Virus record (IMG/VR): IMGVR_UViG_3300042197_000494
Coordinates: 1-52,142 of that record
Length of the DNA stretch: 52,142 bases
Origin: a virus
Direction: 5' to 3' (one strand)
This document shows, piece after piece, positions 1-52,142 of the stretch. The notes below the pieces were generated by a model. That model did not search any database and was not told the DNA's origin. It saw only the letters and a list, made by a program, of their open reading frames with translations. Numbering within the stretch: the first letter of the stretch is position 1; each line of letters opens with the position of its first letter. A program made the translations under genes and the position numbers.

Positions 1-632
1 ACCACGCAAGCATCTATTCCACCCTTCGCAAAATACTTAGTCTTTGGACATAGATACTCTAGTCTAACTACTGCGCCATATCTAGTAAATCCTCTAAGAG
101 TGCTGTGATGGTCTTCTCCTGTATTGGTCATTCTTCTGTTGGGGTCTGTGAATATCCAGTCTTTGGCGTAAGATCCCATAAAGTTGGCACAAATATATCT
201 TAATCCTACGGAAATATGATTCTTGAGAAAGAAATGGTTCATGGTTGGGTTGATACCCCATTGCCTCGCTTGTTGGGCTTCTGCTACGGAAAATCCTACT
301 TCTGCTATTTCGTCCAATTGGTACCGTGTTGGTACCAGTTTCTTGTCTCCTAATTCTAGTAAATCTGCTAGGTCATCGTCAATACTGATTAATCTTTCAT
401 TTTCTGGAAACCAGTTGTGGTAAAACTTACGCTGACTAGAAATACCACGAACACCTACGATAATTTGATACTCGTCTTTTAATACAGAACTGTAAAGTTC
501 TTTCTGTTGTTCGTTGGCGACAAAGACATGTATCTTGCTTTTATCTACTTTAAGTCTTTCTAATGTGGCTAGGGTTTGATCTCGGCAAATCTCTGCTCTT
601 TGATAAGAAGGGATTACAACTTGATATTTCAA
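1..632 (-). CDS. TET/JBP-associated-type glycosyltransferase (partial, C-terminus outside window)
   Basis: The frame is open from a TTG at 632 to position 1 (210 codons); no ATG lies near the 5' end. The TTG overlaps the TGA stop of the dioxygenase gene, and AAGG lies about 10 nt upstream. The N-terminus LKYQVVIPSYQRAE is a GT-A fold start. ISIDDDLADLLEL (about residues 82-94) carries the DxD metal/nucleotide-sugar site, and GEDHHSTLR (172-180) is a likely catalytic acid region. This layout matches the glycosyltransferases known to accompany phage TET/JBP enzymes, which add a sugar to hydroxymethyl-pyrimidine in DNA. The direct overlap with a TET-like gene supports that role. The sugar and the exact base are unknown. 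The protein is cut by the window edge. Confidence 0.8.
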   Translation of the reverse strand, partial: MKYQVVIPSYQRAEICRDQTLATLERLKVDKSKIHVFVANEQQKELYSSVLKDEYQIIVGVRGISSQRKFYHNWFPENERLISIDDDLADLLELGDKKLVPTRYQLDEIAEVGFSVAEAQQARQWGINPTMNHFFLKNHISVGLRYICANFMGSYAKDWIFTDPNRRMTNTGEDHHSTLRGFTRYGAVVRLEYLCPKTKYFAKGGIDACV

Positions 633-1498
633 CGCCCTACCTTAAATTCAGTTTCACCTTTTAAGGCAGAAGCCAATCCTACTTCTCGCTGAGTTCTTCG
701 CTTTCTTGCTTCTTTCTGTTCGACCGCAAATGAAAAACAATCTTTCATGCCCCTTAAACAATAATAAACAACAGTGTATCGGTATGAATCTTTCTGAACA
801 TGGGCAATCGGTGTTACGCCATGAAGATATCTGTATCCTGGCCAAAATACTACCCAACCATCTCGGCAGTCTAATACCATATCGTATTCGGGTAAACTTA
901 AATAGCCACCTCTAGTTCCTCTTCTAATAATTGGCATGGCAGACCACATATCAAAATTGTTTCCGTCAAAATGATATGGCAGTGTTGAAGTTTTATTGAT
1001 AACTCCACTGGTCCACAAACTGCGTTCGCTTAATCTCCACTCATCTGCTACTCCTGCGGTCTCAACAGTATCTGCTGCGTAAGCATCTGGAACTATTTCC
1101 CTAATAATATCGGCTAATACATCTGCTGTTTTAGTTAATACATCGTGTTCTTCTGGTTGATCGTAAGATAAAGCAGTAGGACGACATGCTTCTCTTGTTT
1201 GAAAAGGTTTTCTTGGTGCCATGCCGAAAGTTCGAGAGTGATTTTCTACACCAGTTGATTGTCTTGTAACACCTGAAGAAGAATACTTTATTGAGCGAAC
1301 AGCCTTTCTTAATTCAGGCACAACTTCTTTAGGAAGAGGCATGTAAACTAAAAATGGCTCGTTAGATTCAGAGTCCACAAAAATACCTGCACTTTTTACA
1401 TTTGCTTCCATTTCTGGAACATCAATACCTTTTAACTCTTTTGTTTTTTTTCTGTCAATAACTCTTTTAACTGGAATAACTTCTAGGTCTTCAATCAC
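629..1498 (-). CDS. TET/JBP-family 2-oxoglutarate/Fe(II) DNA base dioxygenase
   Basis: 289 aa from a GTG at 1498, overlapping the upstream ParB-like gene by 8 bp, with GAGG about 9 nt upstream. The double-stranded beta-helix signature is present: LPYHFDGNNFDMWSAM holds the HxD iron ligands (H176, D178), RGTRGGYLSLPEYD follows, the distal iron ligand is H226 in RYLHGVTPI, and R240 in SYRYTVVYY is placed to bind 2-oxoglutarate. The N-terminal segment FGMAPRKPFQTREACRP is typical of phage TET/JBP members. Family members oxidise the methyl group of 5-methylcytosine (TET) or thymine (JBP) in DNA. Overlap with a glycosyltransferase gene suggests the hydroxymethyl product is then glycosylated to protect phage DNA. 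Which base is used cannot be read from sequence. Confidence 0.87.
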   Translation of the reverse strand: MIEDLEVIPVKRVIDRKKTKELKGIDVPEMEANVKSAGIFVDSESNEPFLVYMPLPKEVVPELRKAVRSIKYSSSGVTRQSTGVENHSRTFGMAPRKPFQTREACRPTALSYDQPEEHDVLTKTADVLADIIREIVPDAYAADTVETAGVADEWRLSERSLWTSGVINKTSTLPYHFDGNNFDMWSAMPIIRRGTRGGYLSLPEYDMVLDCRDGWVVFWPGYRYLHGVTPIAHVQKDSYRYTVVYYCLRGMKDCFSFAVEQKEARKRRTQREVGLASALKGETEFKVGR

Positions 1499-2162
1499 TT
1501 GGTGCCTCTGTTCCTGTTACCTCTGCGATAGCACGCAAAATTGCGTCTCCGTTACTATCCACATTGTACTTCACTCTTAGTTCGGTAAGTCTGTCCTGAA
1601 CCCAAATATATTGATCGTTGGGAAACTCACACATAAGTAATCTGACTGTTCTTTCAGCGTAGTGGGAGGCTCTTTCAGACATAGTAGGTCTTCTATTGAT
1701 TCCTTCTTGAGATAATTGACCTCCACCAGCAACACCATCGACCATACTTCCAGTTTCTTCATACAGTGGGGTGTTGGACTGTTCTTCTATTAGTGCTATT
1801 AAATCATCAATATCTTGGCTGTCATAACCAGTGCCTTCTAAACTGATATCTTGAAGTAAGTCTAATAATTCTTGTTCATCATAAGTTCCTAGTTCGCCCA
1901 AACGATTGTCGGTGGCTACTATTTTCTTTGCTTGGGTAGCATTTACATCTACTTCTACTATGTCAATTCTTGTCCAACCGCTTTCTTTTGCTGCTTGCCA
2001 TAGATGATTACCAGCCAAAATATATCTAGTTGATGCTTGTATGACGATAGGTTTGTATTGACCATTAGTCGCTAAAGATTCTTTTAACTTACTGATATTG
2101 CCTCTTCTTGGGTTGTTGGGAAAAGGTAAAAGACTATCTATTTCCGCACTGATAATTTCCAT
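1491..2162 (-). CDS. ParB-like (ParB N-terminal/Srx fold) protein
   Basis: 223 aa, ATG at 2162 with AAAGGA upstream. Residues 1-90 form a ParB N-terminal domain: LLPFPNNPRRG, KLKESLATNGQYKPIVI, YILAGNHLWQAAKESGW (GNHxW replacing the GExR/GNHR nucleotide motif) and ATDNRLGELG. The C-terminal 100 residues are not recognised. Phage ParB-like proteins of this kind often lie beside DNA-modification genes. Its stop overlaps the dioxygenase start, so the two are probably translated together. It could supply sequence guidance or an NTP-dependent DNA-binding function to the modification enzymes; that role is inference. Confidence 0.82.
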   Translation of the reverse strand: MEIISAEIDSLLPFPNNPRRGNISKLKESLATNGQYKPIVIQASTRYILAGNHLWQAAKESGWTRIDIVEVDVNATQAKKIVATDNRLGELGTYDEQELLDLLQDISLEGTGYDSQDIDDLIALIEEQSNTPLYEETGSMVDGVAGGGQLSQEGINRRPTMSERASHYAERTVRLLMCEFPNDQYIWVQDRLTELRVKYNVDSNGDAILRAIAEVTGTEAPSD

Positions 2163-2177
2163 TATTCTGTCCTTTCG

Positions 2178-2351
2178 TTAAAAGGGAGCATACCCTTTCT
2201 TCTTGGCTCTTTCAAATAATAGCCATAAAGAACCAACACCATAAGGATTTTCGCATTCTATCTTTTTATACTTGATTGAAAACTCTTCATCGGTTGCATT
2301 TTCTAAAAAATCATTTATATCTTGAAACTTTCTTCTTTGGCCTTTTTTCAT
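2178..2351 (-). CDS. Small hypothetical protein (57 aa)
   Basis: Begins MKKGQRRKFQDINDFLE, ends KKKGYAPF. AAGAAGGGATAATT precedes the ATG, the same ribosome-binding style as the rest of the early operon. It sits between a structured non-coding stretch and the ParB-like gene, 15 bp before the ParB start. Basic ends flank a central acidic part. No family recognised. Confidence 0.6.
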   Translation of the reverse strand: MKKGQRRKFQDINDFLENATDEEFSIKYKKIECENPYGVGSLWLLFERAKKKGYAPF

Positions 2352-2371
2352 AATTATCCCTTCTTTCTAGG

Positions 2372-2524
2372 GTGAGAGCCTATCCTGTTGGAAGGGTAAT
2401 AACAACGCAGATAGACTCTCACATCTATAGAGTGATAATAGATAAGTATGTTGTACCACGAACATACACTTACCTATCGGGTTAAGTAGTCGGACGGAAG
2501 GAACAACTACCACTCGCATAACCC
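2372..2524 (-). ncRNA. Structured intergenic RNA candidate with three hairpins
   Basis: Three inverted repeats follow one another between genes. GTGAGAG (2372-2378) pairs with CTCTCAC (2416-2422), extended by TATC/GATA. GTATGTT (2446-2452) pairs with AACATAC (2461-2467), extended by GATA/TATC. GGGTTA (2479-2484) pairs with TAACCC (2519-2524), with an inner GTAGT/ACTAC stem. No U-tract follows the stems on the minus strand, so this is not a simple terminator. It could be an mRNA-processing or stabilising element or a small RNA. It lacks a hammerhead core. Confidence 0.45.
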
Positions 2525-2528
2525 AATT

Positions 2529-2717
2529 CTATAAACACTCAGAGCAATAATTCATAACCCTGATGTTCTTGCTTGTTAATGAAAACCATTTTCCGCAATG
2601 GCTACACTGGACTTTTAACATTTTTTGGTCACTATATCCTCTTTTTTCAAGAGCATCAATCTTCTTGCCAATAGAAATAATTTTTTCACCAAGGGAAGTC
2701 ACTGTCTGTTCCTTCAT
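2529..2717 (-). CDS. Small zinc-ribbon protein
   Basis: 62 aa from ATG at 2717. A GTG at 2702 with AAGGA 7 nt upstream is an equally good start. The first third overlaps the 3' end of the SSB gene in another frame. The N-terminal half looks helical. The C-terminal half has CSHCGKWF and YCSECL, two CxxC pairs that would bind one zinc. The function is unknown; small zinc ribbons like this are common beside phage replication genes and may contact DNA or polymerase. Confidence 0.6.
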   Translation of the reverse strand: MKEQTVTSLGEKIISIGKKIDALEKRGYSDQKMLKVQCSHCGKWFSLTSKNIRVMNYCSECL

Positions 2718-3081
2718 TTTCTTTAATTGGTGTATTTTGTGGCTCGGCAATGTATTTCGGTATTACTCCAACAAAGTCAGAGTTGATTTCTAAACTTTTT
2801 TTCTCTTCTCCGTCTTTGGCTATGTAGGTATTTATTTGAAATCTACCTTGAACTATTACCTTGTCGCCTTTTTTCAAAGCATTGGCTGCTCCTGCTGCTT
2901 CGGCATTCCAAACAAAAACACGATACCAAGTTGTCTCTTGCTCAGTCCATGTTCCATTAATGTTTTTTCTAGGTGTATTAGCAACATTGAAAGATGTCAC
3001 GGATACTCCTTTGGGTGTTTTTCTAAACTCGGCATCAGAGCCTAAGTTTCCTATCACTGTAATTACTGGTTCACCAGCCAT
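2686..3081 (-). CDS. ssb: Single-stranded DNA-binding protein
   Basis: 131 aa, ATG at 3081 with GAAGGG upstream. The OB-fold is clear: ITVIGNLGSDAEFRKTPKG, VTSFNVANTPR, TTWYRVFVWNAEAAGAANAL, KGDKVIVQGRFQ and KKSLEINSDFVGVIPKY. A short acidic tail ending DSDFPW resembles the protein-partner tip of bacterial SSB. It protects single-stranded DNA during phage replication and recombination. It lies directly downstream of HNH and RusA genes, overlapping the HNH gene by 11 bp, in the recombination/replication block. Confidence 0.93.
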   Translation of the reverse strand: MAGEPVITVIGNLGSDAEFRKTPKGVSVTSFNVANTPRKNINGTWTEQETTWYRVFVWNAEAAGAANALKKGDKVIVQGRFQINTYIAKDGEEKKSLEINSDFVGVIPKYIAEPQNTPIKENEGTDSDFPW

Positions 3082-3430
3082 TTTGATTCCCTTCTAGATA
3101 TCGATAACTTCCGTCATCTGTAAGTAGAACAATAGCACCACTAGGCAAAATCAATGGTGTTTCTTCTGGTTCTTGCCAAGTCGCAACCATTAGCCCTGCT
3201 TGGTTAGATGCGGAAGGGTTCATGTGTACACTATCTGTGCCCATATTGTGGCATTCATGGTGTAGTGCCACAAAGTTAGAACAGGTATCTTTACCACCTC
3301 TAGATCGTAGTTTTCTATGATGTAAAGCCCATGAGCCACCAAGTGGTTTACCGCATTTTTCGCAGTAGTTTTTACATCTAACTCCTACCATCTCTCTGAT
3401 TTCAGTCAAATCTGTTTTACCCTTACTCAA
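3071..3430 (-). CDS. HNH endonuclease
   Basis: 119 aa. It contains CEKCGKPL (C23, C26), SWALHHRKLRSRGG (HH at 37-38) and NFVALHHECHNMG (H57, C60, H61), a complete HNH motif with structural zinc cysteines. The C-terminal 45 residues (LILPSGAIVLLTDDGSYRYLEG) are a small unrecognised beta-rich part. It overlaps RusA upstream and SSB downstream by a few bases, so it belongs to the replication-recombination operon rather than being an obvious homing insertion. Confidence 0.88.
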   Translation of the reverse strand: MSKGKTDLTEIREMVGVRCKNYCEKCGKPLGGSWALHHRKLRSRGGKDTCSNFVALHHECHNMGTDSVHMNPSASNQAGLMVATWQEPEETPLILPSGAIVLLTDDGSYRYLEGNQNGW

Positions 3431-3806
3431 GTATTTGCTCTATTCCTATCCAGACTCCTTGATTTATCCCATAAGTTTTAGTTGCTTGTATGAGAATAAC
3501 CTGAGAGTCGTCTTCGTATGCTACACCAGTCAGTCCGTCTAAAACTGCTCTGATTAGTTTGTCTAGGTCAGGCTTTACTGCGGGGAATGCTCTTTTTGCT
3601 GATTTTGGTTTGAGCATAATGAAATCTAATTCTACTTTGACTGCACTTGCAACAGGTTTGAAACCAAATAGTTCTGCGTTTCTTGCTATGTCAGCACGCC
3701 AAACGGCCAAGTCTTGAGAACGAGAATGAATCATAACTCCGGGTCTAATAAACTTCATAGAACCTTGAGGTACTGGTCTTCCTTTAACAAAAAACGAATC
3801 TTTCAA
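3423..3806 (-). CDS. rusA: RusA-family Holliday junction resolvase
   Basis: 127 aa. VKGRPVPQGSMKF at the start and KPDLDKLIRAVLDGLTG followed by YEDDSQVI (D80, D82, D90, D99/D100) give the metal-binding aspartates of RusA nucleases, which cut four-way junctions as homodimers. Length is normal for the family. It would resolve recombination and replication intermediates made with the Bet and nuclease proteins upstream. Start overlaps the previous gene's stop by 4 bp. Confidence 0.88.
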   Translation of the reverse strand: MKDSFFVKGRPVPQGSMKFIRPGVMIHSRSQDLAVWRADIARNAELFGFKPVASAVKVELDFIMLKPKSAKRAFPAVKPDLDKLIRAVLDGLTGVAYEDDSQVILIQATKTYGINQGVWIGIEQILE

Positions 3807-4270
3807 TACCAGTTCCTATCTTGATGAAATGCCCAAGCCTCACATGGTGAACCATAGCGGACTTTAATATAGTTCAGCCCCCAAGTTATTTGAGTTACTG
3901 GACTATCTAGAAATTCAGCAATTTCCTGTTCGGTATTTTGGCTCATGTGCCTTTGGGGTATGCCGTAATCTTGGGTGGGGGACTTCGCCTCATAATTCCA
4001 AGCAGATTCTTTACCCCATAATTTACCTAAGCATTTCCATTGCTCTTGATTCCAGTTATATTGTTTCTCTGCAATATTGCGGGCAAAACTCTTTGGGTCG
4101 GTAAATTCTTTGTCTTGTGCCCAAACGCTTTGCCCAACTGGGGCATGGACATGGGTTAAAGGGCTTGCAAAGGTCATTATGGCGGTCAAATATCCGCCAA
4201 GGTAAAACTTTAACCGCTTTATTTTCTTTCCGTTCTGAGGGGCTTTTAAGCCCTTTTGTTTCCTATTCAT
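3803..4270 (-). CDS. Secreted lytic transglycosylase-like protein
   Basis: 155 aa. The basic N-terminus with LGGYLTAIMTFASPLTHVHA (about 24-43) looks like a signal peptide or signal anchor. The rest matches the actinobacterial lysozyme-like/transglycosylase domain: CLGKLWGKESAWNYEAKSP with a candidate catalytic Glu (E88), QDYGIPQRHMS, ITWGLNYIKVRYGSPCEAWAFH. Such proteins cut peptidoglycan. Placement in the early replication operon rather than with the CHAP lysin is odd. It may act in superinfection control or cell-wall remodelling, or be a second lysis enzyme. Confidence 0.78.
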   Translation of the reverse strand: MNRKQKGLKAPQNGKKIKRLKFYLGGYLTAIMTFASPLTHVHAPVGQSVWAQDKEFTDPKSFARNIAEKQYNWNQEQWKCLGKLWGKESAWNYEAKSPTQDYGIPQRHMSQNTEQEIAEFLDSPVTQITWGLNYIKVRYGSPCEAWAFHQDRNWY

Positions 4271-4281
4271 TTGCCCTCCTT

Positions 4282-4590
4282 TTATAGAATGCGAGTCTTA
4301 GAACTCTCTTCTAATTCGTAGGCTTTGATTCGGGTATGTTTTCCACGAGCACGGAGTCGCTCGTAATATTCCTCACTAGTGGCGGAACTCTTCCATATAT
4401 GCCACCTTTCATAGTCGCAGTTTGCACATGGAACTACGGCTTCTTTCTGGGTCTTGTCAATGCTATCATTTTCAGAGCATTGGACACCATGTCCATCAAC
4501 CCAATATTGCACAAATATCCAGCCTGCCTCACAACCATCTGTATGCGTGCAGATGCAAGAAGGCTTACCGCAATGTTTACCCTTCCTCAT
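4282..4590 (-). CDS. Cysteine-rich hypothetical protein
   Basis: 102 aa, ATG at 4590 with AAAGAGG upstream. The N-terminus CGKPSCICTHTDGCEAGW and the middle VVPCANCDYERWHIWK supply paired cysteines for one or two metal sites. The C-terminal third is charged and helical (SEEYYERLRARGKHTRIK). No named family recognised; similar Cys-rich small proteins are frequent in actinophage early operons. Confidence 0.7.
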   Translation of the reverse strand: MRKGKHCGKPSCICTHTDGCEAGWIFVQYWVDGHGVQCSENDSIDKTQKEAVVPCANCDYERWHIWKSSATSEEYYERLRARGKHTRIKAYELEESSKTRIL

Positions 4591-4592
4591 TT

Positions 4593-4784
4593 TTACCTCT
4601 TTCTTCTCCAGCCAGTCAAGTCTGGAACTTTTATTCTATGAACTTCTGCCATGTGTGCCGAAAAGGGAATTGTTGGGTCAAATAACAGCCCTGCTCCAAC
4701 TTCCCAAATCACGATAAATCCTTCACAGAAAGGGCAAGACATAGATTCCCAACCCTCGCCAATTTCTTTATCGCCAATAAACAT
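4593..4784 (-). CDS. Small hypothetical protein with CPFC motif
   Basis: 63 aa: SMSCPFCEGFIVIWEVGAGL then SAHMAEVHRIKVPDL and a basic tail WRRKR. The CxxC plus two histidines (HMAEVH) could form a C2H2-like zinc site. It lies 1-2 bp from both neighbours in the operon, which supports it as real. Function unknown. Confidence 0.6.
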   Translation of the reverse strand: MFIGDKEIGEGWESMSCPFCEGFIVIWEVGAGLLFDPTIPFSAHMAEVHRIKVPDLTGWRRKR

Positions 4785-4785
4785 A

Positions 4786-5568
4786 TTAAGCCTTCTGTTC
4801 AGAATACATTCTTTGGGCTACTCTTAAAGCATAACTAGGTAAATCTTTCAGGTCTTTACTTACTGCTTCATCTATTGCTAGTAAAGATATTCTGCCGAAT
4901 CTTTTAGTCATCTGACCAATTCTTGCTGATTCGGCTGTCGTCAGAACTCGTGATTGTAATTCTGATACATACCAAATAGTAAGAGCAATACAACCATTGA
5001 TATCGTTTTCGGCATGAAGTATGTCCCATTGTTCTTCAACCAGTTTGCTCATATTCCAAGCATTGACCCCACCTGCTCTTGCTTGACCAAGTTTCTCAGA
5101 TATTCTTTCAACTGCATTCTTTGCTGAGATATTAGTTGGGGCAAGCACTACCTCCTTAGATATATCTATATCTAAGGATATTGGGTTGGGTTGGGTTGGG
5201 TTGGGTTGGGGGTGGCGTTTCTTTTCCGTTTCTTTAGTTTTTGCTTTTTCACGAAACTTCTTTAGCCGTAATTTAGCCTCGTCCCTTTTCTTGTTTACCT
5301 TTTCTCGAGTTGGTTGATACTCTGTATAAGAGCGGATTAGAAATCCTTTATCTACTCTTTCCCATAAGTTTTGGTCTTCCAACTCATCACTTGGTTTGAA
5401 TGGATTATCCCCTACCAAATTAGAAACAATTTGATAAGGGATTAAACCATCAGTTAGTTGCCTATTTGAATAACACAATCCAGTTATGAATAACCGAAAT
5501 GCAGCATCTGATAATGCGATAACTTTTGGGTGATCTGAAAAGTTATCATCGATTCTTACCCAGCCCAA
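4786..5568 (-). CDS. Replication initiator / helicase-loader-like protein
   Basis: 260 aa. The N-terminal 75 residues (WVRIDDNFSDHPKVIALSD, LFITGLCYSN, LTDGLIPYQI) resemble the winged-helix domain of phage replisome organisers of the DnaD/replication-protein O type. A lysine-rich linker (KKRDEAKLRLKKFREKAK) and a Pro-Asn repeat (QPNPTQPNP) follow, then a helical C-terminal domain with aromatic residues. Its place between the nuclease gene and RusA/SSB supports a role in loading the host helicase. The linker is encoded by a G-quadruplex-type repeat listed separately. Confidence 0.65.
   Translation of the reverse strand: MGWVRIDDNFSDHPKVIALSDAAFRLFITGLCYSNRQLTDGLIPYQIVSNLVGDNPFKPSDELEDQNLWERVDKGFLIRSYTEYQPTREKVNKKRDEAKLRLKKFREKAKTKETEKKRHPQPNPTQPNPISLDIDISKEVVLAPTNISAKNAVERISEKLGQARAGGVNAWNMSKLVEEQWDILHAENDINGCIALTIWYVSELQSRVLTTAESARIGQMTKRFGRISLLAIDEAVSKDLKDLPSYALRVAQRMYSEQKA
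5183..5212 (+). repeat. GGGTT tandem repeat (G-quadruplex motif) inside the replication gene
   Basis: On the plus strand there are six consecutive GGG tracts separated by TT, a perfect match to the three-tetrad G4 pattern. On the coding strand it reads as the Pro-Asn-Pro-Thr linker of the replication protein. It could form a G4 on the single-stranded plus strand during replication. The repeat is in frame-breaking 5-bp units, so slippage would change the reading frame. Confidence 0.75.
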
Positions 5569-5624
5569 AATAAACTCCTTCCGTAGTTAAGTTTCATTAT
5601 GGCTCATAGTTTTAGAAATGCCCT

Positions 5625-6566
5625 TCATTTCTTGACGGTGAGCCGAGTCGATTCTCTGCCAACCTTGTATGGAACATGACCCAAAAGTTTGCGAACTTCT
5701 TCTTCGTCCACACTCTTTCTACCTGCTGTTATGCTCCAATTTATCCTGAGACCATTTTCAGTTATCCCACTAATCCCTTCGAGTAAAGATTTGATAACAT
5801 CTTTCTCTTTTTCTAGATTATTTATTTTCTCATTGATCTCAAGATAATACTCTGCGGCCACCGCTATTTTGACATCTTCAATAATTGCGGTTTCCGCTAC
5901 GGCTTTTGGGCGACCAACACAACCTTTCACGCCACTAGCATCATAGAAAGAACAATAGTTTTTACAGAATACTGCGTCTTTTTCTGCTGGCGGTGGAGTT
6001 TGAGATTGTCTTACTTGCGCTAACCAAGCGAGAGCCTCCTTACATACTTCAATATCAAATGGCTCACTGTGGTAAACAATATCTCTTTCATCTCCATCTC
6101 TGGGTATGCCAACAAGAGTTACTGTTTTTACTTCATATCCAGCACGACTAGCAAGATATCCATATAACTGTACTTGCCAGCGTTGCGATTTAGTAGGGAA
6201 GTATCTACCTAGATTAGATTTGGTACTAGTTTTCCAGTCGATAACTTCATGGTTGATTTTGTCATACATGTCAATATGACCAACCATTTCATCTTCTGGT
6301 GAATCGAACTCTTGTTCTAATAAGAACCTTTCCGCAAATGGGTCTTGTTCATAAAAGATTTTCTGTAAGTAGGAGTGAATACCACTTCCCATAATAGAGG
6401 CTAGAGAAAGAGTATTTTGATTAGTAGTTTCTTGGTTGTTCAACTTATACCAAAGTTTTCTTGAACAACCACCAACCTCGCTAGGTCCAACTATTTTTTG
6501 CTGAGACCTAGCAGATTTGCTGCTTGACTTGGTTATTATATTGATTAGTTCATTGACCTGAGTCAT
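5625..6566 (-). CDS. PD-(D/E)XK exonuclease, Cas4/RecB-like, possible Fe-S cluster
   Basis: 313 aa. Catalytic motifs are in order: H64 in SGIHSYLQ, GHIDM (D99), VIDWKTS (D110, K112) and QVQLYGYLAS. C34 in VGGCSRKLWY and three later cysteines in FCKNYCSFYD...GC give the four-cysteine pattern of Cas4/AddB-type Fe-S nucleases. A helical C-terminal region (EINEKINNLEKEKDVIK) follows. Probably the 5'-3' exonuclease partner of the Bet/RecT annealing protein at 8575-9411. It overlaps the downstream end of the 6550-6828 gene by 17 bp. Confidence 0.83.
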   Translation of the reverse strand: MTQVNELINIITKSSSKSARSQQKIVGPSEVGGCSRKLWYKLNNQETTNQNTLSLASIMGSGIHSYLQKIFYEQDPFAERFLLEQEFDSPEDEMVGHIDMYDKINHEVIDWKTSTKSNLGRYFPTKSQRWQVQLYGYLASRAGYEVKTVTLVGIPRDGDERDIVYHSEPFDIEVCKEALAWLAQVRQSQTPPPAEKDAVFCKNYCSFYDASGVKGCVGRPKAVAETAIIEDVKIAVAAEYYLEINEKINNLEKEKDVIKSLLEGISGITENGLRINWSITAGRKSVDEEEVRKLLGHVPYKVGRESTRLTVKK

Positions 6567-6828
6567 TGATTTTCCCTTCTTTTGTTTGAGCGTAGAGTTT
6601 TTCTATGTAGTGCCTCCAGCAGTTAGTTATTTCTTCCCACATACTTTCGTCACGATCCATGTTTTCAACTATTTCTTGCCATTGTTCGTTTGATATTGGG
6701 AAGTCTTTACCCTCGTTGAGGTTTTCAACAAGGTGTTCTTCTGCTTCTTCTTTTTCAAACATAGCCACGAAAATATGATTATCGTCTGGCAAGTGCTTGA
6801 TCATTTCTTTTAGATAACTAACTTTCAT
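6550..6828 (-). CDS. Acidic hypothetical protein
   Basis: 92 aa beginning MKVSYLKEMIKHLPDDNHIFV, with GAAGGGTA before the ATG. It is strongly acidic (EKEEAEEHLVENLNEGKD, ENMDRDESMWEEITN). The first 20 residues resemble the phage 'LIELLKxLPDDxxV' type of small protein. It lies just upstream of the nuclease gene. Function not recognised; an acidic DNA-mimic or nuclease-regulating role is only a guess. Confidence 0.68.
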   Translation of the reverse strand: MKVSYLKEMIKHLPDDNHIFVAMFEKEEAEEHLVENLNEGKDFPISNEQWQEIVENMDRDESMWEEITNCWRHYIEKLYAQTKEGKINDSGQ

Positions 6829-6982
6829 TGATATACCCTTCTCCTATTAGTCCTTCGAAAAAATCCCATATTTTCGTTAGACCTTCTCGAGTTTCTTTAT
6901 CTCCAGCCAAAGAAGCCAGTACGATTGCTTTGGTTAAGGTTTCACCAAACTTCTGGACATCTTTGTATTCATATCCAAGCAT
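6818..6982 (-). CDS. Small hypothetical protein (54 aa)
   Basis: Starts MLGYEYKDVQKFGETLTK with TAGGAG upstream and ends GEGYINES. Its stop codon overlaps the first codons of the next gene (6828). It is short and helical, with alternating hydrophobic residues (IVLASLAGDKETREGLTKIW). No family recognised. Spacing, ribosome site and overlap support it as a real gene. Confidence 0.6.
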   Translation of the reverse strand: MLGYEYKDVQKFGETLTKAIVLASLAGDKETREGLTKIWDFFEGLIGEGYINES

Positions 6983-6990
6983 GATAACTC

Positions 6991-7338
6991 CTATACTTCT
7001 AGTGAAGCCCTAACGGAAGTCCCGATAGAGCGAGCGATATCTACTTGAGTTCTTACTCTTTGAGCATTTGCTCTTGCTGCTTTGACCATAGCGTCAGTAA
7101 TTTGCAAGTTATGAAATTCGTCAGCGCATTGCAGAAGTGCTGTGTCTGCCACATCTTGAACACGCATCTTCTGAAAGGAAGTTCCAACTTCAATTCTTGC
7201 TCTTGCTATGGCTAACTCAAATGCGCTCTTCGCTTTATGGTAAGCCAATTCTGCACTTGATAATTCTTCATGCGCTAAGTCAATTTCTTTACTTAACTCA
7301 TAAAGTCTATTTTCTATTCTTACTGGTGTGATTGCCAT
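6991..7338 (-). CDS. Coiled-coil hypothetical protein
   Basis: 115 aa from the ATG at 7338 (MAITPVRIENRLYELSKEID), which has GAGGTGA upstream. A longer upstream extension would overlap the 7356 gene and is rejected. Nearly all helix: EIDLAHEELSSAELAYHKAKSAFELAIARARIEV is heptad-like, as in phage proteins that wrap or bridge DNA-processing complexes. It lies in the recombination block between Bet and the exonuclease. Function unknown. Confidence 0.68.
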   Translation of the reverse strand: MAITPVRIENRLYELSKEIDLAHEELSSAELAYHKAKSAFELAIARARIEVGTSFQKMRVQDVADTALLQCADEFHNLQITDAMVKAARANAQRVRTQVDIARSIGTSVRASLEV

Positions 7339-7355
7339 ATCGATATTCACCTCGT

Positions 7356-7832
7356 CTACCAACTTGAGTGGTAAGAAAAACCAAGTTGGTCTAAATCTGG
7401 CAAGTTGAAGATACGGTCTAGTTGGGTAATAGTATCCGTGATAGATTCCCAGTACCATTGATCAATGTCTGTTCCGCCAAAAAAGAAACCCTCTGTCGGT
7501 GGAAGCAGACTAGGATTTTTTTCTTCCAGTGTTTTCTGGCAAAGGGCTTTGAGTTCTTTTAATTTATCGATACCAACATCGTAGTTGCCACAATCGTCAA
7601 CTCCCTTTTGAACATTCTTAACAAACCAACCATGAATCGCATTGGCTTTTCTCCAGTACGCACAAACAACTTCAATCGTTGCTCCATAGATGTCTGTAGC
7701 AACATTGTCCATTTTGCTTGCGGTAGCGACTAAAGCAAATTGTGGATTCACAGCCATTTTGTCTCTACTGGTATGAGCCCAATCTACTTTAGGTATATGT
7801 TTACTTGCTTCTAGATACATGTCTAGTCCCAT
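7356..7832 (-). CDS. Conserved phage protein, MGLDMYL family
   Basis: 158 aa. The N-terminus MGLDMYLEASKHI and the core CAYWRKANAIHGWFVKNVQKGVDDC are hallmarks of a widespread phage family of unknown function. TEGFFFGGTDIDQWYWESI follows near the C-terminus. Strong GAAGGGG ribosome site. Length is normal for the family. No catalytic role is established. Confidence 0.8.
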   Translation of the reverse strand: MGLDMYLEASKHIPKVDWAHTSRDKMAVNPQFALVATASKMDNVATDIYGATIEVVCAYWRKANAIHGWFVKNVQKGVDDCGNYDVGIDKLKELKALCQKTLEEKNPSLLPPTEGFFFGGTDIDQWYWESITDTITQLDRIFNLPDLDQLGFSYHSSW

Positions 7833-7833
7833 A

Positions 7834-8007
7834 TTATTTTCCCCTTCGGTTGAGTAAGTCGCAAATTACACACGGATTGTCTCCGTAAGTTCTATTGCCG
7901 CACTTACAGTTTTTGATATTTTCTTTTGGTGTTTCTGTTGGTTTGGGTGGTAATGGGTGGGGGTAAGTTAAGAACCACCCATCACGCCAGTGATATTCTT
8001 TAGACAT
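7834..8007 (-). CDS. Small zinc-binding hypothetical protein
   Basis: 57 aa from ATG at 8007 (MSKEYHWRDGW). An ATG at 8025 or TTG at 8031 would extend it into the upstream gene. A Pro-rich middle (YPHPLPPKPTETP) leads to NCKCGNRTYGDNPCVICDLLNRRGK, two CxC/CxxC pairs suited to one zinc. Overlap of 8 bp with the upstream gene is typical of coupled translation. No named family. Confidence 0.6.
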   Translation of the reverse strand: MSKEYHWRDGWFLTYPHPLPPKPTETPKENIKNCKCGNRTYGDNPCVICDLLNRRGK

Positions 8008-8572
8008 TGCCGAATAAAGTTCCATTAGCAAACGGCTCGTCTATTATCCAGACAATACAATCATTATTGTTTTTATTCTTTCTTGTTTTGCCTGAATCAA
8101 TTAGTAGTCCGTCCAGAACTAATGAACGCCTACTTGCCGAAATGGTTTGGTGGCTACCTTGTAGAAGTGTTTCTAGTTCGTAGTCGGTGTAACCATTTCC
8201 ATTATTAGCAGCAATCTTGTCGTAAACCAATCTGCGAATTGTCCCAGAATACGGCAGTATTTTTTCCGCTGATTTACGACTTGTTGATTTTGCTTTTTTA
8301 CTTATCAAAACTACATTATCGTCAACAGAGCGAATATATTTCCCAGTCTTTTGCGCTGTTTCTATGTAATGATGTCTTGTAAGTATTTCATATACTTCTC
8401 TCCTAGTTTGATGAGGTGCCCACTCACCATTAGGTTTAAGAGTCATAAAATCATATGCAACTGGGTGTGCTTCACAAGCACTAGATTCATAATCACAAAG
8501 CCAAAGTAAGTTTTTACTTGGTCTTGTGATGCGAACCCGACACCAATAGCATTGATCTTCCATTAGTTCCAT
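8000..8572 (-). CDS. Winged-helix DNA-binding protein with N-terminal zinc motif
   Basis: 190 aa. The N-terminus QCYWCRVRITRPSKNLLWLCDYESSACEAH provides CxxC plus two further cysteines and a histidine. The C-terminal part IRRLVYDKIAANNGNG, DYELETLLQGSHQTISASRR, LVLDGLLIDSGKTR is a winged helix of the kind that recognises strand-end or operator DNA. It lies next to Bet. It may recruit recombination proteins or regulate early genes; not assignable further. Confidence 0.7.
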   Translation of the reverse strand: MELMEDQCYWCRVRITRPSKNLLWLCDYESSACEAHPVAYDFMTLKPNGEWAPHQTRREVYEILTRHHYIETAQKTGKYIRSVDDNVVLISKKAKSTSRKSAEKILPYSGTIRRLVYDKIAANNGNGYTDYELETLLQGSHQTISASRRSLVLDGLLIDSGKTRKNKNNNDCIVWIIDEPFANGTLFGNV

Positions 8573-8574
8573 AT

Positions 8575-9411
8575 TTACCCTTCCGTTTCTTGGATTTTCA
8601 CCAGTAGATACTCTTTCAATGTAATTGGACTGCCATTGAAACGAGTTTGTTGCAGTAGTGGTCTTGGTATCACTACATCTAAGATATCTTTATTGCTCAA
8701 CCAAATTGCTTTTAGTTGCTCTTTGGTATCAGCACCATCAATATCTGTTAGTATTTGCAACCACTTAGTTCCTTCGGTCGGCTCTGATGTTTGGCTAACC
8801 GAATCATCTTTAGATTTACTAGCAGAAACAATAGCCAAGTCAATTTTCTTTGGCTTTATTTTCTCTTCGGCTACTAAATCAACTTGGCTCATTTCTTCGT
8901 CAGTATAAATACCTGATAAATCATTAGGGAATGCTTTACGCAACGCTAATGATTCTGCGCATTTAGCCAACATAACATCAGGCATCTTTTTCCATATTGG
9001 ATTATTCAATACAGCATAAGATTCCCAACGAGCAACTGCCCAAGTTGGTTCAGTGAAATTAGTGCGATAAACACCAATCTTTGCTGCGGTGGGTGCTGTG
9101 TTGGATAACCAAACATCTTTCCAGACACCATCTTCACCACACCAGTATGGAGCAGTTTGACCTGCGTACTGACCGCTTCGTTGAGCAATAATTCTGAAGC
9201 CATCAATACTAGTTTGTATGCCCCATCGTCCACCGCGATTTATCATATAAATCTGACGAGCAAATGGATCAAGTCCAGTTCGCTGTGCTTGGTGAAAGAA
9301 AAATGCTAAATCGCCAGAGTCGGCTTGCGCTAACCCAAGTGATTTAAGTGCTGATAATTGCTGGGCAGACCAGTAAGTCTGCTCATTTGTTATTGCGAGT
9401 GATGTACTCAT
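8575..9411 (-). CDS. bet: RecT/Bet-family single-strand annealing protein
   Basis: 278 aa, ATG at 9411 with GAAGGGG. Core motifs of phage recombination protein Bet: DLAFFFHQAQRTGLDPFARQIY, GIQTSIDGFRIIAQRSGQYAG, ARWESYAV, PDVMLAKCAESLALRKAFP, LSGIYTDEEM. It anneals complementary single strands after resection by the exonuclease. The C-terminal 80 residues (KSKDDSVSQTSEPTEG onward) are a variable tail. With the nuclease, SSB and RusA it forms a complete recombination set. Confidence 0.92.
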   Translation of the reverse strand: MSTSLAITNEQTYWSAQQLSALKSLGLAQADSGDLAFFFHQAQRTGLDPFARQIYMINRGGRWGIQTSIDGFRIIAQRSGQYAGQTAPYWCGEDGVWKDVWLSNTAPTAAKIGVYRTNFTEPTWAVARWESYAVLNNPIWKKMPDVMLAKCAESLALRKAFPNDLSGIYTDEEMSQVDLVAEEKIKPKKIDLAIVSASKSKDDSVSQTSEPTEGTKWLQILTDIDGADTKEQLKAIWLSNKDILDVVIPRPLLQQTRFNGSPITLKEYLLVKIQETEG

Positions 9412-9610
9412 TTTTTCCCCTTCGTTTTTTTGTTTGGTATTCGGTTTCTTTTATTTCCGCTTCGTACTCAGCATCGCAGAAAGGACATGTAATCCCTTTC
9501 ATGGCACTCGTACAATCAGGACATATATCTATGTCCATTTCTTGCAGCACTTCTGCTAATGCTTTAGTTGCTGCCTGTTCCATGCCTTTAATCCAGTCAG
9601 GTTTTGCCAT
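9383..9610 (-). CDS. Small zinc-ribbon protein
   Basis: 75 aa from the ATG at 9610 (MAKPDWIKGMEQAATKAL), with AAGGAG 9 nt upstream. An in-frame TTG three codons earlier is not needed. ICPDCTSAMKGITCPFCDAEYEAE gives two CxxC pairs, a rubredoxin-like knuckle. The tail is Lys/Arg-rich (TKKRRGKNEY). The last 29 bp overlap the Bet start. Function unknown. Confidence 0.65.
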   Translation of the reverse strand: MAKPDWIKGMEQAATKALAEVLQEMDIDICPDCTSAMKGITCPFCDAEYEAEIKETEYQTKKRRGKNEYITRNNK

Positions 9611-9704
9611 GGTAATCAACTCCTTGCTGAGTTAGAGTGACTAGTTTTTCTGCTAGTTCAACTAACTCTTGAAATGATGCTGGCAGTTCTTCTGTTTCGC
9701 TCAT
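9597..9704 (-). CDS. Very small protein (35 aa)
   Basis: Starts MSETEELPASFQELVELAEK with an ATGA overlap to the upstream gene's stop (9701-9704), and runs into the first codons of the zinc-ribbon gene. Acidic, one amphipathic helix. Probably translated by coupling. No function recognised; it could be a leader for the downstream gene. Confidence 0.45.
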   Translation of the reverse strand: MSETEELPASFQELVELAEKLVTLTQQGVDYHGKT

Positions 9705-10357
9705 GATTTGTTTCGTACTACTGGCGTGCGTAAGTTTTCACGCCAATTTTCAATGGTTGAATACTTCCACAGTGGTGTTCGACCATACTGTTTGTCGGGC
9801 TTCGGCATTTGTTCCCTAGCCTTGTAAGCAGATATTGTCTTAGGTGAAACACCTAATAAGTTGGCTACCTGTTTGCTTGTTAGATAAACGACACCATTTT
9901 TTAACATACTTGTATTTGCTCCTGTTCTTATAGTTCCCATCACAAAGAACCTTTCTTCACTATCTGGCCAAACATAAGGAATGTTGTCTGGAACCATATA
10001 GGTGTAGAACTCGGGTGCTTTGCGCATGAGATTTGATTGGTGAGTTAAATGAAGTAATGAATCTTCAACCCACCAAGGTTTAGTGTGTATACCAGTATTT
10101 GTGTCTAAGAATTTGAATAACAAAGAATCATTGTATCCTCTGTTCTTCCACTCTAAACATATTGCTATACCGTAGTCACACAATGCTCCCATATAGTTTG
10201 CCCACATGCGTGTGGCTGGGTGATTAGACCAACCATTAGATTTTCCTGTCAAGCAGTTGAGTATTTGATAAGCCTCAACTCTTTGCTTGCCCAATCGCTT
10301 ATTGTCAAGCGACTGGGCAACGACAGCAAAATCTGAATCTGTCATGAATGTTTGCAC
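9701..10357 (-). CDS. Pyrimidine-dimer-glycosylase-like domain fused to an excisionase-type HTH
   Basis: 218 aa. Residues 1-130 match the MSMEG_6728/Pyr_excise-like family: MQTFMTDSDFAVVAQSLDNK, RLGKQRVEAYQILNCLTG, WSNHPATRMWANY, YGIAICLEWKNRGYND. After a linker, residues about 155-210 are a MerR/excisionase HTH_17 domain: YLTSKQVANLLGVSPKTISAY and TPLWKYSTIENWREN. The first domain is related to T4 DenV-type repair enzymes, but members like this one are not proven glycosylases. The added HTH suggests sequence-directed binding or self-regulation. Confidence 0.75.
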   Translation of the reverse strand: MQTFMTDSDFAVVAQSLDNKRLGKQRVEAYQILNCLTGKSNGWSNHPATRMWANYMGALCDYGIAICLEWKNRGYNDSLLFKFLDTNTGIHTKPWWVEDSLLHLTHQSNLMRKAPEFYTYMVPDNIPYVWPDSEERFFVMGTIRTGANTSMLKNGVVYLTSKQVANLLGVSPKTISAYKAREQMPKPDKQYGRTPLWKYSTIENWRENLRTPVVRNKS

Positions 10358-10594
10358 TTAAAACCGCCAGTCATATCCACATGTTTGAGTATTGGCGTCA
10401 CATTCCCACCAAAGACCAGAAACAAAGAACACAAACAGTCCTATTGCTAATCCAATAAAGATACTTACAACTATCCGACCCCTGCGGGTTAGATTAGTTT
10501 TGTGTCCGTCTTGGATTTCAAGTGCTTGAAGCCGAAGCGAAATCAAAGTCCCAACGATTCCGCTTAGTATAAATAAGCAAATCATGTAAAACAT
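10358..10594 (-). CDS. Small two-helix membrane protein
   Basis: 78 aa, AGAAAGAAGGG before the ATG. Hydrophobic segments MICLFILSGIVGTLISL (about 4-20) and VVSIFIGLAIGLFVFFVSGL (about 42-61) flank a charged loop (HKTNLTRRGR). Two cysteines in the C-terminal tail (CDANTQTC) may face outward and pair. An early-expressed membrane protein could serve superinfection exclusion or antiholin roles; that is inference. Confidence 0.65.
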   Translation of the reverse strand: MFYMICLFILSGIVGTLISLRLQALEIQDGHKTNLTRRGRIVVSIFIGLAIGLFVFFVSGLWWECDANTQTCGYDWRF

Positions 10595-10630
10595 AGATAC
10601 CCTTCTTTCTTGTTAGTTTCGTCTGCGATA

Positions 10631-10641
10631 GACAGCCGAAT
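10631..10641 (-). promoter_or_regulatory. ATTCGGCTGTC element, copy 1
   Basis: On the minus strand this reads ATTCGGCTGTC, preceded by an A-rich run, 37 nt upstream of the membrane-protein start. The same word occurs at 14696-14706 and within 16352-16366 at similar distances from starts. It could be a protein-binding or RNA element. Confidence 0.5.
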
Positions 10642-10642
10642 T

Positions 10643-10816
10643 TTATTTTCTAGATATACGAACTTTTAGACCAGTAGGATTCCACTCCGCTAGGTCTGTA
10701 TTTACTCGTTCTTCAATTAAGGCAGTAACTTCCGCTCTTGCCTCTTTTGCTTTTATTTTTTCCAGTTGTGACTTTGGGGTAGGTACATCAACTGTTACAT
10801 AGAAACGAGCCTTCAT
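10643..10816 (-). CDS. Small basic hypothetical protein (57 aa)
   Basis: Starts MKARFYVTVDVPTPKSQLEK with GAAAGGAAAATA upstream and ends GLKVRISRK. The middle is helical and charged (IKAKEARAEVTALIEERVN). It lies between a structured RNA stretch and the membrane-protein gene. No family recognised. Confidence 0.6.
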   Translation of the reverse strand: MKARFYVTVDVPTPKSQLEKIKAKEARAEVTALIEERVNTDLAEWNPTGLKVRISRK

Positions 10817-10934
10817 TATTTTCCTTTCAACATATCTTCATGGAACTTCCACAAAGACTTGCGGTCATCTTACAGTTTCAGCCTACAATCACCCTTTATT
10901 TCTGAGGGCGTTTTGCCCACTCAAACAAAGGAGT

Positions 10935-11017
10935 TATACGACCTATAGAGCCTTCGGCAAATAAGGGTTGGGGTTTACCCTCAGCCACTTATATGTGAAG
11001 GCTCTAATAGGCGTATA
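10935..11017 (-). ncRNA. Large inverted repeat, structured RNA candidate
   Basis: An 83-nt element folds on itself: TATACG/CGTATA, then CCTAT/ATAGG, then AGAGCCTTC/GAAGGCTCT (10947-10955 with 10997-11005), with an inner AGGGT/ACCCT hairpin. It starts 20 bp after the DUF932 stop on the transcribed strand. A second small hairpin (GGGC/GCCC, about 10907-10919) follows. No U-tract, so processing, stabilising or ncRNA roles are more likely than termination. The whole 10817-11036 stretch has no gene. Confidence 0.5.
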
Positions 11018-11036
11018 GAGTTTTGTCTCTTACGGG

Positions 11037-12026
11037 CTACACAGTTAGTAAAGATTGTGCTTTGCTTTTGAACTTTTCATTCACACCAAGTATTAATCGC
11101 TCGGCACGAAGTTCATCTTTACCTTCTTTACTTCTTACTGGTTTAGCCCAATCAGACCACTCCGCAACAGCGTTGTAGGCAGCCCATTTAGTTCCAGCAA
11201 TATTGCTTTGTGTGGGTGCTTTCCACAAAGCAAGTAATTCATTGCGCTTTTGCTCAAATGAGTTCTCAGCCCTCTTAGTCATTTCACCTTTAGGTTCAGG
11301 AACTAGAGTTTCAATGAACTTCTTGTATTGTGCATCTGAGAATTTCTCAGACAATAATTGTTCAACTTCTTGCTCGAAAGCCTCTTGGTATCTGAAAACA
11401 ACACCCAAAGTCTCTCTAGCCTGTTGAACTTTAGCGGTAGCACCAGCAGTATGCTTCAGTGAAATCTTAGACTTTGCCGCAGCAAGTGCTAAGCGAACTG
11501 TGTTTGTGCATACTGCTCGGATAGGTGTAACCGCAACAGTGAAGGAAGATGAACCATCGTGGCTATTAACAGCCATAATGTAGTTGTCTACTACATCTGC
11601 CCCATTGGCTAACTTCAATGATTCAGGGAACTTCATGGTCATAAATACTCGACCGCCCTCTTTCAATGAACCAGCAGTTTCAAATACCGCACCTGACTCA
11701 TCTGCAATATGATTTAAGAAATCAAATGCTTCTAAGTTTTGAATAGGTGTATATCGGTTACCGACTACACCGAGTGCGGTATAACCCAACTTTGGGTGAT
11801 TACGATAAGTAATAAACTTATCTTTTAATACAACAGTCTTGTCATCAACTATTGTGCGTATTGGTTCTTCACTTACTTTTACTGGCCACTCTAACTGTGC
11901 AGTTTTAAGTGCATCTTGTGCGGTTAGAGCATTCGGCGTAACTTCACCGAGTTTGTGCCAAGCGACTTCTCTGTTAGAAAAGAACGCACTGGTACCGTCA
12001 GCAAATTGCTCTATTTGGTGAGCCAT
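11037..12026 (-). CDS. DUF932 phage/plasmid-like protein
   Basis: 329 aa, ATG at 12026 with GAAAGGGTA. It shows the DUF932/TIGR03299 signature: FADGTSAFFSNREVAWHKLG, ALGVVGNRYTPIQNLEAFDFL, GGRVFMTMKFPE, IMAVNSHDGSSSFTVAVTPI and RAVCTNTVRLAL. It is common in actinophages and some plasmids; the biochemical role is unknown, though it is usually expressed early. It lies directly downstream of hammerhead A, so its mRNA should begin about 56 nt before the start codon after self-cleavage. Confidence 0.87.
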   Translation of the reverse strand: MAHQIEQFADGTSAFFSNREVAWHKLGEVTPNALTAQDALKTAQLEWPVKVSEEPIRTIVDDKTVVLKDKFITYRNHPKLGYTALGVVGNRYTPIQNLEAFDFLNHIADESGAVFETAGSLKEGGRVFMTMKFPESLKLANGADVVDNYIMAVNSHDGSSSFTVAVTPIRAVCTNTVRLALAAAKSKISLKHTAGATAKVQQARETLGVVFRYQEAFEQEVEQLLSEKFSDAQYKKFIETLVPEPKGEMTKRAENSFEQKRNELLALWKAPTQSNIAGTKWAAYNAVAEWSDWAKPVRSKEGKDELRAERLILGVNEKFKSKAQSLLTV

Positions 12027-12053
12027 TTACTATACCCTTTCGTTATTCTGATG

Positions 12054-12108
12054 AGGCTCATCAGTAGTGCCATTTAGCACTAGACCCTGCCAAGGCAGGG
12101 TTTCGCCT
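12054..12108 (-). ncRNA. Type II hammerhead ribozyme A
   Basis: All core positions are present on the minus strand. Open stem II is AGGC (12108-12105) with GCCT. GAAA is at 12104-12101. Stem III is CCCTGC/GCAGGG with loop CTTG-type closure. The GTC site cuts between 12083 and 12082. Stem I is TAGTGC/GCACTA with loop TAAATG. CTGATGA is at 12064-12058. The first A of stem II is the last base of the upstream stop codon. CTGATGA is followed by GCC and TCATCAG, a competing 7-bp hairpin. Confidence 0.9.
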
Positions 12109-12302
12109 TATTTAACATTCACCCACTGGCAAGCAACACGAAGTAAGTTGTCATAATCGCCCGACATAGATGCCTTCATATATTCATCTATTTGCTCTTG
12201 TGTTGCCCCTGCTTTCTTTAGGGCAGATTTAACTGACCCCATAATTGCGAAAGCATTTCCGTCATTACCAGTAAGTTGAACTACTGTATTGAACTTAGCC
12301 AT
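12108..12302 (-). CDS. Small conserved phage protein (64 aa)
   Basis: Starts MAKFNTVVQLTGNDGNAFAI at 12302 with AGAAAGGGTAAAT. A longer upstream start would run through ribozyme B and is rejected. The body VKSALKKAGATQEQIDEYMKA and YDNLLRVACQWVNV resembles small phage proteins of unknown function that often neighbour DUF932 genes. It is bracketed by two hammerheads, so it is predicted to be released as its own monocistronic mRNA. Its stop codon runs into ribozyme A. Confidence 0.72.
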   Translation of the reverse strand: MAKFNTVVQLTGNDGNAFAIMGSVKSALKKAGATQEQIDEYMKASMSGDYDNLLRVACQWVNVK

Positions 12303-12324
12303 ATTTACCCTTTCTTTAACTAAC

Positions 12325-12413
12325 AGACTCGTCAGTGCGGTCATTTAACCGCATACACCCAACGGAAGTTTTTTAAGCGTTTCACTTAGGCGTTTCCACT
12401 GGGTGTTTCGTCT
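12325..12413 (-). ncRNA. Type II hammerhead ribozyme B (extended stem III, GUA site)
   Basis: Stem II is AGAC (12413-12410) with GTCT (12328-12325). GAAA is followed by stem III CACCCA/TGGGTG, closed by a long insert that contains GGAA/TTCC and TAAG/CTTA pairings. The cleavage site is GTA, between 12354 and 12353. Stem I is TGCGGT/ACCGCA with loop TAAATG. CTGACGA is at 12335-12329. The ribozyme shares a base with the stop codon of the 12413-12685 gene. Confidence 0.87.
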
Positions 12414-12685
12414 TATCTTTTTTCTTTGAGATATTCTCCAACCATTTCTTTCATCTGTATATCGGTAATAGAATCGTTCAATTCTTTAGCCGTATCTATA
12501 CATACTTTGTATGAATCAGAAATGAAAACAGGCATGGTGGGAACGCCTGCGTTCATGAACTTCTGAAACGATTTCCAGTCAATGATGAAGCATTGACCTG
12601 ACTTAATCCAACCTTTTCTTACACAGGCATCGCCGTAGTAGCCACCTGACTGGCATGCTATGTATGAATTATTACTATTTGACAT
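12413..12685 (-). CDS. Hypothetical protein (90 aa)
   Basis: Starts MSNSNNSYIACQSGGYYGDA through a TAATG overlap with the upstream 44-aa gene. Contains three cysteines, a basic GWIKSGQCFIIDWKSFQKFM and a helical C-terminus (NDSITDIQMKEMVGEYLKEKR). No family recognised. The stop codon TAA begins ribozyme B, so the 3' end of this mRNA should carry the ribozyme stem III hairpin. Confidence 0.65.
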   Translation of the reverse strand: MSNSNNSYIACQSGGYYGDACVRKGWIKSGQCFIIDWKSFQKFMNAGVPTMPVFISDSYKVCIDTAKELNDSITDIQMKEMVGEYLKEKR

Positions 12686-12819
12686 TAGAAAGAGTTCCCT
12701 TCGTCATATAGTCGGTCTGGGTCTTCTTCGTAGCAGACACAATCCGATTCATCGCATTTATCACATGAATACATGCTTAATGCGGCAGGATCGCCTTGTA
12801 GATATTGCGGTTCGGCCAT
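12685..12819 (-). CDS. Very small acidic cysteine protein (44 aa)
   Basis: Starts MAEPQYLQGDPAALSMYSCD and continues CDKCDESDCVCYEEDPD. Four cysteines in CDKCDESDCVC could bind zinc or an Fe-S cluster. Both ends overlap neighbours as TAATG, a strong sign of translational coupling. Function unknown. Confidence 0.6.
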   Translation of the reverse strand: MAEPQYLQGDPAALSMYSCDKCDESDCVCYEEDPDRLYDEGNSF

Positions 12820-13025
12820 TATTTTCTTACCTTCATTATTGCGTAAGAGCCGTTTTTATTCATTTCTTCTAGAATTGGTTCTAGTTTTGGAACTAATAAG
12901 TCATTAACCATTTCGTTGATTAACTTTATCCTCACCGCTGGTGGTAGTGCCCACAACCGAGAAGATACTTCGTGCTTTTCATCTATGACTGTTTCTAGCA
13001 GTAATTGATGTTTGATAGTTTTCAT
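12819..13025 (-). CDS. Hypothetical protein (68 aa)
   Basis: Starts MKTIKHQLLLETVIDEKHEV with GAAAGGGTAAGCGC upstream. Helical throughout (LPPAVRIKLINEMVNDLLVPKLEPILEEM split across two helices). Its stop overlaps the ATG of the 44-aa gene. No family recognised. Confidence 0.65.
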   Translation of the reverse strand: MKTIKHQLLLETVIDEKHEVSSRLWALPPAVRIKLINEMVNDLLVPKLEPILEEMNKNGSYAIMKVRK

Positions 13026-13029
13026 GCGC

Positions 13030-13251
13030 TTACCCTTTCCTTAGTGCGGTTATTTTTTTATTCAACTTGCTTGTTTGTTCTTCTTGTATTGCAGTTAATT
13101 TTTTATTTAACTTATATATTTCGTCTTGAATGCGTTCTTCCTTGTCGCATTCTGCACACCAATAACCATAAAGACCATTGGCGAACAATGATTCAGCAAC
13201 TACTTGTTTCATTTCCATACATACATTGCATTTTTTATATTGGCTTATCAT
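13030..13251 (-). CDS. Zinc-motif coiled-coil hypothetical protein
   Basis: 73 aa. The N-terminus KCNVCMEMKQV and YGYWCAECDKEERI supply two CxxC pairs, a recycled zinc-finger pattern seen in phage 'recognition helix' mini-proteins. The C-terminus IQDEIYKLNKKLTAIQEEQ and LNKKITALRKG is a repeated coiled coil. It could dimerise and bind nucleic acid; function unknown. Confidence 0.65.
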   Translation of the reverse strand: MISQYKKCNVCMEMKQVVAESLFANGLYGYWCAECDKEERIQDEIYKLNKKLTAIQEEQTSKLNKKITALRKG

Positions 13252-13253
13252 AA

Positions 13254-13706
13254 CTAGTCCTGATCTTCAATAATTACTTCAGACCAGTCACAGTCTTCAT
13301 TAGTTAATTCACCCACTCCGTTGTAATCCAAACTGACAGAGAAGTCGTTGTCGCTGACTTCTTCATCTAATTCGCACTCAACAGTTAGTTTGTAAGTAAC
13401 AGTGAATTCAACTTCCACCTCTTTGGTTAAGGTGATTTCTAGTTCCCCAGCCAGTTCTTTTAGTTCTCCGACTGTGGCTTCATCATTGTCTTTAACATGT
13501 TCGGTGATGAAATTCTTGACTATTTCTAATTTGCTAGCCAAGTTGCTTCTATATGTTCTTTCATATTCAAGTTGACTCTTTAATGTATCAACTGAATTGC
13601 TGTACTTAACTAACTCGTCAACTATTTCTTGCGAGTTATGGTCTTTAACGAACTCGGCAGCAACTGCTTCTACTGTTGGTTCGTCTGTTTGTATTTCTGT
13701 TGTCAT
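13254..13706 (-). CDS. Acidic coiled-coil hypothetical protein
   Basis: 150 aa, GAAGGGTA before the ATG. An N-terminal acidic stretch, then a coiled coil (YSNSVDTLKSQLEYERTYRS), then an acidic beta-rich tail (EVEVEFTVTYKLTVECELDE, NEDCDWSEVIIEDQD). The tail architecture resembles small phage proteins with alternating acidic beta strands, of unknown function. It sits downstream of ribozyme C. Confidence 0.65.
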   Translation of the reverse strand: MTTEIQTDEPTVEAVAAEFVKDHNSQEIVDELVKYSNSVDTLKSQLEYERTYRSNLASKLEIVKNFITEHVKDNDEATVGELKELAGELEITLTKEVEVEFTVTYKLTVECELDEEVSDNDFSVSLDYNGVGELTNEDCDWSEVIIEDQD

Positions 13707-13733
13707 GTTTTACCCTTCATATTTTCTAACGAT

Positions 13734-13788
13734 TGGCTCGTCAGTATCGGCACTTACCGATAGACCCTACCGAAGTAGGGTTTCGCCA
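13734..13788 (-). ncRNA. Type II hammerhead ribozyme C
   Basis: Stem II is TGGC (13788-13785) with GCCA (13737-13734). GAAA leads to stem III CCCTAC/GTAGGG capped by a TTCG tetraloop. The GTC site cuts between 13763 and 13762. Stem I is TATCGG/CCGATA with loop TAAGTG. CTGACGA is at 13744-13738. It begins one base after the TAA of the upstream gene (13789-13791). All catalytic core bases match the consensus. Confidence 0.9.
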
Positions 13789-14250
13789 TTATGAAATTTC
13801 TTGCAAGTGTGCTTGACTTACTTCTGCACCATTTTTCGCAGCCCAATAGACTGCTTGTAAGAAGGTTTCGTCATACTTCTTTTCGTGTTGCATGTTCTTT
13901 GACTTTGTTATTCGCTTGAACCAAGTCGGGAACTTTTCATTGGTGACATTAGTATTGATACCTATACGGCGACTAATATCTTCTACTGTATAGAAGTAAG
14001 GAACTACGGTGTCTTCGCCACTGCAGTTATAGCATTGGGTGCATCCCTGTTCTACTTTGTTTATGTAAGCACCGTCTATTGCTTCTAGGACTTTGATTCT
14101 TGCGTGTACATCAGCATAGTTTTTTACAGTTATTTTACCAATGCCTGTTGCCATCATCAGCCAAATTAACTGTTCGGTTATGCTTTTATTTTCATTTGAC
14201 CATAACTCTTCGTGGTTACGGCAAGCAGTTATATCCCATGATAGTGCCAT
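13789..14250 (-). CDS. Hypothetical protein with HTH-like C-terminus
   Basis: 153 aa, AAGAAGGGTAAATAA before the ATG. It begins MALSWDITACRNHEELWSNE. The middle has CTQCYNC, a close cysteine cluster. The C-terminal half (VEDISRRIGINTNVTNEKFPTW, FLQAVYWAAKNGA) may be helix-turn-helix. Similar proteins occur in actinophage early operons; the N-terminus resembles a phage family that may bind DNA. It lies between ribozymes D and C and so is predicted to form a one-gene message. Confidence 0.62.
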   Translation of the reverse strand: MALSWDITACRNHEELWSNENKSITEQLIWLMMATGIGKITVKNYADVHARIKVLEAIDGAYINKVEQGCTQCYNCSGEDTVVPYFYTVEDISRRIGINTNVTNEKFPTWFKRITKSKNMQHEKKYDETFLQAVYWAAKNGAEVSQAHLQEIS

Positions 14251-14270
14251 TTATTTACCCTTCTTAATCT

Positions 14271-14323
14271 GAACTCGTCAGCGTTGGCGTTTACCAACGG
14301 ACTGCCCGAAGGCAGTTTCGTTC
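14271..14323 (-). ncRNA. Type II hammerhead ribozyme D
   Basis: Stem II is GAAC (14323-14320) with GTTC (14274-14271). GAAA leads to stem III CTGCC/GGCAG capped by TTCG. The GTC site cuts between 14300 and 14299. Stem I is CGTTGG/CCAACG with loop TAAACG. CTGACGA is at 14281-14275. It lies 5 bp after the stop of the 14329 gene and 20 bp before the next start. All core bases match. Confidence 0.9.
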
Positions 14324-14328
14324 TTTGA

Positions 14329-14658
14329 TTAATTGGTTAAGGCTTTATCTTTGATAAGTTTCCAGCCGACCATTTCGCAACTGTAAGCACGACCATCTAG
14401 AACTACTTGGTCACCAACACTTAGAGCAGTATGACTTCTTTCTTCAGGCATTTTGCCGTCAAGGAACAACTTCCATATTGCACCTTGATATAAATTAGTG
14501 CACTCGAACAAATAATCGAGCATCCTAATATCGTCCTCGTCAACTTCCCATTTATCGGTAGGAACTTCGAAAGACATTTCAGCATTACCTATTTTGCCTT
14601 TTTCAGCAAGAGCAACTGCTTGGTGTTGAAAAGCAGTCCACTTGATTGTTATATTCAT
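14329..14658 (-). CDS. Hypothetical protein (109 aa)
   Basis: Starts MNITIKWTAFQHQAVALAEK with GAAAGGGTAACA. Mixed alpha/beta: EMSFEVPTDKWEVDEDDIRM, LYQGAIWKLFLDGKMPEERS, LSVGDQVVLDGRAYSCE. The last part (VGDQVVLDGRAYSCEMVGWKLI) resembles a small beta-barrel. No family recognised. The ATTCGGCTGTC element lies 35 nt upstream. Confidence 0.65.
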   Translation of the reverse strand: MNITIKWTAFQHQAVALAEKGKIGNAEMSFEVPTDKWEVDEDDIRMLDYLFECTNLYQGAIWKLFLDGKMPEERSHTALSVGDQVVLDGRAYSCEMVGWKLIKDKALTN

Positions 14659-14692
14659 TGTTACCCTTTCGTTAGTGTTTGAAACTGAAACG

Positions 14693-14707
14693 AACGACAG
14701 CCGAATC
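14693..14707 (-). promoter_or_regulatory. ATTCGGCTGTC element, copy 2
   Basis: Minus strand GATTCGGCTGTCGTT, identical over 15 bases to the copy at 16352-16366 and over 11 bases to 10631-10641. It lies 35 nt before the ATG of the 14329-14658 gene, in an intergenic gap with no other feature. Confidence 0.55.
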
Positions 14708-14714
14708 AGTATTT

Positions 14715-14894
14715 TTAATCAAGCGAACCATGTTCTTGAATATATTCGCTTGCCATTTTCTTTGCTTGCTCTCTTGTTACATATTTATAGACCCTAGAGC
14801 CTAGTGATAAATCACCAATACTGGCTCTAACCATAACTGTGTAATCATGCTTGATAATTACCCAGTCAATTTCTTTTAGAGTTAATTTATCCAT
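14715..14894 (-). CDS. Small hypothetical protein (59 aa)
   Basis: Starts MDKLTLKEIDWVIIKHDYTV, has AGAGGG upstream and ends YIQEHGSLD. It looks like a short beta-beta-alpha unit: VIIKHDYTVMVRASIGDLSL, then VYKYVTREQAKKMASEYIQ. No family recognised. Confidence 0.58.
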   Translation of the reverse strand: MDKLTLKEIDWVIIKHDYTVMVRASIGDLSLGSRVYKYVTREQAKKMASEYIQEHGSLD

Positions 14895-14920
14895 AACTTT
14901 TCAACCCTCTTTCGTTTAGT

Positions 14921-15127
14921 TTAGGAACGACCTGAAGACCTTCCGTGCTTCAAGTCGGGACTGTCTTTGTGGACAATAGTGAAACCTTGCTTTGGCACAA
15001 GCAATAATCGGTAATTTTCTCTACCGCTAATGCCATTTTCAATTAAACAATTTCTTTGCATGCAGTAGTGGTAACCCAGTTCCCATCTTTCTGGATTAAC
15101 TGGGTCGCCACAGGTAATACAGTTCAC
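14921..15127 (-). CDS. Small zinc-finger-like protein
   Basis: 68 aa. CITCGDPVNPERWELGYHYC followed by MQRNC gives four cysteines arranged for zinc. The tail is basic (LKHGRSSGRS). The pattern CxxCGxPVxPER is recurrent in actinophage small proteins of unknown function. Its ATG overlaps the upstream stop by 1 base. Confidence 0.68.
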   Translation of the reverse strand: MNCITCGDPVNPERWELGYHYCMQRNCLIENGISGRENYRLLLVPKQGFTIVHKDSPDLKHGRSSGRS

Positions 15128-15381
15128 TACTTGACTTCCGTCTTAACATAAACTCTAGTCACCCTTGTTCCCTCAAGGTTTTCTAGTTCATAGATAGTTT
15201 CATCTTCATAGACATCAATTACCAAAGAAGGTGAATCAATATTCTTGTTAATAAAATTGACTCGCCTTTTTACAGAGTTTGCATTATCTTCGGGAGTAGC
15301 ATAATCTCCACCACAACCGCAGGCACAACCAGTCTTCCCACGATATGTTTCATTGACATCTTGCATTTTGATAGTGTTCAT
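15127..15381 (-). CDS. First early-operon gene, small cysteine protein
   Basis: 84 aa, GAAAGGGTAACCA before the ATG. The N-terminal TYRGKTGCACGCGGDYATPED gives a CxCxC cluster; it is followed by SVKRRVNFINKNIDSPSL and a beta-rich acidic tail. The cysteine cluster resembles that of a small phage family seen near the start of actinophage early operons. Function unknown. It follows ribozyme E, which sits in the leader. Confidence 0.65.
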   Translation of the reverse strand: MNTIKMQDVNETYRGKTGCACGCGGDYATPEDNANSVKRRVNFINKNIDSPSLVIDVYEDETIYELENLEGTRVTRVYVKTEVK

Positions 15382-15404
15382 TGGTTACCCTTTCGTTTTC
15401 AGAC

Positions 15405-15464
15405 AGACTCGTCAGTTACGGCGGATACCGTAAGACACGCAACAGGATGCTGCGTGTTTCGTCT
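15405..15464 (-). ncRNA. Type II hammerhead ribozyme E (in the operon leader)
   Basis: Stem II is AGAC (15464-15461) with GTCT (15408-15405). GAAA leads to stem III CACGCA/TGCGTG. The GTC site cuts between 15434 and 15433. Stem I is TTACGG/CCGTAA with loop TATCCG, differing from the TAAxxG loops of the others. CTGACGA is at 15415-15409. It lies upstream of the first gene, so cutting would remove the long 5' leader and leave a 5' hairpin close to the ribosome site. Confidence 0.9.
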
Positions 15465-16097
15465 TATATAATTAGTTGCACAACTTACTACCGCAAGATA
15501 GTTTGTTGATATATTTGAATTTACAGTTTGAAGTCATTCGCCGTAGGTCTAATCTCTTTACCGTTGCGACCGGAATCACTTTTATCACTCGCTCTTTTGT
15601 TAGTGGAACTAACACAGTTATCGCGAAAGTAATATCCTCACCTAGAACTGGCTAAGTCGTCGTATTATCTTGATTGACCAAGTAGTAATCTTTGAAATGA
15701 ATCAGTCTTGTTAAGTTCGCTTTTACGAGCACCCAAATTATTGTAACGATTTAGGATGCTGAGACTTCTCAAAGAGTTTCCTTTGACTATCCCTTCAGTA
15801 TGTAATTATCAGGTAATAATCTTTCTGTCACCTTAAGAAGTTCCCTAGGGATTTAATGACTTCCTAAGTTCACCAGAGTTTTATCCCTGACCGTAGTTTT
15901 TTCACTTTTGAGTTTTGCCCCTTGGGGTTTCTGAAAACTCAGCCGTGCCTACCCCTTCATTTTACCGCTTCAGACTGTAAAACACTACCCCCACGACACG
16001 CTTGGTCTGCTTTGGTTTTAAGCCCTATCTTTTGATATACCCCCTAGAAGGGGCTTAGAAGCCCATTACAGAGGCTATTATTAAAATATAGTAGTTA
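15465..16097 (-). other. Long non-coding leader / possible origin or early promoter region
   Basis: About 630 bp with no supportable gene on either strand. Hairpins visible: TGAGTTTT/AAAACTCA (15909-15916 with 15934-15941), enclosing CCCC-TT-GGGG, and the palindrome TCCCTAGGGA near 15842. AT-rich runs are scattered through it. It separates the repressor gene from the early operon and most likely contains the leftward early promoter and a long 5' UTR. A replication origin or an unrecognised ncRNA is also possible. No clear -35/-10 pair could be chosen. Confidence 0.5.
16041..16064 (-). terminator. Overlapping alternative hairpins after the repressor gene
   Basis: On the minus strand GGGCTT pairs with AAGCCC (16051-16056 with 16059-16064). 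The overlapping CCCC (16041-16044) can instead pair with GGGG (16050-16053). The two folds exclude each other. It starts about 34 bp after the repressor stop. The T-run is poor, so it is a weak terminator or attenuator candidate. Confidence 0.35.
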
Positions 16098-16304
16098 CTA
16101 CTGGGATATAAGCGAAGAAGGCTCTACGCCCAATATATCGGCTAATTTGAGTATCGTAGAGAATTTGGCTGGCTTACTCTTCTCTAGCCTACACAGGCTT
16201 TCGGGTCGTATTCCAACCATATCTGCCAACGCAGACTGGGTAATAAACTTAGCCTTGCGTAATGCTTTTATTCTTTCTCCATTGACGATAGCGGTAGCAG
16301 ACAT
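16098..16304 (-). CDS. XRE-family (Cro/C1-type) repressor
   Basis: 68 aa, essentially one helix-turn-helix domain: GERIKALRKAKFITQSALAD, VGIRPESLCRLEKSKPAKFS, ILKLADILGVEPSSLI. Small Cro/C1-like proteins of this size bind operators as dimers. It sits at the divergent control region facing a plus-strand gene, with repeated ATATCT/AGATAT sites upstream (16414-16535) that are its likely targets. No integrase is seen, so it may control early gene timing rather than lysogeny. Confidence 0.85.
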   Translation of the reverse strand: MSATAIVNGERIKALRKAKFITQSALADMVGIRPESLCRLEKSKPAKFSTILKLADILGVEPSSLISQ

Positions 16305-16351
16305 AATATCCCATTCTTTATTTGTAATTGTAATGGTATTTATACCACGAG

Positions 16352-16366
16352 AACGACAGCCGAATC
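16352..16366 (-). promoter_or_regulatory. ATTCGGCTGTC element, copy 3
   Basis: Minus strand GATTCGGCTGTCGTT, 48 nt upstream of the repressor ATG, with a run of As just before it. Same word as at 14693-14707 and, in shorter form, 10631-10641. Confidence 0.55.
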
Positions 16367-16413
16367 TAGTTTTTTTAATAATATCTCATTATTTGAGTAG
16401 TGTTGATTGATAT

Positions 16414-16424
16414 TATATCTGTAT
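16414..16424. promoter_or_regulatory. Operator-like site 1 (TATATCTGTAT)
   Basis: TATATCTGTAT is repeated exactly at 16519-16529, 105 bp away (close to ten helical turns). It overlaps the near-palindrome GATATTATATC. The minus strand here also reads TATAAT, a possible -10 box for the repressor promoter. A likely binding site for the XRE protein. Confidence 0.45.
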
Positions 16425-16452
16425 CCTGCGTCAAACTATCACGGACGCAGGT

Positions 16453-16506
16453 CTAAGACCGAGTTGATGCCCCTCTGTCCCATGAGGTGTGGCTCCTCGG
16501 TCTTAG
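16453..16506 (+). ncRNA. Strong hairpin, small-RNA or terminator candidate
   Basis: CTAAGACCGAG (16453-16463) pairs perfectly with CTCGGTCTTAG (16496-16506). An inner CCTC/GAGG stem with GCC/GGC flanks sits in the loop. TTATTTT follows on the plus strand. It lies between the two operator-like repeats in the divergent region. It may be a short terminated RNA or a terminator that shields the plus-strand gene from upstream transcription. Confidence 0.5.
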
Positions 16507-16519
16507 TTATTTTAGAAAT

Positions 16520-16535
16520 ATATCTGTATAGATAT
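16520..16535. promoter_or_regulatory. Operator-like dyad (ATATCT-GTAT-AGATAT)
   Basis: Perfect 6-bp inverted repeat with a 4-bp spacer, containing the second copy of TATATCTGTAT. It lies 60-80 bp upstream of the plus-strand gene at 16598. Placement and symmetry fit a dimeric XRE repressor. Confidence 0.5.
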
Positions 16536-16597
16536 GGTCTTTACACCTTGATTACATCTAATTGACCTGTCACAATTATATTCCAGAAGGAGGCGAA

Positions 16598-16780
16598 ATG
16601 AATAAGACTTATTATCAAGGCTTTGTTCGCAACTGTCTGAATGAGTTGGCTGAAATAGACCAACAAATAAACTTACTTGACCCTGTCGTAGATAAAGATA
16701 AAATTGCTTATCTTAGAGAAGAGTCGCTTAAAGTGCAGTTAAGAGCAGATGCATTTTGTAGGCGCACTTTAGTTATTTGA
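16598..16780 (+). CDS. Small divergent protein from the control region
   Basis: 60 aa from the ATG at 16598, chosen because AAGGAGGCGAA lies just upstream, the strongest ribosome site seen in this part of the window. Begins MNKTYYQGFVRNCLNELAEI and continues as one or two amphipathic helices (LREESLKVQLRADAFCRRTL). It is read toward the CHAP gene and overlaps its 3' end by 8 bp on the opposite strand. Being the only gene opposite the repressor, it may be a second regulator; no family recognised. Confidence 0.7.
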   Translation: MNKTYYQGFVRNCLNELAEIDQQINLLDPVVDKDKIAYLREESLKVQLRADAFCRRTLVI

Positions 16781-17288
16781 ACTTTGGTCTCCCAAACCCG
16801 ACAATAGCAACAGGTAAGTTAGGTTTTAATTTACCTCTATTGCTCTTTTGATATGCCCTAATTTTCAAACAAACTTCGCCACCATTTCTTTGATCACCCT
16901 TCTTGTCTGCTGCTGTATTACCCTCTACTGTTGTTACAGTACCATCATTATTATTTTTGACCACAATACCAACATGAGAGATTCTATCTACGCCATCACC
17001 GGGAAAATCAAAGAAAACAATATCTCCTGCTTGGGGTAAAGCAAGTTGAGCACTTACCCAAGTTTTATTTTTTTGAAAGGCTTGCGCTCCTGCTAAAGTA
17101 GAAACGCAATTAGGAACTTTTACTCCTGCTTGGTCAGCACACCACATAACAAATGAACCACACCAAGGCACGAAATTGGCTTTCGTGAATTTGCCATATT
17201 TTGTTTCATTATCTTTTGGTCCTTCAATAGTTCCAACTTCAGCCAACGCTATTTCAACCAAGCGTTCAGGTGTTCCTTGTTCAGCCAC
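16773..17288 (-). CDS. CHAP-domain endolysin
   Basis: 171 aa from a GTG at 17288 with AAGGAG. CHAP amidase/peptidase signature: FVPWCGSFVMWCADQAGV (catalytic C43), LPQAGDIVFFDF, ISHVGIVVKNNNDG (catalytic H105), TVEGNT. It cuts peptidoglycan peptide bridges at lysis. The C-terminus (PVAIVGFGRPKFK) is short, with no separate wall-binding domain. It is the last gene of the lysis block and lies 2 bp downstream of a holin-like gene. Confidence 0.88.
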   Translation of the reverse strand: MAEQGTPERLVEIALAEVGTIEGPKDNETKYGKFTKANFVPWCGSFVMWCADQAGVKVPNCVSTLAGAQAFQKNKTWVSAQLALPQAGDIVFFDFPGDGVDRISHVGIVVKNNNDGTVTTVEGNTAADKKGDQRNGGEVCLKIRAYQKSNRGKLKPNLPVAIVGFGRPKFK

Positions 17289-17290
17289 AA

Positions 17291-17506
17291 TTACTCCTTG
17301 TTTTTTGTACCAGCAAAGTATCCGCCGATAATTCCAATCAATCCTACTAGGGCATTTTGAACTAGAGCAATAGCATCGGGATTTGTCCCCACTGCTTCAC
17401 CTGTTAAGTTCTGCGCATTTAACATAGCGACATATTCCCCTAGTACGACCAAACCTATGAAACCCAGTATTCCTATGGTGATAGCCCACATCAATTTATC
17501 TTTCAC
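17291..17506 (-). CDS. Holin-like membrane protein
   Basis: 71 aa with two hydrophobic segments, WAITIGILGFIGLVVLGEYV (about 8-27) and LVQNALVGLIGIIGGYFAG (about 48-66), then a charged tail TKNKE. Size and the adjacent endolysin fit a class II holin. It would open the membrane at lysis so that the CHAP enzyme can reach the wall. Confidence 0.72.
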   Translation of the reverse strand: MKDKLMWAITIGILGFIGLVVLGEYVAMLNAQNLTGEAVGTNPDAIALVQNALVGLIGIIGGYFAGTKNKE

Positions 17507-17811
17507 TTATCATCGTCCTTTACCTCATCTAGCACTTTGTCTAATAGTTCTGCCTGTATGTCCTTTGGCTTAGACTTTAGTCCATTTCCAGCCAAAACAC
17601 CAGCAAGACTTCCTGTAAGAAATACAGTCAGAGTAGTAACCAAGTCAATAAATGCCGCATCGTTTGGTGCTTGTTTCATGGGTTGAGTTACGAATACAAG
17701 AGCATAAAGTAATGAGAATACTGAGAAAGCAAATACAACTGAAAGCACTACACCGATTATGAATATCAACCGAGCATGTATCTGTTCAGGTGTCATTCTT
17801 GGTTTGCGCAT
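17503..17811 (-). CDS. Second holin/antiholin-like membrane protein
   Basis: 102 aa. Two transmembrane segments: RLIFIIGVVLSVVFAFSVFS with LLYALVFV (about 14-42) and LVTTLTVFLTGSLAGVLAGN (about 57-76), followed by an acidic tail (DKVLDEVKDDDK). It overlaps the holin-like gene by 4 bp and the lipoprotein gene by 19 bp. Paired holin-like genes often act as holin and antiholin. Confidence 0.68.
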   Translation of the reverse strand: MRKPRMTPEQIHARLIFIIGVVLSVVFAFSVFSLLYALVFVTQPMKQAPNDAAFIDLVTTLTVFLTGSLAGVLAGNGLKSKPKDIQAELLDKVLDEVKDDDK

Positions 17812-18008
17812 TGTGGAGCCTCGCTCTCTATTTCCATGTCTGAAGGTAATACATCAGTAACGCAAGTTCCGTTCGCCTCGCATATTGGCGGTTGACATTC
17901 TTCACTCTGCCAGTTCTTCGGGTCTTGGCAGGGATATCTATAAAAGCCATCATAACCGCAACCAGATAAACCCAGAATAAGAAGCAACGACATAAGTATC
18001 TTAGTCAT
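17793..18008 (-). CDS. Small lipoprotein of the lysis block
   Basis: 71 aa. MTKILMSLLLILGLSGCGYD is a lipoprotein signal with lipobox LSGC (C17). The mature part is short, with CQDPKNWQSEECQPPICEANGTC, rich in cysteines. In the lysis cluster it could act in envelope disruption or block superinfection; outer-membrane spanin roles would not apply in an actinobacterium. Confidence 0.7.
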   Translation of the reverse strand: MTKILMSLLLILGLSGCGYDGFYRYPCQDPKNWQSEECQPPICEANGTCVTDVLPSDMEIESEAPQCANQE

Positions 18009-18009
18009 A

Positions 18010-18567
18010 TTACTTTCCTTTGATTATCTTGTTTTCAAGGGTCTGAGTATAATACAGAAATGGTGCGCTTGTGTAAGCATCGTTCTTGGCTGCTATCTCA
18101 AGTGCCTTGGATATTGTTGCTCCTGCCTCCAGTGCTCCAATAGCATAGGGTGAACCTGAACCAACACCATAGAATCCAGTTCCATCAAGAGTTACGGACA
18201 TATCATCTGTTATTTCGAAGACCTGTCCTCCAATAGCAATGAGAAAATTAAACTTGATTTCATCATCTTCTCTGTCCCACTTGTATTCATTTTGTTTGAA
18301 ACAAGCCTTTAATGAAGGTATAACCTTCGCAACAATGAAGCGGTAAATATCATTCCACTCAACTCCTTTGGGAGAAGGTGGTTTCCAAATATGTTGCGCT
18401 ATATCGCAAGGCGCACATTCACCCGAACCAGCAATAAGAAATGGACCACGCTGAGTTATCTTGACCATTTCGCCATGTCTTTGAACTCGACCATTATTAG
18501 ATGTAACTTGACTATCAGCCCCAAAGATAACTTTATCTTTTTGCTGGACTGCAATTATTGTGGTCAT
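18010..18567 (-). CDS. HslV/proteasome-beta-like Ntn hydrolase
   Basis: 185 aa. MTTIIAVQQKDKVIFGADSQ begins with Thr2 placed as the N-terminal nucleophile after Met removal. D18 in GADSQVT and K36 in HGEMVKI match the Asp/Lys pair of HslV and proteasome beta subunits. FLIAGSGECAP and GFYGVGSGSPYAIGALEAGA are further family landmarks. Actinobacteria have proteasomes, and a phage copy could form its own protease or modify the host one. It lies between the tail terminator and the lysis genes, so it should have its own promoter or be read through. Confidence 0.78.
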   Translation of the reverse strand: MTTIIAVQQKDKVIFGADSQVTSNNGRVQRHGEMVKITQRGPFLIAGSGECAPCDIAQHIWKPPSPKGVEWNDIYRFIVAKVIPSLKACFKQNEYKWDREDDEIKFNFLIAIGGQVFEITDDMSVTLDGTGFYGVGSGSPYAIGALEAGATISKALEIAAKNDAYTSAPFLYYTQTLENKIIKGK

Positions 18568-18591
18568 GGCTCAATAATAAAGGCTAGAAAG

Positions 18592-18632
18592 AAAAATCGG
18601 CTAAGCGACCCAAGAAGGGAAGCCTAGCCGAT
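18592..18632 (-). terminator. Rho-independent terminator of the tail operon
   Basis: On the minus strand ATCGGCTA pairs with TAGCCGAT (18632-18625 with 18603-18596), with an inner CCC/GGG pairing, followed directly by TTTTTC. It closes the late structural operon after 18654 and precedes the HslV-like gene. Confidence 0.82.
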
Positions 18633-18653
18633 ATACCTTTTATTACTTTTTTG

Positions 18654-18929
18654 TTACTTTTTACTTGACTTTGACTTGAGTTTCTTACCAACCTCACTGG
18701 CCAGCACCTCTGATACTCGACCAAATGCTGGGTCTTTTTTATTAGCCCATCGCAGTGCTGTTGGTATTAGAGAGCCCCAAAGTGCATTGGCTACGAGAAT
18801 CCATTCAGTTGAACTGAATTCAAGTGGTGACGAAATACCCTTGGCTTGTGTAACAACCATAATTGCTGCAATGACCTGACCAAGCAGGTTTCTTAAATAT
18901 GATTCAATTGCTGCATTATTTAACTTCAT
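18654..18929 (-). CDS. Small membrane-associated protein at the end of the tail operon
   Basis: 91 aa from the ATG at 18929 with AAAGGAGTAGT; a TTG six codons upstream is rejected. It begins MKLNNAAIESYLRNLLGQVI and includes a hydrophobic stretch (VIAAIMVVTQ) and ILVANALWGSLIPTALRWAN. A Lys-rich tail follows (GKKLKSKSSKK). It resembles holin-like or tail-end proteins of actinophages. It lies 1 bp after the coiled-coil membrane gene. Confidence 0.65.
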   Translation of the reverse strand: MKLNNAAIESYLRNLLGQVIAAIMVVTQAKGISSPLEFSSTEWILVANALWGSLIPTALRWANKKDPAFGRVSEVLASEVGKKLKSKSSKK

Positions 18930-18930
18930 A

Positions 18931-19215
18931 CTACTCCTTTGCGGCAATCACTTTTACTAAGTCGTAAACATCATCGAGCCTTTGCCCAATGCTTGACTGC
19001 CTTTCCTCTAATCTTACTATACGGTCAGCAATCGAAGACCCTCCATTGGGCTTGAGTTCCATTAAAGTATCTTCTATGGGGCGAAGTCTTTCGTCTATGA
19101 ATACCTCAAGACTTCTTTTCAATGGTTTATACACAACCTTTGCTCCTAACGCTAACAGACCCAAAAATGCTGCCGTAGTGGCAGCAATTAATTCTAAATA
19201 ATCTTGCACAGACAT
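18931..19215 (-). CDS. Membrane-anchored coiled-coil protein (DUF2746-like)
   Basis: 94 aa. An N-terminal transmembrane segment (IAATTAAFLGLLALGAKVVY), then a charged linker and helices ending ADRIVRLEERQSSIGQRLDD. The layout (one TM plus coiled coil) matches actinophage DUF2746-type proteins near the lysis genes. Probably a minor envelope or lysis accessory protein. Confidence 0.65.
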   Translation of the reverse strand: MSVQDYLELIAATTAAFLGLLALGAKVVYKPLKRSLEVFIDERLRPIEDTLMELKPNGGSSIADRIVRLEERQSSIGQRLDDVYDLVKVIAAKE

Positions 19216-19228
19216 GGTATAAAGAATA

Positions 19229-19242
19229 CAACAATATTGTTG
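19229..19242. promoter_or_regulatory. 14-bp palindrome CAACAATATTGTTG
   Basis: Perfect palindrome in the 37-bp gap between the 19253 stop and the 19215 start. It could bind a dimeric regulator or act as a short RNA hairpin. No paired promoter could be fixed. Confidence 0.4.
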
Positions 19243-19252
19243 AATTTTATGG

Positions 19253-19489
19253 TCAAGCCAAGTCGCCTAACACCACAATGTCGCCATTATTGATGATCAT
19301 AACTACCACATCGCTAACTGTGGGGGAGTAGGAGTGAAGATACCGAACTCCAGTTACCGAAGTAGAAGAACCTGAAATTTGAACACTTAACCTTGTATTA
19401 CCATTAGTCTTTGCTGTTACTACGCCAAAGTGAATAGATACTTTATTATTTTGATTAGCAATACTTTTTACTATGTCTGCAAAATTCAC
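19253..19489 (-). CDS. Small tail-associated OB-fold-like protein
   Basis: 78 aa. It begins MNFADIVKSIANQNNKVSIH; the body is beta-rich (VTAKTNGNTRLSVQISGSST, YSPTVSDVVVMIINNGDIVV). The pattern 'GDxVVVIxxxGDxVVLG' resembles small baseplate/tail-tip OB domains. It sits directly after the distal tail gene. Probably part of the tail tip. Confidence 0.65.
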   Translation of the reverse strand: MNFADIVKSIANQNNKVSIHFGVVTAKTNGNTRLSVQISGSSTSVTGVRYLHSYSPTVSDVVVMIINNGDIVVLGDLA

Positions 19490-19491
19490 GA

Positions 19492-20637
19492 TTATGCTCC
19501 TATTACTACTTGCTCGCCAGTGGCTATAACTCTAACAGTTCTTGCGGTTGCCGACATATTACCTTGTGGCGTAAGGGGTATATCAAGTGAATCTATAATT
19601 ACCAATCTATCTACTTTTGAGCCATTAGATTTAACATAAACTACATCTTGTGCATCTAAGGTTGGGTCCACTAAAGAGTCCCAGTTTATTACCTCTTGGC
19701 TACCTATGTAGATATTTAGTAAGTTAATTGCTGCTCGAACTGCCTCTGCTTCGGTAGCAACTAAACTTGTTTCTATAAATACTGGAACTTCACCAAACAC
19801 ACCAAACCTATAAGTTGGACTGGCAGGGTCTTCGTCCCAAACCTCAACTCTTATAGGTGTTGTCACTTCAGTTCCCTCTATTGTATAAACCACACCATTG
19901 TAAGTAGATTTGGTTGAAATAGTTCTGTTCAAAGAGGTAACTGTTGTACCGTTGCCTTCTACGAATGTTGCAACAACTACTGAGCCATCAAGAGTAGGAA
20001 ATTGATTCATCACGGCTATGCCATTTTGGTCGAAATATAAATCAAACCCTACTAATTCTGCTATTTCAACTGCATCTTTCCATGGGTCATTATCTTGCTC
20101 CGTTCCTAAAACAATTTTAGTAATCGTTACATTGGTGGTAGGAAAGGCTGTTTGCACATCAGGGTATCTATCTTTTAATAAATCAGCAAGAGCATTTTCT
20201 AAACTGCCTGCGGTCATTTCATATGCCTCGGTAAATTTGGCTCTTGATACTCGAATAGACCTGTCTTCACCTTTGAGTTTTATGGTGACTCCTTCATTGG
20301 TGTCTGTAATGGCTACTTCTGTAATCACAAATACACCAAGTGGTACATACTCTTCAGTTCCATCATAATATTGCACGCCTCGATAAAGTCTTAGTTCATT
20401 ACCGAAAGGTGTGAGTAGGTCAAAATCATTATCGGGAACTAAATTACTTGTTTCTCTGCTTGTTACTAGAGTGGCTTCACAAGTCCTACGCACAGCAGAA
20501 CCAGCGTCAACTTGAACTGTTCCTTCTGATATATTTATTTCTTGTAGTTTTTGGTCACTTGCCCAAACTTCTGCTTTTGATATAACAATATGATCGGTAA
20601 GTATTGCTGCTTTCAGAGCACCGCTCGATGGGTACAT
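19492..20637 (-). CDS. Distal tail protein, DUF5047-like
   Basis: 381 aa. Starts MYPSSGALKAAILTDHIVIS; contains VQVDAGSAVRRTCEATLVTS and VPLGVFVITEVAITDT, typical of actinophage minor tail DUF5047 proteins. Then a region like the tail-hub fold (WKDAVEIAELVGFDLYFDQN, GIAVMNQFPT) and QDVVYVKSNGSKVDRLVIID, as in phage hub proteins related to T4 gp27/Siphovirus Gp37. It overlaps the upstream stop by 1 base. Part of the tail tip that contacts the cell. Confidence 0.78.
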   Translation of the reverse strand: MYPSSGALKAAILTDHIVISKAEVWASDQKLQEINISEGTVQVDAGSAVRRTCEATLVTSRETSNLVPDNDFDLLTPFGNELRLYRGVQYYDGTEEYVPLGVFVITEVAITDTNEGVTIKLKGEDRSIRVSRAKFTEAYEMTAGSLENALADLLKDRYPDVQTAFPTTNVTITKIVLGTEQDNDPWKDAVEIAELVGFDLYFDQNGIAVMNQFPTLDGSVVVATFVEGNGTTVTSLNRTISTKSTYNGVVYTIEGTEVTTPIRVEVWDEDPASPTYRFGVFGEVPVFIETSLVATEAEAVRAAINLLNIYIGSQEVINWDSLVDPTLDAQDVVYVKSNGSKVDRLVIIDSLDIPLTPQGNMSATARTVRVIATGEQVVIGA

Positions 20638-22160
20638 TAGTCCTCAACCTCAACATAAGCCAACTCAATATCTCTATGTATGGTTGAATCTTGCTTGCTT
20701 TCGGCAGTGAAAGTTCTAGCGGTAATACGAATATACTTTTGATTTTCTAATGGGTCTTGTACAAGTATTGTTCCTTGATAATTTAACATAGGGTACAAAT
20801 CGTCCCACTCTTCCTCTGTAATTGTTTTGATTGAGTAAATACCATCTTCACCTTGCAGGGGTCCTGCTACCACAATAGGTCGAGTTGAGCCTAGTGGGCG
20901 AAATACCGTGTTTGGTTCTTCTATGTTTGTATCTAATTGGGCTAATACTCTAACTGAACCTAAATTATATTCAGGCTCTTCAACTGCCTTAAACCACCAA
21001 GTCTCATCGTTTGTTATTAATACCTGTTGAACTGTACTCCAAGCACTAGGGAACTCATTACTACTTGAATCTACGCCAACTGCTCTTGCTCGATAATAAG
21101 CAACCAAACCTCTTGGTGCTTCATAGTCAACAGCCGTTCCGATAAAACTAGCATTTGGTGTTATATTTTCCCCGTCACGGATACCTGCGTAAATTACTCC
21201 ATCATCATCAGACCTATGAACATCAAAGTATTGGCTTACTAAAGAACCAGTTACGGCTGCTCCTGTTACTGTAAGGGTTGCTTTACCTAATGAACTGTTC
21301 CATGCTGCTGAAAGAGTTGGTACTGTTGGAACTGTATTATTTAGCACAAATCCACTAAAGGCATAATCTGAGAAAAAAGGAGAACCATTTACTACCTTCG
21401 CTACTCGAACATATGCTCTATATGTTGCGTTAAGCAGTAAATCTCCTACTACGGCAGTTTGGTCTGATGAGGCAACTTGCCCAGAATCGTAGGTAGCAGT
21501 CGAGGTTGAAGCGTCAAAGCCACCTGCACCATATTGGTCTGCTGTAAATACTTTTATTTGATAATAGGCTTGAGTTTCATTATCTGTATCTGCGTACGCC
21601 CAAGTAACATCGGGGGCTGCAGAAGTTGTAATCGTTCCTGTTGGAGCAGAAACTGTAACTGTTGGTTGAGCAACAATGTCTATATCAATATAAAGTTCAT
21701 AAACACTACCCAATACTCCTGTGTCATTATATTCAGTGAACTTTGCTCTCAATCCGTTAATAGTTGTTTGTGACCAGTCTTCACCATTTGGGGCAGCAGT
21801 TTGCCATGGTCCAGTAAAAGTTGTAATACTTGCGTACTGACCTCTAATAGCAAGTGCTGAGTGAAAGTAATTTTGATTATCTGCTCTTGAACCTAAGTAA
21901 ACATTTATTCTACCTGCTGCTGTTGGGGTTGATACTCTCGCTCTGATTCTAACTCTTTTAACTCTTTGACTTGCAGAAATAGTAGTTGTTCCAAAGTCTA
22001 ATAATGCACTCGCTTGACCAACAATACTTGTAGATTTAGAAAAGAAAGTGCTGTCTGAATCATCACTGGTTGCAGCATGCAAAGAACCAGAGCCACCTGA
22101 AATAGTAAATAAAGTAGAACCTGATGCTGTTGCATTTGGGCGAACTGTTGTAACTGCCAT
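20637..22160 (-). CDS. Minor tail protein with fibronectin-like domains
   Basis: 507 aa. An N-terminal jelly-roll-like part (LHAATSDDSDSTFFSK, RVKRVRIRARVSTPTAAGRI) is followed by Ig/FN3-like segments (PTVTVSAPTGTITTSAAPDV, ALINATYRAYVRVAKVV-like strands, PTVPTLSAAWN). The C-terminus contains YQGTILVQDPLENQKYIRIT. Such minor tail proteins sit between tape measure and hub and may bind cell-surface sugars. Confidence 0.78.
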   Translation of the reverse strand: MAVTTVRPNATASGSTLFTISGGSGSLHAATSDDSDSTFFSKSTSIVGQASALLDFGTTTISASQRVKRVRIRARVSTPTAAGRINVYLGSRADNQNYFHSALAIRGQYASITTFTGPWQTAAPNGEDWSQTTINGLRAKFTEYNDTGVLGSVYELYIDIDIVAQPTVTVSAPTGTITTSAAPDVTWAYADTDNETQAYYQIKVFTADQYGAGGFDASTSTATYDSGQVASSDQTAVVGDLLLNATYRAYVRVAKVVNGSPFFSDYAFSGFVLNNTVPTVPTLSAAWNSSLGKATLTVTGAAVTGSLVSQYFDVHRSDDDGVIYAGIRDGENITPNASFIGTAVDYEAPRGLVAYYRARAVGVDSSSNEFPSAWSTVQQVLITNDETWWFKAVEEPEYNLGSVRVLAQLDTNIEEPNTVFRPLGSTRPIVVAGPLQGEDGIYSIKTITEEEWDDLYPMLNYQGTILVQDPLENQKYIRITARTFTAESKQDSTIHRDIELAYVEVED

Positions 22161-22162
22161 GA

Positions 22163-25100
22163 TTAACGACTTCTCGTATTTACTGCTTTATTTACGGCAT
22201 TGGCAATAGTAGTTGCTGTAACTGTTGGAACAACTTTCGGTGTGGAGATATTGACTGTGACTGGTGGTCTAGCGTTCATAACAGGTGAACCATAAAGATT
22301 CAGTGACTGAGTTGATGCAAATGCTGTTCTCTGAGCAGGGGTACCGATTTGAGGTGGTGGTGTCACTGGTTTGGCTGCTCGTATAATTGGTGAAGTAATT
22401 GGCGGACCATAGATATTGCCAAATGTTGGCATAAGTTTTGGATCAATTTTAGTTTTACCACCTGAAGGGTCAGTTGGTTTGAATCTATTATCTATGGTTG
22501 GTTTTGGTGGCTTCTTGTCGCCTTTGCTACCAGCCTGACCAAATGGTGTTCCTACTGTTGGTCCATCACCACCACCACTAGGTCCACTTGGTTTAGTATC
22601 TTTTGGTATTGGGTCACACAAATCCAGAGCATTATTTATATCATCGGCTATGCTTTTGGCTGTACTTACTAATAGTTCTCTTTTTGCCTCTAGTGCCTTA
22701 ACTAAATTCATAGCCATATCTGTTCCAACTTGACCACCAAATTCGGCAAGTGGTTTCAATACTGATTCAATATCATCTTTAATGGCAGTCATTTGAGCAT
22801 TGATGCTGTCTACTTCGGCTTTAGAGCCAGCCACAAATGCTTGGGCTATGGCTACTGCATTACCATAAAATACAGTACTCATGTCGCTACCGAACTTTGT
22901 AGCCTGTGTATTTATTTGGGTATAAAGACTATTTATCTGCTTAATTTGTTCTGCGCTTGCGGTAGTCAATAATTGGGCAGTTTCACTTGCTGCTTCTGGA
23001 CCTGCTTCAAGTAGTTGTTGGATATATTCTTTACTCAATCCTGCTGCTAATAATTTCTCTATATTTTTACCGAAATTGACTACTTGGGTTAATCTATCTG
23101 TAAGTTGTTTAACTATTGAGTCAACGCCTTTGGTGGCTTTTCTAACTTGGCTAATTACCAAACCACTACCAGTTTTAGTTACTTTTAATATGGCGTTAGT
23201 ATCAGCATCAGATAGCGTAATTAAGGCTTTAGCAAAATCTTTGATACCTTTAGTCAAATCTCTTTGGAAGGTTGCTTGTTCTTCTAATAATTCTTTTAAG
23301 TCTTCTTCAGACTTCTTGAGGGCTTCAACTGCAAACTCTCTCTTATTAGCCAAAGACACTAATAATTTTGTTTGATTTTGTAAAAAGTCAATTATTTGAC
23401 TCTTACCTCTAGGGTCTAGTCCTGTAAATCTTTCTTTGACGGCTTCTACCAATTCATCATATGTTCCTATGATTGAATCAACAGTTGCTTCTGCGCCACT
23501 TAATGCTTTAGCAATAGCACTTGGTTGCCCAAATGGTTGTCTTAACAATTCTCCAAACTTTTTCATGGCAGATTCTCTTGCGTCTAATGCGTCTTGATAT
23601 GCTTTCTGTGCAGCCCTTAGTTCTTTTTCAGTTTTCGCTGCTGCTTTATTAGAAGTTCCTAATCCTGCTAGATCAGGCATACCTCCTGCTTGTGTTTCAA
23701 CCTTTGGACCTTTTATTTTCTTTTTGTTAAGTCCGTCAAGATTGTCTGAAAATCCTTCAACTGCGGAAGCAGCATTATCAAAGAAATTGCCTATTCCGTT
23801 CGTCATATTCTTCAAGCCTTCATATGCTTCTTTGGCTTGCGGACTAATAAAAGATAGTAATTTGAATAACACTTTCGCTGGACCTGTAATGATGTTTGCT
23901 AAACCTTCAGCAAATACTCCAAATGCTCTTATTAAAAATCCAGCAACTTTTAGCCCTGCTTGACCTACTGAAATTATGATTTTTCTAAAGGCTTCTGACC
24001 TTTTGAACAACATAACAAATCCTGTGGCTAGTAAAGCAACTGCTCCAACAATGAAGCCTATTGGGTTCAATCTCATTATGAGATTAAGGTTTCTAAATGC
24101 GATAGATAATTTCTTTGTAGCCAATGTTTGTGCTCCAGTCAAAGCCAACATGACTTTCGTATAAGCGTTGTAGAGTTTTACTTGAACTAGATATGCACCA
24201 ATAGCGACTGCGCCAGCCACAACTGCTCCAGCAAGTACTTGAAATAAAGTTGCGTTTCTTTGAATAAATCCGCCAATAGCCCCAAGTACCTTGATGAAGC
24301 CAATTACTGCGCCTATTGCTAATTTGAAAGCAGGAACTAATAAACCTGTAAATATTGGGGCAAATACAGTGGCTACTGCTTGGGCAAAAGTTTTTAGATT
24401 TCCTAATAAACCAAAGATGAAACTAGCAAACTTTTGAATACTTGTTCCATCAGAAAATATTGCTTGAAGTTTAGTGAAAACTGGAGTCAAAGTAGTGCTA
24501 AGTGCAGTAGTAATATTTGATATGACTGGTTTAAGACCTTCGCCTAATGCTTCTTGAGTATCCTTGATTGCCAAAATAAACTTTCTTTGGGCAACAGCAG
24601 CAGGTCCTCCAGCGGTAGCAGCAAAATCTCTATAGGTCGTTCCCAATACTGAGACGATGGCTGCTGCCCTTTCGCTCTCAGTTCCAGACTTAATCATTTT
24701 CTTTGTTTGTGCATCTAGTACGAAACCAGTTTTTGTTAAAGAACCAAACTGTCCGTTAAGTGCTTGGGCTAGACCATTTGTTAAACTTCTGAATTCATCA
24801 GCACTTGCAGCAGCACCTTTTTCAGCAACAACATAATCTAAAATTGCTGGAGTTAATTTAGCAATGGTGCTTCCATGTAAATCAAAAGTTGCTAACTGAG
24901 ATTGAATTACTGTTATGTTTTCTTTGGCTATACCTGTTAAGTCTTCTAAGGCTTTACCTTGTTGAAATAATACCTGTATTCCTTCTTCGGTTGCACCATT
25001 GGTATTGAGTAAAAGTTTTCTTAATCTTTGCTGTGCTGCGCCAGCCACATTGGCTGCCTGAACTGAGTCTTTACCTAATTTTATTGCAAATGTAGTGAGA

Positions 25101-25267
25101 GCAGTGGCAGCAGCAAATACTCCTAGTTTGAATTTACCGCCCAAAAAGGAAGAAGTTTTACTGGCAGATGTTTCTACCCGACCAGTCGCCTTTGCGGCTT
25201 GGTCCATAGCAGTTGTAAATTGTTTTGTATCTGCTTTTAGACGAGCAAGTACTTCAACAACAGCCAT
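22163..25267 (-). CDS. Tape measure protein
   Basis: 1034 aa, the longest gene, immediately downstream of the frameshifted tail chaperone, the diagnostic position. The N-terminus VVEVLARLKADTKQFTTAMD is the usual start. Hydrophobic segments occur near residues 330-420 (LAGAVVAGAVAIGAYLVQ, LNPIGFIVGAVALLATGFV). Long helical stretches follow, and a Pro/Gly-rich C-terminus. It sets tail length and is ejected with DNA. At roughly 0.15 nm per residue it would give a tail near 150 nm (rule of thumb). Confidence 0.92.
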   Translation of the reverse strand: MAVVEVLARLKADTKQFTTAMDQAAKATGRVETSASKTSSFLGGKFKLGVFAAATALTTFAIKLGKDSVQAANVAGAAQQRLRKLLLNTNGATEEGIQVLFQQGKALEDLTGIAKENITVIQSQLATFDLHGSTIAKLTPAILDYVVAEKGAAASADEFRSLTNGLAQALNGQFGSLTKTGFVLDAQTKKMIKSGTESERAAAIVSVLGTTYRDFAATAGGPAAVAQRKFILAIKDTQEALGEGLKPVISNITTALSTTLTPVFTKLQAIFSDGTSIQKFASFIFGLLGNLKTFAQAVATVFAPIFTGLLVPAFKLAIGAVIGFIKVLGAIGGFIQRNATLFQVLAGAVVAGAVAIGAYLVQVKLYNAYTKVMLALTGAQTLATKKLSIAFRNLNLIMRLNPIGFIVGAVALLATGFVMLFKRSEAFRKIIISVGQAGLKVAGFLIRAFGVFAEGLANIITGPAKVLFKLLSFISPQAKEAYEGLKNMTNGIGNFFDNAASAVEGFSDNLDGLNKKKIKGPKVETQAGGMPDLAGLGTSNKAAAKTEKELRAAQKAYQDALDARESAMKKFGELLRQPFGQPSAIAKALSGAEATVDSIIGTYDELVEAVKERFTGLDPRGKSQIIDFLQNQTKLLVSLANKREFAVEALKKSEEDLKELLEEQATFQRDLTKGIKDFAKALITLSDADTNAILKVTKTGSGLVISQVRKATKGVDSIVKQLTDRLTQVVNFGKNIEKLLAAGLSKEYIQQLLEAGPEAASETAQLLTTASAEQIKQINSLYTQINTQATKFGSDMSTVFYGNAVAIAQAFVAGSKAEVDSINAQMTAIKDDIESVLKPLAEFGGQVGTDMAMNLVKALEAKRELLVSTAKSIADDINNALDLCDPIPKDTKPSGPSGGGDGPTVGTPFGQAGSKGDKKPPKPTIDNRFKPTDPSGGKTKIDPKLMPTFGNIYGPPITSPIIRAAKPVTPPPQIGTPAQRTAFASTQSLNLYGSPVMNARPPVTVNISTPKVVPTVTATTIANAVNKAVNTRSR

Positions 25268-25273
25268 TTAATT

Positions 25274-25803
25274 TCACTTCCTTCTTCTAGCCTCTTGTTC
25301 TTGCTCCCATATCCGCAACCGCTCTAACGCTTCCCACTCAGATAATTCATAAGCGGAAATAGCCTTATAGGTTGAACTGCCGTATAAAAGTTCCTCGACA
25401 GTTCTACCAAGGCGTTCTGCTAGTTCGAAGACGAATCTTCTGTAGCCGTTGCGGAGGAATCTTTTCCCACCTCATCGGCACTTTCTTGTGTGAATCCCGA
25501 TAACCTCATACCAACTGCTGCTAAGCGATCTAACGCTGTTGCTGCTTTGGCAAGCAAGGCTCCTCGGTCTGCTGGCTTAAATATTTGTTCGCCTTTTTCT
25601 ACATCAAAAGATGTAGCAATTACGATTTCTGGATAAACAAACTGGAGATTAACTCCACCTTTATTATCGATTGCTAAATCCATAATACGGGTGCGTTCTG
25701 CGCCAGTCATACCACGAACTTCTACTTTAACGCCCCACTCTGGAACTTCCACCAATTCTGATGGAATATCTTGAGCGGATAAGATTTGGTCTCTAATGGA
25801 CAC
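25274..25803 (-). CDS. Tail assembly chaperone, long form by -1 frameshift
   Basis: The short form (127 aa, 25803 to stop at 25420) begins MSIRDQILSAQDIPSELVEV and has RGMTGAERTRIMDLA. A slippery GGGAAAA (25468-25462) lies in frame as G-GGA-AAA. A -1 shift there opens a second frame, RFLRNGYRRFVFELAERLGR, then LSEWEALERLRIWEQEQEAR, to a TGA at 25274. The fused product is 176 aa. This is the classic G/GT arrangement before the tape measure gene. Both forms guide tail-tube assembly around the tape measure. Confidence 0.88.
25420..25803 (-). CDS. Tail assembly chaperone, short form (gpG-like)
   Basis: 127 aa unshifted product ending SSATATEDSSSN. VEVPEWGVKVEVRGMTGAER and ATSFDVEKGEQIFKPADRGA are typical of actinophage tail chaperones. 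It is made in excess over the shifted form; the ratio is set by slippage at 25462-25468. Confidence 0.86.
   Translation of the reverse strand: MSIRDQILSAQDIPSELVEVPEWGVKVEVRGMTGAERTRIMDLAIDNKGGVNLQFVYPEIVIATSFDVEKGEQIFKPADRGALLAKAATALDRLAAVGMRLSGFTQESADEVGKDSSATATEDSSSN
25462..25468 (-). promoter_or_regulatory. Programmed -1 frameshift slippery site GGGAAAA
   Basis: Reads G-GGA-AAA in the zero frame on the minus strand, the X XXY YYZ pattern. The -1 frame downstream is open for about 62 codons with a sensible protein. No obvious downstream pseudoknot was identified. Confidence 0.82.
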
Positions 25804-25816
25804 GATTTCTCCTTTT

Positions 25817-25835
25817 GGTCTCGTTGGACTCGGTT
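25817..25835. repeat. 19-bp repeat, copy 1
   Basis: GGTCTC-GT-TGGACTCGGTT matches 27348-27366 at 17 of 19 positions. It lies in the gap upstream of the tail chaperone start. The two copies flank the block of two tail-tube genes plus one small gene. Confidence 0.55.
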
Positions 25836-25860
25836 ATTGGGATTCTATTACTTTTAATTG

Positions 25861-26277
25861 TTATGCGTAAGCACCACGAGTTACTGCACCTGTTATTTGG
25901 AACTCTGCAGAGTAGGAAACAATATCACCAATTCCTGCTGAGGTTTCATAAGAGGTCATTAGGCACTCGCCTGTGTACTTAGTAAATGTAGATGTTGAAC
26001 CTTCAGGACCATACTCAAAAGAAACTGAGTCTGACTGTCCTAAGATTCCTGCGAGGTGCGCATCTACTGTTGCGTCAAATGAACCTTCAACGCCAATAGT
26101 TTGATTCTTGAAACCAACTACATAAGAGCGGTCTGATGAACCAAATGAGGTTGTCTCTAAAACTTCTGCTTCTCTTGGAAATGAAACAGAGTTAAGAGTA
26201 TTGCTGATGTCGGTAAGTGTGCCAGCAGAATTATCTACTTTGAATACTGCGGCTTTACCATGTCTGAATGTAGGCAT
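25861..26277 (-). CDS. Major tail tube protein paralogue 1
   Basis: 138 aa, AAGGAGATAAAA before the ATG. It begins MPTFRHGKAAVFKVDNSAGT and contains VLETTSFGSSDRSYVVGFKN and IGVEGSFDATVDAHLAGIL, the tail-tube fold seen in actinophage major tail proteins. It shares the start MPTFRHGK and SFGSSDRSY with the gene just upstream (26280). Either may be the main tube subunit. Confidence 0.78.
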   Translation of the reverse strand: MPTFRHGKAAVFKVDNSAGTLTDISNTLNSVSFPREAEVLETTSFGSSDRSYVVGFKNQTIGVEGSFDATVDAHLAGILGQSDSVSFEYGPEGSTSTFTKYTGECLMTSYETSAGIGDIVSYSAEFQITGAVTRGAYA

Positions 26278-26279
26278 TT

Positions 26280-27008
26280 TTATCTCCTTGAGAAAGCGAT
26301 ACTGAATGTGATTGAACCTGTACCTGCCGCAGGTGTAACTACTGCTCTCAGATAACGATTTACGGTAGTGCCAGAAGCAACTACTATTCGCTCTGAGGTC
26401 TTAGTTCCAATTGCGATAGTTGCGAAAGTGGTTAAATCAGCAAATGTTGAGTTATCAGCAGAGTGCTGGATTTTTGCCACTGTTGTTGCTGAGCGAGTGT
26501 TAGCAGTAATGTGTAAATGAGCAACTCCACCATTTGCTGATGAAGCACTATTATCCACACTTGTGCCTGTTGAGGTAGCAGTGATGGCAGATTGACAACC
26601 TAGCCAAACACCATAATCTAACCCACCATTTGCTACCGCTTCGCCCGAAACGGCAACAACATCTGTAAGTGGACTACTGATTTCATATGAAGTTGAGGCG
26701 GAGTCCACAAGAATTGCCCGACCCCCAACGCTTGTACTATCTGATGAAGTGCTAATAACTTTGTTTGTGGTATTTCCTAATGCTGCTTCTAGTTCTTCAT
26801 CTACCGCATCAGCAGTTCCATCAAATAATCCTTCAAAGGATATTGCGCCGTCTGAGTGTCCAACTATGTAAGAGCGGTCAGATGAGCCAAAGGTTGTTGT
26901 TTCTGGAGTTTCTATTGAGTTGGTGACTGAAACACTATTTAGGTAGGTAGTTAGTTCAATTTCATCTGCGAATAAAACTGTATTTTTACCATGGCGGAAG
27001 GTAGGCAT
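26280..27008 (-). CDS. Major tail tube protein paralogue 2 with C-terminal Ig-like extension
   Basis: 242 aa. The N-terminal part (MPTFRHGKNTVLFADEIELT, TTFGSSDRSYIVGHSDGAIS, FEGLFDGTADAVDEELEAAL) parallels the 25861 gene. The last 110 residues (SSANGGVAHLHITANTRSAT, YLRAVVTPAAGTGSITFSIA) look like an added Ig/decoration domain exposed on the tail. Tandem duplication of the tube gene with domain gain is the simplest reading. Confidence 0.75.
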   Translation of the reverse strand: MPTFRHGKNTVLFADEIELTTYLNSVSVTNSIETPETTTFGSSDRSYIVGHSDGAISFEGLFDGTADAVDEELEAALGNTTNKVISTSSDSTSVGGRAILVDSASTSYEISSPLTDVVAVSGEAVANGGLDYGVWLGCQSAITATSTGTSVDNSASSANGGVAHLHITANTRSATTVAKIQHSADNSTFADLTTFATIAIGTKTSERIVVASGTTVNRYLRAVVTPAAGTGSITFSIAFSRR

Positions 27009-27283
27009 TATTTCTCCTTAACTGGGCGTTGGAATTCAGTTCCATCTTGAACGAACCCATCGCCATCTATGTCTTTTGCGTCAGGGTCAAAACCCTCTGC
27101 AATTTTTACTTCTTCAATTATTTCTACTTTAGTGCTTTTACTTTTACTATCAGCGAGTTCAATAAGACCTTGGTCTAATAACCATTTGGCTGATTTTTCT
27201 GGAATATCTGAAACGATGGTGCCTGATTCTACTCTTTTATCAGGAGGGTAATCTATCCCTGTTAATGCTCGATACTGCGTCAT
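27008..27283 (-). CDS. Small head-tail region protein
   Basis: 91 aa from the ATG at 27283 with AAAGGAGACACA; an upstream in-frame start is rejected. It begins MTQYRALTGIDYPPDKRVES and continues SDIPEKSAKWLLDQGLIELA, a common actinophage motif near the tail genes. An acidic tail follows (FDPDAKDIDGDGFVQDGTEF), which resembles an EF-hand-like calcium loop. Function unknown. Confidence 0.7.
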   Translation of the reverse strand: MTQYRALTGIDYPPDKRVESGTIVSDIPEKSAKWLLDQGLIELADSKSKSTKVEIIEEVKIAEGFDPDAKDIDGDGFVQDGTEFQRPVKEK

Positions 27284-27347
27284 TGTGTCTCCTTTGGGCA
27301 ACACAGACCCAACTACCTTTTGCCTCAAAGGGCTCTATATGTAGTGG

Positions 27348-27366
27348 GGTCTCTATGGACTCGGTT
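27348..27366. repeat. 19-bp repeat, copy 2
   Basis: GGTCTCTATGGACTCGGTT, 17 of 19 identical to 25817-25835. Sits in the 125-bp gap upstream of the 27283 start. May be a regulatory site or the scar of a duplication. Confidence 0.55.
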
Positions 27367-27407
27367 GATTAAGATTAGCATGCTTGTTGCGTATATTGCT
27401 ACTACAA

Positions 27408-28595
27408 CTACCTAAGTATGGATATTTCCGTAACTCTAATTTCAGGATACATACAGAAAGTTAAAATACCAACATCTGATCTTTCACCTGACATTTCTTT
27501 CCACCAATCGCTTCCTCCGTCCATTGCGGGTGCTTGAAGCCAAACACACCCACCCCAATCTGCAACTCTAAAATGGTGAAAATGTCCACTAACTAATACA
27601 TCTGCTCCGCCTACATGTTGGCGACCCAATGACTGTCCCTCTAACCATCTCCTTAATCTACCTTCTACTCCTTGCCCACCTCTTCTTGCTGCATGACCAT
27701 GAGTTATACCCAAGACCCAACCAGCGACCTCTGCTGTAATACTTAATCTGTCTTTCGGTATAGCAAACTGAATATGCCCAAAAGCCTCTTGATTAGTTTC
27801 AAGAATTTCTGCCACCTGCTCAACTATGGCTACATCATCATTGTCGTTTAGGGTTGTATAAGACTTTCCTGTGCTGTTTCTATTTTCGCCATGATTACCG
27901 CCTACTGCCAATACTTGAACTGTCGGGAAATACTTACCCCACCTCATTAAAGCATCTCTAAATAATCTTCTTGCAATTTTTACTTGGTCTCTCCTGTCAA
28001 TTTCAACACTAAAGGTTTGCTGTGCATAATGTCCTACACAACCCTCTATGGAATCACCAGTCCATAAAACAACTAATTTCCCAATAGGTCTTTTAAGTTT
28101 TTCTAATTCTTTGATGCGAACTTCTACTTTATCTATAGAGTTTAATATTCTTTCGATAGTTCCTTTTAATCCATCTCCATCTGCTTTTCCTATCTGCCAA
28201 TCAGAAAGCACTACTACTAAAGCACCTTCACCAACAAAAGAAGTTTTAAGATTTGGCTTGTATTTCTTTATCTCGTTTTCTAACTTTGTAAAATCTTCTT
28301 TTTTGTTATCATCTTTTACTTGAACTACTTTGCCTTTCCATTGGCGATTAAGTGCGCCATCTGGATTACCCCAAACATTAAACAAAACAGGTTCGACTAC
28401 TCTAAAGTTTTCTGGATCAAGTCCCCATATTTTAAGTATTGCGTCCCAGTTTGGTGCTTCTTCTAAAGGTAATGCTGTTGTAGTTATTGTTCCTTCATTA
28501 CCGTTCCAAATAACTCCTGCTTGCCACTCTGCTCCTATTTTATTTAATCTAGGTTCGCTAGTTGGATTATTAGAAGTCTTAAGTAGTCTGTCCAT
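27408..28595 (-). CDS. Metallophosphoesterase
   Basis: 395 aa from the ATG at 28595; a TTG nine codons upstream overlaps the previous gene and is less likely. Calcineurin-like motifs in order: LVVVLSDWQIGKADGD (metal Asp), VVLWTGDSIEGC, VLAVGGNHGENRNSTG (GNHGE), LGITHGHAARRGGQG and VLVSGHFHHFRVAD (GHxH). The N-terminal 130 residues are separate. In phages such genes sit near terminase or head genes and may process DNA ends or nucleotides; here it lies between connector and tail genes. Confidence 0.85.
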   Translation of the reverse strand: MDRLLKTSNNPTSEPRLNKIGAEWQAGVIWNGNEGTITTTALPLEEAPNWDAILKIWGLDPENFRVVEPVLFNVWGNPDGALNRQWKGKVVQVKDDNKKEDFTKLENEIKKYKPNLKTSFVGEGALVVVLSDWQIGKADGDGLKGTIERILNSIDKVEVRIKELEKLKRPIGKLVVLWTGDSIEGCVGHYAQQTFSVEIDRRDQVKIARRLFRDALMRWGKYFPTVQVLAVGGNHGENRNSTGKSYTTLNDNDDVAIVEQVAEILETNQEAFGHIQFAIPKDRLSITAEVAGWVLGITHGHAARRGGQGVEGRLRRWLEGQSLGRQHVGGADVLVSGHFHHFRVADWGGCVWLQAPAMDGGSDWWKEMSGERSDVGILTFCMYPEIRVTEISILR

Positions 28596-28603
28596 TTCAT
28601 CAT

Positions 28604-28891
28604 CTAAATTGGACAAGAACAACCTCCACCATTGGCTCTTCTTCTATGTCTACGCATGACTTCTGCGCTTACAGAATATCCATGTGCTTTTAATAAATTA
28701 ACTAAGTCTAAAGATAAAACTTCTGGATTGGTCATCAACGCTACTAACTTATTTCTTGTTGGCTCTTCTAAACTTTCTAAAGTTCTTTTAACCGAACAGG
28801 TCATACCATTGCCTTTTTTGGCTGGTATAAAATTATCTATTGCTTCATCTAAACTAAGCGAGTTGCTGATTTGTGGCTTTGCATCTTCCAC
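28604..28891 (-). CDS. Small HTH-like basic protein, terminase-small-subunit-like
   Basis: 95 aa from a GTG at 28891, chosen to limit overlap with the zinc-ribbon gene; an ATG at 28966 would lengthen it by 25 residues. SLDEAIDNFIPAKKGNGMTC, then RTLESLEEPTRNKLVALMTN, LVNLLKAHGYSVSAEVMRRH and RRRANGGGCSCP. The pattern 'resolve-and-recognise helix then RHRR...C.C' is seen in small DNA-binding proteins that precede metallophosphoesterase or terminase genes in actinophages. A small terminase subunit is possible but not proven. Confidence 0.6.
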   Translation of the reverse strand: MEDAKPQISNSLSLDEAIDNFIPAKKGNGMTCSVKRTLESLEEPTRNKLVALMTNPEVLSLDLVNLLKAHGYSVSAEVMRRHRRRANGGGCSCPI

Positions 28892-29015
28892 AGTTGAGTT
28901 TCCATGGTCTTGTGAGGTATTCCGCGAGAATGCGATTACATCTCCAACATCTTGGGACTTCGTCACGATTACTGCCCCTTCCGTAGATATCCTTCTTACT
29001 CTCTGACGGCTCCAA
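28854..29015 (-). CDS. Com-like zinc-ribbon protein
   Basis: 53 aa from a TTG at 29015 with GGGG 8 nt upstream; the stop is at 28854. PRCWRCNRILAEYLTRPWKL and NCGRCKATNQQ give two CxxC pairs in the pattern of the phage Mu Com translational activator. It lies in a different frame from the 28604 gene, overlapping it by 38 bp. Com in Mu opens the mom mRNA; whether this one controls translation is unknown. Confidence 0.6.
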   Translation of the reverse strand: MEPSESKKDIYGRGSNRDEVPRCWRCNRILAEYLTRPWKLNCGRCKATNQQLA

Positions 29016-29017
29016 GT

Positions 29018-29422
29018 CTATACCCCAACATGGCAATCCAAGTTAAACACGACACGAGGTCTTTCAAGTTGGTCCACAGAAAGGGGATAGAAACTTCCAG
29101 TTGGCTCAACTCTAAGTATTGTTACACCTGAAGATGTAACATTTATTATGCCTGAAACTAAGGTTCTCAATGCTTGTGCCAAATCTCTTGCTGTTGCGTA
29201 ATCATCTCTAGCAGCCCTCACAGATATTTGAACACTTGGTCTATCTACCTCTATAGCGGTAGCCCCAAAGGTCATTAGTGGTCCACTGCCTTGATTCTCA
29301 TAAATACATACACAAACATCTGGCGTATCTGGCATCTTTGATAAGAATAGATTAGTTCCTATTGTTAAGTCGCCTCTGTTAGTATCGATATAAGTCCCTA
29401 GAGCCTCTAATACGGTCGCCAT
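29018..29422 (-). CDS. Tail terminator / head-tail joining protein
   Basis: 134 aa. It begins MATVLEALGTYIDTNRGDLT; contains LSKMPDTPDVCVCIYENQGS and RPSVQISVRAARDDYATARD, then ILRVEPTGSFYPLSVDQLER and a final strand. This is the typical 'minor capsid/tail completion' fold of actinophages, in the order connector, gp10-like, terminator. It caps the tail at the head end. Confidence 0.78.
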   Translation of the reverse strand: MATVLEALGTYIDTNRGDLTIGTNLFLSKMPDTPDVCVCIYENQGSGPLMTFGATAIEVDRPSVQISVRAARDDYATARDLAQALRTLVSGIINVTSSGVTILRVEPTGSFYPLSVDQLERPRVVFNLDCHVGV

Positions 29423-29797
29423 TTAGATACCCATAGCCCTTCTAATCATACCCAATAATCGTTCGTCCATGCCCCTTATACGCCTTCTGGCTGGGTCTTC
29501 TAGGAACTTGGCTTTTTTTCCGGGTTGGTGTCTCATTTCTAAATCTTCGTGAACATAAATTGCGTAATCTGCGGCAGCCCCTCCGTATGTAATATCTACT
29601 ACTAGGTCTCCGCCCTCTATCTTAGGCAACCCAAGTTGCCCTGAACTTCGCAATATACCTGTATCTACTGGAACCTCATCTTGGCTTTCTTCAAATATAA
29701 CTGCTGCTTCTTTATAGAGAGCCTGACCCAAGGTATTGACTGCTTTAGGACCACCTAGAGTAAGTAATCTCATGAGTTCTTTTGTGTTCATACTCAT
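29423..29797 (-). CDS. HK97 gp10-like head-tail joining protein
   Basis: 124 aa from the ATG at 29797. ALYKEAAVIFEESQDEVPVD, TGILRSSGQLGLPKIEGGDL and DYAIYVHEDLEMRHQPGKKA are the gp10 family signature (VPVDTGxLRxS ... YAxxVHE). KFLEDPARRRIRGMDERLLG ends it. It joins connector and tail terminator. The start was chosen as the first ATG after the upstream stop. Confidence 0.83.
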   Translation of the reverse strand: MSMNTKELMRLLTLGGPKAVNTLGQALYKEAAVIFEESQDEVPVDTGILRSSGQLGLPKIEGGDLVVDITYGGAAADYAIYVHEDLEMRHQPGKKAKFLEDPARRRIRGMDERLLGMIRRAMGI

Positions 29798-29804
29798 TTC
29801 ATTA

Positions 29805-30167
29805 CTAGCCACCGAGAGAACCAAACCTTACTTTAGTGTGATGAACTGTTGCTGTTCCGTTTGCGCTATAACTTACCTTATCTACGCTAAGTATTCTAGG
29901 GTCTGCATTATTTCCCGGCAAATCTAATCTGTCACCAACTTCAATATCAGCGTCCGAAAGTATATAAAGAGTTCCTCCTTCAACAACTTGGTTGCCTTGA
30001 TCGTCACGAGTAGTTGCAACATCTGAAATTATGCGACAACTAAAGTTGGTGCCTGCACCACTTATTGATTTCGAGCCATAGTTATTAAGAGTAGTTGCTT
30101 TATAGACCGTAATAGTATCGGTCATGTCGTCTAGCCAGTGGTTGGGCTGTCCTGCTATGTAGGTCAT
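29805..30167 (-). CDS. Head-tail connector protein
   Basis: 120 aa. MTDTITVYKATTLNNYGSKS resembles head-closure proteins (Phage H-T join). DIEVGDRLDLPGNNADPRIL and TVHHTKVRFGSLGG complete a beta barrel. It lies between the gp6-like and gp10-like genes, the expected place for the head-closure subunit. Confidence 0.75.
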   Translation of the reverse strand: MTYIAGQPNHWLDDMTDTITVYKATTLNNYGSKSISGAGTNFSCRIISDVATTRDDQGNQVVEGGTLYILSDADIEVGDRLDLPGNNADPRILSVDKVSYSANGTATVHHTKVRFGSLGG

Positions 30168-30179
30168 AATGCCCCCAGT

Positions 30180-30590
30180 TTATACTGTGTAGTCGTGCAT
30201 TCCTGTATAGAAATCAGTCTTATAGGTAGTTACTGTTTTATCAGCAGTCGCCATAATTGCTGAAGCGTTTATTTCTACTGAAGGTGGGTACAGATCAAGT
30301 TCTTGGGCTTTTAATCTTTTAGCCAGTTCTCGAAACTCTTGGGCGGAAGTAGCATAAGACTCTGATATTGATAAATCGCCAATGCTTCTTGAATAGTTTG
30401 TTTTATGAGCATACTTGGCTGCAATAATTTCTGCTGCGTAGGCTGCTGCTGCATAAACATTACCCCAAGTCTCAAATAGATATGTTATTTCTGCGTCATG
30501 TAAATGAAAATCAGTAGAATCGGTATCTCCAACTAAAAATCTTATCTTATCTCGATTACCTGAGGTTGGGTCAACATAGGTAAATGCCAT
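30180..30590 (-). CDS. gp6-like head-tail connector (adaptor)
   Basis: 136 aa. FTYVDPTSGNRDKIRFLVGD is the connector start; DSTDFHLHDAEITYLFETWG and AAAYAAEIIAAKYAHKTNYS give the helical adaptor core, then LSISESYATSAQEFRELAKR. It binds below the portal. Its start overlaps the upstream stop by 1 bp. Confidence 0.82.
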   Translation of the reverse strand: MAFTYVDPTSGNRDKIRFLVGDTDSTDFHLHDAEITYLFETWGNVYAAAAYAAEIIAAKYAHKTNYSRSIGDLSISESYATSAQEFRELAKRLKAQELDLYPPSVEINASAIMATADKTVTTYKTDFYTGMHDYTV

Positions 30591-30940
30591 TACATACCAC
30601 CAAGCAAAAAGGTTACAACCCTTGAGCGATTAAGTATCTCTGCTTCGCTAGTTACTGATGAGGTTAAAGCAACTGTGCCATCTGAATCGGGCAAAGTGAT
30701 AGTTCGATCGGCTGTTGGGTCGGTAGCCAAAAGAGTAAGTTCATAAGAATCAGCAGTAGCACCTTCAAAAATTACGGCAGTAGGAACTGTTGGGTTGGCA
30801 GTAAATGTTCCACCGCTTTTGAGAACATAATCATCTAACTCGGTATCAACATCTGTGGCTAGATTTTCGAAATCAACAGCGATATTCGGCGCATCTGCGT
30901 TCTGCGGATAACGCAAGCCCTTAGTCGTTGTACCTGCCAT
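30590..30940 (-). CDS. Short fibre-like structural protein
   Basis: 116 aa, TAGGAGTAAGAA before the ATG. MAGTTTKGLRYPQNADAPNI and VDFENLATDVDTELDDYVLK are common phage fibre-head motifs. FEGATADSYELTLLATDPTA and DRTITLPDSDGTVALTS repeat a pattern found also in the 35484 gene. Probably a fibre or decoration subunit. Confidence 0.7.
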   Translation of the reverse strand: MAGTTTKGLRYPQNADAPNIAVDFENLATDVDTELDDYVLKSGGTFTANPTVPTAVIFEGATADSYELTLLATDPTADRTITLPDSDGTVALTSSVTSEAEILNRSRVVTFLLGGM

Positions 30941-30949
30941 TTCTTACTC

Positions 30950-31129
30950 CTAACTAATTATCGGTTGAGCATCTAAAAGAGTTACATCTCGCTTAGAAAC
31001 AAAACCACCATCACGGTCAAGTTTACCTTGTGCCGATTTTTCATCGGTGTCAAACACCGAAACAATCATCTTTACTTCATAAGTAAATACTTTTGTTTCT
31101 TTTTGTGCTACTTTTGAATCTTTAGCCAT
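30950..31129 (-). CDS. Small hypothetical structural-region protein (59 aa)
   Basis: Starts MAKDSKVAQKETKVFTYEVK with AAGGAGAGAAAC, ends LLDAQPIIS. Beta-hairpin-like content (VKMIVSVFDTDEKSAQGKLD, FVSKRDVTLL). Sits between a Gly-rich fibre gene and a short fibre gene. No family recognised. Confidence 0.62.
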   Translation of the reverse strand: MAKDSKVAQKETKVFTYEVKMIVSVFDTDEKSAQGKLDRDGGFVSKRDVTLLDAQPIIS

Positions 31130-31146
31130 TGTTTCTCTCCTTAGGA

Positions 31147-32943
31147 TTATGCGGCATATCGAACTATAACGATACCTGAGCCACCTGAACCACCACTAGA
31201 ATTAAAAGTTGCTCCAGCGCCACCGCCACCGCCAGTATTATCTGTCCCCGATGTACCATTATGGGTTCCAGTACCACCTGTTGTAAAGTTTCCTGCTCCA
31301 CCGCCACCTGAACCGCCAGTTCCTCCAGCAGTTGCACCTGTACCATAACAACCACCACCACCACCACCTGCATAAGTGACAGATGAACCAGTAATTGAAA
31401 TAGCAACACCAGCACCACCATTACCACCAGTAGTTGATGTAGCAGTTCCCGCTTGTCCTACCGCTCCTGCTCCTCCACCACCACCACCACGATAAATACC
31501 TGTGGATTGGGTCATACCATTACCACCAGCAAAACCTTGACCTGAAGGAGATGCTGTGCCACCAGTACCAGCAGGAGAAGCATCTTCTCCAGCACCACCA
31601 CCACCGCTACCACCTGAATTTGCGTTTAGTGTACCTGAAGGTCGATAACTTCCACCACCACCACCGCCAGTTGAAGTAATACTTGAAAACACAGAGTTTG
31701 AACCATTACTACCTGCGGGTCTATCGCTATTACTACCACTAGGAGAACCAGCACCACCAGCACCGACTGTTACTGTGTATCCAGTCCCCGAAGTTAGTGA
31801 TAATGCTGATTCAAGTGAACCTCCACCGCCAGTTGCGGTTACGGTAGAACGCAATCCACCAGCACCGCCACCACCGCCATGTTGTGTACCACCACCCGCT
31901 CCACCTGCTACGACTAAATAATCAGCAGTTAAATTTTGAGTAGGTGTAAAAGTTCCACTAGATGTGAATGTGTGAATAATATAGCCACCAGTTGAATCAT
32001 AAGTAATAGTTCCACCAGTTGCTTTTGTTGGCACAGTAGTAAAAGTCCCTGATGAATTAAATGTATAAACTGTGTATGAACCTGAAGTGGTCTGAGTACC
32101 ACCAATGAATGTGCCTTCTGAAGTTAGAGCGCGAAGGATTACAACTCCTGAACCACCTGCTGCACCATTACCACCACTAGTTCCACCACCACCTCCGCCA
32201 CCACCTAGGTTGACAGTTCCAGCAGTACCGTGTGCAGTCGCATTTGCACCTGCACCTCCACCACCAGTTCCTCCAGCACCAGCATTGGCTCCACCGCCAC
32301 CACCGCCACCACCGCCATAAGTTACGGATGAACCAGTAATTGATACTGCAGTTCCATTTCCTCCAGCACCACAAACTGAACTGGTTGCAGTTCCGCCAGC
32401 AGCACTGGTTCCTCCTCCACCACCGCATCTTTGATTTCCAGAAGAACCTGCTCCACCATCTTTACCTTGACTAGCGGTACCTAAACCAGCAGCGAACCCA
32501 CCGACTCCTTGAGCACCTCCGCCACCGCATCCACCATTAGCACCAGAACCTTGACCTGAACCATCTCCTCCACCACCACCTCCGCCTAAAGAAGTAATAG
32601 TTGAAAATATAGAATCAGAACCATTAGAGCCTCGTTGGTTTGGGTCAGCACCTCTTGCTCCGCCACCGCCAACTGTAACTGTATATGAAGTTGCTAAAGT
32701 AAGGGACAACGCAGTTTCTAAAGTTCCACCATTACCAGTTGCTGTTACAGTTGAGCGTAAACCTCCAGCACCTCCGCCACCAGAACATTCATCACCACCT
32801 CCACCACCACCAGCAAGTACAAGATAATCAACTGGAATAATGGTTTGTCCTCTAGCCCCAGTCAAAGTGATATTACCTGTGGTCAAAGATGAAACTTGTG
32901 ACCCGGGAATCATGATGCGCTGTAAGCCGAGGTGTGTGGTCAT
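31147..32943 (-). CDS. Glycine-rich fibre protein 1
   Basis: 598 aa. Two repeats of a module: a beta-strand 'DYLVLAGGGGGG', Gly-rich loops, 'GGLRSTVTATG', 'ALSLT..TSYTVTVGGGG', 'SIFSTITSLGGGGGG' and 'SITGSSVTYGGGGGGG', ending GSGIVIVRYAA. Polyglycine-II type lattices are known in phage adhesin tips. Likely a receptor-binding or fibre protein. It is a paralogue of the 33351-35099 gene. Several proline- or valine-rich frames seen in its other reading frames are shadows. Confidence 0.82.
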   Translation of the reverse strand: MTTHLGLQRIMIPGSQVSSLTTGNITLTGARGQTIIPVDYLVLAGGGGGGDECSGGGGAGGLRSTVTATGNGGTLETALSLTLATSYTVTVGGGGARGADPNQRGSNGSDSIFSTITSLGGGGGGGDGSGQGSGANGGCGGGGAQGVGGFAAGLGTASQGKDGGAGSSGNQRCGGGGGTSAAGGTATSSVCGAGGNGTAVSITGSSVTYGGGGGGGGGANAGAGGTGGGGAGANATAHGTAGTVNLGGGGGGGGTSGGNGAAGGSGVVILRALTSEGTFIGGTQTTSGSYTVYTFNSSGTFTTVPTKATGGTITYDSTGGYIIHTFTSSGTFTPTQNLTADYLVVAGGAGGGTQHGGGGGAGGLRSTVTATGGGGSLESALSLTSGTGYTVTVGAGGAGSPSGSNSDRPAGSNGSNSVFSSITSTGGGGGGSYRPSGTLNANSGGSGGGGAGEDASPAGTGGTASPSGQGFAGGNGMTQSTGIYRGGGGGGAGAVGQAGTATSTTGGNGGAGVAISITGSSVTYAGGGGGGCYGTGATAGGTGGSGGGGAGNFTTGGTGTHNGTSGTDNTGGGGGAGATFNSSGGSGGSGIVIVRYAA

Positions 32944-32957
32944 GGTTTTTTATTTCC

Positions 32958-33329
32958 TTATTCGGTAACTAAGTCCCAAGAAGTTGTTTCTTCATTCCAT
33001 GTGTATCTTTCGCCGTCTGTTGGATAAGCAACAGGGGCTTCCCATAGACATGAAGTTTCATTCAATGTCCATGAAGCGAAAGGCTTTGGAGGAATGAAGG
33101 CATCACGACCTGAATCGTATGTGTATCCAATTCCTGCATAGTTTTTGCGGAAAGGTGTTCCACCTAAAGCGTGAACTCCTCCTGATGTGTTGTATGAAGT
33201 CTTGACCCAAGTACCGCCAAGACCTAGTGTGTTAGCAAGAAAGTTTTGTCCATCGTTTTCTTGAGCATTATCAACTACAAGAACACGGAGAACTACTCCT
33301 TGCCCATCTATTTCTGCGAAGTGCGCCAT
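32958..33329 (-). CDS. Fibre-associated conserved phage protein
   Basis: 123 aa, AAAGGAGAAAAA before the ATG. MAHFAEIDGQGVVLRVLVVD, then NTSGGVHALGGTPFRKNYAG, IGYTYDSGRDAFIPPKPFAS and WTLNETSCLWEAPVAYP. This family is widespread in cyanophages and other marine or freshwater phages as a structural/fibre-linked protein. It lies between the two Gly-rich genes. Confidence 0.82.
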   Translation of the reverse strand: MAHFAEIDGQGVVLRVLVVDNAQENDGQNFLANTLGLGGTWVKTSYNTSGGVHALGGTPFRKNYAGIGYTYDSGRDAFIPPKPFASWTLNETSCLWEAPVAYPTDGERYTWNEETTSWDLVTE

Positions 33330-33350
33330 TTTTTCTCCTTTGTTTGTTGT

Positions 33351-35099
33351 TTATGCCGCATAACGAATAATAACAATTCCTGAACCGCCAGAGCCACCAT
33401 TAAATGCAGTACCAGTGTAACCACCACCACCGCCTCCGCCACCAGTGTTTACAGTACCAGAATCACCAGCAACAATTTTATTACCATTACCGCCACCACC
33501 AGTACCGCCTGTACCTCTAGCAACATCATTACCACTCCAAACACCACCACCTGCACCACCGCCACCTGCATAATTAGTAGAAGTGCCAGAAATTGAATTA
33601 CTTACTCCCGCACCACCATTACCTGATGTACTAGTGTTTGGTGCAGTTTGTCCAGCAGCACCAGCACCTCCGCCTCCACCACTAGCATTACCAGCAGAAG
33701 CATTACCACCTGCAAAACCTTGATTTGCTGTACCTGCACCACCAGTAAAACCATCAGTTGAGGCACCTCCACCAGAACCACCACTACCGCCAGCCTTAGG
33801 ACCAACACCACTACCACCACCACCGCCACCGCCAGTGGAGGTGATAGTAGAAAATACTGAGTTGGAACCATTAGTTCCTCTTAACGCGCCTGAAGCACCA
33901 GCACCACCGCCACCTACTGTTACTGTATAACCAGTACCAGAAGTTAGAGACAATGTTGATTCAACAGAGCCGCCACCTCCAGTAGATATAACGGTACTGC
34001 GTAAACCTCCCGCACCGCCACCGCCACCTACAGCACCACCACCGCCTGCGCCTCCAGCAACAACTAAGTAATCAGCAGTAATGTTGCTTGTCGGCGTAAA
34101 AGTTCCTGATGAAGTAAAAGTATGAACCCAAAATCCGCCATCTTTAGTAATCGTTCCGCCAAGTGCTTTTGCTAGAGAGTATCTAACAATTACAACACCG
34201 CTACCGCCTGCTGCGCCAGCACGATATCCTCCTGAAAAGTATGCGCCACCTCCACCGCCACCGCCAAGATTTGTACCACCAGCAACAGAAGGAGATGTAT
34301 TATCTGATGAACCACCAGCACCGCCACCACCTGTACCACCTGTACCGCCAGCAGCATTACCACCAACGCTATCTTTGCGGCCACCGCCACCGCCTCCACC
34401 TGCATAGGTTACAGAAGTACCAGTTATTGATGATGCAACACCATTACCACCATTAGCGCCAGCAGTGTTTGTACCAGTAGAAGCATTTGAACCAACTGCT
34501 CCTGCACCACCGCCACCTGAACCTGAACTAGCACCACCAGTTTGTCCACCACCTGCAAAACCTTGATTTGCAGTTCCTGCTGCTCCTGCACCAGCATTAC
34601 CACCGCCACCGCCTGAACCACCAGTTGTTGCCGCAGTACCATCACCACCACCTGCACCACCAGCAGTTGAAGTGATAGTAGAAAATACTGAGTTATTACC
34701 TGCTGTACCTGTTAAACCAGTAGCACCAGCACCTGCTCCGCCACCACCAACTGTAACTGTGTAACCAATACCTGATGTTAAAGATAATGCAGATTCTAAT
34801 GAACCACCACCGCCAGTAGCAGTTACAGTAGAGCGTAATCCACCAGCACCACCGCCACCACCAAGTGAACCACCTCCACCACCACCTGCTACTACTAGAT
34901 AATCAACAGTTAGATTTTGAGTAGGAGTGAAAGTATCTGAAGAATTAAAAGTGTGAACAATATAAGGATAATCTAAAGATACAGTTCCTCCGATTGCCAA
35001 AGGTCTAATTCCAGCAGAAGGCGTGGTGATAGCACCCGTCAGTAAAGATGAAACTTGAACTGACGGGTTAGCACCAAGAAGTCGTGATGGTAGTGACAC
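33351..35099 (-). CDS. Glycine-rich fibre protein 2
   Basis: 582 aa, built like the 31147 protein: repeats of 'TVDYLVVAGGGGGG', 'GGLRSTVTATGGGG', 'YTVTVGGGGAG', 'SVFSTITSTGGGGGG', with final 'GSGIVIIRYAA'. It contains two full modules. The N-terminus MSLPSRLLGANPSVQVSSLL is similar to the paralogue's. Sequence similarity at DNA level invites recombination between the two genes and could diversify host binding. Confidence 0.82.
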   Translation of the reverse strand: MSLPSRLLGANPSVQVSSLLTGAITTPSAGIRPLAIGGTVSLDYPYIVHTFNSSDTFTPTQNLTVDYLVVAGGGGGGSLGGGGGAGGLRSTVTATGGGGSLESALSLTSGIGYTVTVGGGGAGAGATGLTGTAGNNSVFSTITSTAGGAGGGDGTAATTGGSGGGGGNAGAGAAGTANQGFAGGGQTGGASSGSGGGGAGAVGSNASTGTNTAGANGGNGVASSITGTSVTYAGGGGGGGRKDSVGGNAAGGTGGTGGGGAGGSSDNTSPSVAGGTNLGGGGGGGAYFSGGYRAGAAGGSGVVIVRYSLAKALGGTITKDGGFWVHTFTSSGTFTPTSNITADYLVVAGGAGGGGAVGGGGGAGGLRSTVISTGGGGSVESTLSLTSGTGYTVTVGGGGAGASGALRGTNGSNSVFSTITSTGGGGGGGSGVGPKAGGSGGSGGGASTDGFTGGAGTANQGFAGGNASAGNASGGGGGAGAAGQTAPNTSTSGNGGAGVSNSISGTSTNYAGGGGAGGGVWSGNDVARGTGGTGGGGNGNKIVAGDSGTVNTGGGGGGGGYTGTAFNGGSGGSGIVIIRYAA

Positions 35100-35112
35100 G
35101 CACTAACTCCTA

Positions 35113-35472
35113 TCAGGTAGTCGCTACTCGATTTACAAATCCGTGAATTGTTACAACATCTGCGGTTCCAGCATACGCCTTGATAATCAAAGAGTTGCGT
35201 AGAACTAGGTCAGGACAAACAAGTGTTAGACCTGATGTTGCAGGGATCGATAACTTAATGTCATCATCTACTGAGGTTGTTCCGCCCCATTGTAAAGTTA
35301 GGTTTACAGCAGATGCGCTTGAGTTATATGCATATAGCGTAATAACATCGCAATCTGTTGCTGATGAAGTTGCGGTATGGATAGTGGTACCAGCAGAAGA
35401 AGTTGCGGCAACTTTTACTGCTCTACCATCTGTTGAACCCGATAACGGGATTCGGCTTACTGTTGTTGCCAT
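35113..35472 (-). CDS. Small structural beta protein
   Basis: 119 aa, AAGGAGAAAATAA before the ATG. MATTVSRIPLSGSTDGRAVK, then TSSATDCDVITLYAYNSSAS, AVNLTLQWGGTTSVDDDIKL and VVTIHGFVNRV. All-beta, similar to small phage head or fibre proteins found in environmental phages. Probably virion-associated. Confidence 0.7.
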   Translation of the reverse strand: MATTVSRIPLSGSTDGRAVKVAATSSAGTTIHTATSSATDCDVITLYAYNSSASAVNLTLQWGGTTSVDDDIKLSIPATSGLTLVCPDLVLRNSLIIKAYAGTADVVTIHGFVNRVATT

Positions 35473-35483
35473 TTATTTTCTCC

Positions 35484-36056
35484 TTAAGCGAATACCTGCA
35501 CCGCAAAGGCGAAGGCTTGGTCGTTGGCTGATACTCCACCCGAAGATGCAGTAGCAAAAGATAATACTCCTGAACCATCAGTTGAAAGAACTTGGTTGGC
35601 TGTTCCATCGGCAGATGGCAAAGTCCATACTAGATTTGTTGTTATTGACGCTGGTGCTTTGAATCCAACATAATTAGTTCCATTGGCGGTTGCTTCTAGG
35701 AAACGAGTTTCGGCTTGATTATCGAAAGACGCTTGAGTTCCAATAGTCGGACTTGTTAAGGTTTTGTTAGTAAGAGTGTCTGTTGTATCTGTTCCAACAA
35801 GAGTAGTGGTTGCATTGGGAAGGGTAACTGTCCTGTCGGCAGTTGGTTCACCAGCCGTTAAAGTTAATTCACTAGCGTCAGCAGTTGTGCCTTCAAAAAC
35901 AATGCTTTGATTGAAAGCAATTTCAAGACCAGTTTGCTGACCTGAGAAGGTAGCATCTGAAATCGTTGGATTTGTAAGTGTTTTATTGGTAAGAGTCTGT
36001 GTTCCTGTGAGAGTAACTGCTCCTGCTGCTGAGGAGCCATTGAGGGTTATAGCCAT
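35484..36056 (-). CDS. Fibre protein with 'TNKTLT' repeats
   Basis: 190 aa. LTGTQTLTNKTLTNPTISDA and TDTLTNKTLTSPTIGTQASF are the repeated phage-fibre motif. FEGTTADASELTLTAGEPTA and DRTVTLPNATTTLVG repeat the pattern in the 30590 gene. Ends in a Ser/Ala-rich segment. Likely a thin fibre or fibre-base protein. Confidence 0.76.
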   Translation of the reverse strand: MAITLNGSSAAGAVTLTGTQTLTNKTLTNPTISDATFSGQQTGLEIAFNQSIVFEGTTADASELTLTAGEPTADRTVTLPNATTTLVGTDTTDTLTNKTLTSPTIGTQASFDNQAETRFLEATANGTNYVGFKAPASITTNLVWTLPSADGTANQVLSTDGSGVLSFATASSGGVSANDQAFAFAVQVFA

Positions 36057-36385
36057 TATGCAATCTCCGATCCGAAGGCTTGAAATACTGCATTTGTGTC
36101 TGAGGCATAAACAGTTAGCACATCTGTTGCATCTAGTGTAATTCCAAGTGTGTAAGCAGCGGTTGAGTTCGCAGCCAAACTTGTGTCATATGCCAAATAC
36201 TGTGAATTCGCCAAAGATGCTCCATTTGGTCTTATAGCAATTCTGTAAGTTATAGCCGAGGCTGAAAGGTTAGCCACAGAAATTGTTGAAACTACTGTCT
36301 CGGTTGCCGCAGGAACAGTATAAAGAGTTGTTGCAGTAGTAGCAGCAGGATTGGACTGCCCTAATACCTTGTAGGTTGTTGCCAT
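36056..36385 (-). CDS. Small structural beta protein
   Basis: 109 aa: MATTYKVLGQSNPAATTATT, LYTVPAATETVVSTISVANL, then ITYRIAIRPNGASL and DATDVLTVYASDTNAV. The same small all-beta family as 35113 and 37830, seen in environmental phage structural clusters. The start overlaps the next gene's end by 1 bp. Confidence 0.72.
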   Translation of the reverse strand: MATTYKVLGQSNPAATTATTLYTVPAATETVVSTISVANLSASAITYRIAIRPNGASLANSQYLAYDTSLAANSTAAYTLGITLDATDVLTVYASDTNAVFQAFGSEIA

Positions 36386-36388
36386 TTA

Positions 36389-37066
36389 TTATCCTCCGAT
36401 AAGCAGTAGTGGGTTAAGTCTAGCCGATAAAGTATTCGAAGCGGTTGTTGCCGAGGCTTGTGCCGCAATTCTTGCTGCATCTGCTTGAGCAACCTCCTCT
36501 GCCATATCACTACCAGAGACTGGATATGAACCAGAGTTTAGCAGAGTATATGTAGCAAAGGCACTATTGACTTGCGTATAAGTAGCATAACTTGCGTTAA
36601 TTTCCCAGTAGTTTCCTGAACTTGGGAACTCGTTGGTTGCCTGAGTAATAAGTGCGTCTAATGCTGCTATTGAAGTTTCGAGAGCAGCGAAAGGCACCTC
36701 GGTTATTAGCCCAATATAGGTTGTGTCTATTGTTGGAAGGGGAGAAATATCAGCAAGACTCAAAGCACCAGCACTCGCAGCAGGTAAAGTTATTGTGTAG
36801 GTTCTGCCACTTGGAAAGGCTTCTTCAACTGTATAACTAAATGTTGGAATAATATCGGCGTCATCTGTTGCTGGTAAAGAGGTCGAAAAGGAACCATTTG
36901 AATCTAAAGTAACAGCAATAGTTGAAGGCACAACCATTTCATTTGCAAGTGAGTTCCTGAGCATATCTGAAAGCGTAAATTGGACTTGACCTGCTATTGC
37001 TGTTCCTAAGAAATCAACGAAGTTTCCAGTAACTGTAACTTGGGTGACCGAGGCATCAATTGGCAT
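36389..37066 (-). CDS. Ig/carboxypeptidase-regulatory-like structural protein 1
   Basis: 225 aa. VTVTGNFVDFLGTAIAGQVQ, DSNGSFSTSLPATDDADIIP and FSYTVEEAFPSGRTYTITLP form a beta-sandwich like baseplate/adhesin modules. The C-terminal part is helical and Ala-rich (AEEVAQADAARIAAQASATT). Paralogue of 37265-37807. Probably a fibre or neck protein. Confidence 0.72.
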   Translation of the reverse strand: MPIDASVTQVTVTGNFVDFLGTAIAGQVQFTLSDMLRNSLANEMVVPSTIAVTLDSNGSFSTSLPATDDADIIPTFSYTVEEAFPSGRTYTITLPAASAGALSLADISPLPTIDTTYIGLITEVPFAALETSIAALDALITQATNEFPSSGNYWEINASYATYTQVNSAFATYTLLNSGSYPVSGSDMAEEVAQADAARIAAQASATTASNTLSARLNPLLLIGG

Positions 37067-37263
37067 TATGCACCACCTAACATCATTCCAAAGGTGGCTC
37101 TTTTAGCGGAATCTCTTGCACTATTTCTTGCAGTCAAAGCCGCATTTACATCTGCAACAATTAAATCAGTATCGTCATCAATAGTATCCAAAGCATTTTC
37201 AAGTTCAGTCATTAGCGCAGCAGCAGTAGTATGTCTTGCTATTGCTACATATGGTTCAGCCAT
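37066..37263 (-). CDS. Small helical protein, possible fibre chaperone or tail
   Basis: 65 aa: MAEPYVAIARHTTAAALMTE, then DVNAALTARNSARDSAKRAT. Helical. Its position between two paralogous beta-sandwich genes, and the shared Ala-rich helix, suggest a split C-terminal unit or a partner. No family recognised. Confidence 0.62.
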   Translation of the reverse strand: MAEPYVAIARHTTAAALMTELENALDTIDDDTDLIVADVNAALTARNSARDSAKRATFGMMLGGA

Positions 37264-37264
37264 T

Positions 37265-37807
37265 TTACATCCCCATCAAAACAAATTGATTTAATGCTGC
37301 TTTACTTGTTTCAACATTAGCAGTTTCTGCTTGGTCTGCATAAAGTTCAATGTTATCTAAGTTTGCGCCTGTGTCCGTCATTTGGTCGTACTCTGCATCA
37401 GCAGCCGTATATCTTGCTAATAAAGTATTGTACTGCGCCTGTGTAACATAACTTGCTGCTTCTGCTGATGTGACGGCAGGAGCGAGATCAGCGATATCTT
37501 GTGGGTCAGGAGTGTCGGTTGGCAGAGTAATAAAAAAAGTTCTTCCACCACTAAATACTTCTTCAACTTCATAAGCAAATGGCTGTGGGCTTACATCAGT
37601 ATCATCAGTTATTGGCAAAACTATAGAAAACTCACCGCTAGCATTGAGAGTTGCAGTCAAAGCCTGATTTACAATAATTTGATTTTGGTCAGTATCTTTG
37701 ATAATACTTTGAGGCGTAAAGCGAACAGAACCTGAGATTGGATTTCCTTGAATATCTACATAAGTTCCAGTCAGGGTAATGGTCGTAAGGTCGGGAGTTA
37801 AAGCCAC
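37265..37807 (-). CDS. Ig/carboxypeptidase-regulatory-like structural protein 2
   Basis: 180 aa from a GTG at 37807 with AAGGAG. ITLTGTYVDIQGNPISGSVR, NASGEFSIVLPITDDTDVSP and FAYEVEEVFSGGRTFFITLP match the 36389 protein closely in layout. The C-terminal half is a different helical segment (AQYNTLLARYTAADAEYDQM). A tandem duplication with divergence. Confidence 0.72.
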   Translation of the reverse strand: MALTPDLTTITLTGTYVDIQGNPISGSVRFTPQSIIKDTDQNQIIVNQALTATLNASGEFSIVLPITDDTDVSPQPFAYEVEEVFSGGRTFFITLPTDTPDPQDIADLAPAVTSAEAASYVTQAQYNTLLARYTAADAEYDQMTDTGANLDNIELYADQAETANVETSKAALNQFVLMGM

Positions 37808-37829
37808 AATATCTCCTTACTTTTCTTAA

Positions 37830-38102
37830 TTAGTTTCCTGCTCGCAGAACATTAACATTTTGGGTACTAGAAGCAACTATTCCATATACGATTTCACCTT
37901 GTAAAAGATCAATAGAAATATCTGCTCCACCAGCAAGAGCCACTCCATAAGAAGAGGTAGTCACGCCATTTCCGCCAATATAAACTGTAGTGCTTGCAGA
38001 TGGATTTTGAATTAAGACTGAGTGACCATCACGATCATTTGCGGCAGTAGAGATTACAGTCTGTGTAGTTCCAACCGACACAATATTATGTGTTATTGCC
38101 AT
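37830..38102 (-). CDS. Small structural beta protein
   Basis: 90 aa, AAAGGAG before the ATG. MAITHNIVSVGTTQTVISTA, then VLIQNPSASTTVYIGGNGVT and IDLLQGEIVYGIVASSTQNV. The 'VxIQNxSxxTVYIGGxGVT' pattern is a recurrent small phage head/decoration protein. Probably on the virion surface. Confidence 0.75.
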   Translation of the reverse strand: MAITHNIVSVGTTQTVISTAANDRDGHSVLIQNPSASTTVYIGGNGVTTSSYGVALAGGADISIDLLQGEIVYGIVASSTQNVNVLRAGN

Positions 38103-38119
38103 AAAACTCCTTTATAGAT

Positions 38120-38143
38120 GGGGCGACTATCTCTAATCGCCCC
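38120..38143 (-). other. Intercistronic GC-rich hairpin
   Basis: GGGGCGA (38120-38126) pairs perfectly with TCGCCCC (38137-38143) in the gap between two structural genes. No T-run follows, so it may stabilise mRNA ends or partly terminate. Confidence 0.6.
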
Positions 38144-38149
38144 TCTAGT

Positions 38150-38344
38150 TTACTTGTTGACTAAGTCTTTTTGCTGCTTAGGCTTTTTGATTTCTTCTTT
38201 AATCTCAACTGCATCTTCAATAAATTCAATATATCTATTGTTCTTTAATGAATTAGCAGTTCTCCAACCACTCACATCTACCACTGTTGAAGGCAATAAT
38301 ATCTCACCATTAACAGTCATTTGCTTAAGAATTCTGGCTCTCAT
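38150..38344 (-). CDS. Small head-region protein
   Basis: 64 aa from the ATG at 38344, 1 bp after the upstream stop. MRARILKQMTVNGEILLPST, VDVSGWRTANSLKNNRYIEF and a Lys/Glu-rich tail. The 'xGxxxxPGxxVDVSxWRxxxxLxxxRYI' pattern is common in a small phage head-proximal family. Function unknown. Confidence 0.68.
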   Translation of the reverse strand: MRARILKQMTVNGEILLPSTVVDVSGWRTANSLKNNRYIEFIEDAVEIKEEIKKPKQQKDLVNK

Positions 38345-38345
38345 C

Positions 38346-38693
38346 TTAGGCGGTTGTATCAATCCAGCAATAAGAAAATGTTGCAGATGCTTGGTCAATT
38401 GCACCTGCTGTTGGATTGTAGAGATAGATTGTTACTGTATCTGCTGCTGTTACGGCTGCTCCAGCAAAGATTAAATCATCATTTAAGCCTGATGGTGGAT
38501 TTACGATGATGATGTCTGTTGTGGCAGCACCAGTCAAAGTAAATGTAGTTCCACCACGAGTTGTGGCTGCGATTGAAGCAGGATCAATGGCTACTGTACC
38601 GAATTCAATACTGTAAACAGTACTGCCATCGCTACCAATTTGTAATGCGCCAACTGATGCTTCGCCTCTTGTAAGTCTATTTACTTGTGGCAT
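38346..38693 (-). CDS. Head decoration-like protein
   Basis: 115 aa, AAAAGGAAAAAT before the ATG. MPQVNRLTRGEASVGALQIG, then IEFGTVAIDPASIAATTRGG, TTDIIIVNPPSGLNDDLIFA and YLYNPTAGAIDQASATFSYC. All-beta, next to the major capsid gene; the sequence resembles small phage virion proteins. A decoration or stabilising role is likely. Confidence 0.68.
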   Translation of the reverse strand: MPQVNRLTRGEASVGALQIGSDGSTVYSIEFGTVAIDPASIAATTRGGTTFTLTGAATTDIIIVNPPSGLNDDLIFAGAAVTAADTVTIYLYNPTAGAIDQASATFSYCWIDTTA

Positions 38694-38713
38694 ATTTTTC
38701 CTTTTCTAATAAA

Positions 38714-38743
38714 GAAAGGAGAGCCAATAAAGACTCTCCTTTC
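38714..38743 (-). terminator. Terminator after the major capsid gene
   Basis: GAAAGGAGAG (38714-38723) pairs perfectly over 10 bp with CTCTCCTTTC (38734-38743); on the minus strand TTTATT follows. It lies 14 bp after the capsid stop and probably lowers transcription of the following genes relative to capsid. Confidence 0.72.
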
Positions 38744-38756
38744 ATTTGTTACTGAA

Positions 38757-39734
38757 TTAAGCGACTATTGTATTCCAGAAATAACCAAGGTCAGAGCCAA
38801 TAACTTTATTGTCGAAAGCCATTTCAGCCTCAACACGCTCTGCCTTTAGTGACTCCATACGGAATGAACTTACACCAATTGTTGAACCAATACCGCCTGA
38901 TACACCAGTCCATGAGAAGGTATAACCTGCTGATGGAGTTAGTAATCCCGGACTTGGTGCTACATAATAAAGTGCTGCTGCTTTACCGTAAGCAAATCCA
39001 TATGCTTCGGCTGCACCTTCATTATTGGTTGCTTTTACTGCACGAGCAACAAGAACACGATCTAAGTCAAACATACGAGCAAGCATATCCTCTGTAATTG
39101 TTTGGCTTGATGTGTACTTAATGCGGTCAACTAAATCTGGGTGATTCTTTAATTGACGGAATACTTCATAACCTAATACGAGAGTATTTGGAGCCATACC
39201 TGTGTTACCTAGGATTTCGCTCTTTGCCTCTTCGATATCATCGATTGGGTCTGAAGATGTGTAATCTGACCATTGCTTTGTCTCACCTGCAGATGGGGCA
39301 CCTGCAACGCCTGTTACATCATCAGCCCATACTCCAGTTGTGAAGAAGTCAGATACGAATTGTAATTCTTTACGAAGAAGCATACGGTTTGTAACGAACT
39401 CTGTTGCCTCACGAAGAGGATTCAAAGGTGCGTCTGCGTTAGCAACTGTTTGATCGCCTACATCTTTATGGAAGGCAAATACATCTGCTGCGTATGTTCC
39501 TGTGGTTAGGTTGTAACCTGAACCTGCGGACTCTGTTCCATCTGCTCGGCGTTGTGCCTCGTCACGGAACCAGTCGTTCTTGGTATAAACAAAATACTTA
39601 TCGCTCTTCTTATCAACAGGTACTACTGGGAATACCTTGTCTGCGATGAAGTTATCTGCTTTTTGCATGTATGCAACTGAGATATTAGTCAGAATTGCAT
39701 CAACATGTACGGAGTTAATATTTGGTTGTGGCAT
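38757..39734 (-). CDS. Major capsid protein
   Basis: 325 aa, AAGGAG about 12 nt before the ATG. MPQPNINSVHVDAILTNISV, ADNFIADKVFPVVPVDKKSD, then YDLTTGTYAADVFAFHKDVG-like core, RLLRKELQFVSDFFTTGVW-like helix and PNTLVLGYEVFRQLKNHPDL are the HK97-fold capsid signature of the lambda gpE / actinophage type. Length suits the family. It follows scaffold and decoration genes in the standard order. Confidence 0.88.
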   Translation of the reverse strand: MPQPNINSVHVDAILTNISVAYMQKADNFIADKVFPVVPVDKKSDKYFVYTKNDWFRDEAQRRADGTESAGSGYNLTTGTYAADVFAFHKDVGDQTVANADAPLNPLREATEFVTNRMLLRKELQFVSDFFTTGVWADDVTGVAGAPSAGETKQWSDYTSSDPIDDIEEAKSEILGNTGMAPNTLVLGYEVFRQLKNHPDLVDRIKYTSSQTITEDMLARMFDLDRVLVARAVKATNNEGAAEAYGFAYGKAAALYYVAPSPGLLTPSAGYTFSWTGVSGGIGSTIGVSSFRMESLKAERVEAEMAFDNKVIGSDLGYFWNTIVA

Positions 39735-39749
39735 GTTTGTTTACGCTCC

Positions 39750-40145
39750 TTATGCGGCTCTGCCCGGATTAGCACAATTGATGACTGCTGTTACGATGTC
39801 ACCAGATGCTCCAGACTCGGTTAGTAGGGTTCCAACTACATACTTAGTTGTATCAGTGCCAGCAACCAAAGCAACTGCCTTGCCTGTTGAACTTGTTCCA
39901 ACTAATGCGCCTTCACCAATTGCTGCTCCAGCAACAATCTTTGTTCCTCCAACAACTAGCACTTCTGCTTCTTGTCCTGAGGTTGGAGCGTTCTGTAGTA
40001 CGCCAATTGGAATATCGGTGGCTGCTGCTGCTGCGGCTGCCTTACCTGCTGAATCCAATTTAACGAAGGTATATTGCAGTGCTGATAAATCGGCAGCAGC
40101 AACAAGTGTAATCTTTACACTGTAATTACTAATTTCATATGCCAT
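39750..40145 (-). CDS. Capsid decoration protein (DUF2190-like)
   Basis: 131 aa: YSVKITLVAAADLSALQYTF, VKLDSAGKAAAAAAATDIPI, GVLQNAPTSGQEAEVLVVGG and TKIVAGAAIGEGALVGTSST. This small beta-barrel family decorates capsids and is usually just before the capsid gene, as here. Length normal. Confidence 0.82.
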   Translation of the reverse strand: MAYEISNYSVKITLVAAADLSALQYTFVKLDSAGKAAAAAAATDIPIGVLQNAPTSGQEAEVLVVGGTKIVAGAAIGEGALVGTSSTGKAVALVAGTDTTKYVVGTLLTESGASGDIVTAVINCANPGRAA

Positions 40146-40148
40146 GGT

Positions 40149-41036
40149 TTAGGCACCTCTCTCGGATAGATATTGATTGTACAAATCTGGATTAGAAAGA
40201 ACAGCCTCTGAAAATGCTTGTTCAAAAGTAACCTTCTTTGTTTCTGTGGCTGACTTAGCCAAAGATGTAAGTTGGTCATAAGCATTGCCTGTTGCTGGAT
40301 TTGCTGACTTACCAATTTCTGCAAAGATATTTGCTGACTCTGCTTGTGCATTTACTGAAGAAAGTGCTTCTTCAACAGACTTTGCAAGGTCGGCATCTAC
40401 TTCTGCTAATTGACGAAGTGCTGGTCCAACTTTTTCAGCATCAAGACCTAGGAATTTCCAAGCCTTTGCCTTCTCAACTGCCTCTTCATTTGCACGAGCA
40501 ACTCTTTCTGATTTTAGAACTTCTTCAATTTCTGCTACACGAGTTTGTGCTTCTTTCGCAGATTTCTCCATTGATTCTAACATTGCACGAATTGGCTCTG
40601 GTGCTTCCTTGATTAGTGAGGTTATGTCTTCTTTCTTCATATCCTCATCTGGTTGTTTCATTTTTGCCAACTTTTTATTGGCTTTATCTAACTCGTCTTC
40701 AAGTTCAGCAATCTTTTTCTTCATATCGTCATAAGACATTTTTTTCTTGTCTTCTTCCATATGCATGCCCTTTTCTTTATCTTCTTCGGGCATATGTTTT
40801 GCTTTGTCGATGACATCTTGTGTTGCATCTTGTGCCATGGGTTCCTCCTCAGTCCCTTTCTGGTACAGACTTGCATCTGATTGGTTTTCTTGTATTGCTA
40901 GGTCTGAAAGAAGGTCGTCCATGCCAGTCAAATTATCTGACTTGATGACTAACCAACCTTCGTGAAGATGAGCAGGATGGTCAACGCCTGATGCTTCCTC
41001 TATGTTAAGAGCAACCATCTTACGGGCTTTGGACAT
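40149..41036 (-). CDS. Scaffolding protein
   Basis: 295 aa, AGGAGT before the ATG. The N-terminus VALNIEEASGVDHPAHLHEG resembles the prohead-protease/scaffold junction motif 'VDxPAH'. The rest is highly charged and helical: MSYDDMKKKIAELEDELDKA, MLESMEKSAKEAQTRVAEIE. It ends SEAVLSNPDLYNQYLSERGA, as in other scaffolds. It guides capsid assembly and is probably degraded by the XkdF-type protease encoded at 43039-45534. Confidence 0.8.
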   Translation of the reverse strand: MSKARKMVALNIEEASGVDHPAHLHEGWLVIKSDNLTGMDDLLSDLAIQENQSDASLYQKGTEEEPMAQDATQDVIDKAKHMPEEDKEKGMHMEEDKKKMSYDDMKKKIAELEDELDKANKKLAKMKQPDEDMKKEDITSLIKEAPEPIRAMLESMEKSAKEAQTRVAEIEEVLKSERVARANEEAVEKAKAWKFLGLDAEKVGPALRQLAEVDADLAKSVEEALSSVNAQAESANIFAEIGKSANPATGNAYDQLTSLAKSATETKKVTFEQAFSEAVLSNPDLYNQYLSERGA

Positions 41037-41054
41037 TCATACTCCTATTCATCA

Positions 41055-41083
41055 TAGATAGTTCAAAATCGTGCCTCTATCTA
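41055..41083 (-). other. Leader hairpin before the scaffold-capsid genes
   Basis: TAGATAG (41055-41061) pairs with CTATCTA (41077-41083), 19 bp upstream of the scaffold start in an 85-bp gap. It could sit at the 5' end of a strong capsid transcript or be a processing site. Confidence 0.45.
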
Positions 41084-41120
41084 ACTTCAAAGGATAACAT
41101 ACACGATGGGTTTATTTTAT

Positions 41121-41300
41121 CTACTGTTGGGGTTTATTTGGTGCGGTAGCCATATTACGCAAAGCCGTGTTTAGATTGTTAAACTTTATCTGCTCAGAAA
41201 CATAGCAGTCGGTGCAAATAATCAAGTTCCCAAACTGCTGTCCGCCAAATTTGGGGTTGAAAAATCGATCACATTTAGGGCAGTTTTTAGCCTTGCTCAT
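41121..41300 (-). CDS. Small zinc-ribbon protein
   Basis: 59 aa from the ATG at 41300, overlapping the upstream stop. MSKAKNCPKCDRFFNPKFGG, then GNLIICTDCYVSEQIKFNNL: two CxxC pairs for one zinc. The short tail is Pro/Gln-rich. Sits between head morphogenesis genes. Function unknown. Confidence 0.65.
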   Translation of the reverse strand: MSKAKNCPKCDRFFNPKFGGQQFGNLIICTDCYVSEQIKFNNLNTALRNMATAPNKPQQ

Positions 41301-41707
41301 TACTTGATTGGTCCTCCGACTACCCATGCCCGACAGGTTCTTTTGGCTGCACACTTGAAATCAAAAGCCTCGCAGTAGCCTAATTGTCCTGCTGCATCTA
41401 TTGAGTCAAACTCATCTTTCCTATCGCTTCCAGTTAATCCAGAGGCAATACAATCCTTCATCTCTGGCGTAACATTAAATACCGCACAGTTTCCACATCT
41501 TTGTTTTTTAGCGACCTCGGCTGTTACTTCCCATTCTTTTGCTATCTTTTCCCAATACTCTTCATTGGGTTCGGCTGGGTTGAGTGGTCCATACATGGCG
41601 GTATCGATAGCATTTTTGCGATTTTTCAAATTAAGTTTTATATCTTTTGTTGGCAGGGGGCAATCACCCTCTGCTTTATTGACTGTGAACTTATGTGGTT
41701 GAAGCAT
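41300..41707 (-). CDS. HiPIP-like cysteine protein of the head cluster
   Basis: 135 aa. RCGNCAVFNVTPEMKDCIAS, then GYCEAFDFKCAAKRTCRAWV and GGPIK. The spacing of four to six cysteines matches a family found beside capsid genes of many T4-like and environmental phages, sometimes called high-potential-iron-sulfur-like. The N-terminal part MLQPHKFTVNKAEGDCPLPT is separate. Probably a virion or assembly protein. Confidence 0.72.
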   Translation of the reverse strand: MLQPHKFTVNKAEGDCPLPTKDIKLNLKNRKNAIDTAMYGPLNPAEPNEEYWEKIAKEWEVTAEVAKKQRCGNCAVFNVTPEMKDCIASGLTGSDRKDEFDSIDAAGQLGYCEAFDFKCAAKRTCRAWVVGGPIK

Positions 41708-41713
41708 TATTTA

Positions 41714-42106
41714 TTAACCTCCAGTTGGTCCAGATAAAACAGTATGTAGTGCGCCCATTTCTAAAGATAAATCTTCAAGTCTTATAGATGCTGGAGTGTT
41801 TGTGCGACTTAACTTGCGAGCAGCATTATCTATTGCTAACTTCAAACTCATTATTGATGATGCCGCAGACTTTGGTGTGTTTGCTTTACCAGCACTCCAA
41901 ATATGTGTTTTGGCTCTTGCTAAATCATTTGCTGCTGCCATATTTGATGTTCTCTTGAATTCATCTTGTATTTTACGGCTAACAGAATTTAATTTCTGTG
42001 GAAGTGCTTCCAATGCTGCTTGTCCACCACCACCATGTTCGGGGTGTGTTCGACCTCCACCATGTGTCTTTTGGTCGTGAGTGCCGTGTTTAACTACTCC
42101 GCCCAT
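41714..42106 (-). CDS. His-tag-motif head protein 1
   Basis: 130 aa from the ATG at 42106 (GGAAGATA upstream); a TTG at 42142 would add 12 residues. MGGVVKHGTHDQKTHGGGRT shows the KH..HDQKTHGGG motif near the N-terminus, then HPEHGGGG. The remainder is helical (SRKIQDEFKRTSNMAAANDL, IWSAGKANTPKSAASSIMSL). One of five adjacent genes with this motif. Role unknown; probably a minor virion protein. Confidence 0.68.
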   Translation of the reverse strand: MGGVVKHGTHDQKTHGGGRTHPEHGGGGQAALEALPQKLNSVSRKIQDEFKRTSNMAAANDLARAKTHIWSAGKANTPKSAASSIMSLKLAIDNAARKLSRTNTPASIRLEDLSLEMGALHTVLSGPTGG

Positions 42107-42142
42107 TATCTTCCAATACCTCTCTACTAAATTAGGCTTCAA

Positions 42143-43039
42143 CTAAATATCCCACTCACCATCTAAGCCTAGTTCCCTCATCTCATCTTGTGGCAAACCT
42201 TCAAGTGCTCCTTGTTGAATCCAACCGACTTTTGTTCTTCTGCTTGATATTTGAATTTTATTTAATTTACCTAAAGAGATATCATATTTATTATATCCAG
42301 TTTGTAATTTATTTAGTTTTGCTTGCCCTGTGAGAGATTTAGCATCATTCCAATCTTTTTTCGCTGAGTTTAACCCATTCATTACGGTATCTAAACTTCT
42401 TATTTCTTTCATTGAATCGGCTTCGCCCTGAACTTCTTTTAAGTCTGACAATATAGAATCAACATTATCGTTCAATTTAGGTATTGTTTCGTCTGCTAAT
42501 TTATCTGAATATTCAACAGTATTTGCTGTGTTTGGTTTTGGTTTAGATCCCCCACTACTTGAACCACCACCACCTCTGCCACCTCTGCGACCATGTGATG
42601 CTTGGTTGTGGGAGCCGTGTTTTTCTATATTAATATCAATGCTTTTTTCTAAAGAAATAACAGTCAAATCTGCTCCGTTAATATAGCCTTCTTCTCCATC
42701 ATCTGTTTTTACTCCATGAAATTTACCTGAAGGTGCTGATTGCACTACCCTTCCTTTTTTCCCATCAAGCGCACTACCTCCGCTAATCTTAACTCTCACA
42801 CCTTCAGCATTTTTTATATTATCTAAAGTATCGCCACGCTTCAAACCTTTTTTTGACCCACTATTACCGAAATTTAATCTTGCTAATTCACGCAAATCAG
42901 CACTGGAAAGTCCGCTAGCCCCACTGTTTCCACCACTACCTTTTCTGCCATGAGAAGCCTGATTGTGTGAGCCATGTTTCTCTATTGTTTCTCTGTGAAG
43001 CAATATTGTAGTTTCAGGTAAAGACTTTCTAACAAACAT
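42143..43039 (-). CDS. His-tag-motif head protein 2 (two copies of the motif)
   Basis: 298 aa, AAGGGAGATAAATA before the ATG. EKHGSHNQASHGRKGSGG is at residues 20-37 (42947-42979) and EKHGSHNQASHGRRGG at 139-154 (42590-42622). Between them is a small SH3-like or KOW-like domain (GVRVKISGGSALDGKKGRVV, KFHGVKTDDGEEGYINGADL). The C-terminus is a long helical domain (LADETIPKLNDNVDSILSDL). The repeated motif suggests two tagged modules in one protein. Confidence 0.7.
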   Translation of the reverse strand: MFVRKSLPETTILLHRETIEKHGSHNQASHGRKGSGGNSGASGLSSADLRELARLNFGNSGSKKGLKRGDTLDNIKNAEGVRVKISGGSALDGKKGRVVQSAPSGKFHGVKTDDGEEGYINGADLTVISLEKSIDINIEKHGSHNQASHGRRGGRGGGGSSSGGSKPKPNTANTVEYSDKLADETIPKLNDNVDSILSDLKEVQGEADSMKEIRSLDTVMNGLNSAKKDWNDAKSLTGQAKLNKLQTGYNKYDISLGKLNKIQISSRRTKVGWIQQGALEGLPQDEMRELGLDGEWDI

Positions 43040-45534
43040 TATTTATCTCCCTTAGATGAAAGAGGGTGCTCTTTAGGTAGTAGGTCTGTATCATACGCCC
43101 CTCGCTTGAATCTTCCATTACGCAACGCATGAAGGAAGCCATTAACTCTACCCATAGCCCATTGTTCTTTGCCTGTTACATTTGGGCGAACAGATGAAGG
43201 ATTGGTTCTATATGCCCCTACACCTCTTCGGTAAACTTGCATCAATGTTCCAGCAGTAGTTCTTTTACCTTTAGCGTCACCTACGGCATCATTATGCTCT
43301 TTGGCTTTATCTTGTAATTTACTTTCAGTTGATTTCTCAACATCTTTATCTGTAGTTCTCAAAGAACTAAAAGGTTTCAGAACTCTTCGGTCGGTCTCTT
43401 CATATCCGTCATCTGTTTCAGCCCATACTCTTAATACCGCAATAGGGTCGTCTTCTGATGCTATCTCTTCTTCTTGAGTTCCTCTAAGTTTAATTGTGCC
43501 ACTAGTTTCTATTCTTTCTACTTGGGCAGTTGCGTATGTAGTTCCTTCTGGTTTAGTAACAGAATATAGAACTATATCTCCGACCTCTATATCTTTTGCT
43601 TTTTTAACTTTCCTCTTAGGTGGTTTCATTATTGTATCTACATGAACCGCATTAACTCCGGGATCACTCTTTTCTGCATCATCTGGTATTTCTGCACCTA
43701 ATCTTTTTGCTTTACCACCAATAGAATATCCACGAAGTTTGCCCGACTTCACTAACTCCCAAGCCCAGTCTTTCCACAACACTCCCATAAATACTGTGTT
43801 GGCTGGATAGGTAAACTCTGTCTTATCGCCATTAGATTTAGTCACTGGTATCTTTAATTCATAAGGGAAGGTCATCATCTCTACCCACTCACCTGCTACT
43901 ACATCTCGATTATGTTGAAGTCTGATATCTCTATCTCCTGAACGGACATACTCCCATACGGCTTTCTGTAACTCTTCTTCGTCTGTCCACTCACTATGGG
44001 CATCTAGTTTATTTGGAATATAAAGTGGACCAAGCGTAAACTTCTTGTCATCTGCTTTGATAAATGGCTCTTCATACCAAAGAGATTTGGCTGTTGAATC
44101 AAGAGACCTTCTGCCAATTCCTTTTTCGTCTGACCATTTCGTTGCCGCAGATAATGCTTCTTTTGCTGGTAAATCAATACGATAAACAGGTAATCTAGCC
44201 TTTGGGTCATCAAATCCTAAAGCAACAGCAGCAGCCCAAGTATGATGTCCGTCAATTACATAACCATCTGAAGAAACTAAAATGCGTTGTTCGTCGGGAA
44301 CTACTCCGCCACTTGCTTTGTATTTTTCATAAATAGCACCAGAGCGAGAACCTGATACTTCTTTCTGCACTGGCTTAAGAATCTTGGGGTCAATTGAATC
44401 TTTCGTAGTCTTTGTTCCACTTTTTGCTAAATCTGACAAGAACTCATCTCTGCGTTCTGAAGGAACTTGTGGCATATCTTTTCTAGCAATACCTAAACCT
44501 TCACCACCAAATAGCATTGAACCTTCAACCTTGAGTTCTGTAATATCGGGGTGGTCTTCTAATTTAGCAAGACCGCTGAATAATGGACCTACATCTTTTT
44601 CGCCAACTGTTGGGCTACCACCAGCATTTATTTCATCTGCGATACTGCGGGCAAACTTACCGCTATGTGATTTCTGGTCATGTTTTCCTTGAAGATGTTT
44701 CTCAAGAGATTTATCAACTCCGCGTAAAATGCCTCTGACCCAACTAAATCCAGAGTCGCCACCCCAAGCGTCCCATGCTACTCTGCCACCACTGGGATAA
44801 TTCTTCTCACCTCGGTTAAAACCTTCTGCCTTCTTATCCACTTCATGTCTAGAAAAAAAAGAGTTCATGCGTTTTATGGTTCTTAAACTAACAGGTCTTC
44901 TACCTGCTAACTGTGCTGCTCTTGCTCTACCTACATCTGTAAAACCACCGCCAGCCTTACCTTCTCGTATCCACTCTAATGCTCTTTTAGCATCTCTTGA
45001 TACCGAAACTGGTGGAGTAAATGTATCTGTATCTGCTGCTTTATCTAACTTTTCCTTACTTGGATTAACAAGTATTTCTAATCCATCTCCCCATAGACCA
45101 AATGCAATTTTGAAATAATCTATCTCTCCGTCTTCCCATTTACCGATGATATCTTCAACCAACTCTTCTTCTCCGCTAAATAACTCTTCTAATTCAACAC
45201 CATCTAGATTAAGTTCCGGGTCTATGATAACTTCTTTTTCAAACAGTTCCCCTTGGCTTAGGTCATATCCTCTTTTTGCTAATTCTGTAGTTATGTAATG
45301 GTGTGTGGCTAAACTCGTAGCATTGATCTCTGATTTACTTATCTTGTTTTGTAGGTTCAATAATGATTCAGTAGTTGCTTTCTGTATAGCGTCTGGAACA
45401 TTGGCGTATAAAGCCCTTACATGTTTTGCCGCATCTTGCTTTGTGGCATGGCAAGCGACCATTTCGCCTGTGTCTGGTTTAATTACGGCAAACCCAGAGC
45501 AACCTTCTACATCACTCGCTACTTTATACGGCAT
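43039..45534 (-). CDS. Head polyprotein: ParB-like and XkdF-type prohead protease domains
   Basis: 831 aa. Modules in order: residues 1-50 (EGCSGFAVIKPDTGEMVACH); 175-268, a phage module (RTIKRMNSFFSRHEVDKKAE, GGRVAWDAWGGDSGFSWVRG); the His motif KHLQGKHDQKSHSG (279-292); a ParB/Srx-like fold about 400-455 (RILVSSDGYVIDGHHTWAAA); an XkdF-like serine protease about 495-620 (LYIPNKLDAHSEWTDEEELQ, H513; GYSIGGKAKR, S604); a small beta domain about 645-720; and a C-terminal helical module (VYRRGVGAYRTNP). It overlaps the next gene start. Probably cleaves scaffold during maturation. Confidence 0.78.
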   Translation of the reverse strand: MPYKVASDVEGCSGFAVIKPDTGEMVACHATKQDAAKHVRALYANVPDAIQKATTESLLNLQNKISKSEINATSLATHHYITTELAKRGYDLSQGELFEKEVIIDPELNLDGVELEELFSGEEELVEDIIGKWEDGEIDYFKIAFGLWGDGLEILVNPSKEKLDKAADTDTFTPPVSVSRDAKRALEWIREGKAGGGFTDVGRARAAQLAGRRPVSLRTIKRMNSFFSRHEVDKKAEGFNRGEKNYPSGGRVAWDAWGGDSGFSWVRGILRGVDKSLEKHLQGKHDQKSHSGKFARSIADEINAGGSPTVGEKDVGPLFSGLAKLEDHPDITELKVEGSMLFGGEGLGIARKDMPQVPSERRDEFLSDLAKSGTKTTKDSIDPKILKPVQKEVSGSRSGAIYEKYKASGGVVPDEQRILVSSDGYVIDGHHTWAAAVALGFDDPKARLPVYRIDLPAKEALSAATKWSDEKGIGRRSLDSTAKSLWYEEPFIKADDKKFTLGPLYIPNKLDAHSEWTDEEELQKAVWEYVRSGDRDIRLQHNRDVVAGEWVEMMTFPYELKIPVTKSNGDKTEFTYPANTVFMGVLWKDWAWELVKSGKLRGYSIGGKAKRLGAEIPDDAEKSDPGVNAVHVDTIMKPPKRKVKKAKDIEVGDIVLYSVTKPEGTTYATAQVERIETSGTIKLRGTQEEEIASEDDPIAVLRVWAETDDGYEETDRRVLKPFSSLRTTDKDVEKSTESKLQDKAKEHNDAVGDAKGKRTTAGTLMQVYRRGVGAYRTNPSSVRPNVTGKEQWAMGRVNGFLHALRNGRFKRGAYDTDLLPKEHPLSSKGDK

Positions 45535-45543
45535 GGCTTTATT

Positions 45544-45690
45544 CTATCGACTTTCATCTTGGGCTTCGGGTTCAACGCCAGTGAAGTCCTTTATTTCTTC
45601 TGCTTTACGGATTTTAGACTCACCTATTCTGCGAACAAGAAGGCGAGCACCTTCGGTCATTGATCCCGCAAATCTTTCGGCTTTACTCAT
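45544..45690 (-). CDS. Very small head-cluster protein (48 aa)
   Basis: Starts MSKAERFAGSMTEGARLLVR, continues RIGESKIRKAEEIKDFTG and ends AQDESR. Its start overlaps the ADP-ribosyltransferase stop by 8 bp; it lies 9 bp before the polyprotein gene. Amphipathic helix followed by an acidic tail. No family recognised. Confidence 0.58.
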   Translation of the reverse strand: MSKAERFAGSMTEGARLLVRRIGESKIRKAEEIKDFTGVEPEAQDESR

Positions 45691-46414
45691 CAGGTGTTTC
45701 CGCCGTTAAATCGATTATTTTCATATTTACTCCATACATAACTTTATCTTGAATATAGTCAACAGTATATGTAGTTCCTCGCGCCAAAACAATTTCAAAC
45801 TCTTGACTATCTGGAATTAAAACACCTTTAGCGTCACTACCATCAATTCTAAGGATTGTTGCTGATTCTCCCTCTCTAATCCCGCCGATTACACCACCAC
45901 TTGATTTTGAAAAACCTGCCGCAGTAATCGGATCGGTAGTTGTAGATTGGAACAAAGGCGAAACAAATGAATCACCAACTTTGAGATTATCAAGCCCCTC
46001 GGTTTGACCACGATACAAATAACCATCATAGTCAACTAGCGAAGCCATATTTTCGTCAAACTTATCGATTACAAATTGAGCATCTTCCGACGGCTCGCCA
46101 CTGAGTAATCCTCCTTGAACTCGACGATAATTTTCGCCTTGCCATTGTTGGGCTGCTGATTGGAATTGTTCATCTTCCGTATAGTACGCAACTTTTTGTT
46201 GATATTCTCTGTAGTCGCTTCGACCTGCTTTTGTAGGAGTTAGGAATAGTCCAACACTTGTTTCGCCACTTCCACCGCCCCTGCCTCCCGCATGATTTTG
46301 TTGGTTATGTTTTCCAGGAGCATGTTTTTCTAAATAATTTTTCTCAAATCGCACAAGAACTGGCATTGCTATTTCTGTTTCCCTAATCTCGCTTGGTTCA
46401 ATAGTGCTAATCAC
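45683..46414 (-). CDS. Mono-ADP-ribosyltransferase with His-rich motif
   Basis: 243 aa from a GTG at 46414 with AAGGGAG, overlapping the MuF gene by 8 bp. EKHAPGKHNQQNHAGGRGGG (29-48) is the shared motif. ART fold: DGYLYRGQTEG (R135), VGDSFVSPLFQSTTTDPITA (S157-T159), ATILRIDGSDAKGVLIPDSQ, then EFEIVLARGT with E205 and E207, the ExE of arginine-type toxins. Phage ARTs of this class are carried in the capsid or made early and modify host proteins. Expression with head genes suggests it is packaged and injected. Confidence 0.82.
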   Translation of the reverse strand: MISTIEPSEIRETEIAMPVLVRFEKNYLEKHAPGKHNQQNHAGGRGGGSGETSVGLFLTPTKAGRSDYREYQQKVAYYTEDEQFQSAAQQWQGENYRRVQGGLLSGEPSEDAQFVIDKFDENMASLVDYDGYLYRGQTEGLDNLKVGDSFVSPLFQSTTTDPITAAGFSKSSGGVIGGIREGESATILRIDGSDAKGVLIPDSQEFEIVLARGTTYTVDYIQDKVMYGVNMKIIDLTAETPDE

Positions 46415-48281
46415 CTAATACTCCCTTATTTTCTGTTGAACCGATTGTGAATTTTAATAAATTTGCTTGTTGATTAAAACCTTCTGCTTCTAGTAAAGCA
46501 ACCCAAGTTGAATACCATCTTAGGCTATGACCACCACCTGCTCTTCCTCTTTGTGGTGTATTTTCTTTTAGTTTCCAACTGCCTTCCATCATGTGTGCTG
46601 CTTCATGTAATAGTGAAATTTTAGTTGTGCCACGACTTCTAACGACAAATACTGGTATATCTTTATCTTTAAATGGACTATCGCTCGGTAAATTATTAGT
46701 TAATCCTGCTGCTACCGCTGCCTCTATTGACTTGCCCTTAAATTGCTTATCTCCATCACTACTGGTAGAAAATACTCTATTACCATAACCATACTTGTTT
46801 AATACTTCTGTCATATAATCATCACACTCGTCTGGTGTAAGTAAAACTTGATCCTTGTTCAAATTATCAAATACTAAACCTGCTCCTCTTTCTATATTCT
46901 GATTATCAACACCATCTTCATCGTCAATCCAATTTACATTTTCCCAAAGATTGTAAGTTTTACCATTTGGAAGTGTCGCTGTTCCTGCTGGTTTATTTAT
47001 ATCTATATTCTTTGGTCCTGCCCCACCACCACCTTTGCCACCATGAGTTTTCTGGTCGTGTTTTCCCGGTAGGTGTTTCACTAACCACCAAGACTCTGCT
47101 TCTTTTCTTAACTTAGTTCCTAATCTTGAAGCCCTACCATTACAAGAGCGACATAATACTCTTAGATTCTTTCGGTCATATTTGGCTCCACCATCTTTCA
47201 ATCTTTTCTTGTGGTCGACTGTGAGGTCTGATTTACTTCCGCATCGCTGGCACTTGCCTATTCTTCTTTTCATTTCATTTGCTATTTTGCGCCATCTATA
47301 ATCGTAGTTGCGCCAAGTTTCTTCGCCGTCAGCAAATCGATAATATCTTTTTTCAACAACCTTTTCAAAGACTGGGTCTGCTGGAACAATAACTGCTGTA
47401 CATCTACAGTTTGGGTGATTAGTTGGCATAACATCACCAGTAGGGAATGCTTCTTCCCAGTCAATGGTCACATTGTGTAATGGTCCACAAACAGAGCAAA
47501 CTCTTTCATCTTGTGCGGTTTTCCATCTTTTTTGACTACCAGTAGGTAATAATCCTTGAGCGTCTGCTTCTACCCAAGAAAGATAGCGACCAGCGTTGGC
47601 AGCATTAACAGTTTCCGTTCTGGCAATTCTTGTAGCCCTCTGAACTAACAGTCTATCTCGATATTCCTTACTTAACTTAGTTACTATTTTAACAGCCTCT
47701 TCATAACCATAACCCTCTTCTAATAAATCGTTAAGATTCTTCTCATAGAAGTTACCTAGTGCTTTTGCTTGCCGAGCATCTAATCCTACAATTTTAGTTA
47801 TTCTATCGATTACTTCTTCTCTCTTAAGTTGGGTTTTAAGACTGCGAGCAATAGTTTCTGCAACTGCTTTCTGTGTTTCTTTAGTTATGCCAAGTATTCT
47901 TGCTCCTGCTCTTTTCTGCGCCCATGCTATTGCTCTTGGGTCTTGGGCGGTAAATGAAGATTCAATTCTTATTCTTTTGGGTAAACTCTTGGCACTGATA
48001 TTTGCAGATGACGCAACTTGTTGTGCTAACTTTGGAACTGTTTTATCTAGCGAGGTAATAAAGTCTCGCCACCGAAATGCGATAGCAGCGTCCATTGGGT
48101 TACCTGCTTCAACTGCTTCTCTTATTGTTCTTAATACTGAAGAATTATCTAAGTCTTTGGGCATGGAAGATAAAGCCTTGTAGTAAATATCATATATTTC
48201 TTGCTCGTATTTATTTAATTTTGCGGTTGGGCTGCGAAGAACTGGGTCGTTTCTTTTTCTTGCCTTGGTGATAAATGGCAT
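46407..48281 (-). CDS. MuF-like head protein fused to HNH and HExxH metallopeptidase-like domains
   Basis: 624 aa. Residues 1-300 are the MuF/SPP1 gp7 head morphogenesis domain: TRIARTETVNAANAGRYLSW, DERVCSVCGPLHN, VMPTNHPNCRCTAVIVP. Residues 320-395 are an HNH nuclease: KCQRCGSKSDLTVDHKKRLK (C344, C347, H357) and VLCRSCNGRASRLG. Then KHLPGKHDQKTHGGKGGGG (402-420). The last 180 residues include SLLHEAAHMMEGSWK (H559, E560, H563), a zincin motif, with GGGHSLRWY offering a third ligand. This triple fusion suggests a multi-activity injected protein. Confidence 0.82.
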   Translation of the reverse strand: MPFITKARKRNDPVLRSPTAKLNKYEQEIYDIYYKALSSMPKDLDNSSVLRTIREAVEAGNPMDAAIAFRWRDFITSLDKTVPKLAQQVASSANISAKSLPKRIRIESSFTAQDPRAIAWAQKRAGARILGITKETQKAVAETIARSLKTQLKREEVIDRITKIVGLDARQAKALGNFYEKNLNDLLEEGYGYEEAVKIVTKLSKEYRDRLLVQRATRIARTETVNAANAGRYLSWVEADAQGLLPTGSQKRWKTAQDERVCSVCGPLHNVTIDWEEAFPTGDVMPTNHPNCRCTAVIVPADPVFEKVVEKRYYRFADGEETWRNYDYRWRKIANEMKRRIGKCQRCGSKSDLTVDHKKRLKDGGAKYDRKNLRVLCRSCNGRASRLGTKLRKEAESWWLVKHLPGKHDQKTHGGKGGGGAGPKNIDINKPAGTATLPNGKTYNLWENVNWIDDEDGVDNQNIERGAGLVFDNLNKDQVLLTPDECDDYMTEVLNKYGYGNRVFSTSSDGDKQFKGKSIEAAVAAGLTNNLPSDSPFKDKDIPVFVVRSRGTTKISLLHEAAHMMEGSWKLKENTPQRGRAGGGHSLRWYSTWVALLEAEGFNQQANLLKFTIGSTENKGVLGD

Positions 48282-48302
48282 AACTAATAACGCTCTGCGT
48301 TT

Positions 48303-49679
48303 CTAGTCGTCATCGCCATCGTATGGTTCTTTTGTGTCTAATGCTGGCTCTTCGCTACCTCTATCTGCTTCTGGCTCTTCAGTTTCTTGTCCAAAGTCTA
48401 AATCATTATCTTTGCGACTAGCCATAGGTAGACCACCAAGACCTCGTAGATACTCTTCCATATCTTCGTCTGGAGTAATTACACCAGCAGTTGTTAGTTT
48501 GGCTACATAATCTGCTATCTCGGTCAAATCAACATGGCTGACATCTGAATAAGTTAATTCAGGAGTGCTTCCAATTTTCATACCATTCATTTTAAGTAAG
48601 CGAGGTATGGCATGATAGTTAATTGTTTCGGCAATAGATTTACAGATAGCCTCAACTGCCATTGTCCATAAATCAATCTTGCTGCTACCCAAAGCAAATG
48701 AACCAACTCTTTCATGACCTAATAAAATAAAGTCTGATAAAACAGACATGGCAATTCTTTGGTCATATCTTGATATAACTTTATCTGTATCAAATTGCCT
48801 TGATCCACCAGAGTTCAGTAACTCTAGCGAAAACATCTTATTACCTCTGTCGTCAAATACTAATGGAAATACAACACCTTCTTGTTCATTTCTTTTTACA
48901 TTTTGAACAATGCTAACAATGCTGTCTTTCACTGCTTGTTGGTCTGCTGTTGCGGTAGAACTTAAATATTCTGGTGGTATGTAAGCAATAGGTAGTCCTG
49001 CTAAATCTCTTTCTATACCGATTGCTTCCATTTCTTCAATGCGTCTCTTAAAATACCATGGGCGATAAGCAGTTCTTAATAATGATTTACCTTCTGGATT
49101 ATTCTTCTGTGTTGTTGTTCTAAACAGTAATGCTTTGTCGATAGGTATTCTATGTATGCCAGCACCATAGGGATCAATCTGTTCAAATCCTTGAATACCA
49201 CCATCAGCATCAAACAGCCAGTTGTTATGTGTCTCTTGTGCTCTAATTGGCCATTTACGCCAACCTATTTTTCCGTCACTGAAATTTGATCTACGAGTAG
49301 GGTCATCTGTTGCCATACCATCTCGTATTTTGTAAACTATTTCATGGAAAGCATATCCATAAACTAACATAGATAAAATTGAAGATATAGTGCTATCCCA
49401 TGAATCACTCATGTCATACAAGCACTGCTCTATAAACTCTGCTGTTTCTCTATCTTCTTCCTTATCGCTGACTGGTTCAACAGTCCATTCAAGTCTTAGA
49501 ATAATCTTTTCTATGGCGTAAAGAATTGAGCCAATTACTGGATCGTTCTCAGACATTTCACGATAAACTTTTGCGCCACGACGACCACGCAGTGATACTA
49601 AGAATTCTTCATAAACTGTTCCACCAGTTCTTCTTAAACCAGTGGTACCAATTTCTGTTAAGTCGGGTCTCTTTGGCAT
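48303..49679 (-). CDS. Portal protein, DUF935 (Mu-like) family
   Basis: 458 aa, AGGTGAAATGTAA before the ATG. EEFLVSLRGRRGAKVYREMS, ENDPVIGSILYAIEKIILRL, EWTVEPVSDKEEDRETAEFI, and YAFHEIVYKIRDG are DUF935 portal landmarks; KRRIEEMEAIGIERDLAGLP and the acidic C-terminus (EEPEADRGSEEPALDTKEPY) follow. It forms the DNA entry ring. Directly upstream of the MuF gene, as in Mu-type heads. Confidence 0.88.
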   Translation of the reverse strand: MPKRPDLTEIGTTGLRRTGGTVYEEFLVSLRGRRGAKVYREMSENDPVIGSILYAIEKIILRLEWTVEPVSDKEEDRETAEFIEQCLYDMSDSWDSTISSILSMLVYGYAFHEIVYKIRDGMATDDPTRRSNFSDGKIGWRKWPIRAQETHNNWLFDADGGIQGFEQIDPYGAGIHRIPIDKALLFRTTTQKNNPEGKSLLRTAYRPWYFKRRIEEMEAIGIERDLAGLPIAYIPPEYLSSTATADQQAVKDSIVSIVQNVKRNEQEGVVFPLVFDDRGNKMFSLELLNSGGSRQFDTDKVISRYDQRIAMSVLSDFILLGHERVGSFALGSSKIDLWTMAVEAICKSIAETINYHAIPRLLKMNGMKIGSTPELTYSDVSHVDLTEIADYVAKLTTAGVITPDEDMEEYLRGLGGLPMASRKDNDLDFGQETEEPEADRGSEEPALDTKEPYDGDDD

Positions 49680-49686
49680 TTACATT

Positions 49687-49872
49687 TCACCTATCCGTAT
49701 CATCGGTAATATCATCAAAGTCATCTTCCCTTACTATCATCTTACTCGTTATGTATAGTGCTTGGTTCTCTGTGAAGCCAGAAGCCACCAAAGAGGTAAA
49801 CATTTCATGTAGTGCTGTTGCTAGTTGTGCTAATGGGCTAAGCGGACTATCCCATTTACGAAACTCGGTCAT
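49687..49872 (-). CDS. Small hypothetical protein before the portal
   Basis: 61 aa. MTEFRKWDSPLSPLAQLATA, LHEMFTSLVASGFTENQALY, acidic tail DDFDDITDDTDR. The 'ALxEMFxxLVxxGFTExQAL' pattern recurs next to portal genes of actinophages. It overlaps the WhiB stop by 17 bp. Role unknown. Confidence 0.68.
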   Translation of the reverse strand: MTEFRKWDSPLSPLAQLATALHEMFTSLVASGFTENQALYITSKMIVREDDFDDITDDTDR

Positions 49873-50200
49873 CAGTCACCTCATCTACTTCCTCATTATA
49901 CCTGCCTGCTCCTACTTTACCCCTCTGTGAAGGCGCAAACAAAGCGTCAAGGTATATTGGCTCGGCTTTTATTTTGAGTTTCTTTCGAATACCACTTCTC
50001 TCTCTTTCTGTTTTACCGCCCCATATTCCAGTAACATCGTTCTGTAATGCGTAATTTAAGCAATCTTTTACCCATAAACACTTTGAACAAAGAGTTTTTG
50101 CTACTCTACCTGTCTGTCTATCTGCTGTTGGGAACCAAAGGTCTGGGTCTGTTTGTGCACATAATTGAGAGCCATCAAACTCTGGGTAGCGGTTCAACAA
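49856..50200 (-). CDS. whiB: WhiB-family transcription factor
   Basis: 114 aa from a TTG at 50200, since no ATG fits. Four cluster cysteines C14, C38, C41, C47 in the canonical C...CxxCx5C order (SQLCAQTD, LCSKCLWVKDCLNYAL), then GIWGGKTERERSG with the conserved G[IV]WGG turn and basic tail. WhiB Fe-S proteins occur in Actinobacteria and their phages; phage copies compete with host WhiB proteins at the sigma factor. Position upstream of the late genes suggests a late-gene switch. Confidence 0.9.
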   Translation of the reverse strand: MLNRYPEFDGSQLCAQTDPDLWFPTADRQTGRVAKTLCSKCLWVKDCLNYALQNDVTGIWGGKTERERSGIRKKLKIKAEPIYLDALFAPSQRGKVGAGRYNEEVDEVTDDRVS

Positions 50201-50203
50201 AAT

Positions 50204-50392
50204 TCATACCAACTCTGGCTGTTTTATTTTCATGGCTTCTATTTCACGACTGTATTTTTCAAGCGAGGTAGCCAGTGTTGCTGCCGTTAATAACCCTTCT
50301 ATTTGCTTGATTTCGGTGTCGGAATAAGACAACATTCTCTCCCGAGTGCGCTTTAATGCTCGGTCAAGTTCTTTGATGACAATTCCGTTCAT
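50204..50392 (-). CDS. Small helical protein
   Basis: 62 aa: MNGIVIKELDRALKRTRERM, SYSDTEIKQIEGLLTAATLA, TSLEKYSREIEAMKIKQPEL. Two helices. First gene of the leftward late block, divergent from the GP88-like gene with 49 bp between starts, so the late promoter must lie close by or within it. Function unknown. Confidence 0.65.
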   Translation of the reverse strand: MNGIVIKELDRALKRTRERMLSYSDTEIKQIEGLLTAATLATSLEKYSREIEAMKIKQPELV

Positions 50393-50441
50393 ATCTAATA
50401 GTGTAGGGTATGAAGTGACTACTTGGTCAAGGGAGGGATTA

Positions 50442-51158
50442 ATGTTTAAGAAACTATTGTCGCAAAATAGTGAATTAAGACCTGACGGTATCTATAACTG
50501 GAGTTTACCTGCCTTTGCTATAAAACTAACAGACGGAACTAATTTTAATGTTTGCCCAAGCGCAGGGGCTTGTGCTTCGTTCTGTTATGCTAGAAATGGT
50601 ACTTATCTTTTTAGTAATGTAAAAAGTAGGCATATTAAGAATTTAGAATATACTCTATACCACCTTGAAGAGTGGAAAGCACAAATGCTACTTGAGGTTC
50701 AGCAAAAGAAAATGAAAGGAAAGCATGTCAGGATACACGATTCTGGAGATTTTTACAGCGACGATTATCTCCTTGCTTGGGTGGATATTGCTCGGCAAAC
50801 TCCTGAAGTAAATTTCTATGCCTACACGAAAGAGGTTAGTCGTTTCAAGAAATTGGTAGAACCTAACTGTCCTGAAAACTTTCGATACTTATATTCTATG
50901 GGTGGTAAGGAAGACCACTTGATTAACAAAGAACTTGATCGCCATGCCGATGTGTTCCCTGACGATGCTGCAATACTTGACGCAGGATATATGAACCAAG
51001 AGGCTTCTGATTTATTGGCAATAACATTACCCACAACTAAGATAGGCATACCTGCTAATAATATAAAACACTTTAATAAGAAAATGAACAGGCGTACTTT
51101 TTCAGAGTTACAGACGGAAAGAGATCAATTGAAAGAAAGGAAACTTAGTCATGGTTAG
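50442..51158 (+). CDS. GP88-family protein
   Basis: 238 aa from the ATG at 50442 with AAGGGAGGG. An upstream in-frame ATG (50346) would overlap the divergent gene and is rejected. NFNVCPSAGACASFCYARNG gives three cysteines in Cx5Cx3C, then HLEEWKAQMLLEVQQKK, VRIHDSGDFYSDDYLLAWVD, VNFYAYTKEVSRFKKL and YSMGGKEDH. This matches the mycobacteriophage 'gene product 88' family, whose cysteines may hold a metal cluster. Function not established. It is one of very few plus-strand genes. Confidence 0.8.
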   Translation: MFKKLLSQNSELRPDGIYNWSLPAFAIKLTDGTNFNVCPSAGACASFCYARNGTYLFSNVKSRHIKNLEYTLYHLEEWKAQMLLEVQQKKMKGKHVRIHDSGDFYSDDYLLAWVDIARQTPEVNFYAYTKEVSRFKKLVEPNCPENFRYLYSMGGKEDHLINKELDRHADVFPDDAAILDAGYMNQEASDLLAITLPTTKIGIPANNIKHFNKKMNRRTFSELQTERDQLKERKLSHG

Positions 51159-51342
51159 TTGGGTGTCTTTAATTTTAAGTATCTTTGCTTTTATGTTTAG
51201 TGTTACTGCTTTGTGTGTATCTATTTGGATTTATTTCAAGGGTGGGCATATTAAAACTTTAGAACCCGATGAGTTGTTTGATGCCCTACTTGAAGAAAAT
51301 GACGCAAGTATATTATTCAAAGAAGGACCATGGGACGATTAG
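51151..51342 (+). CDS. Small single-span membrane protein
   Basis: 63 aa. MVSWVSLILSIFAFMFSVTA with LCVSIWIYFKGG forms one long hydrophobic segment (about 3-30). The cytoplasmic tail is acidic (LEPDELFDALLEENDASILF). It overlaps the GP88-like gene by 8 bp and is read with it. Its role is unknown. Confidence 0.65.
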   Translation: MVSWVSLILSIFAFMFSVTALCVSIWIYFKGGHIKTLEPDELFDALLEENDASILFKEGPWDD

Positions 51343-51434
51343 TTTTTCCACCACTTATGGGCTACGAAAATAATGTAGAAACGCACAAACTGAATAGTTA
51401 TACTTTTATCCCAACTGTGGAATTGTATTGCTAA
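51330..51434 (+). CDS. Possible very small protein (34 aa)
   Basis: ATG at 51330 follows AAGAAGGACC, a fair ribosome site, and overlaps the end of the membrane-protein gene. Begins MGRLVFPPLMGYENNVETHK, ends PTVELYC. No similarity recognised. It may be real by spacing, but composition alone does not prove it. Confidence 0.4.
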   Translation: MGRLVFPPLMGYENNVETHKLNSYTFIPTVELYC

Positions 51435-51456
51435 TCCCCAATTATCTGTTATTCCC

Positions 51457-51750
51457 TTAAAAACTTTCATGGCTATCTCTCATTGCCCTTTCTTCTTGAA
51501 TCATACCCAATGTCAAGAAATATCCTATACCATCAACAACATTATCTAACTTGGGTGTATTCGTTTGTCTGCTAATTTTAATTCCAACCATACATAGTGC
51601 TACCTGCTCTGCTGTAACCCTCACTCCAAGTATTGCTTCCCATATCTTTCCTGCTCTCGTGAAATCATCAAGTGGGTGTCCGTATGAATCTTGTCTATCT
51701 CCTGTTACCAGATCGGCAGCATATGAAGCAATATCTCTTGGGTCGTTCAT
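51457..51750 (-). CDS. DUF6378-like protein
   Basis: 97 aa, TGGAGGTTAAATT before the [43 protein letters not shown], then [20 protein letters not shown] and [12 protein letters not shown]. This DUF6378 family is common in phages and has been likened to nucleotide-pyrophosphohydrolase helices, but activity is not shown. Directly downstream of terminase. Confidence 0.82.
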
Positions 51751-51763
51751 AATTTAACCTCCA

Positions 51764-52142
51764 TTACATTCTCGGTATAGACCAGTCATTGATTTGGGTG
51801 AGCGATAGGGGAACTGTTCCTGCCAGTGTTTGATAATTACCACTTAATTCTGTTAGTGCCCAAACTAAAGCATCTAATCTATCTGGTGATGTCCTAGAGT
51901 CTGGTGTCCAAAGAACCATTTGGTCTTCTAACTGTGGAAAGCCTCCTACATGGTGAACCCTACCTTGTTCATAGAGTGCTGATATTGGTTCTGCTCTTGT
52001 AGATTTATTTCGTGTCGCATGAACTTTCTTGACTGGCGCACTCCTATCTACCTGTTGTATAACCATAGCAACCATGTCTCCGCCATTATTCACTTCCGCA
52101 ATTATTCTGTCTGCTCTCCATCTTGTATATGCTTGAAGTGCT
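51764..52142 (-). CDS. terL: Terminase large subunit (partial, C-terminal part)
   Basis: The frame is open from the window edge (codon at 52141) to a stop at 51764, 125 codons. It reads ALQAYTRWRADRIIAEVNNG, VIQQVDRSAPVKKVHATRNK, ALYEQGRVHHVGGFPQLEDQ and SPDRLDALVWALTEL. These are the last motifs of the RNase H-like nuclease domain of large terminases (AEVNxGGDMV; final metal Asp in DRLDALVWA). The ATPase half lies outside. It cuts and packages DNA. Confidence 0.92.
   Translation of the reverse strand, partial: ALQAYTRWRADRIIAEVNNGGDMVAMVIQQVDRSAPVKKVHATRNKSTRAEPISALYEQGRVHHVGGFPQLEDQMVLWTPDSRTSPDRLDALVWALTELSGNYQTLAGTVPLSLTQINDWSIPRM

What the first reader, a model, noticed from the sequence alone, without database searches (positions are those of the whole stretch)
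12054..15464. Five type II hammerhead ribozymes in one phage early operon
At 15405-15464, 14271-14323, 13734-13788, 12325-12413 and 12054-12108 the transcribed strand carries every hammerhead core base: CTGAYGA, GAAA, NUH (GTC or GTA), three stems with exact complementarity, and open stem II. All stems differ in sequence but pair, which is strong covariation within one genome. Four sit exactly between genes and one in the leader. Type II hammerheads are known in bacteria, phages and metagenomes; a regular array cutting one polycistronic phage mRNA into short units is not something I know to be described.
Basis: partly seen in the sequence, partly recalled or inferred. Interest (0 to 1): 0.95.

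Follow-up and report, generated by a model that had tools for sequence, protein, structure and literature searches.

The report
Phage operon cut by hammerhead ribozymes
This phage carries five small self-cutting RNAs placed between the genes of one early operon, a layout already known in outline from other phages and conserved in about 45 related contigs here; the new part is a sequence just downstream of many copies that can fold the catalytic core into an inactive hairpin, which looks like a built-in switch or release clamp.

Summary
Confirmed. The five type II hammerhead motifs are at the stated coordinates with intact cores and nowhere else in the window. A model trained only on unrelated phages finds the same five and nothing else. 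Related phages carry 1-8 copies upstream of a DUF932 gene, always on the sense strand, although the genes between them turn over.

The array as such is not new. Perreault 2011 described hammerhead clusters flanking phage genes, proposed the same mRNA processing, and showed cleavage in vitro and in E. coli. IMG/VR holds arrays of up to 10 copies, and cultured Streptomyces phages R4 and Hank144 carry 8-9.

What looks new is a subclass with a 4-bp stem II whose downstream tail pairs with the catalytic CUGANGA; tail and core covary (U-A 49, C-G 40, U-G 4, unpaired 5). This hairpin excludes the active fold, is predicted about 5.7 kcal/mol more stable, and is commoner between genes than in leaders. 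In this clade 60 of 82 intergenic copies abut the upstream stop codon. Cleavage and the hairpin's role remain unmeasured.

The parts
15405..15464 (-). Hammerhead copy 1 (leader), type II, GUC site, cut between 15434 and 15433
   Evidence: 56.2 bits; 37.3 bits
14271..14323 (-). Hammerhead copy 2, between the genes 14329-14658 and 13789-14250; GUC; cut 14300/14299; only a weak 4-bp core-tail helix
   Evidence: 65.8 bits; 55.7 bits
13734..13788 (-). Hammerhead copy 3, between the genes 13789-14250 and 13254-13706; GUC; cut 13763/13762; abuts the stop codon
   Evidence: Rfam 33.1 bits; 67.8 bits; 48.4 bits
12325..12413 (-). Hammerhead copy 4, between the genes 12413-12685 and 12108-12302; GUA; 12-bp stem III with a long loop; cut 12354/12353; abuts the stop codon; weakest copy
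   Evidence: 48.4 bits; 17.3 bits
12054..12108 (-). Hammerhead copy 5, between the genes 12108-12302 and 11037-12026 (DUF932); GUC; cut 12083/12082; abuts the stop codon
   Evidence: Rfam 32.7 bits; 69.4 bits; 52.2 bits
13726..13744 (-). Core-tail hairpin of copy 3: CUGACGA, loop GCCAA, UCGUUAG (7 bp)
   Evidence: L008 has the U-A version CUGAUGA...UCAUUAG
12320..12335 (-). Core-tail hairpin of copy 4: CUGACG, loop AGUC, UGUUAG (6 bp, two of them G-U)
12048..12064 (-). Core-tail hairpin of copy 5: CUGAUGA, loop GCC, UCAUCAG (7 bp); the same junction in L022 and L006 has CUGACGA...UCGUCAG
11037..12026 (-). DUF932 gene (phrog_1221), last gene after the array; many relatives have a hammerhead directly before it
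12108..12302 (-). Small gene (phrog_1933), alone between copies 4 and 5
13254..13706 (-). Gene B, 150 aa, unknown function; many relatives have a hammerhead directly before it
15127..15381 (-). First gene of the operon (84 aa, phrog_5930), after the leader copy
15794..15960 (-). Conserved structured leader element that copy 1 would separate from the mRNA; related but a separate finding

Best explanation
The operon is transcribed as one RNA that contains five self-cleaving type II hammerhead ribozymes, one in the leader and four between genes. Each cuts itself 3' of its NUH triplet, splitting the message into units of one to a few genes. Each upstream product would end with the stem III hairpin and a 2',3'-cyclic phosphate. 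Each downstream product would start with a 5'-OH nucleotide already paired in stem I, followed by the ribosome-binding site and a start codon mostly 14-33 nt after the ribozyme. In many intergenic copies (copies 3, 4 and 5 here) the sequence after stem II can pair with the catalytic CUGANGA, and that paired state cannot be the active ribozyme. I think this hairpin sets the outcome of folding. If stem II forms first, the RNA cuts, and the hairpin then displaces the 4-bp stem II, makes the cut irreversible, and folds the new mRNA 5' end into two abutting hairpins. If the hairpin forms first, for example when a ribosome finishing the upstream gene covers the stem II strand that abuts the stop codon, the junction stays uncut. 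Shown here by sequence: the motifs, their covariation, their conservation in the clade, the stop-codon abutment and the core-tail covariation. Inferred: cleavage in this phage, end protection, release and ribosome gating. The stated confidence is for the processing array; for any active role of the hairpin it is about 0.7, and for ribosome gating in particular about 0.35.
For: Exactly five motifs with intact cores; independent model R2 finds the same five and nothing else. On 34 relatives' copies every stem pairs, with 162 double-changed cells and covariation 0.881 against 0.212 shuffled. All 115 copies in 45 contigs lie on the coding strand and none lies outside this operon in the whole records scanned. 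Copies persist before DUF932 and gene B while the genes between them turn over. In 60 of 82 cases the stop codon ends 0-1 nt from stem II. Core-tail covariation T-A 49, C-G 40, T-G 4, not pairing 5; alternative fold a median 5.7 kcal/mol better, core paired in the 3' product with P about 0.97; enriched between genes, 49/65 against 5/18 in leaders. Comparable native hammerhead arrays cleave in vitro and in E. coli (PMC3088659).
Against: No cleavage or transcript data for this phage. All five copies are below the Rfam cutoff. No clear loop I/tail pseudoknot in these copies, so fast cleavage at low Mg2+ is not assured; copy 4 has a GUA site and a long stem III loop. Copies 1 and 2 lack a good core-tail hairpin. 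Energies ignore tertiary contacts. The leader/intergenic difference is only p = 0.018 on non-redundant copies, and no test was corrected by a tree.
Confidence: 0.8

Rival explanations
1. The ribozymes are plain processing sites and the core-tail hairpin is only a cap and release clamp: after cleavage it shields the new mRNA 5' end and keeps the ribosome-binding site clear. It has no switching role.
For: In the cleaved product the two hairpins abut and the core is paired with P about 0.97. In the other subclass the tail pairs with loop I instead, so in both the tail structures the 5' end. Perreault found that the pseudoknot forms without the rest of the ribozyme.
Against: Leader copies would need a cap as much as intergenic ones, yet they have the hairpin less often (5/18 against 49/65).
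Confidence: 0.4
2. The cuts serve to destroy or down-tune the message: uncapped 5'-OH fragments are degraded, and the number of ribozymes sets expression of the genes.
For: Cleavage of an operon mRNA can lower expression; both ends created are unusual (general knowledge, not tested here).
Against: Each copy sits before a ribosome-binding site and start codon, and both new ends are hairpins, which suggests usable mRNAs rather than decay.
Confidence: 0.08
3. Paired hammerheads produce circular or ligated RNAs of the genes between them.
For: Co-directional copies flank single genes, the geometry that yields unit-length RNAs in viroid-like agents.
Against: Perreault looked for such products and found none. 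No RNA ligase domain appeared among the window proteins scanned with Pfam; the PHROG 'RNA ligase' label on the 831-aa protein falls on a Peptidase_S78_2 domain. The core-tail hairpin would oppose religation.
Confidence: 0.03
4. The motifs are chance or decayed, inactive remnants.
For: Rfam scores are below the cutoff and no activity has been measured.
Against: Chance predicts about 0.02 hits per window. Stems covary strongly and cores are intact across dozens of phages, which needs selection on the fold.
Confidence: 0.02

Closest known systems
Clustered phage and prophage hammerheads, including type II (Perreault et al. 2011, PMC3088659)
   Same: Several hammerheads in one orientation flanking single genes or gene blocks in phage transcripts; same proposed mRNA processing; type II permutation.
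   Different: Here the cluster is a conserved feature of one operon across about 45 contigs, with up to 8 copies, stop-codon abutment, a 4-bp stem II, no clear pseudoknot and a core-tail hairpin.
Rfam RF02276 Hammerhead_II
   Same: Same core, same permutation, stems I and III closed, stem II open.
   Different: The window copies score 33 bits or less against a cutoff of 37. The Rfam model fits the 3-bp stem II pseudoknot copies of L040, L056, L078 and Streptomyces phages R4 and Hank144 better.
HHphage of haloviruses HF1 and HF2 (in PMC3088659)
   Same: Hammerhead 13 nt upstream of a start codon in a polycistronic early transcript, with RNA evidence of cleavage.
   Different: A single, structurally unusual copy with a variant core in an archaeal virus.
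RiboJ-type ribozyme insulators (synthetic biology; from my own knowledge)
   Same: Works alike: a hammerhead followed by a hairpin trims the message and exposes the ribosome-binding site.
   Different: Engineered from a plant satellite ribozyme, with a separate downstream hairpin; here the hairpin is made from the catalytic core itself.

Membership tests
Type II hammerhead ribozyme | Conserved core CUGANGA, GAAA and NUH in the hammerhead arrangement | tested here: met
   All five copies; invariant core columns in 34 copies
Type II hammerhead ribozyme | Three helices around the core supported by covariation | tested here: met
   510 of 510 cells paired, 162 with both sides changed, far above slid and shuffled controls; intact stems were required by the scan
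Type II hammerhead ribozyme | Permutation with stems I and III closed by loops and stem II open | tested here: met
   Order stem II, GAAA, stem III, NUH, stem I, CUGANGA, stem II in all five
Type II hammerhead ribozyme | Self-cleavage 3' of NUH in Mg2+ | not testable with these tools
   Needs in vitro transcription
[quoted passage not shown] common but not defining (about 40% of hammerheads likely use the pseudoknot) | tested here: inconclusive
   No pseudoknot beyond chance in the window copies; a non-Watson-Crick contact by the UAAAUG-like loop I is possible but cannot be tested here
Rfam RF02276 (operational cutoff, not a biochemical definition) | Score at or above 37 bits | tested here: not met
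   Two copies at 33.1 and 32.7 bits, three not listed. I file the copies under the ribozyme class, not as RF02276 hits; R2 gives E = 5e-18 to 0.001
Phage hammerhead arrays that process polycistronic mRNA | Several co-directional hammerheads flanking genes of one transcript | tested here: met
   Five copies on one strand between consecutive genes; 115 of 115 copies in relatives on the coding strand
Phage hammerhead arrays that process polycistronic mRNA | Processed mRNA ends in infected cells | not testable with these tools
   No expression data available

The most novel reading that the evidence does not exclude
A large natural subclass of hammerhead ribozymes carries an evolved, mutually exclusive 'anti-core' hairpin formed between its own catalytic CUGANGA and the downstream tail. 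It is concentrated at gene junctions where the stop codon abuts stem II, so translation termination and cleavage are coupled: a natural ribosome-gated ribozyme switch that decides whether neighbouring genes share an mRNA.
Probability: 0.35. Interest if true: 0.82.

Novelty: new variant of a known kind. Interest (0 to 1): 0.6.

Why it matters
What bacterial and phage hammerheads do has been called an open question (PMC6155905). A clade with 1-8 copies placed between stop codon and ribosome-binding site, plus cultured Streptomyces phages with 8-9 copies, makes the mRNA-processing idea directly testable. The covarying core-tail hairpin, if it acts, would be a natural design for controlling a self-cleaving ribozyme from its own flank, useful for understanding phage gene expression and as a genetic part. 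The work also shows that the Rfam model misses a common phage subclass.

Tried and rejected
Refutation by the Rfam cutoff: rejected after the independent model R2 recovered all five copies.

'Unique array': rejected.

Relatives among cultured phages: no DNA match for the operon. By DUF932 protein 542 records match, but none of the seven phages inspected, nor seven actinobacterial genome loci, carries copies near the gene. The host is therefore only guessed as actinobacterial.

Loop I/tail pseudoknot in the window copies: not supported. Other ribozymes in relatives that lack hammerheads: no Rfam match. RNA ligase and circularisation: the PHROG 'RNA ligase' label is a protease-domain hit.
Full report
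Observation. The window is a 52,142-base IMG/VR virus record. Rfam's RF02276 sees two, at 33 bits, below its cutoff of 37. Searched over the window it returns the five copies and nothing else up to E = 10. The model from the clade itself (R1) agrees. The motif is real; copy 4 (GUA site, long stem III) is the least certain to be active.

Surroundings. The genes of the region run on the minus strand. After a leader of about 600 nt come copy 1, four small genes, copy 2, one gene, copy 3, a group of small genes, copy 4, one gene (phrog_1933), copy 5, then a DUF932 gene; a RecT gene follows further on. Apart from the DUF932 and RecT families, no named family was found for the proteins of the array. 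There is no excess of promoter-like or terminator-like sites within the operon.

Relatives. DUF932 and phrog_1933 searches of viral contigs gave over 100 loci. Of these, 45 distinct contigs carry 115 descriptor hits, every one on the coding strand; R1 gives 132 matches over 1.47 Mb, all on the coding strand. Whole-record scans place all copies in this operon. L056 has eight copies by descriptor, L040 six. The genes between copies differ widely, but a leader copy and copies before DUF932 and before gene B recur. On 34 aligned copies all 510 stem cells pair, 162 with both sides changed, and the covariation score is 0.881 against 0.212 in shuffles and at most 0.130 in slid controls; the 100% is partly by construction, since the descriptor asked for intact stems.

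Placement. Of 82 copies with an upstream gene, 60 have its stop codon ending at or one base before the first paired base of stem II; starts lie mostly 14-33 nt after the ribozyme, behind a GAAAGGGTA-like site. Twenty-eight copies have no gene of 40 codons or more ending within 60 nt upstream and were treated as leader copies. In an unbiased IMG/VR sample the abutment is looser (112 of 321), so it is a habit of this clade, not a requirement.

A second structure. In many copies the bases right after stem II are complementary to the catalytic CUGANGA. Helices of six or more pairs occur in 21 of 57 non-redundant copies, against 1.1 expected with shuffled tails and 12.5 when real tails are dealt among copies. 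The variable core base and its tail partner change together: T-A 49, C-G 40, T-G 4, not pairing 5, with both versions present in several stem II backgrounds; Fisher p = 9e-21 on all copies and 1.5e-5 on distinct strings, neither corrected by a tree. A direct case is the copy before DUF932: CUGAUGA...UCAUCAG in the window, CUGACGA...UCGUCAG in L022 and L006. The hairpin also appears in phages found without reference to DUF932 (52 of 251 copies with a 4-bp stem II, against 6.3 with shuffled and 39 with dealt tails; none of 94 with a 2-3-bp stem II). Copies with a 3-bp stem II instead show a loop I/tail complementarity like the pseudoknot of Perreault 2011 (15 of 16 with four or more pairs), while 4-bp copies mostly do not (6 of 38).

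What it may do. The hairpin uses the catalytic bases, so it and the active ribozyme exclude each other. By nearest-neighbour energies at 25 C it is a median 5.7 kcal/mol more stable than the hammerhead secondary structure where it has six or more pairs, and in the cleaved 3' product the core is paired with probability about 0.97, giving two abutting hairpins at the 5' end. In the window copies 3, 4 and 5 form it, copy 2 weakly, copy 1 not. It is commoner in intergenic than in leader copies (49/65 against 5/18; 22/31 against 2/9 on non-redundant copies). That enrichment speaks for a role tied to the upstream gene, hence the suggested coupling to translation termination, but a simple clamp or cap is about as likely. 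Cleavage, end protection and ribosome coupling are inferences.

Known or new. Clustered phage hammerheads, the processing idea and their activity in vitro and in E. coli were published in 2011 (PMC3088659) and reviewed in 2017 (PMC6155905). Arrays of up to ten copies exist in other IMG/VR contigs (L372), and the cultured Streptomyces phages R4 and Hank144 carry 8-9 copies, most above the Rfam cutoff, none listed among the annotated features of the stretches shown. I found no description of the core-tail hairpin or of the stop-codon abutment in the open-access papers searched; most subscription papers, and supplementary files, could not be searched. I therefore rate this a new variant of a known kind.

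Leader RNA. About 330 nt upstream of copy 1 lies a conserved element of roughly 165 nt with 30 predicted pairs, 16 of them with changes on both sides, no Rfam match, and a model that also finds it in two relatives not used to build it. Copy 1 would cut it off the mRNA. It deserves its own study.

Noticed in passing
window 15794-15960 (-): Conserved leader element of about 165 nt upstream of the leader hammerhead, 30 predicted pairs of which 16 show changes on both sides, no Rfam match; also found by its own model in L074 and L060, which were not used to build it. A candidate new structured RNA.
   Followed up: partly
L385 (Streptomyces phage R4) and L386 (Streptomyces phage Hank144): Cultured phages with 8-9 type II hammerheads on the sense strand of a gene block, most above the Rfam cutoff, not among the annotated features shown. 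A ready laboratory system.
   Followed up: partly
L372 5454-11441 (-): Ten type II hammerheads on one strand within 6 kb, the longest array seen here.
   Followed up: no
window 629-1498 (-): Protein matching Tet_JBP, a 2-oxoglutarate/Fe(II) oxygenase domain, just at the Pfam cutoff; it may hint at modified bases in the phage DNA.
   Followed up: no
window 43039-45534 (-): The 831-aa protein carries a PHROG label 'RNA ligase' over residues 494-618, but Pfam puts Peptidase_S78_2 (phage protease) there; the PHROG name looks misleading.
   Followed up: yes
window 18010-18567 (-): 185-aa protein with a weak N-terminal match to proteasome subunits, in a region of tail and lysis genes.
   Followed up: no
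window 31147-32943 and 33351-35099 (-): Two nearby large proteins of about 590 aa match the same PHROG (phrog_2295), apparently a duplicated gene.
   Followed up: no
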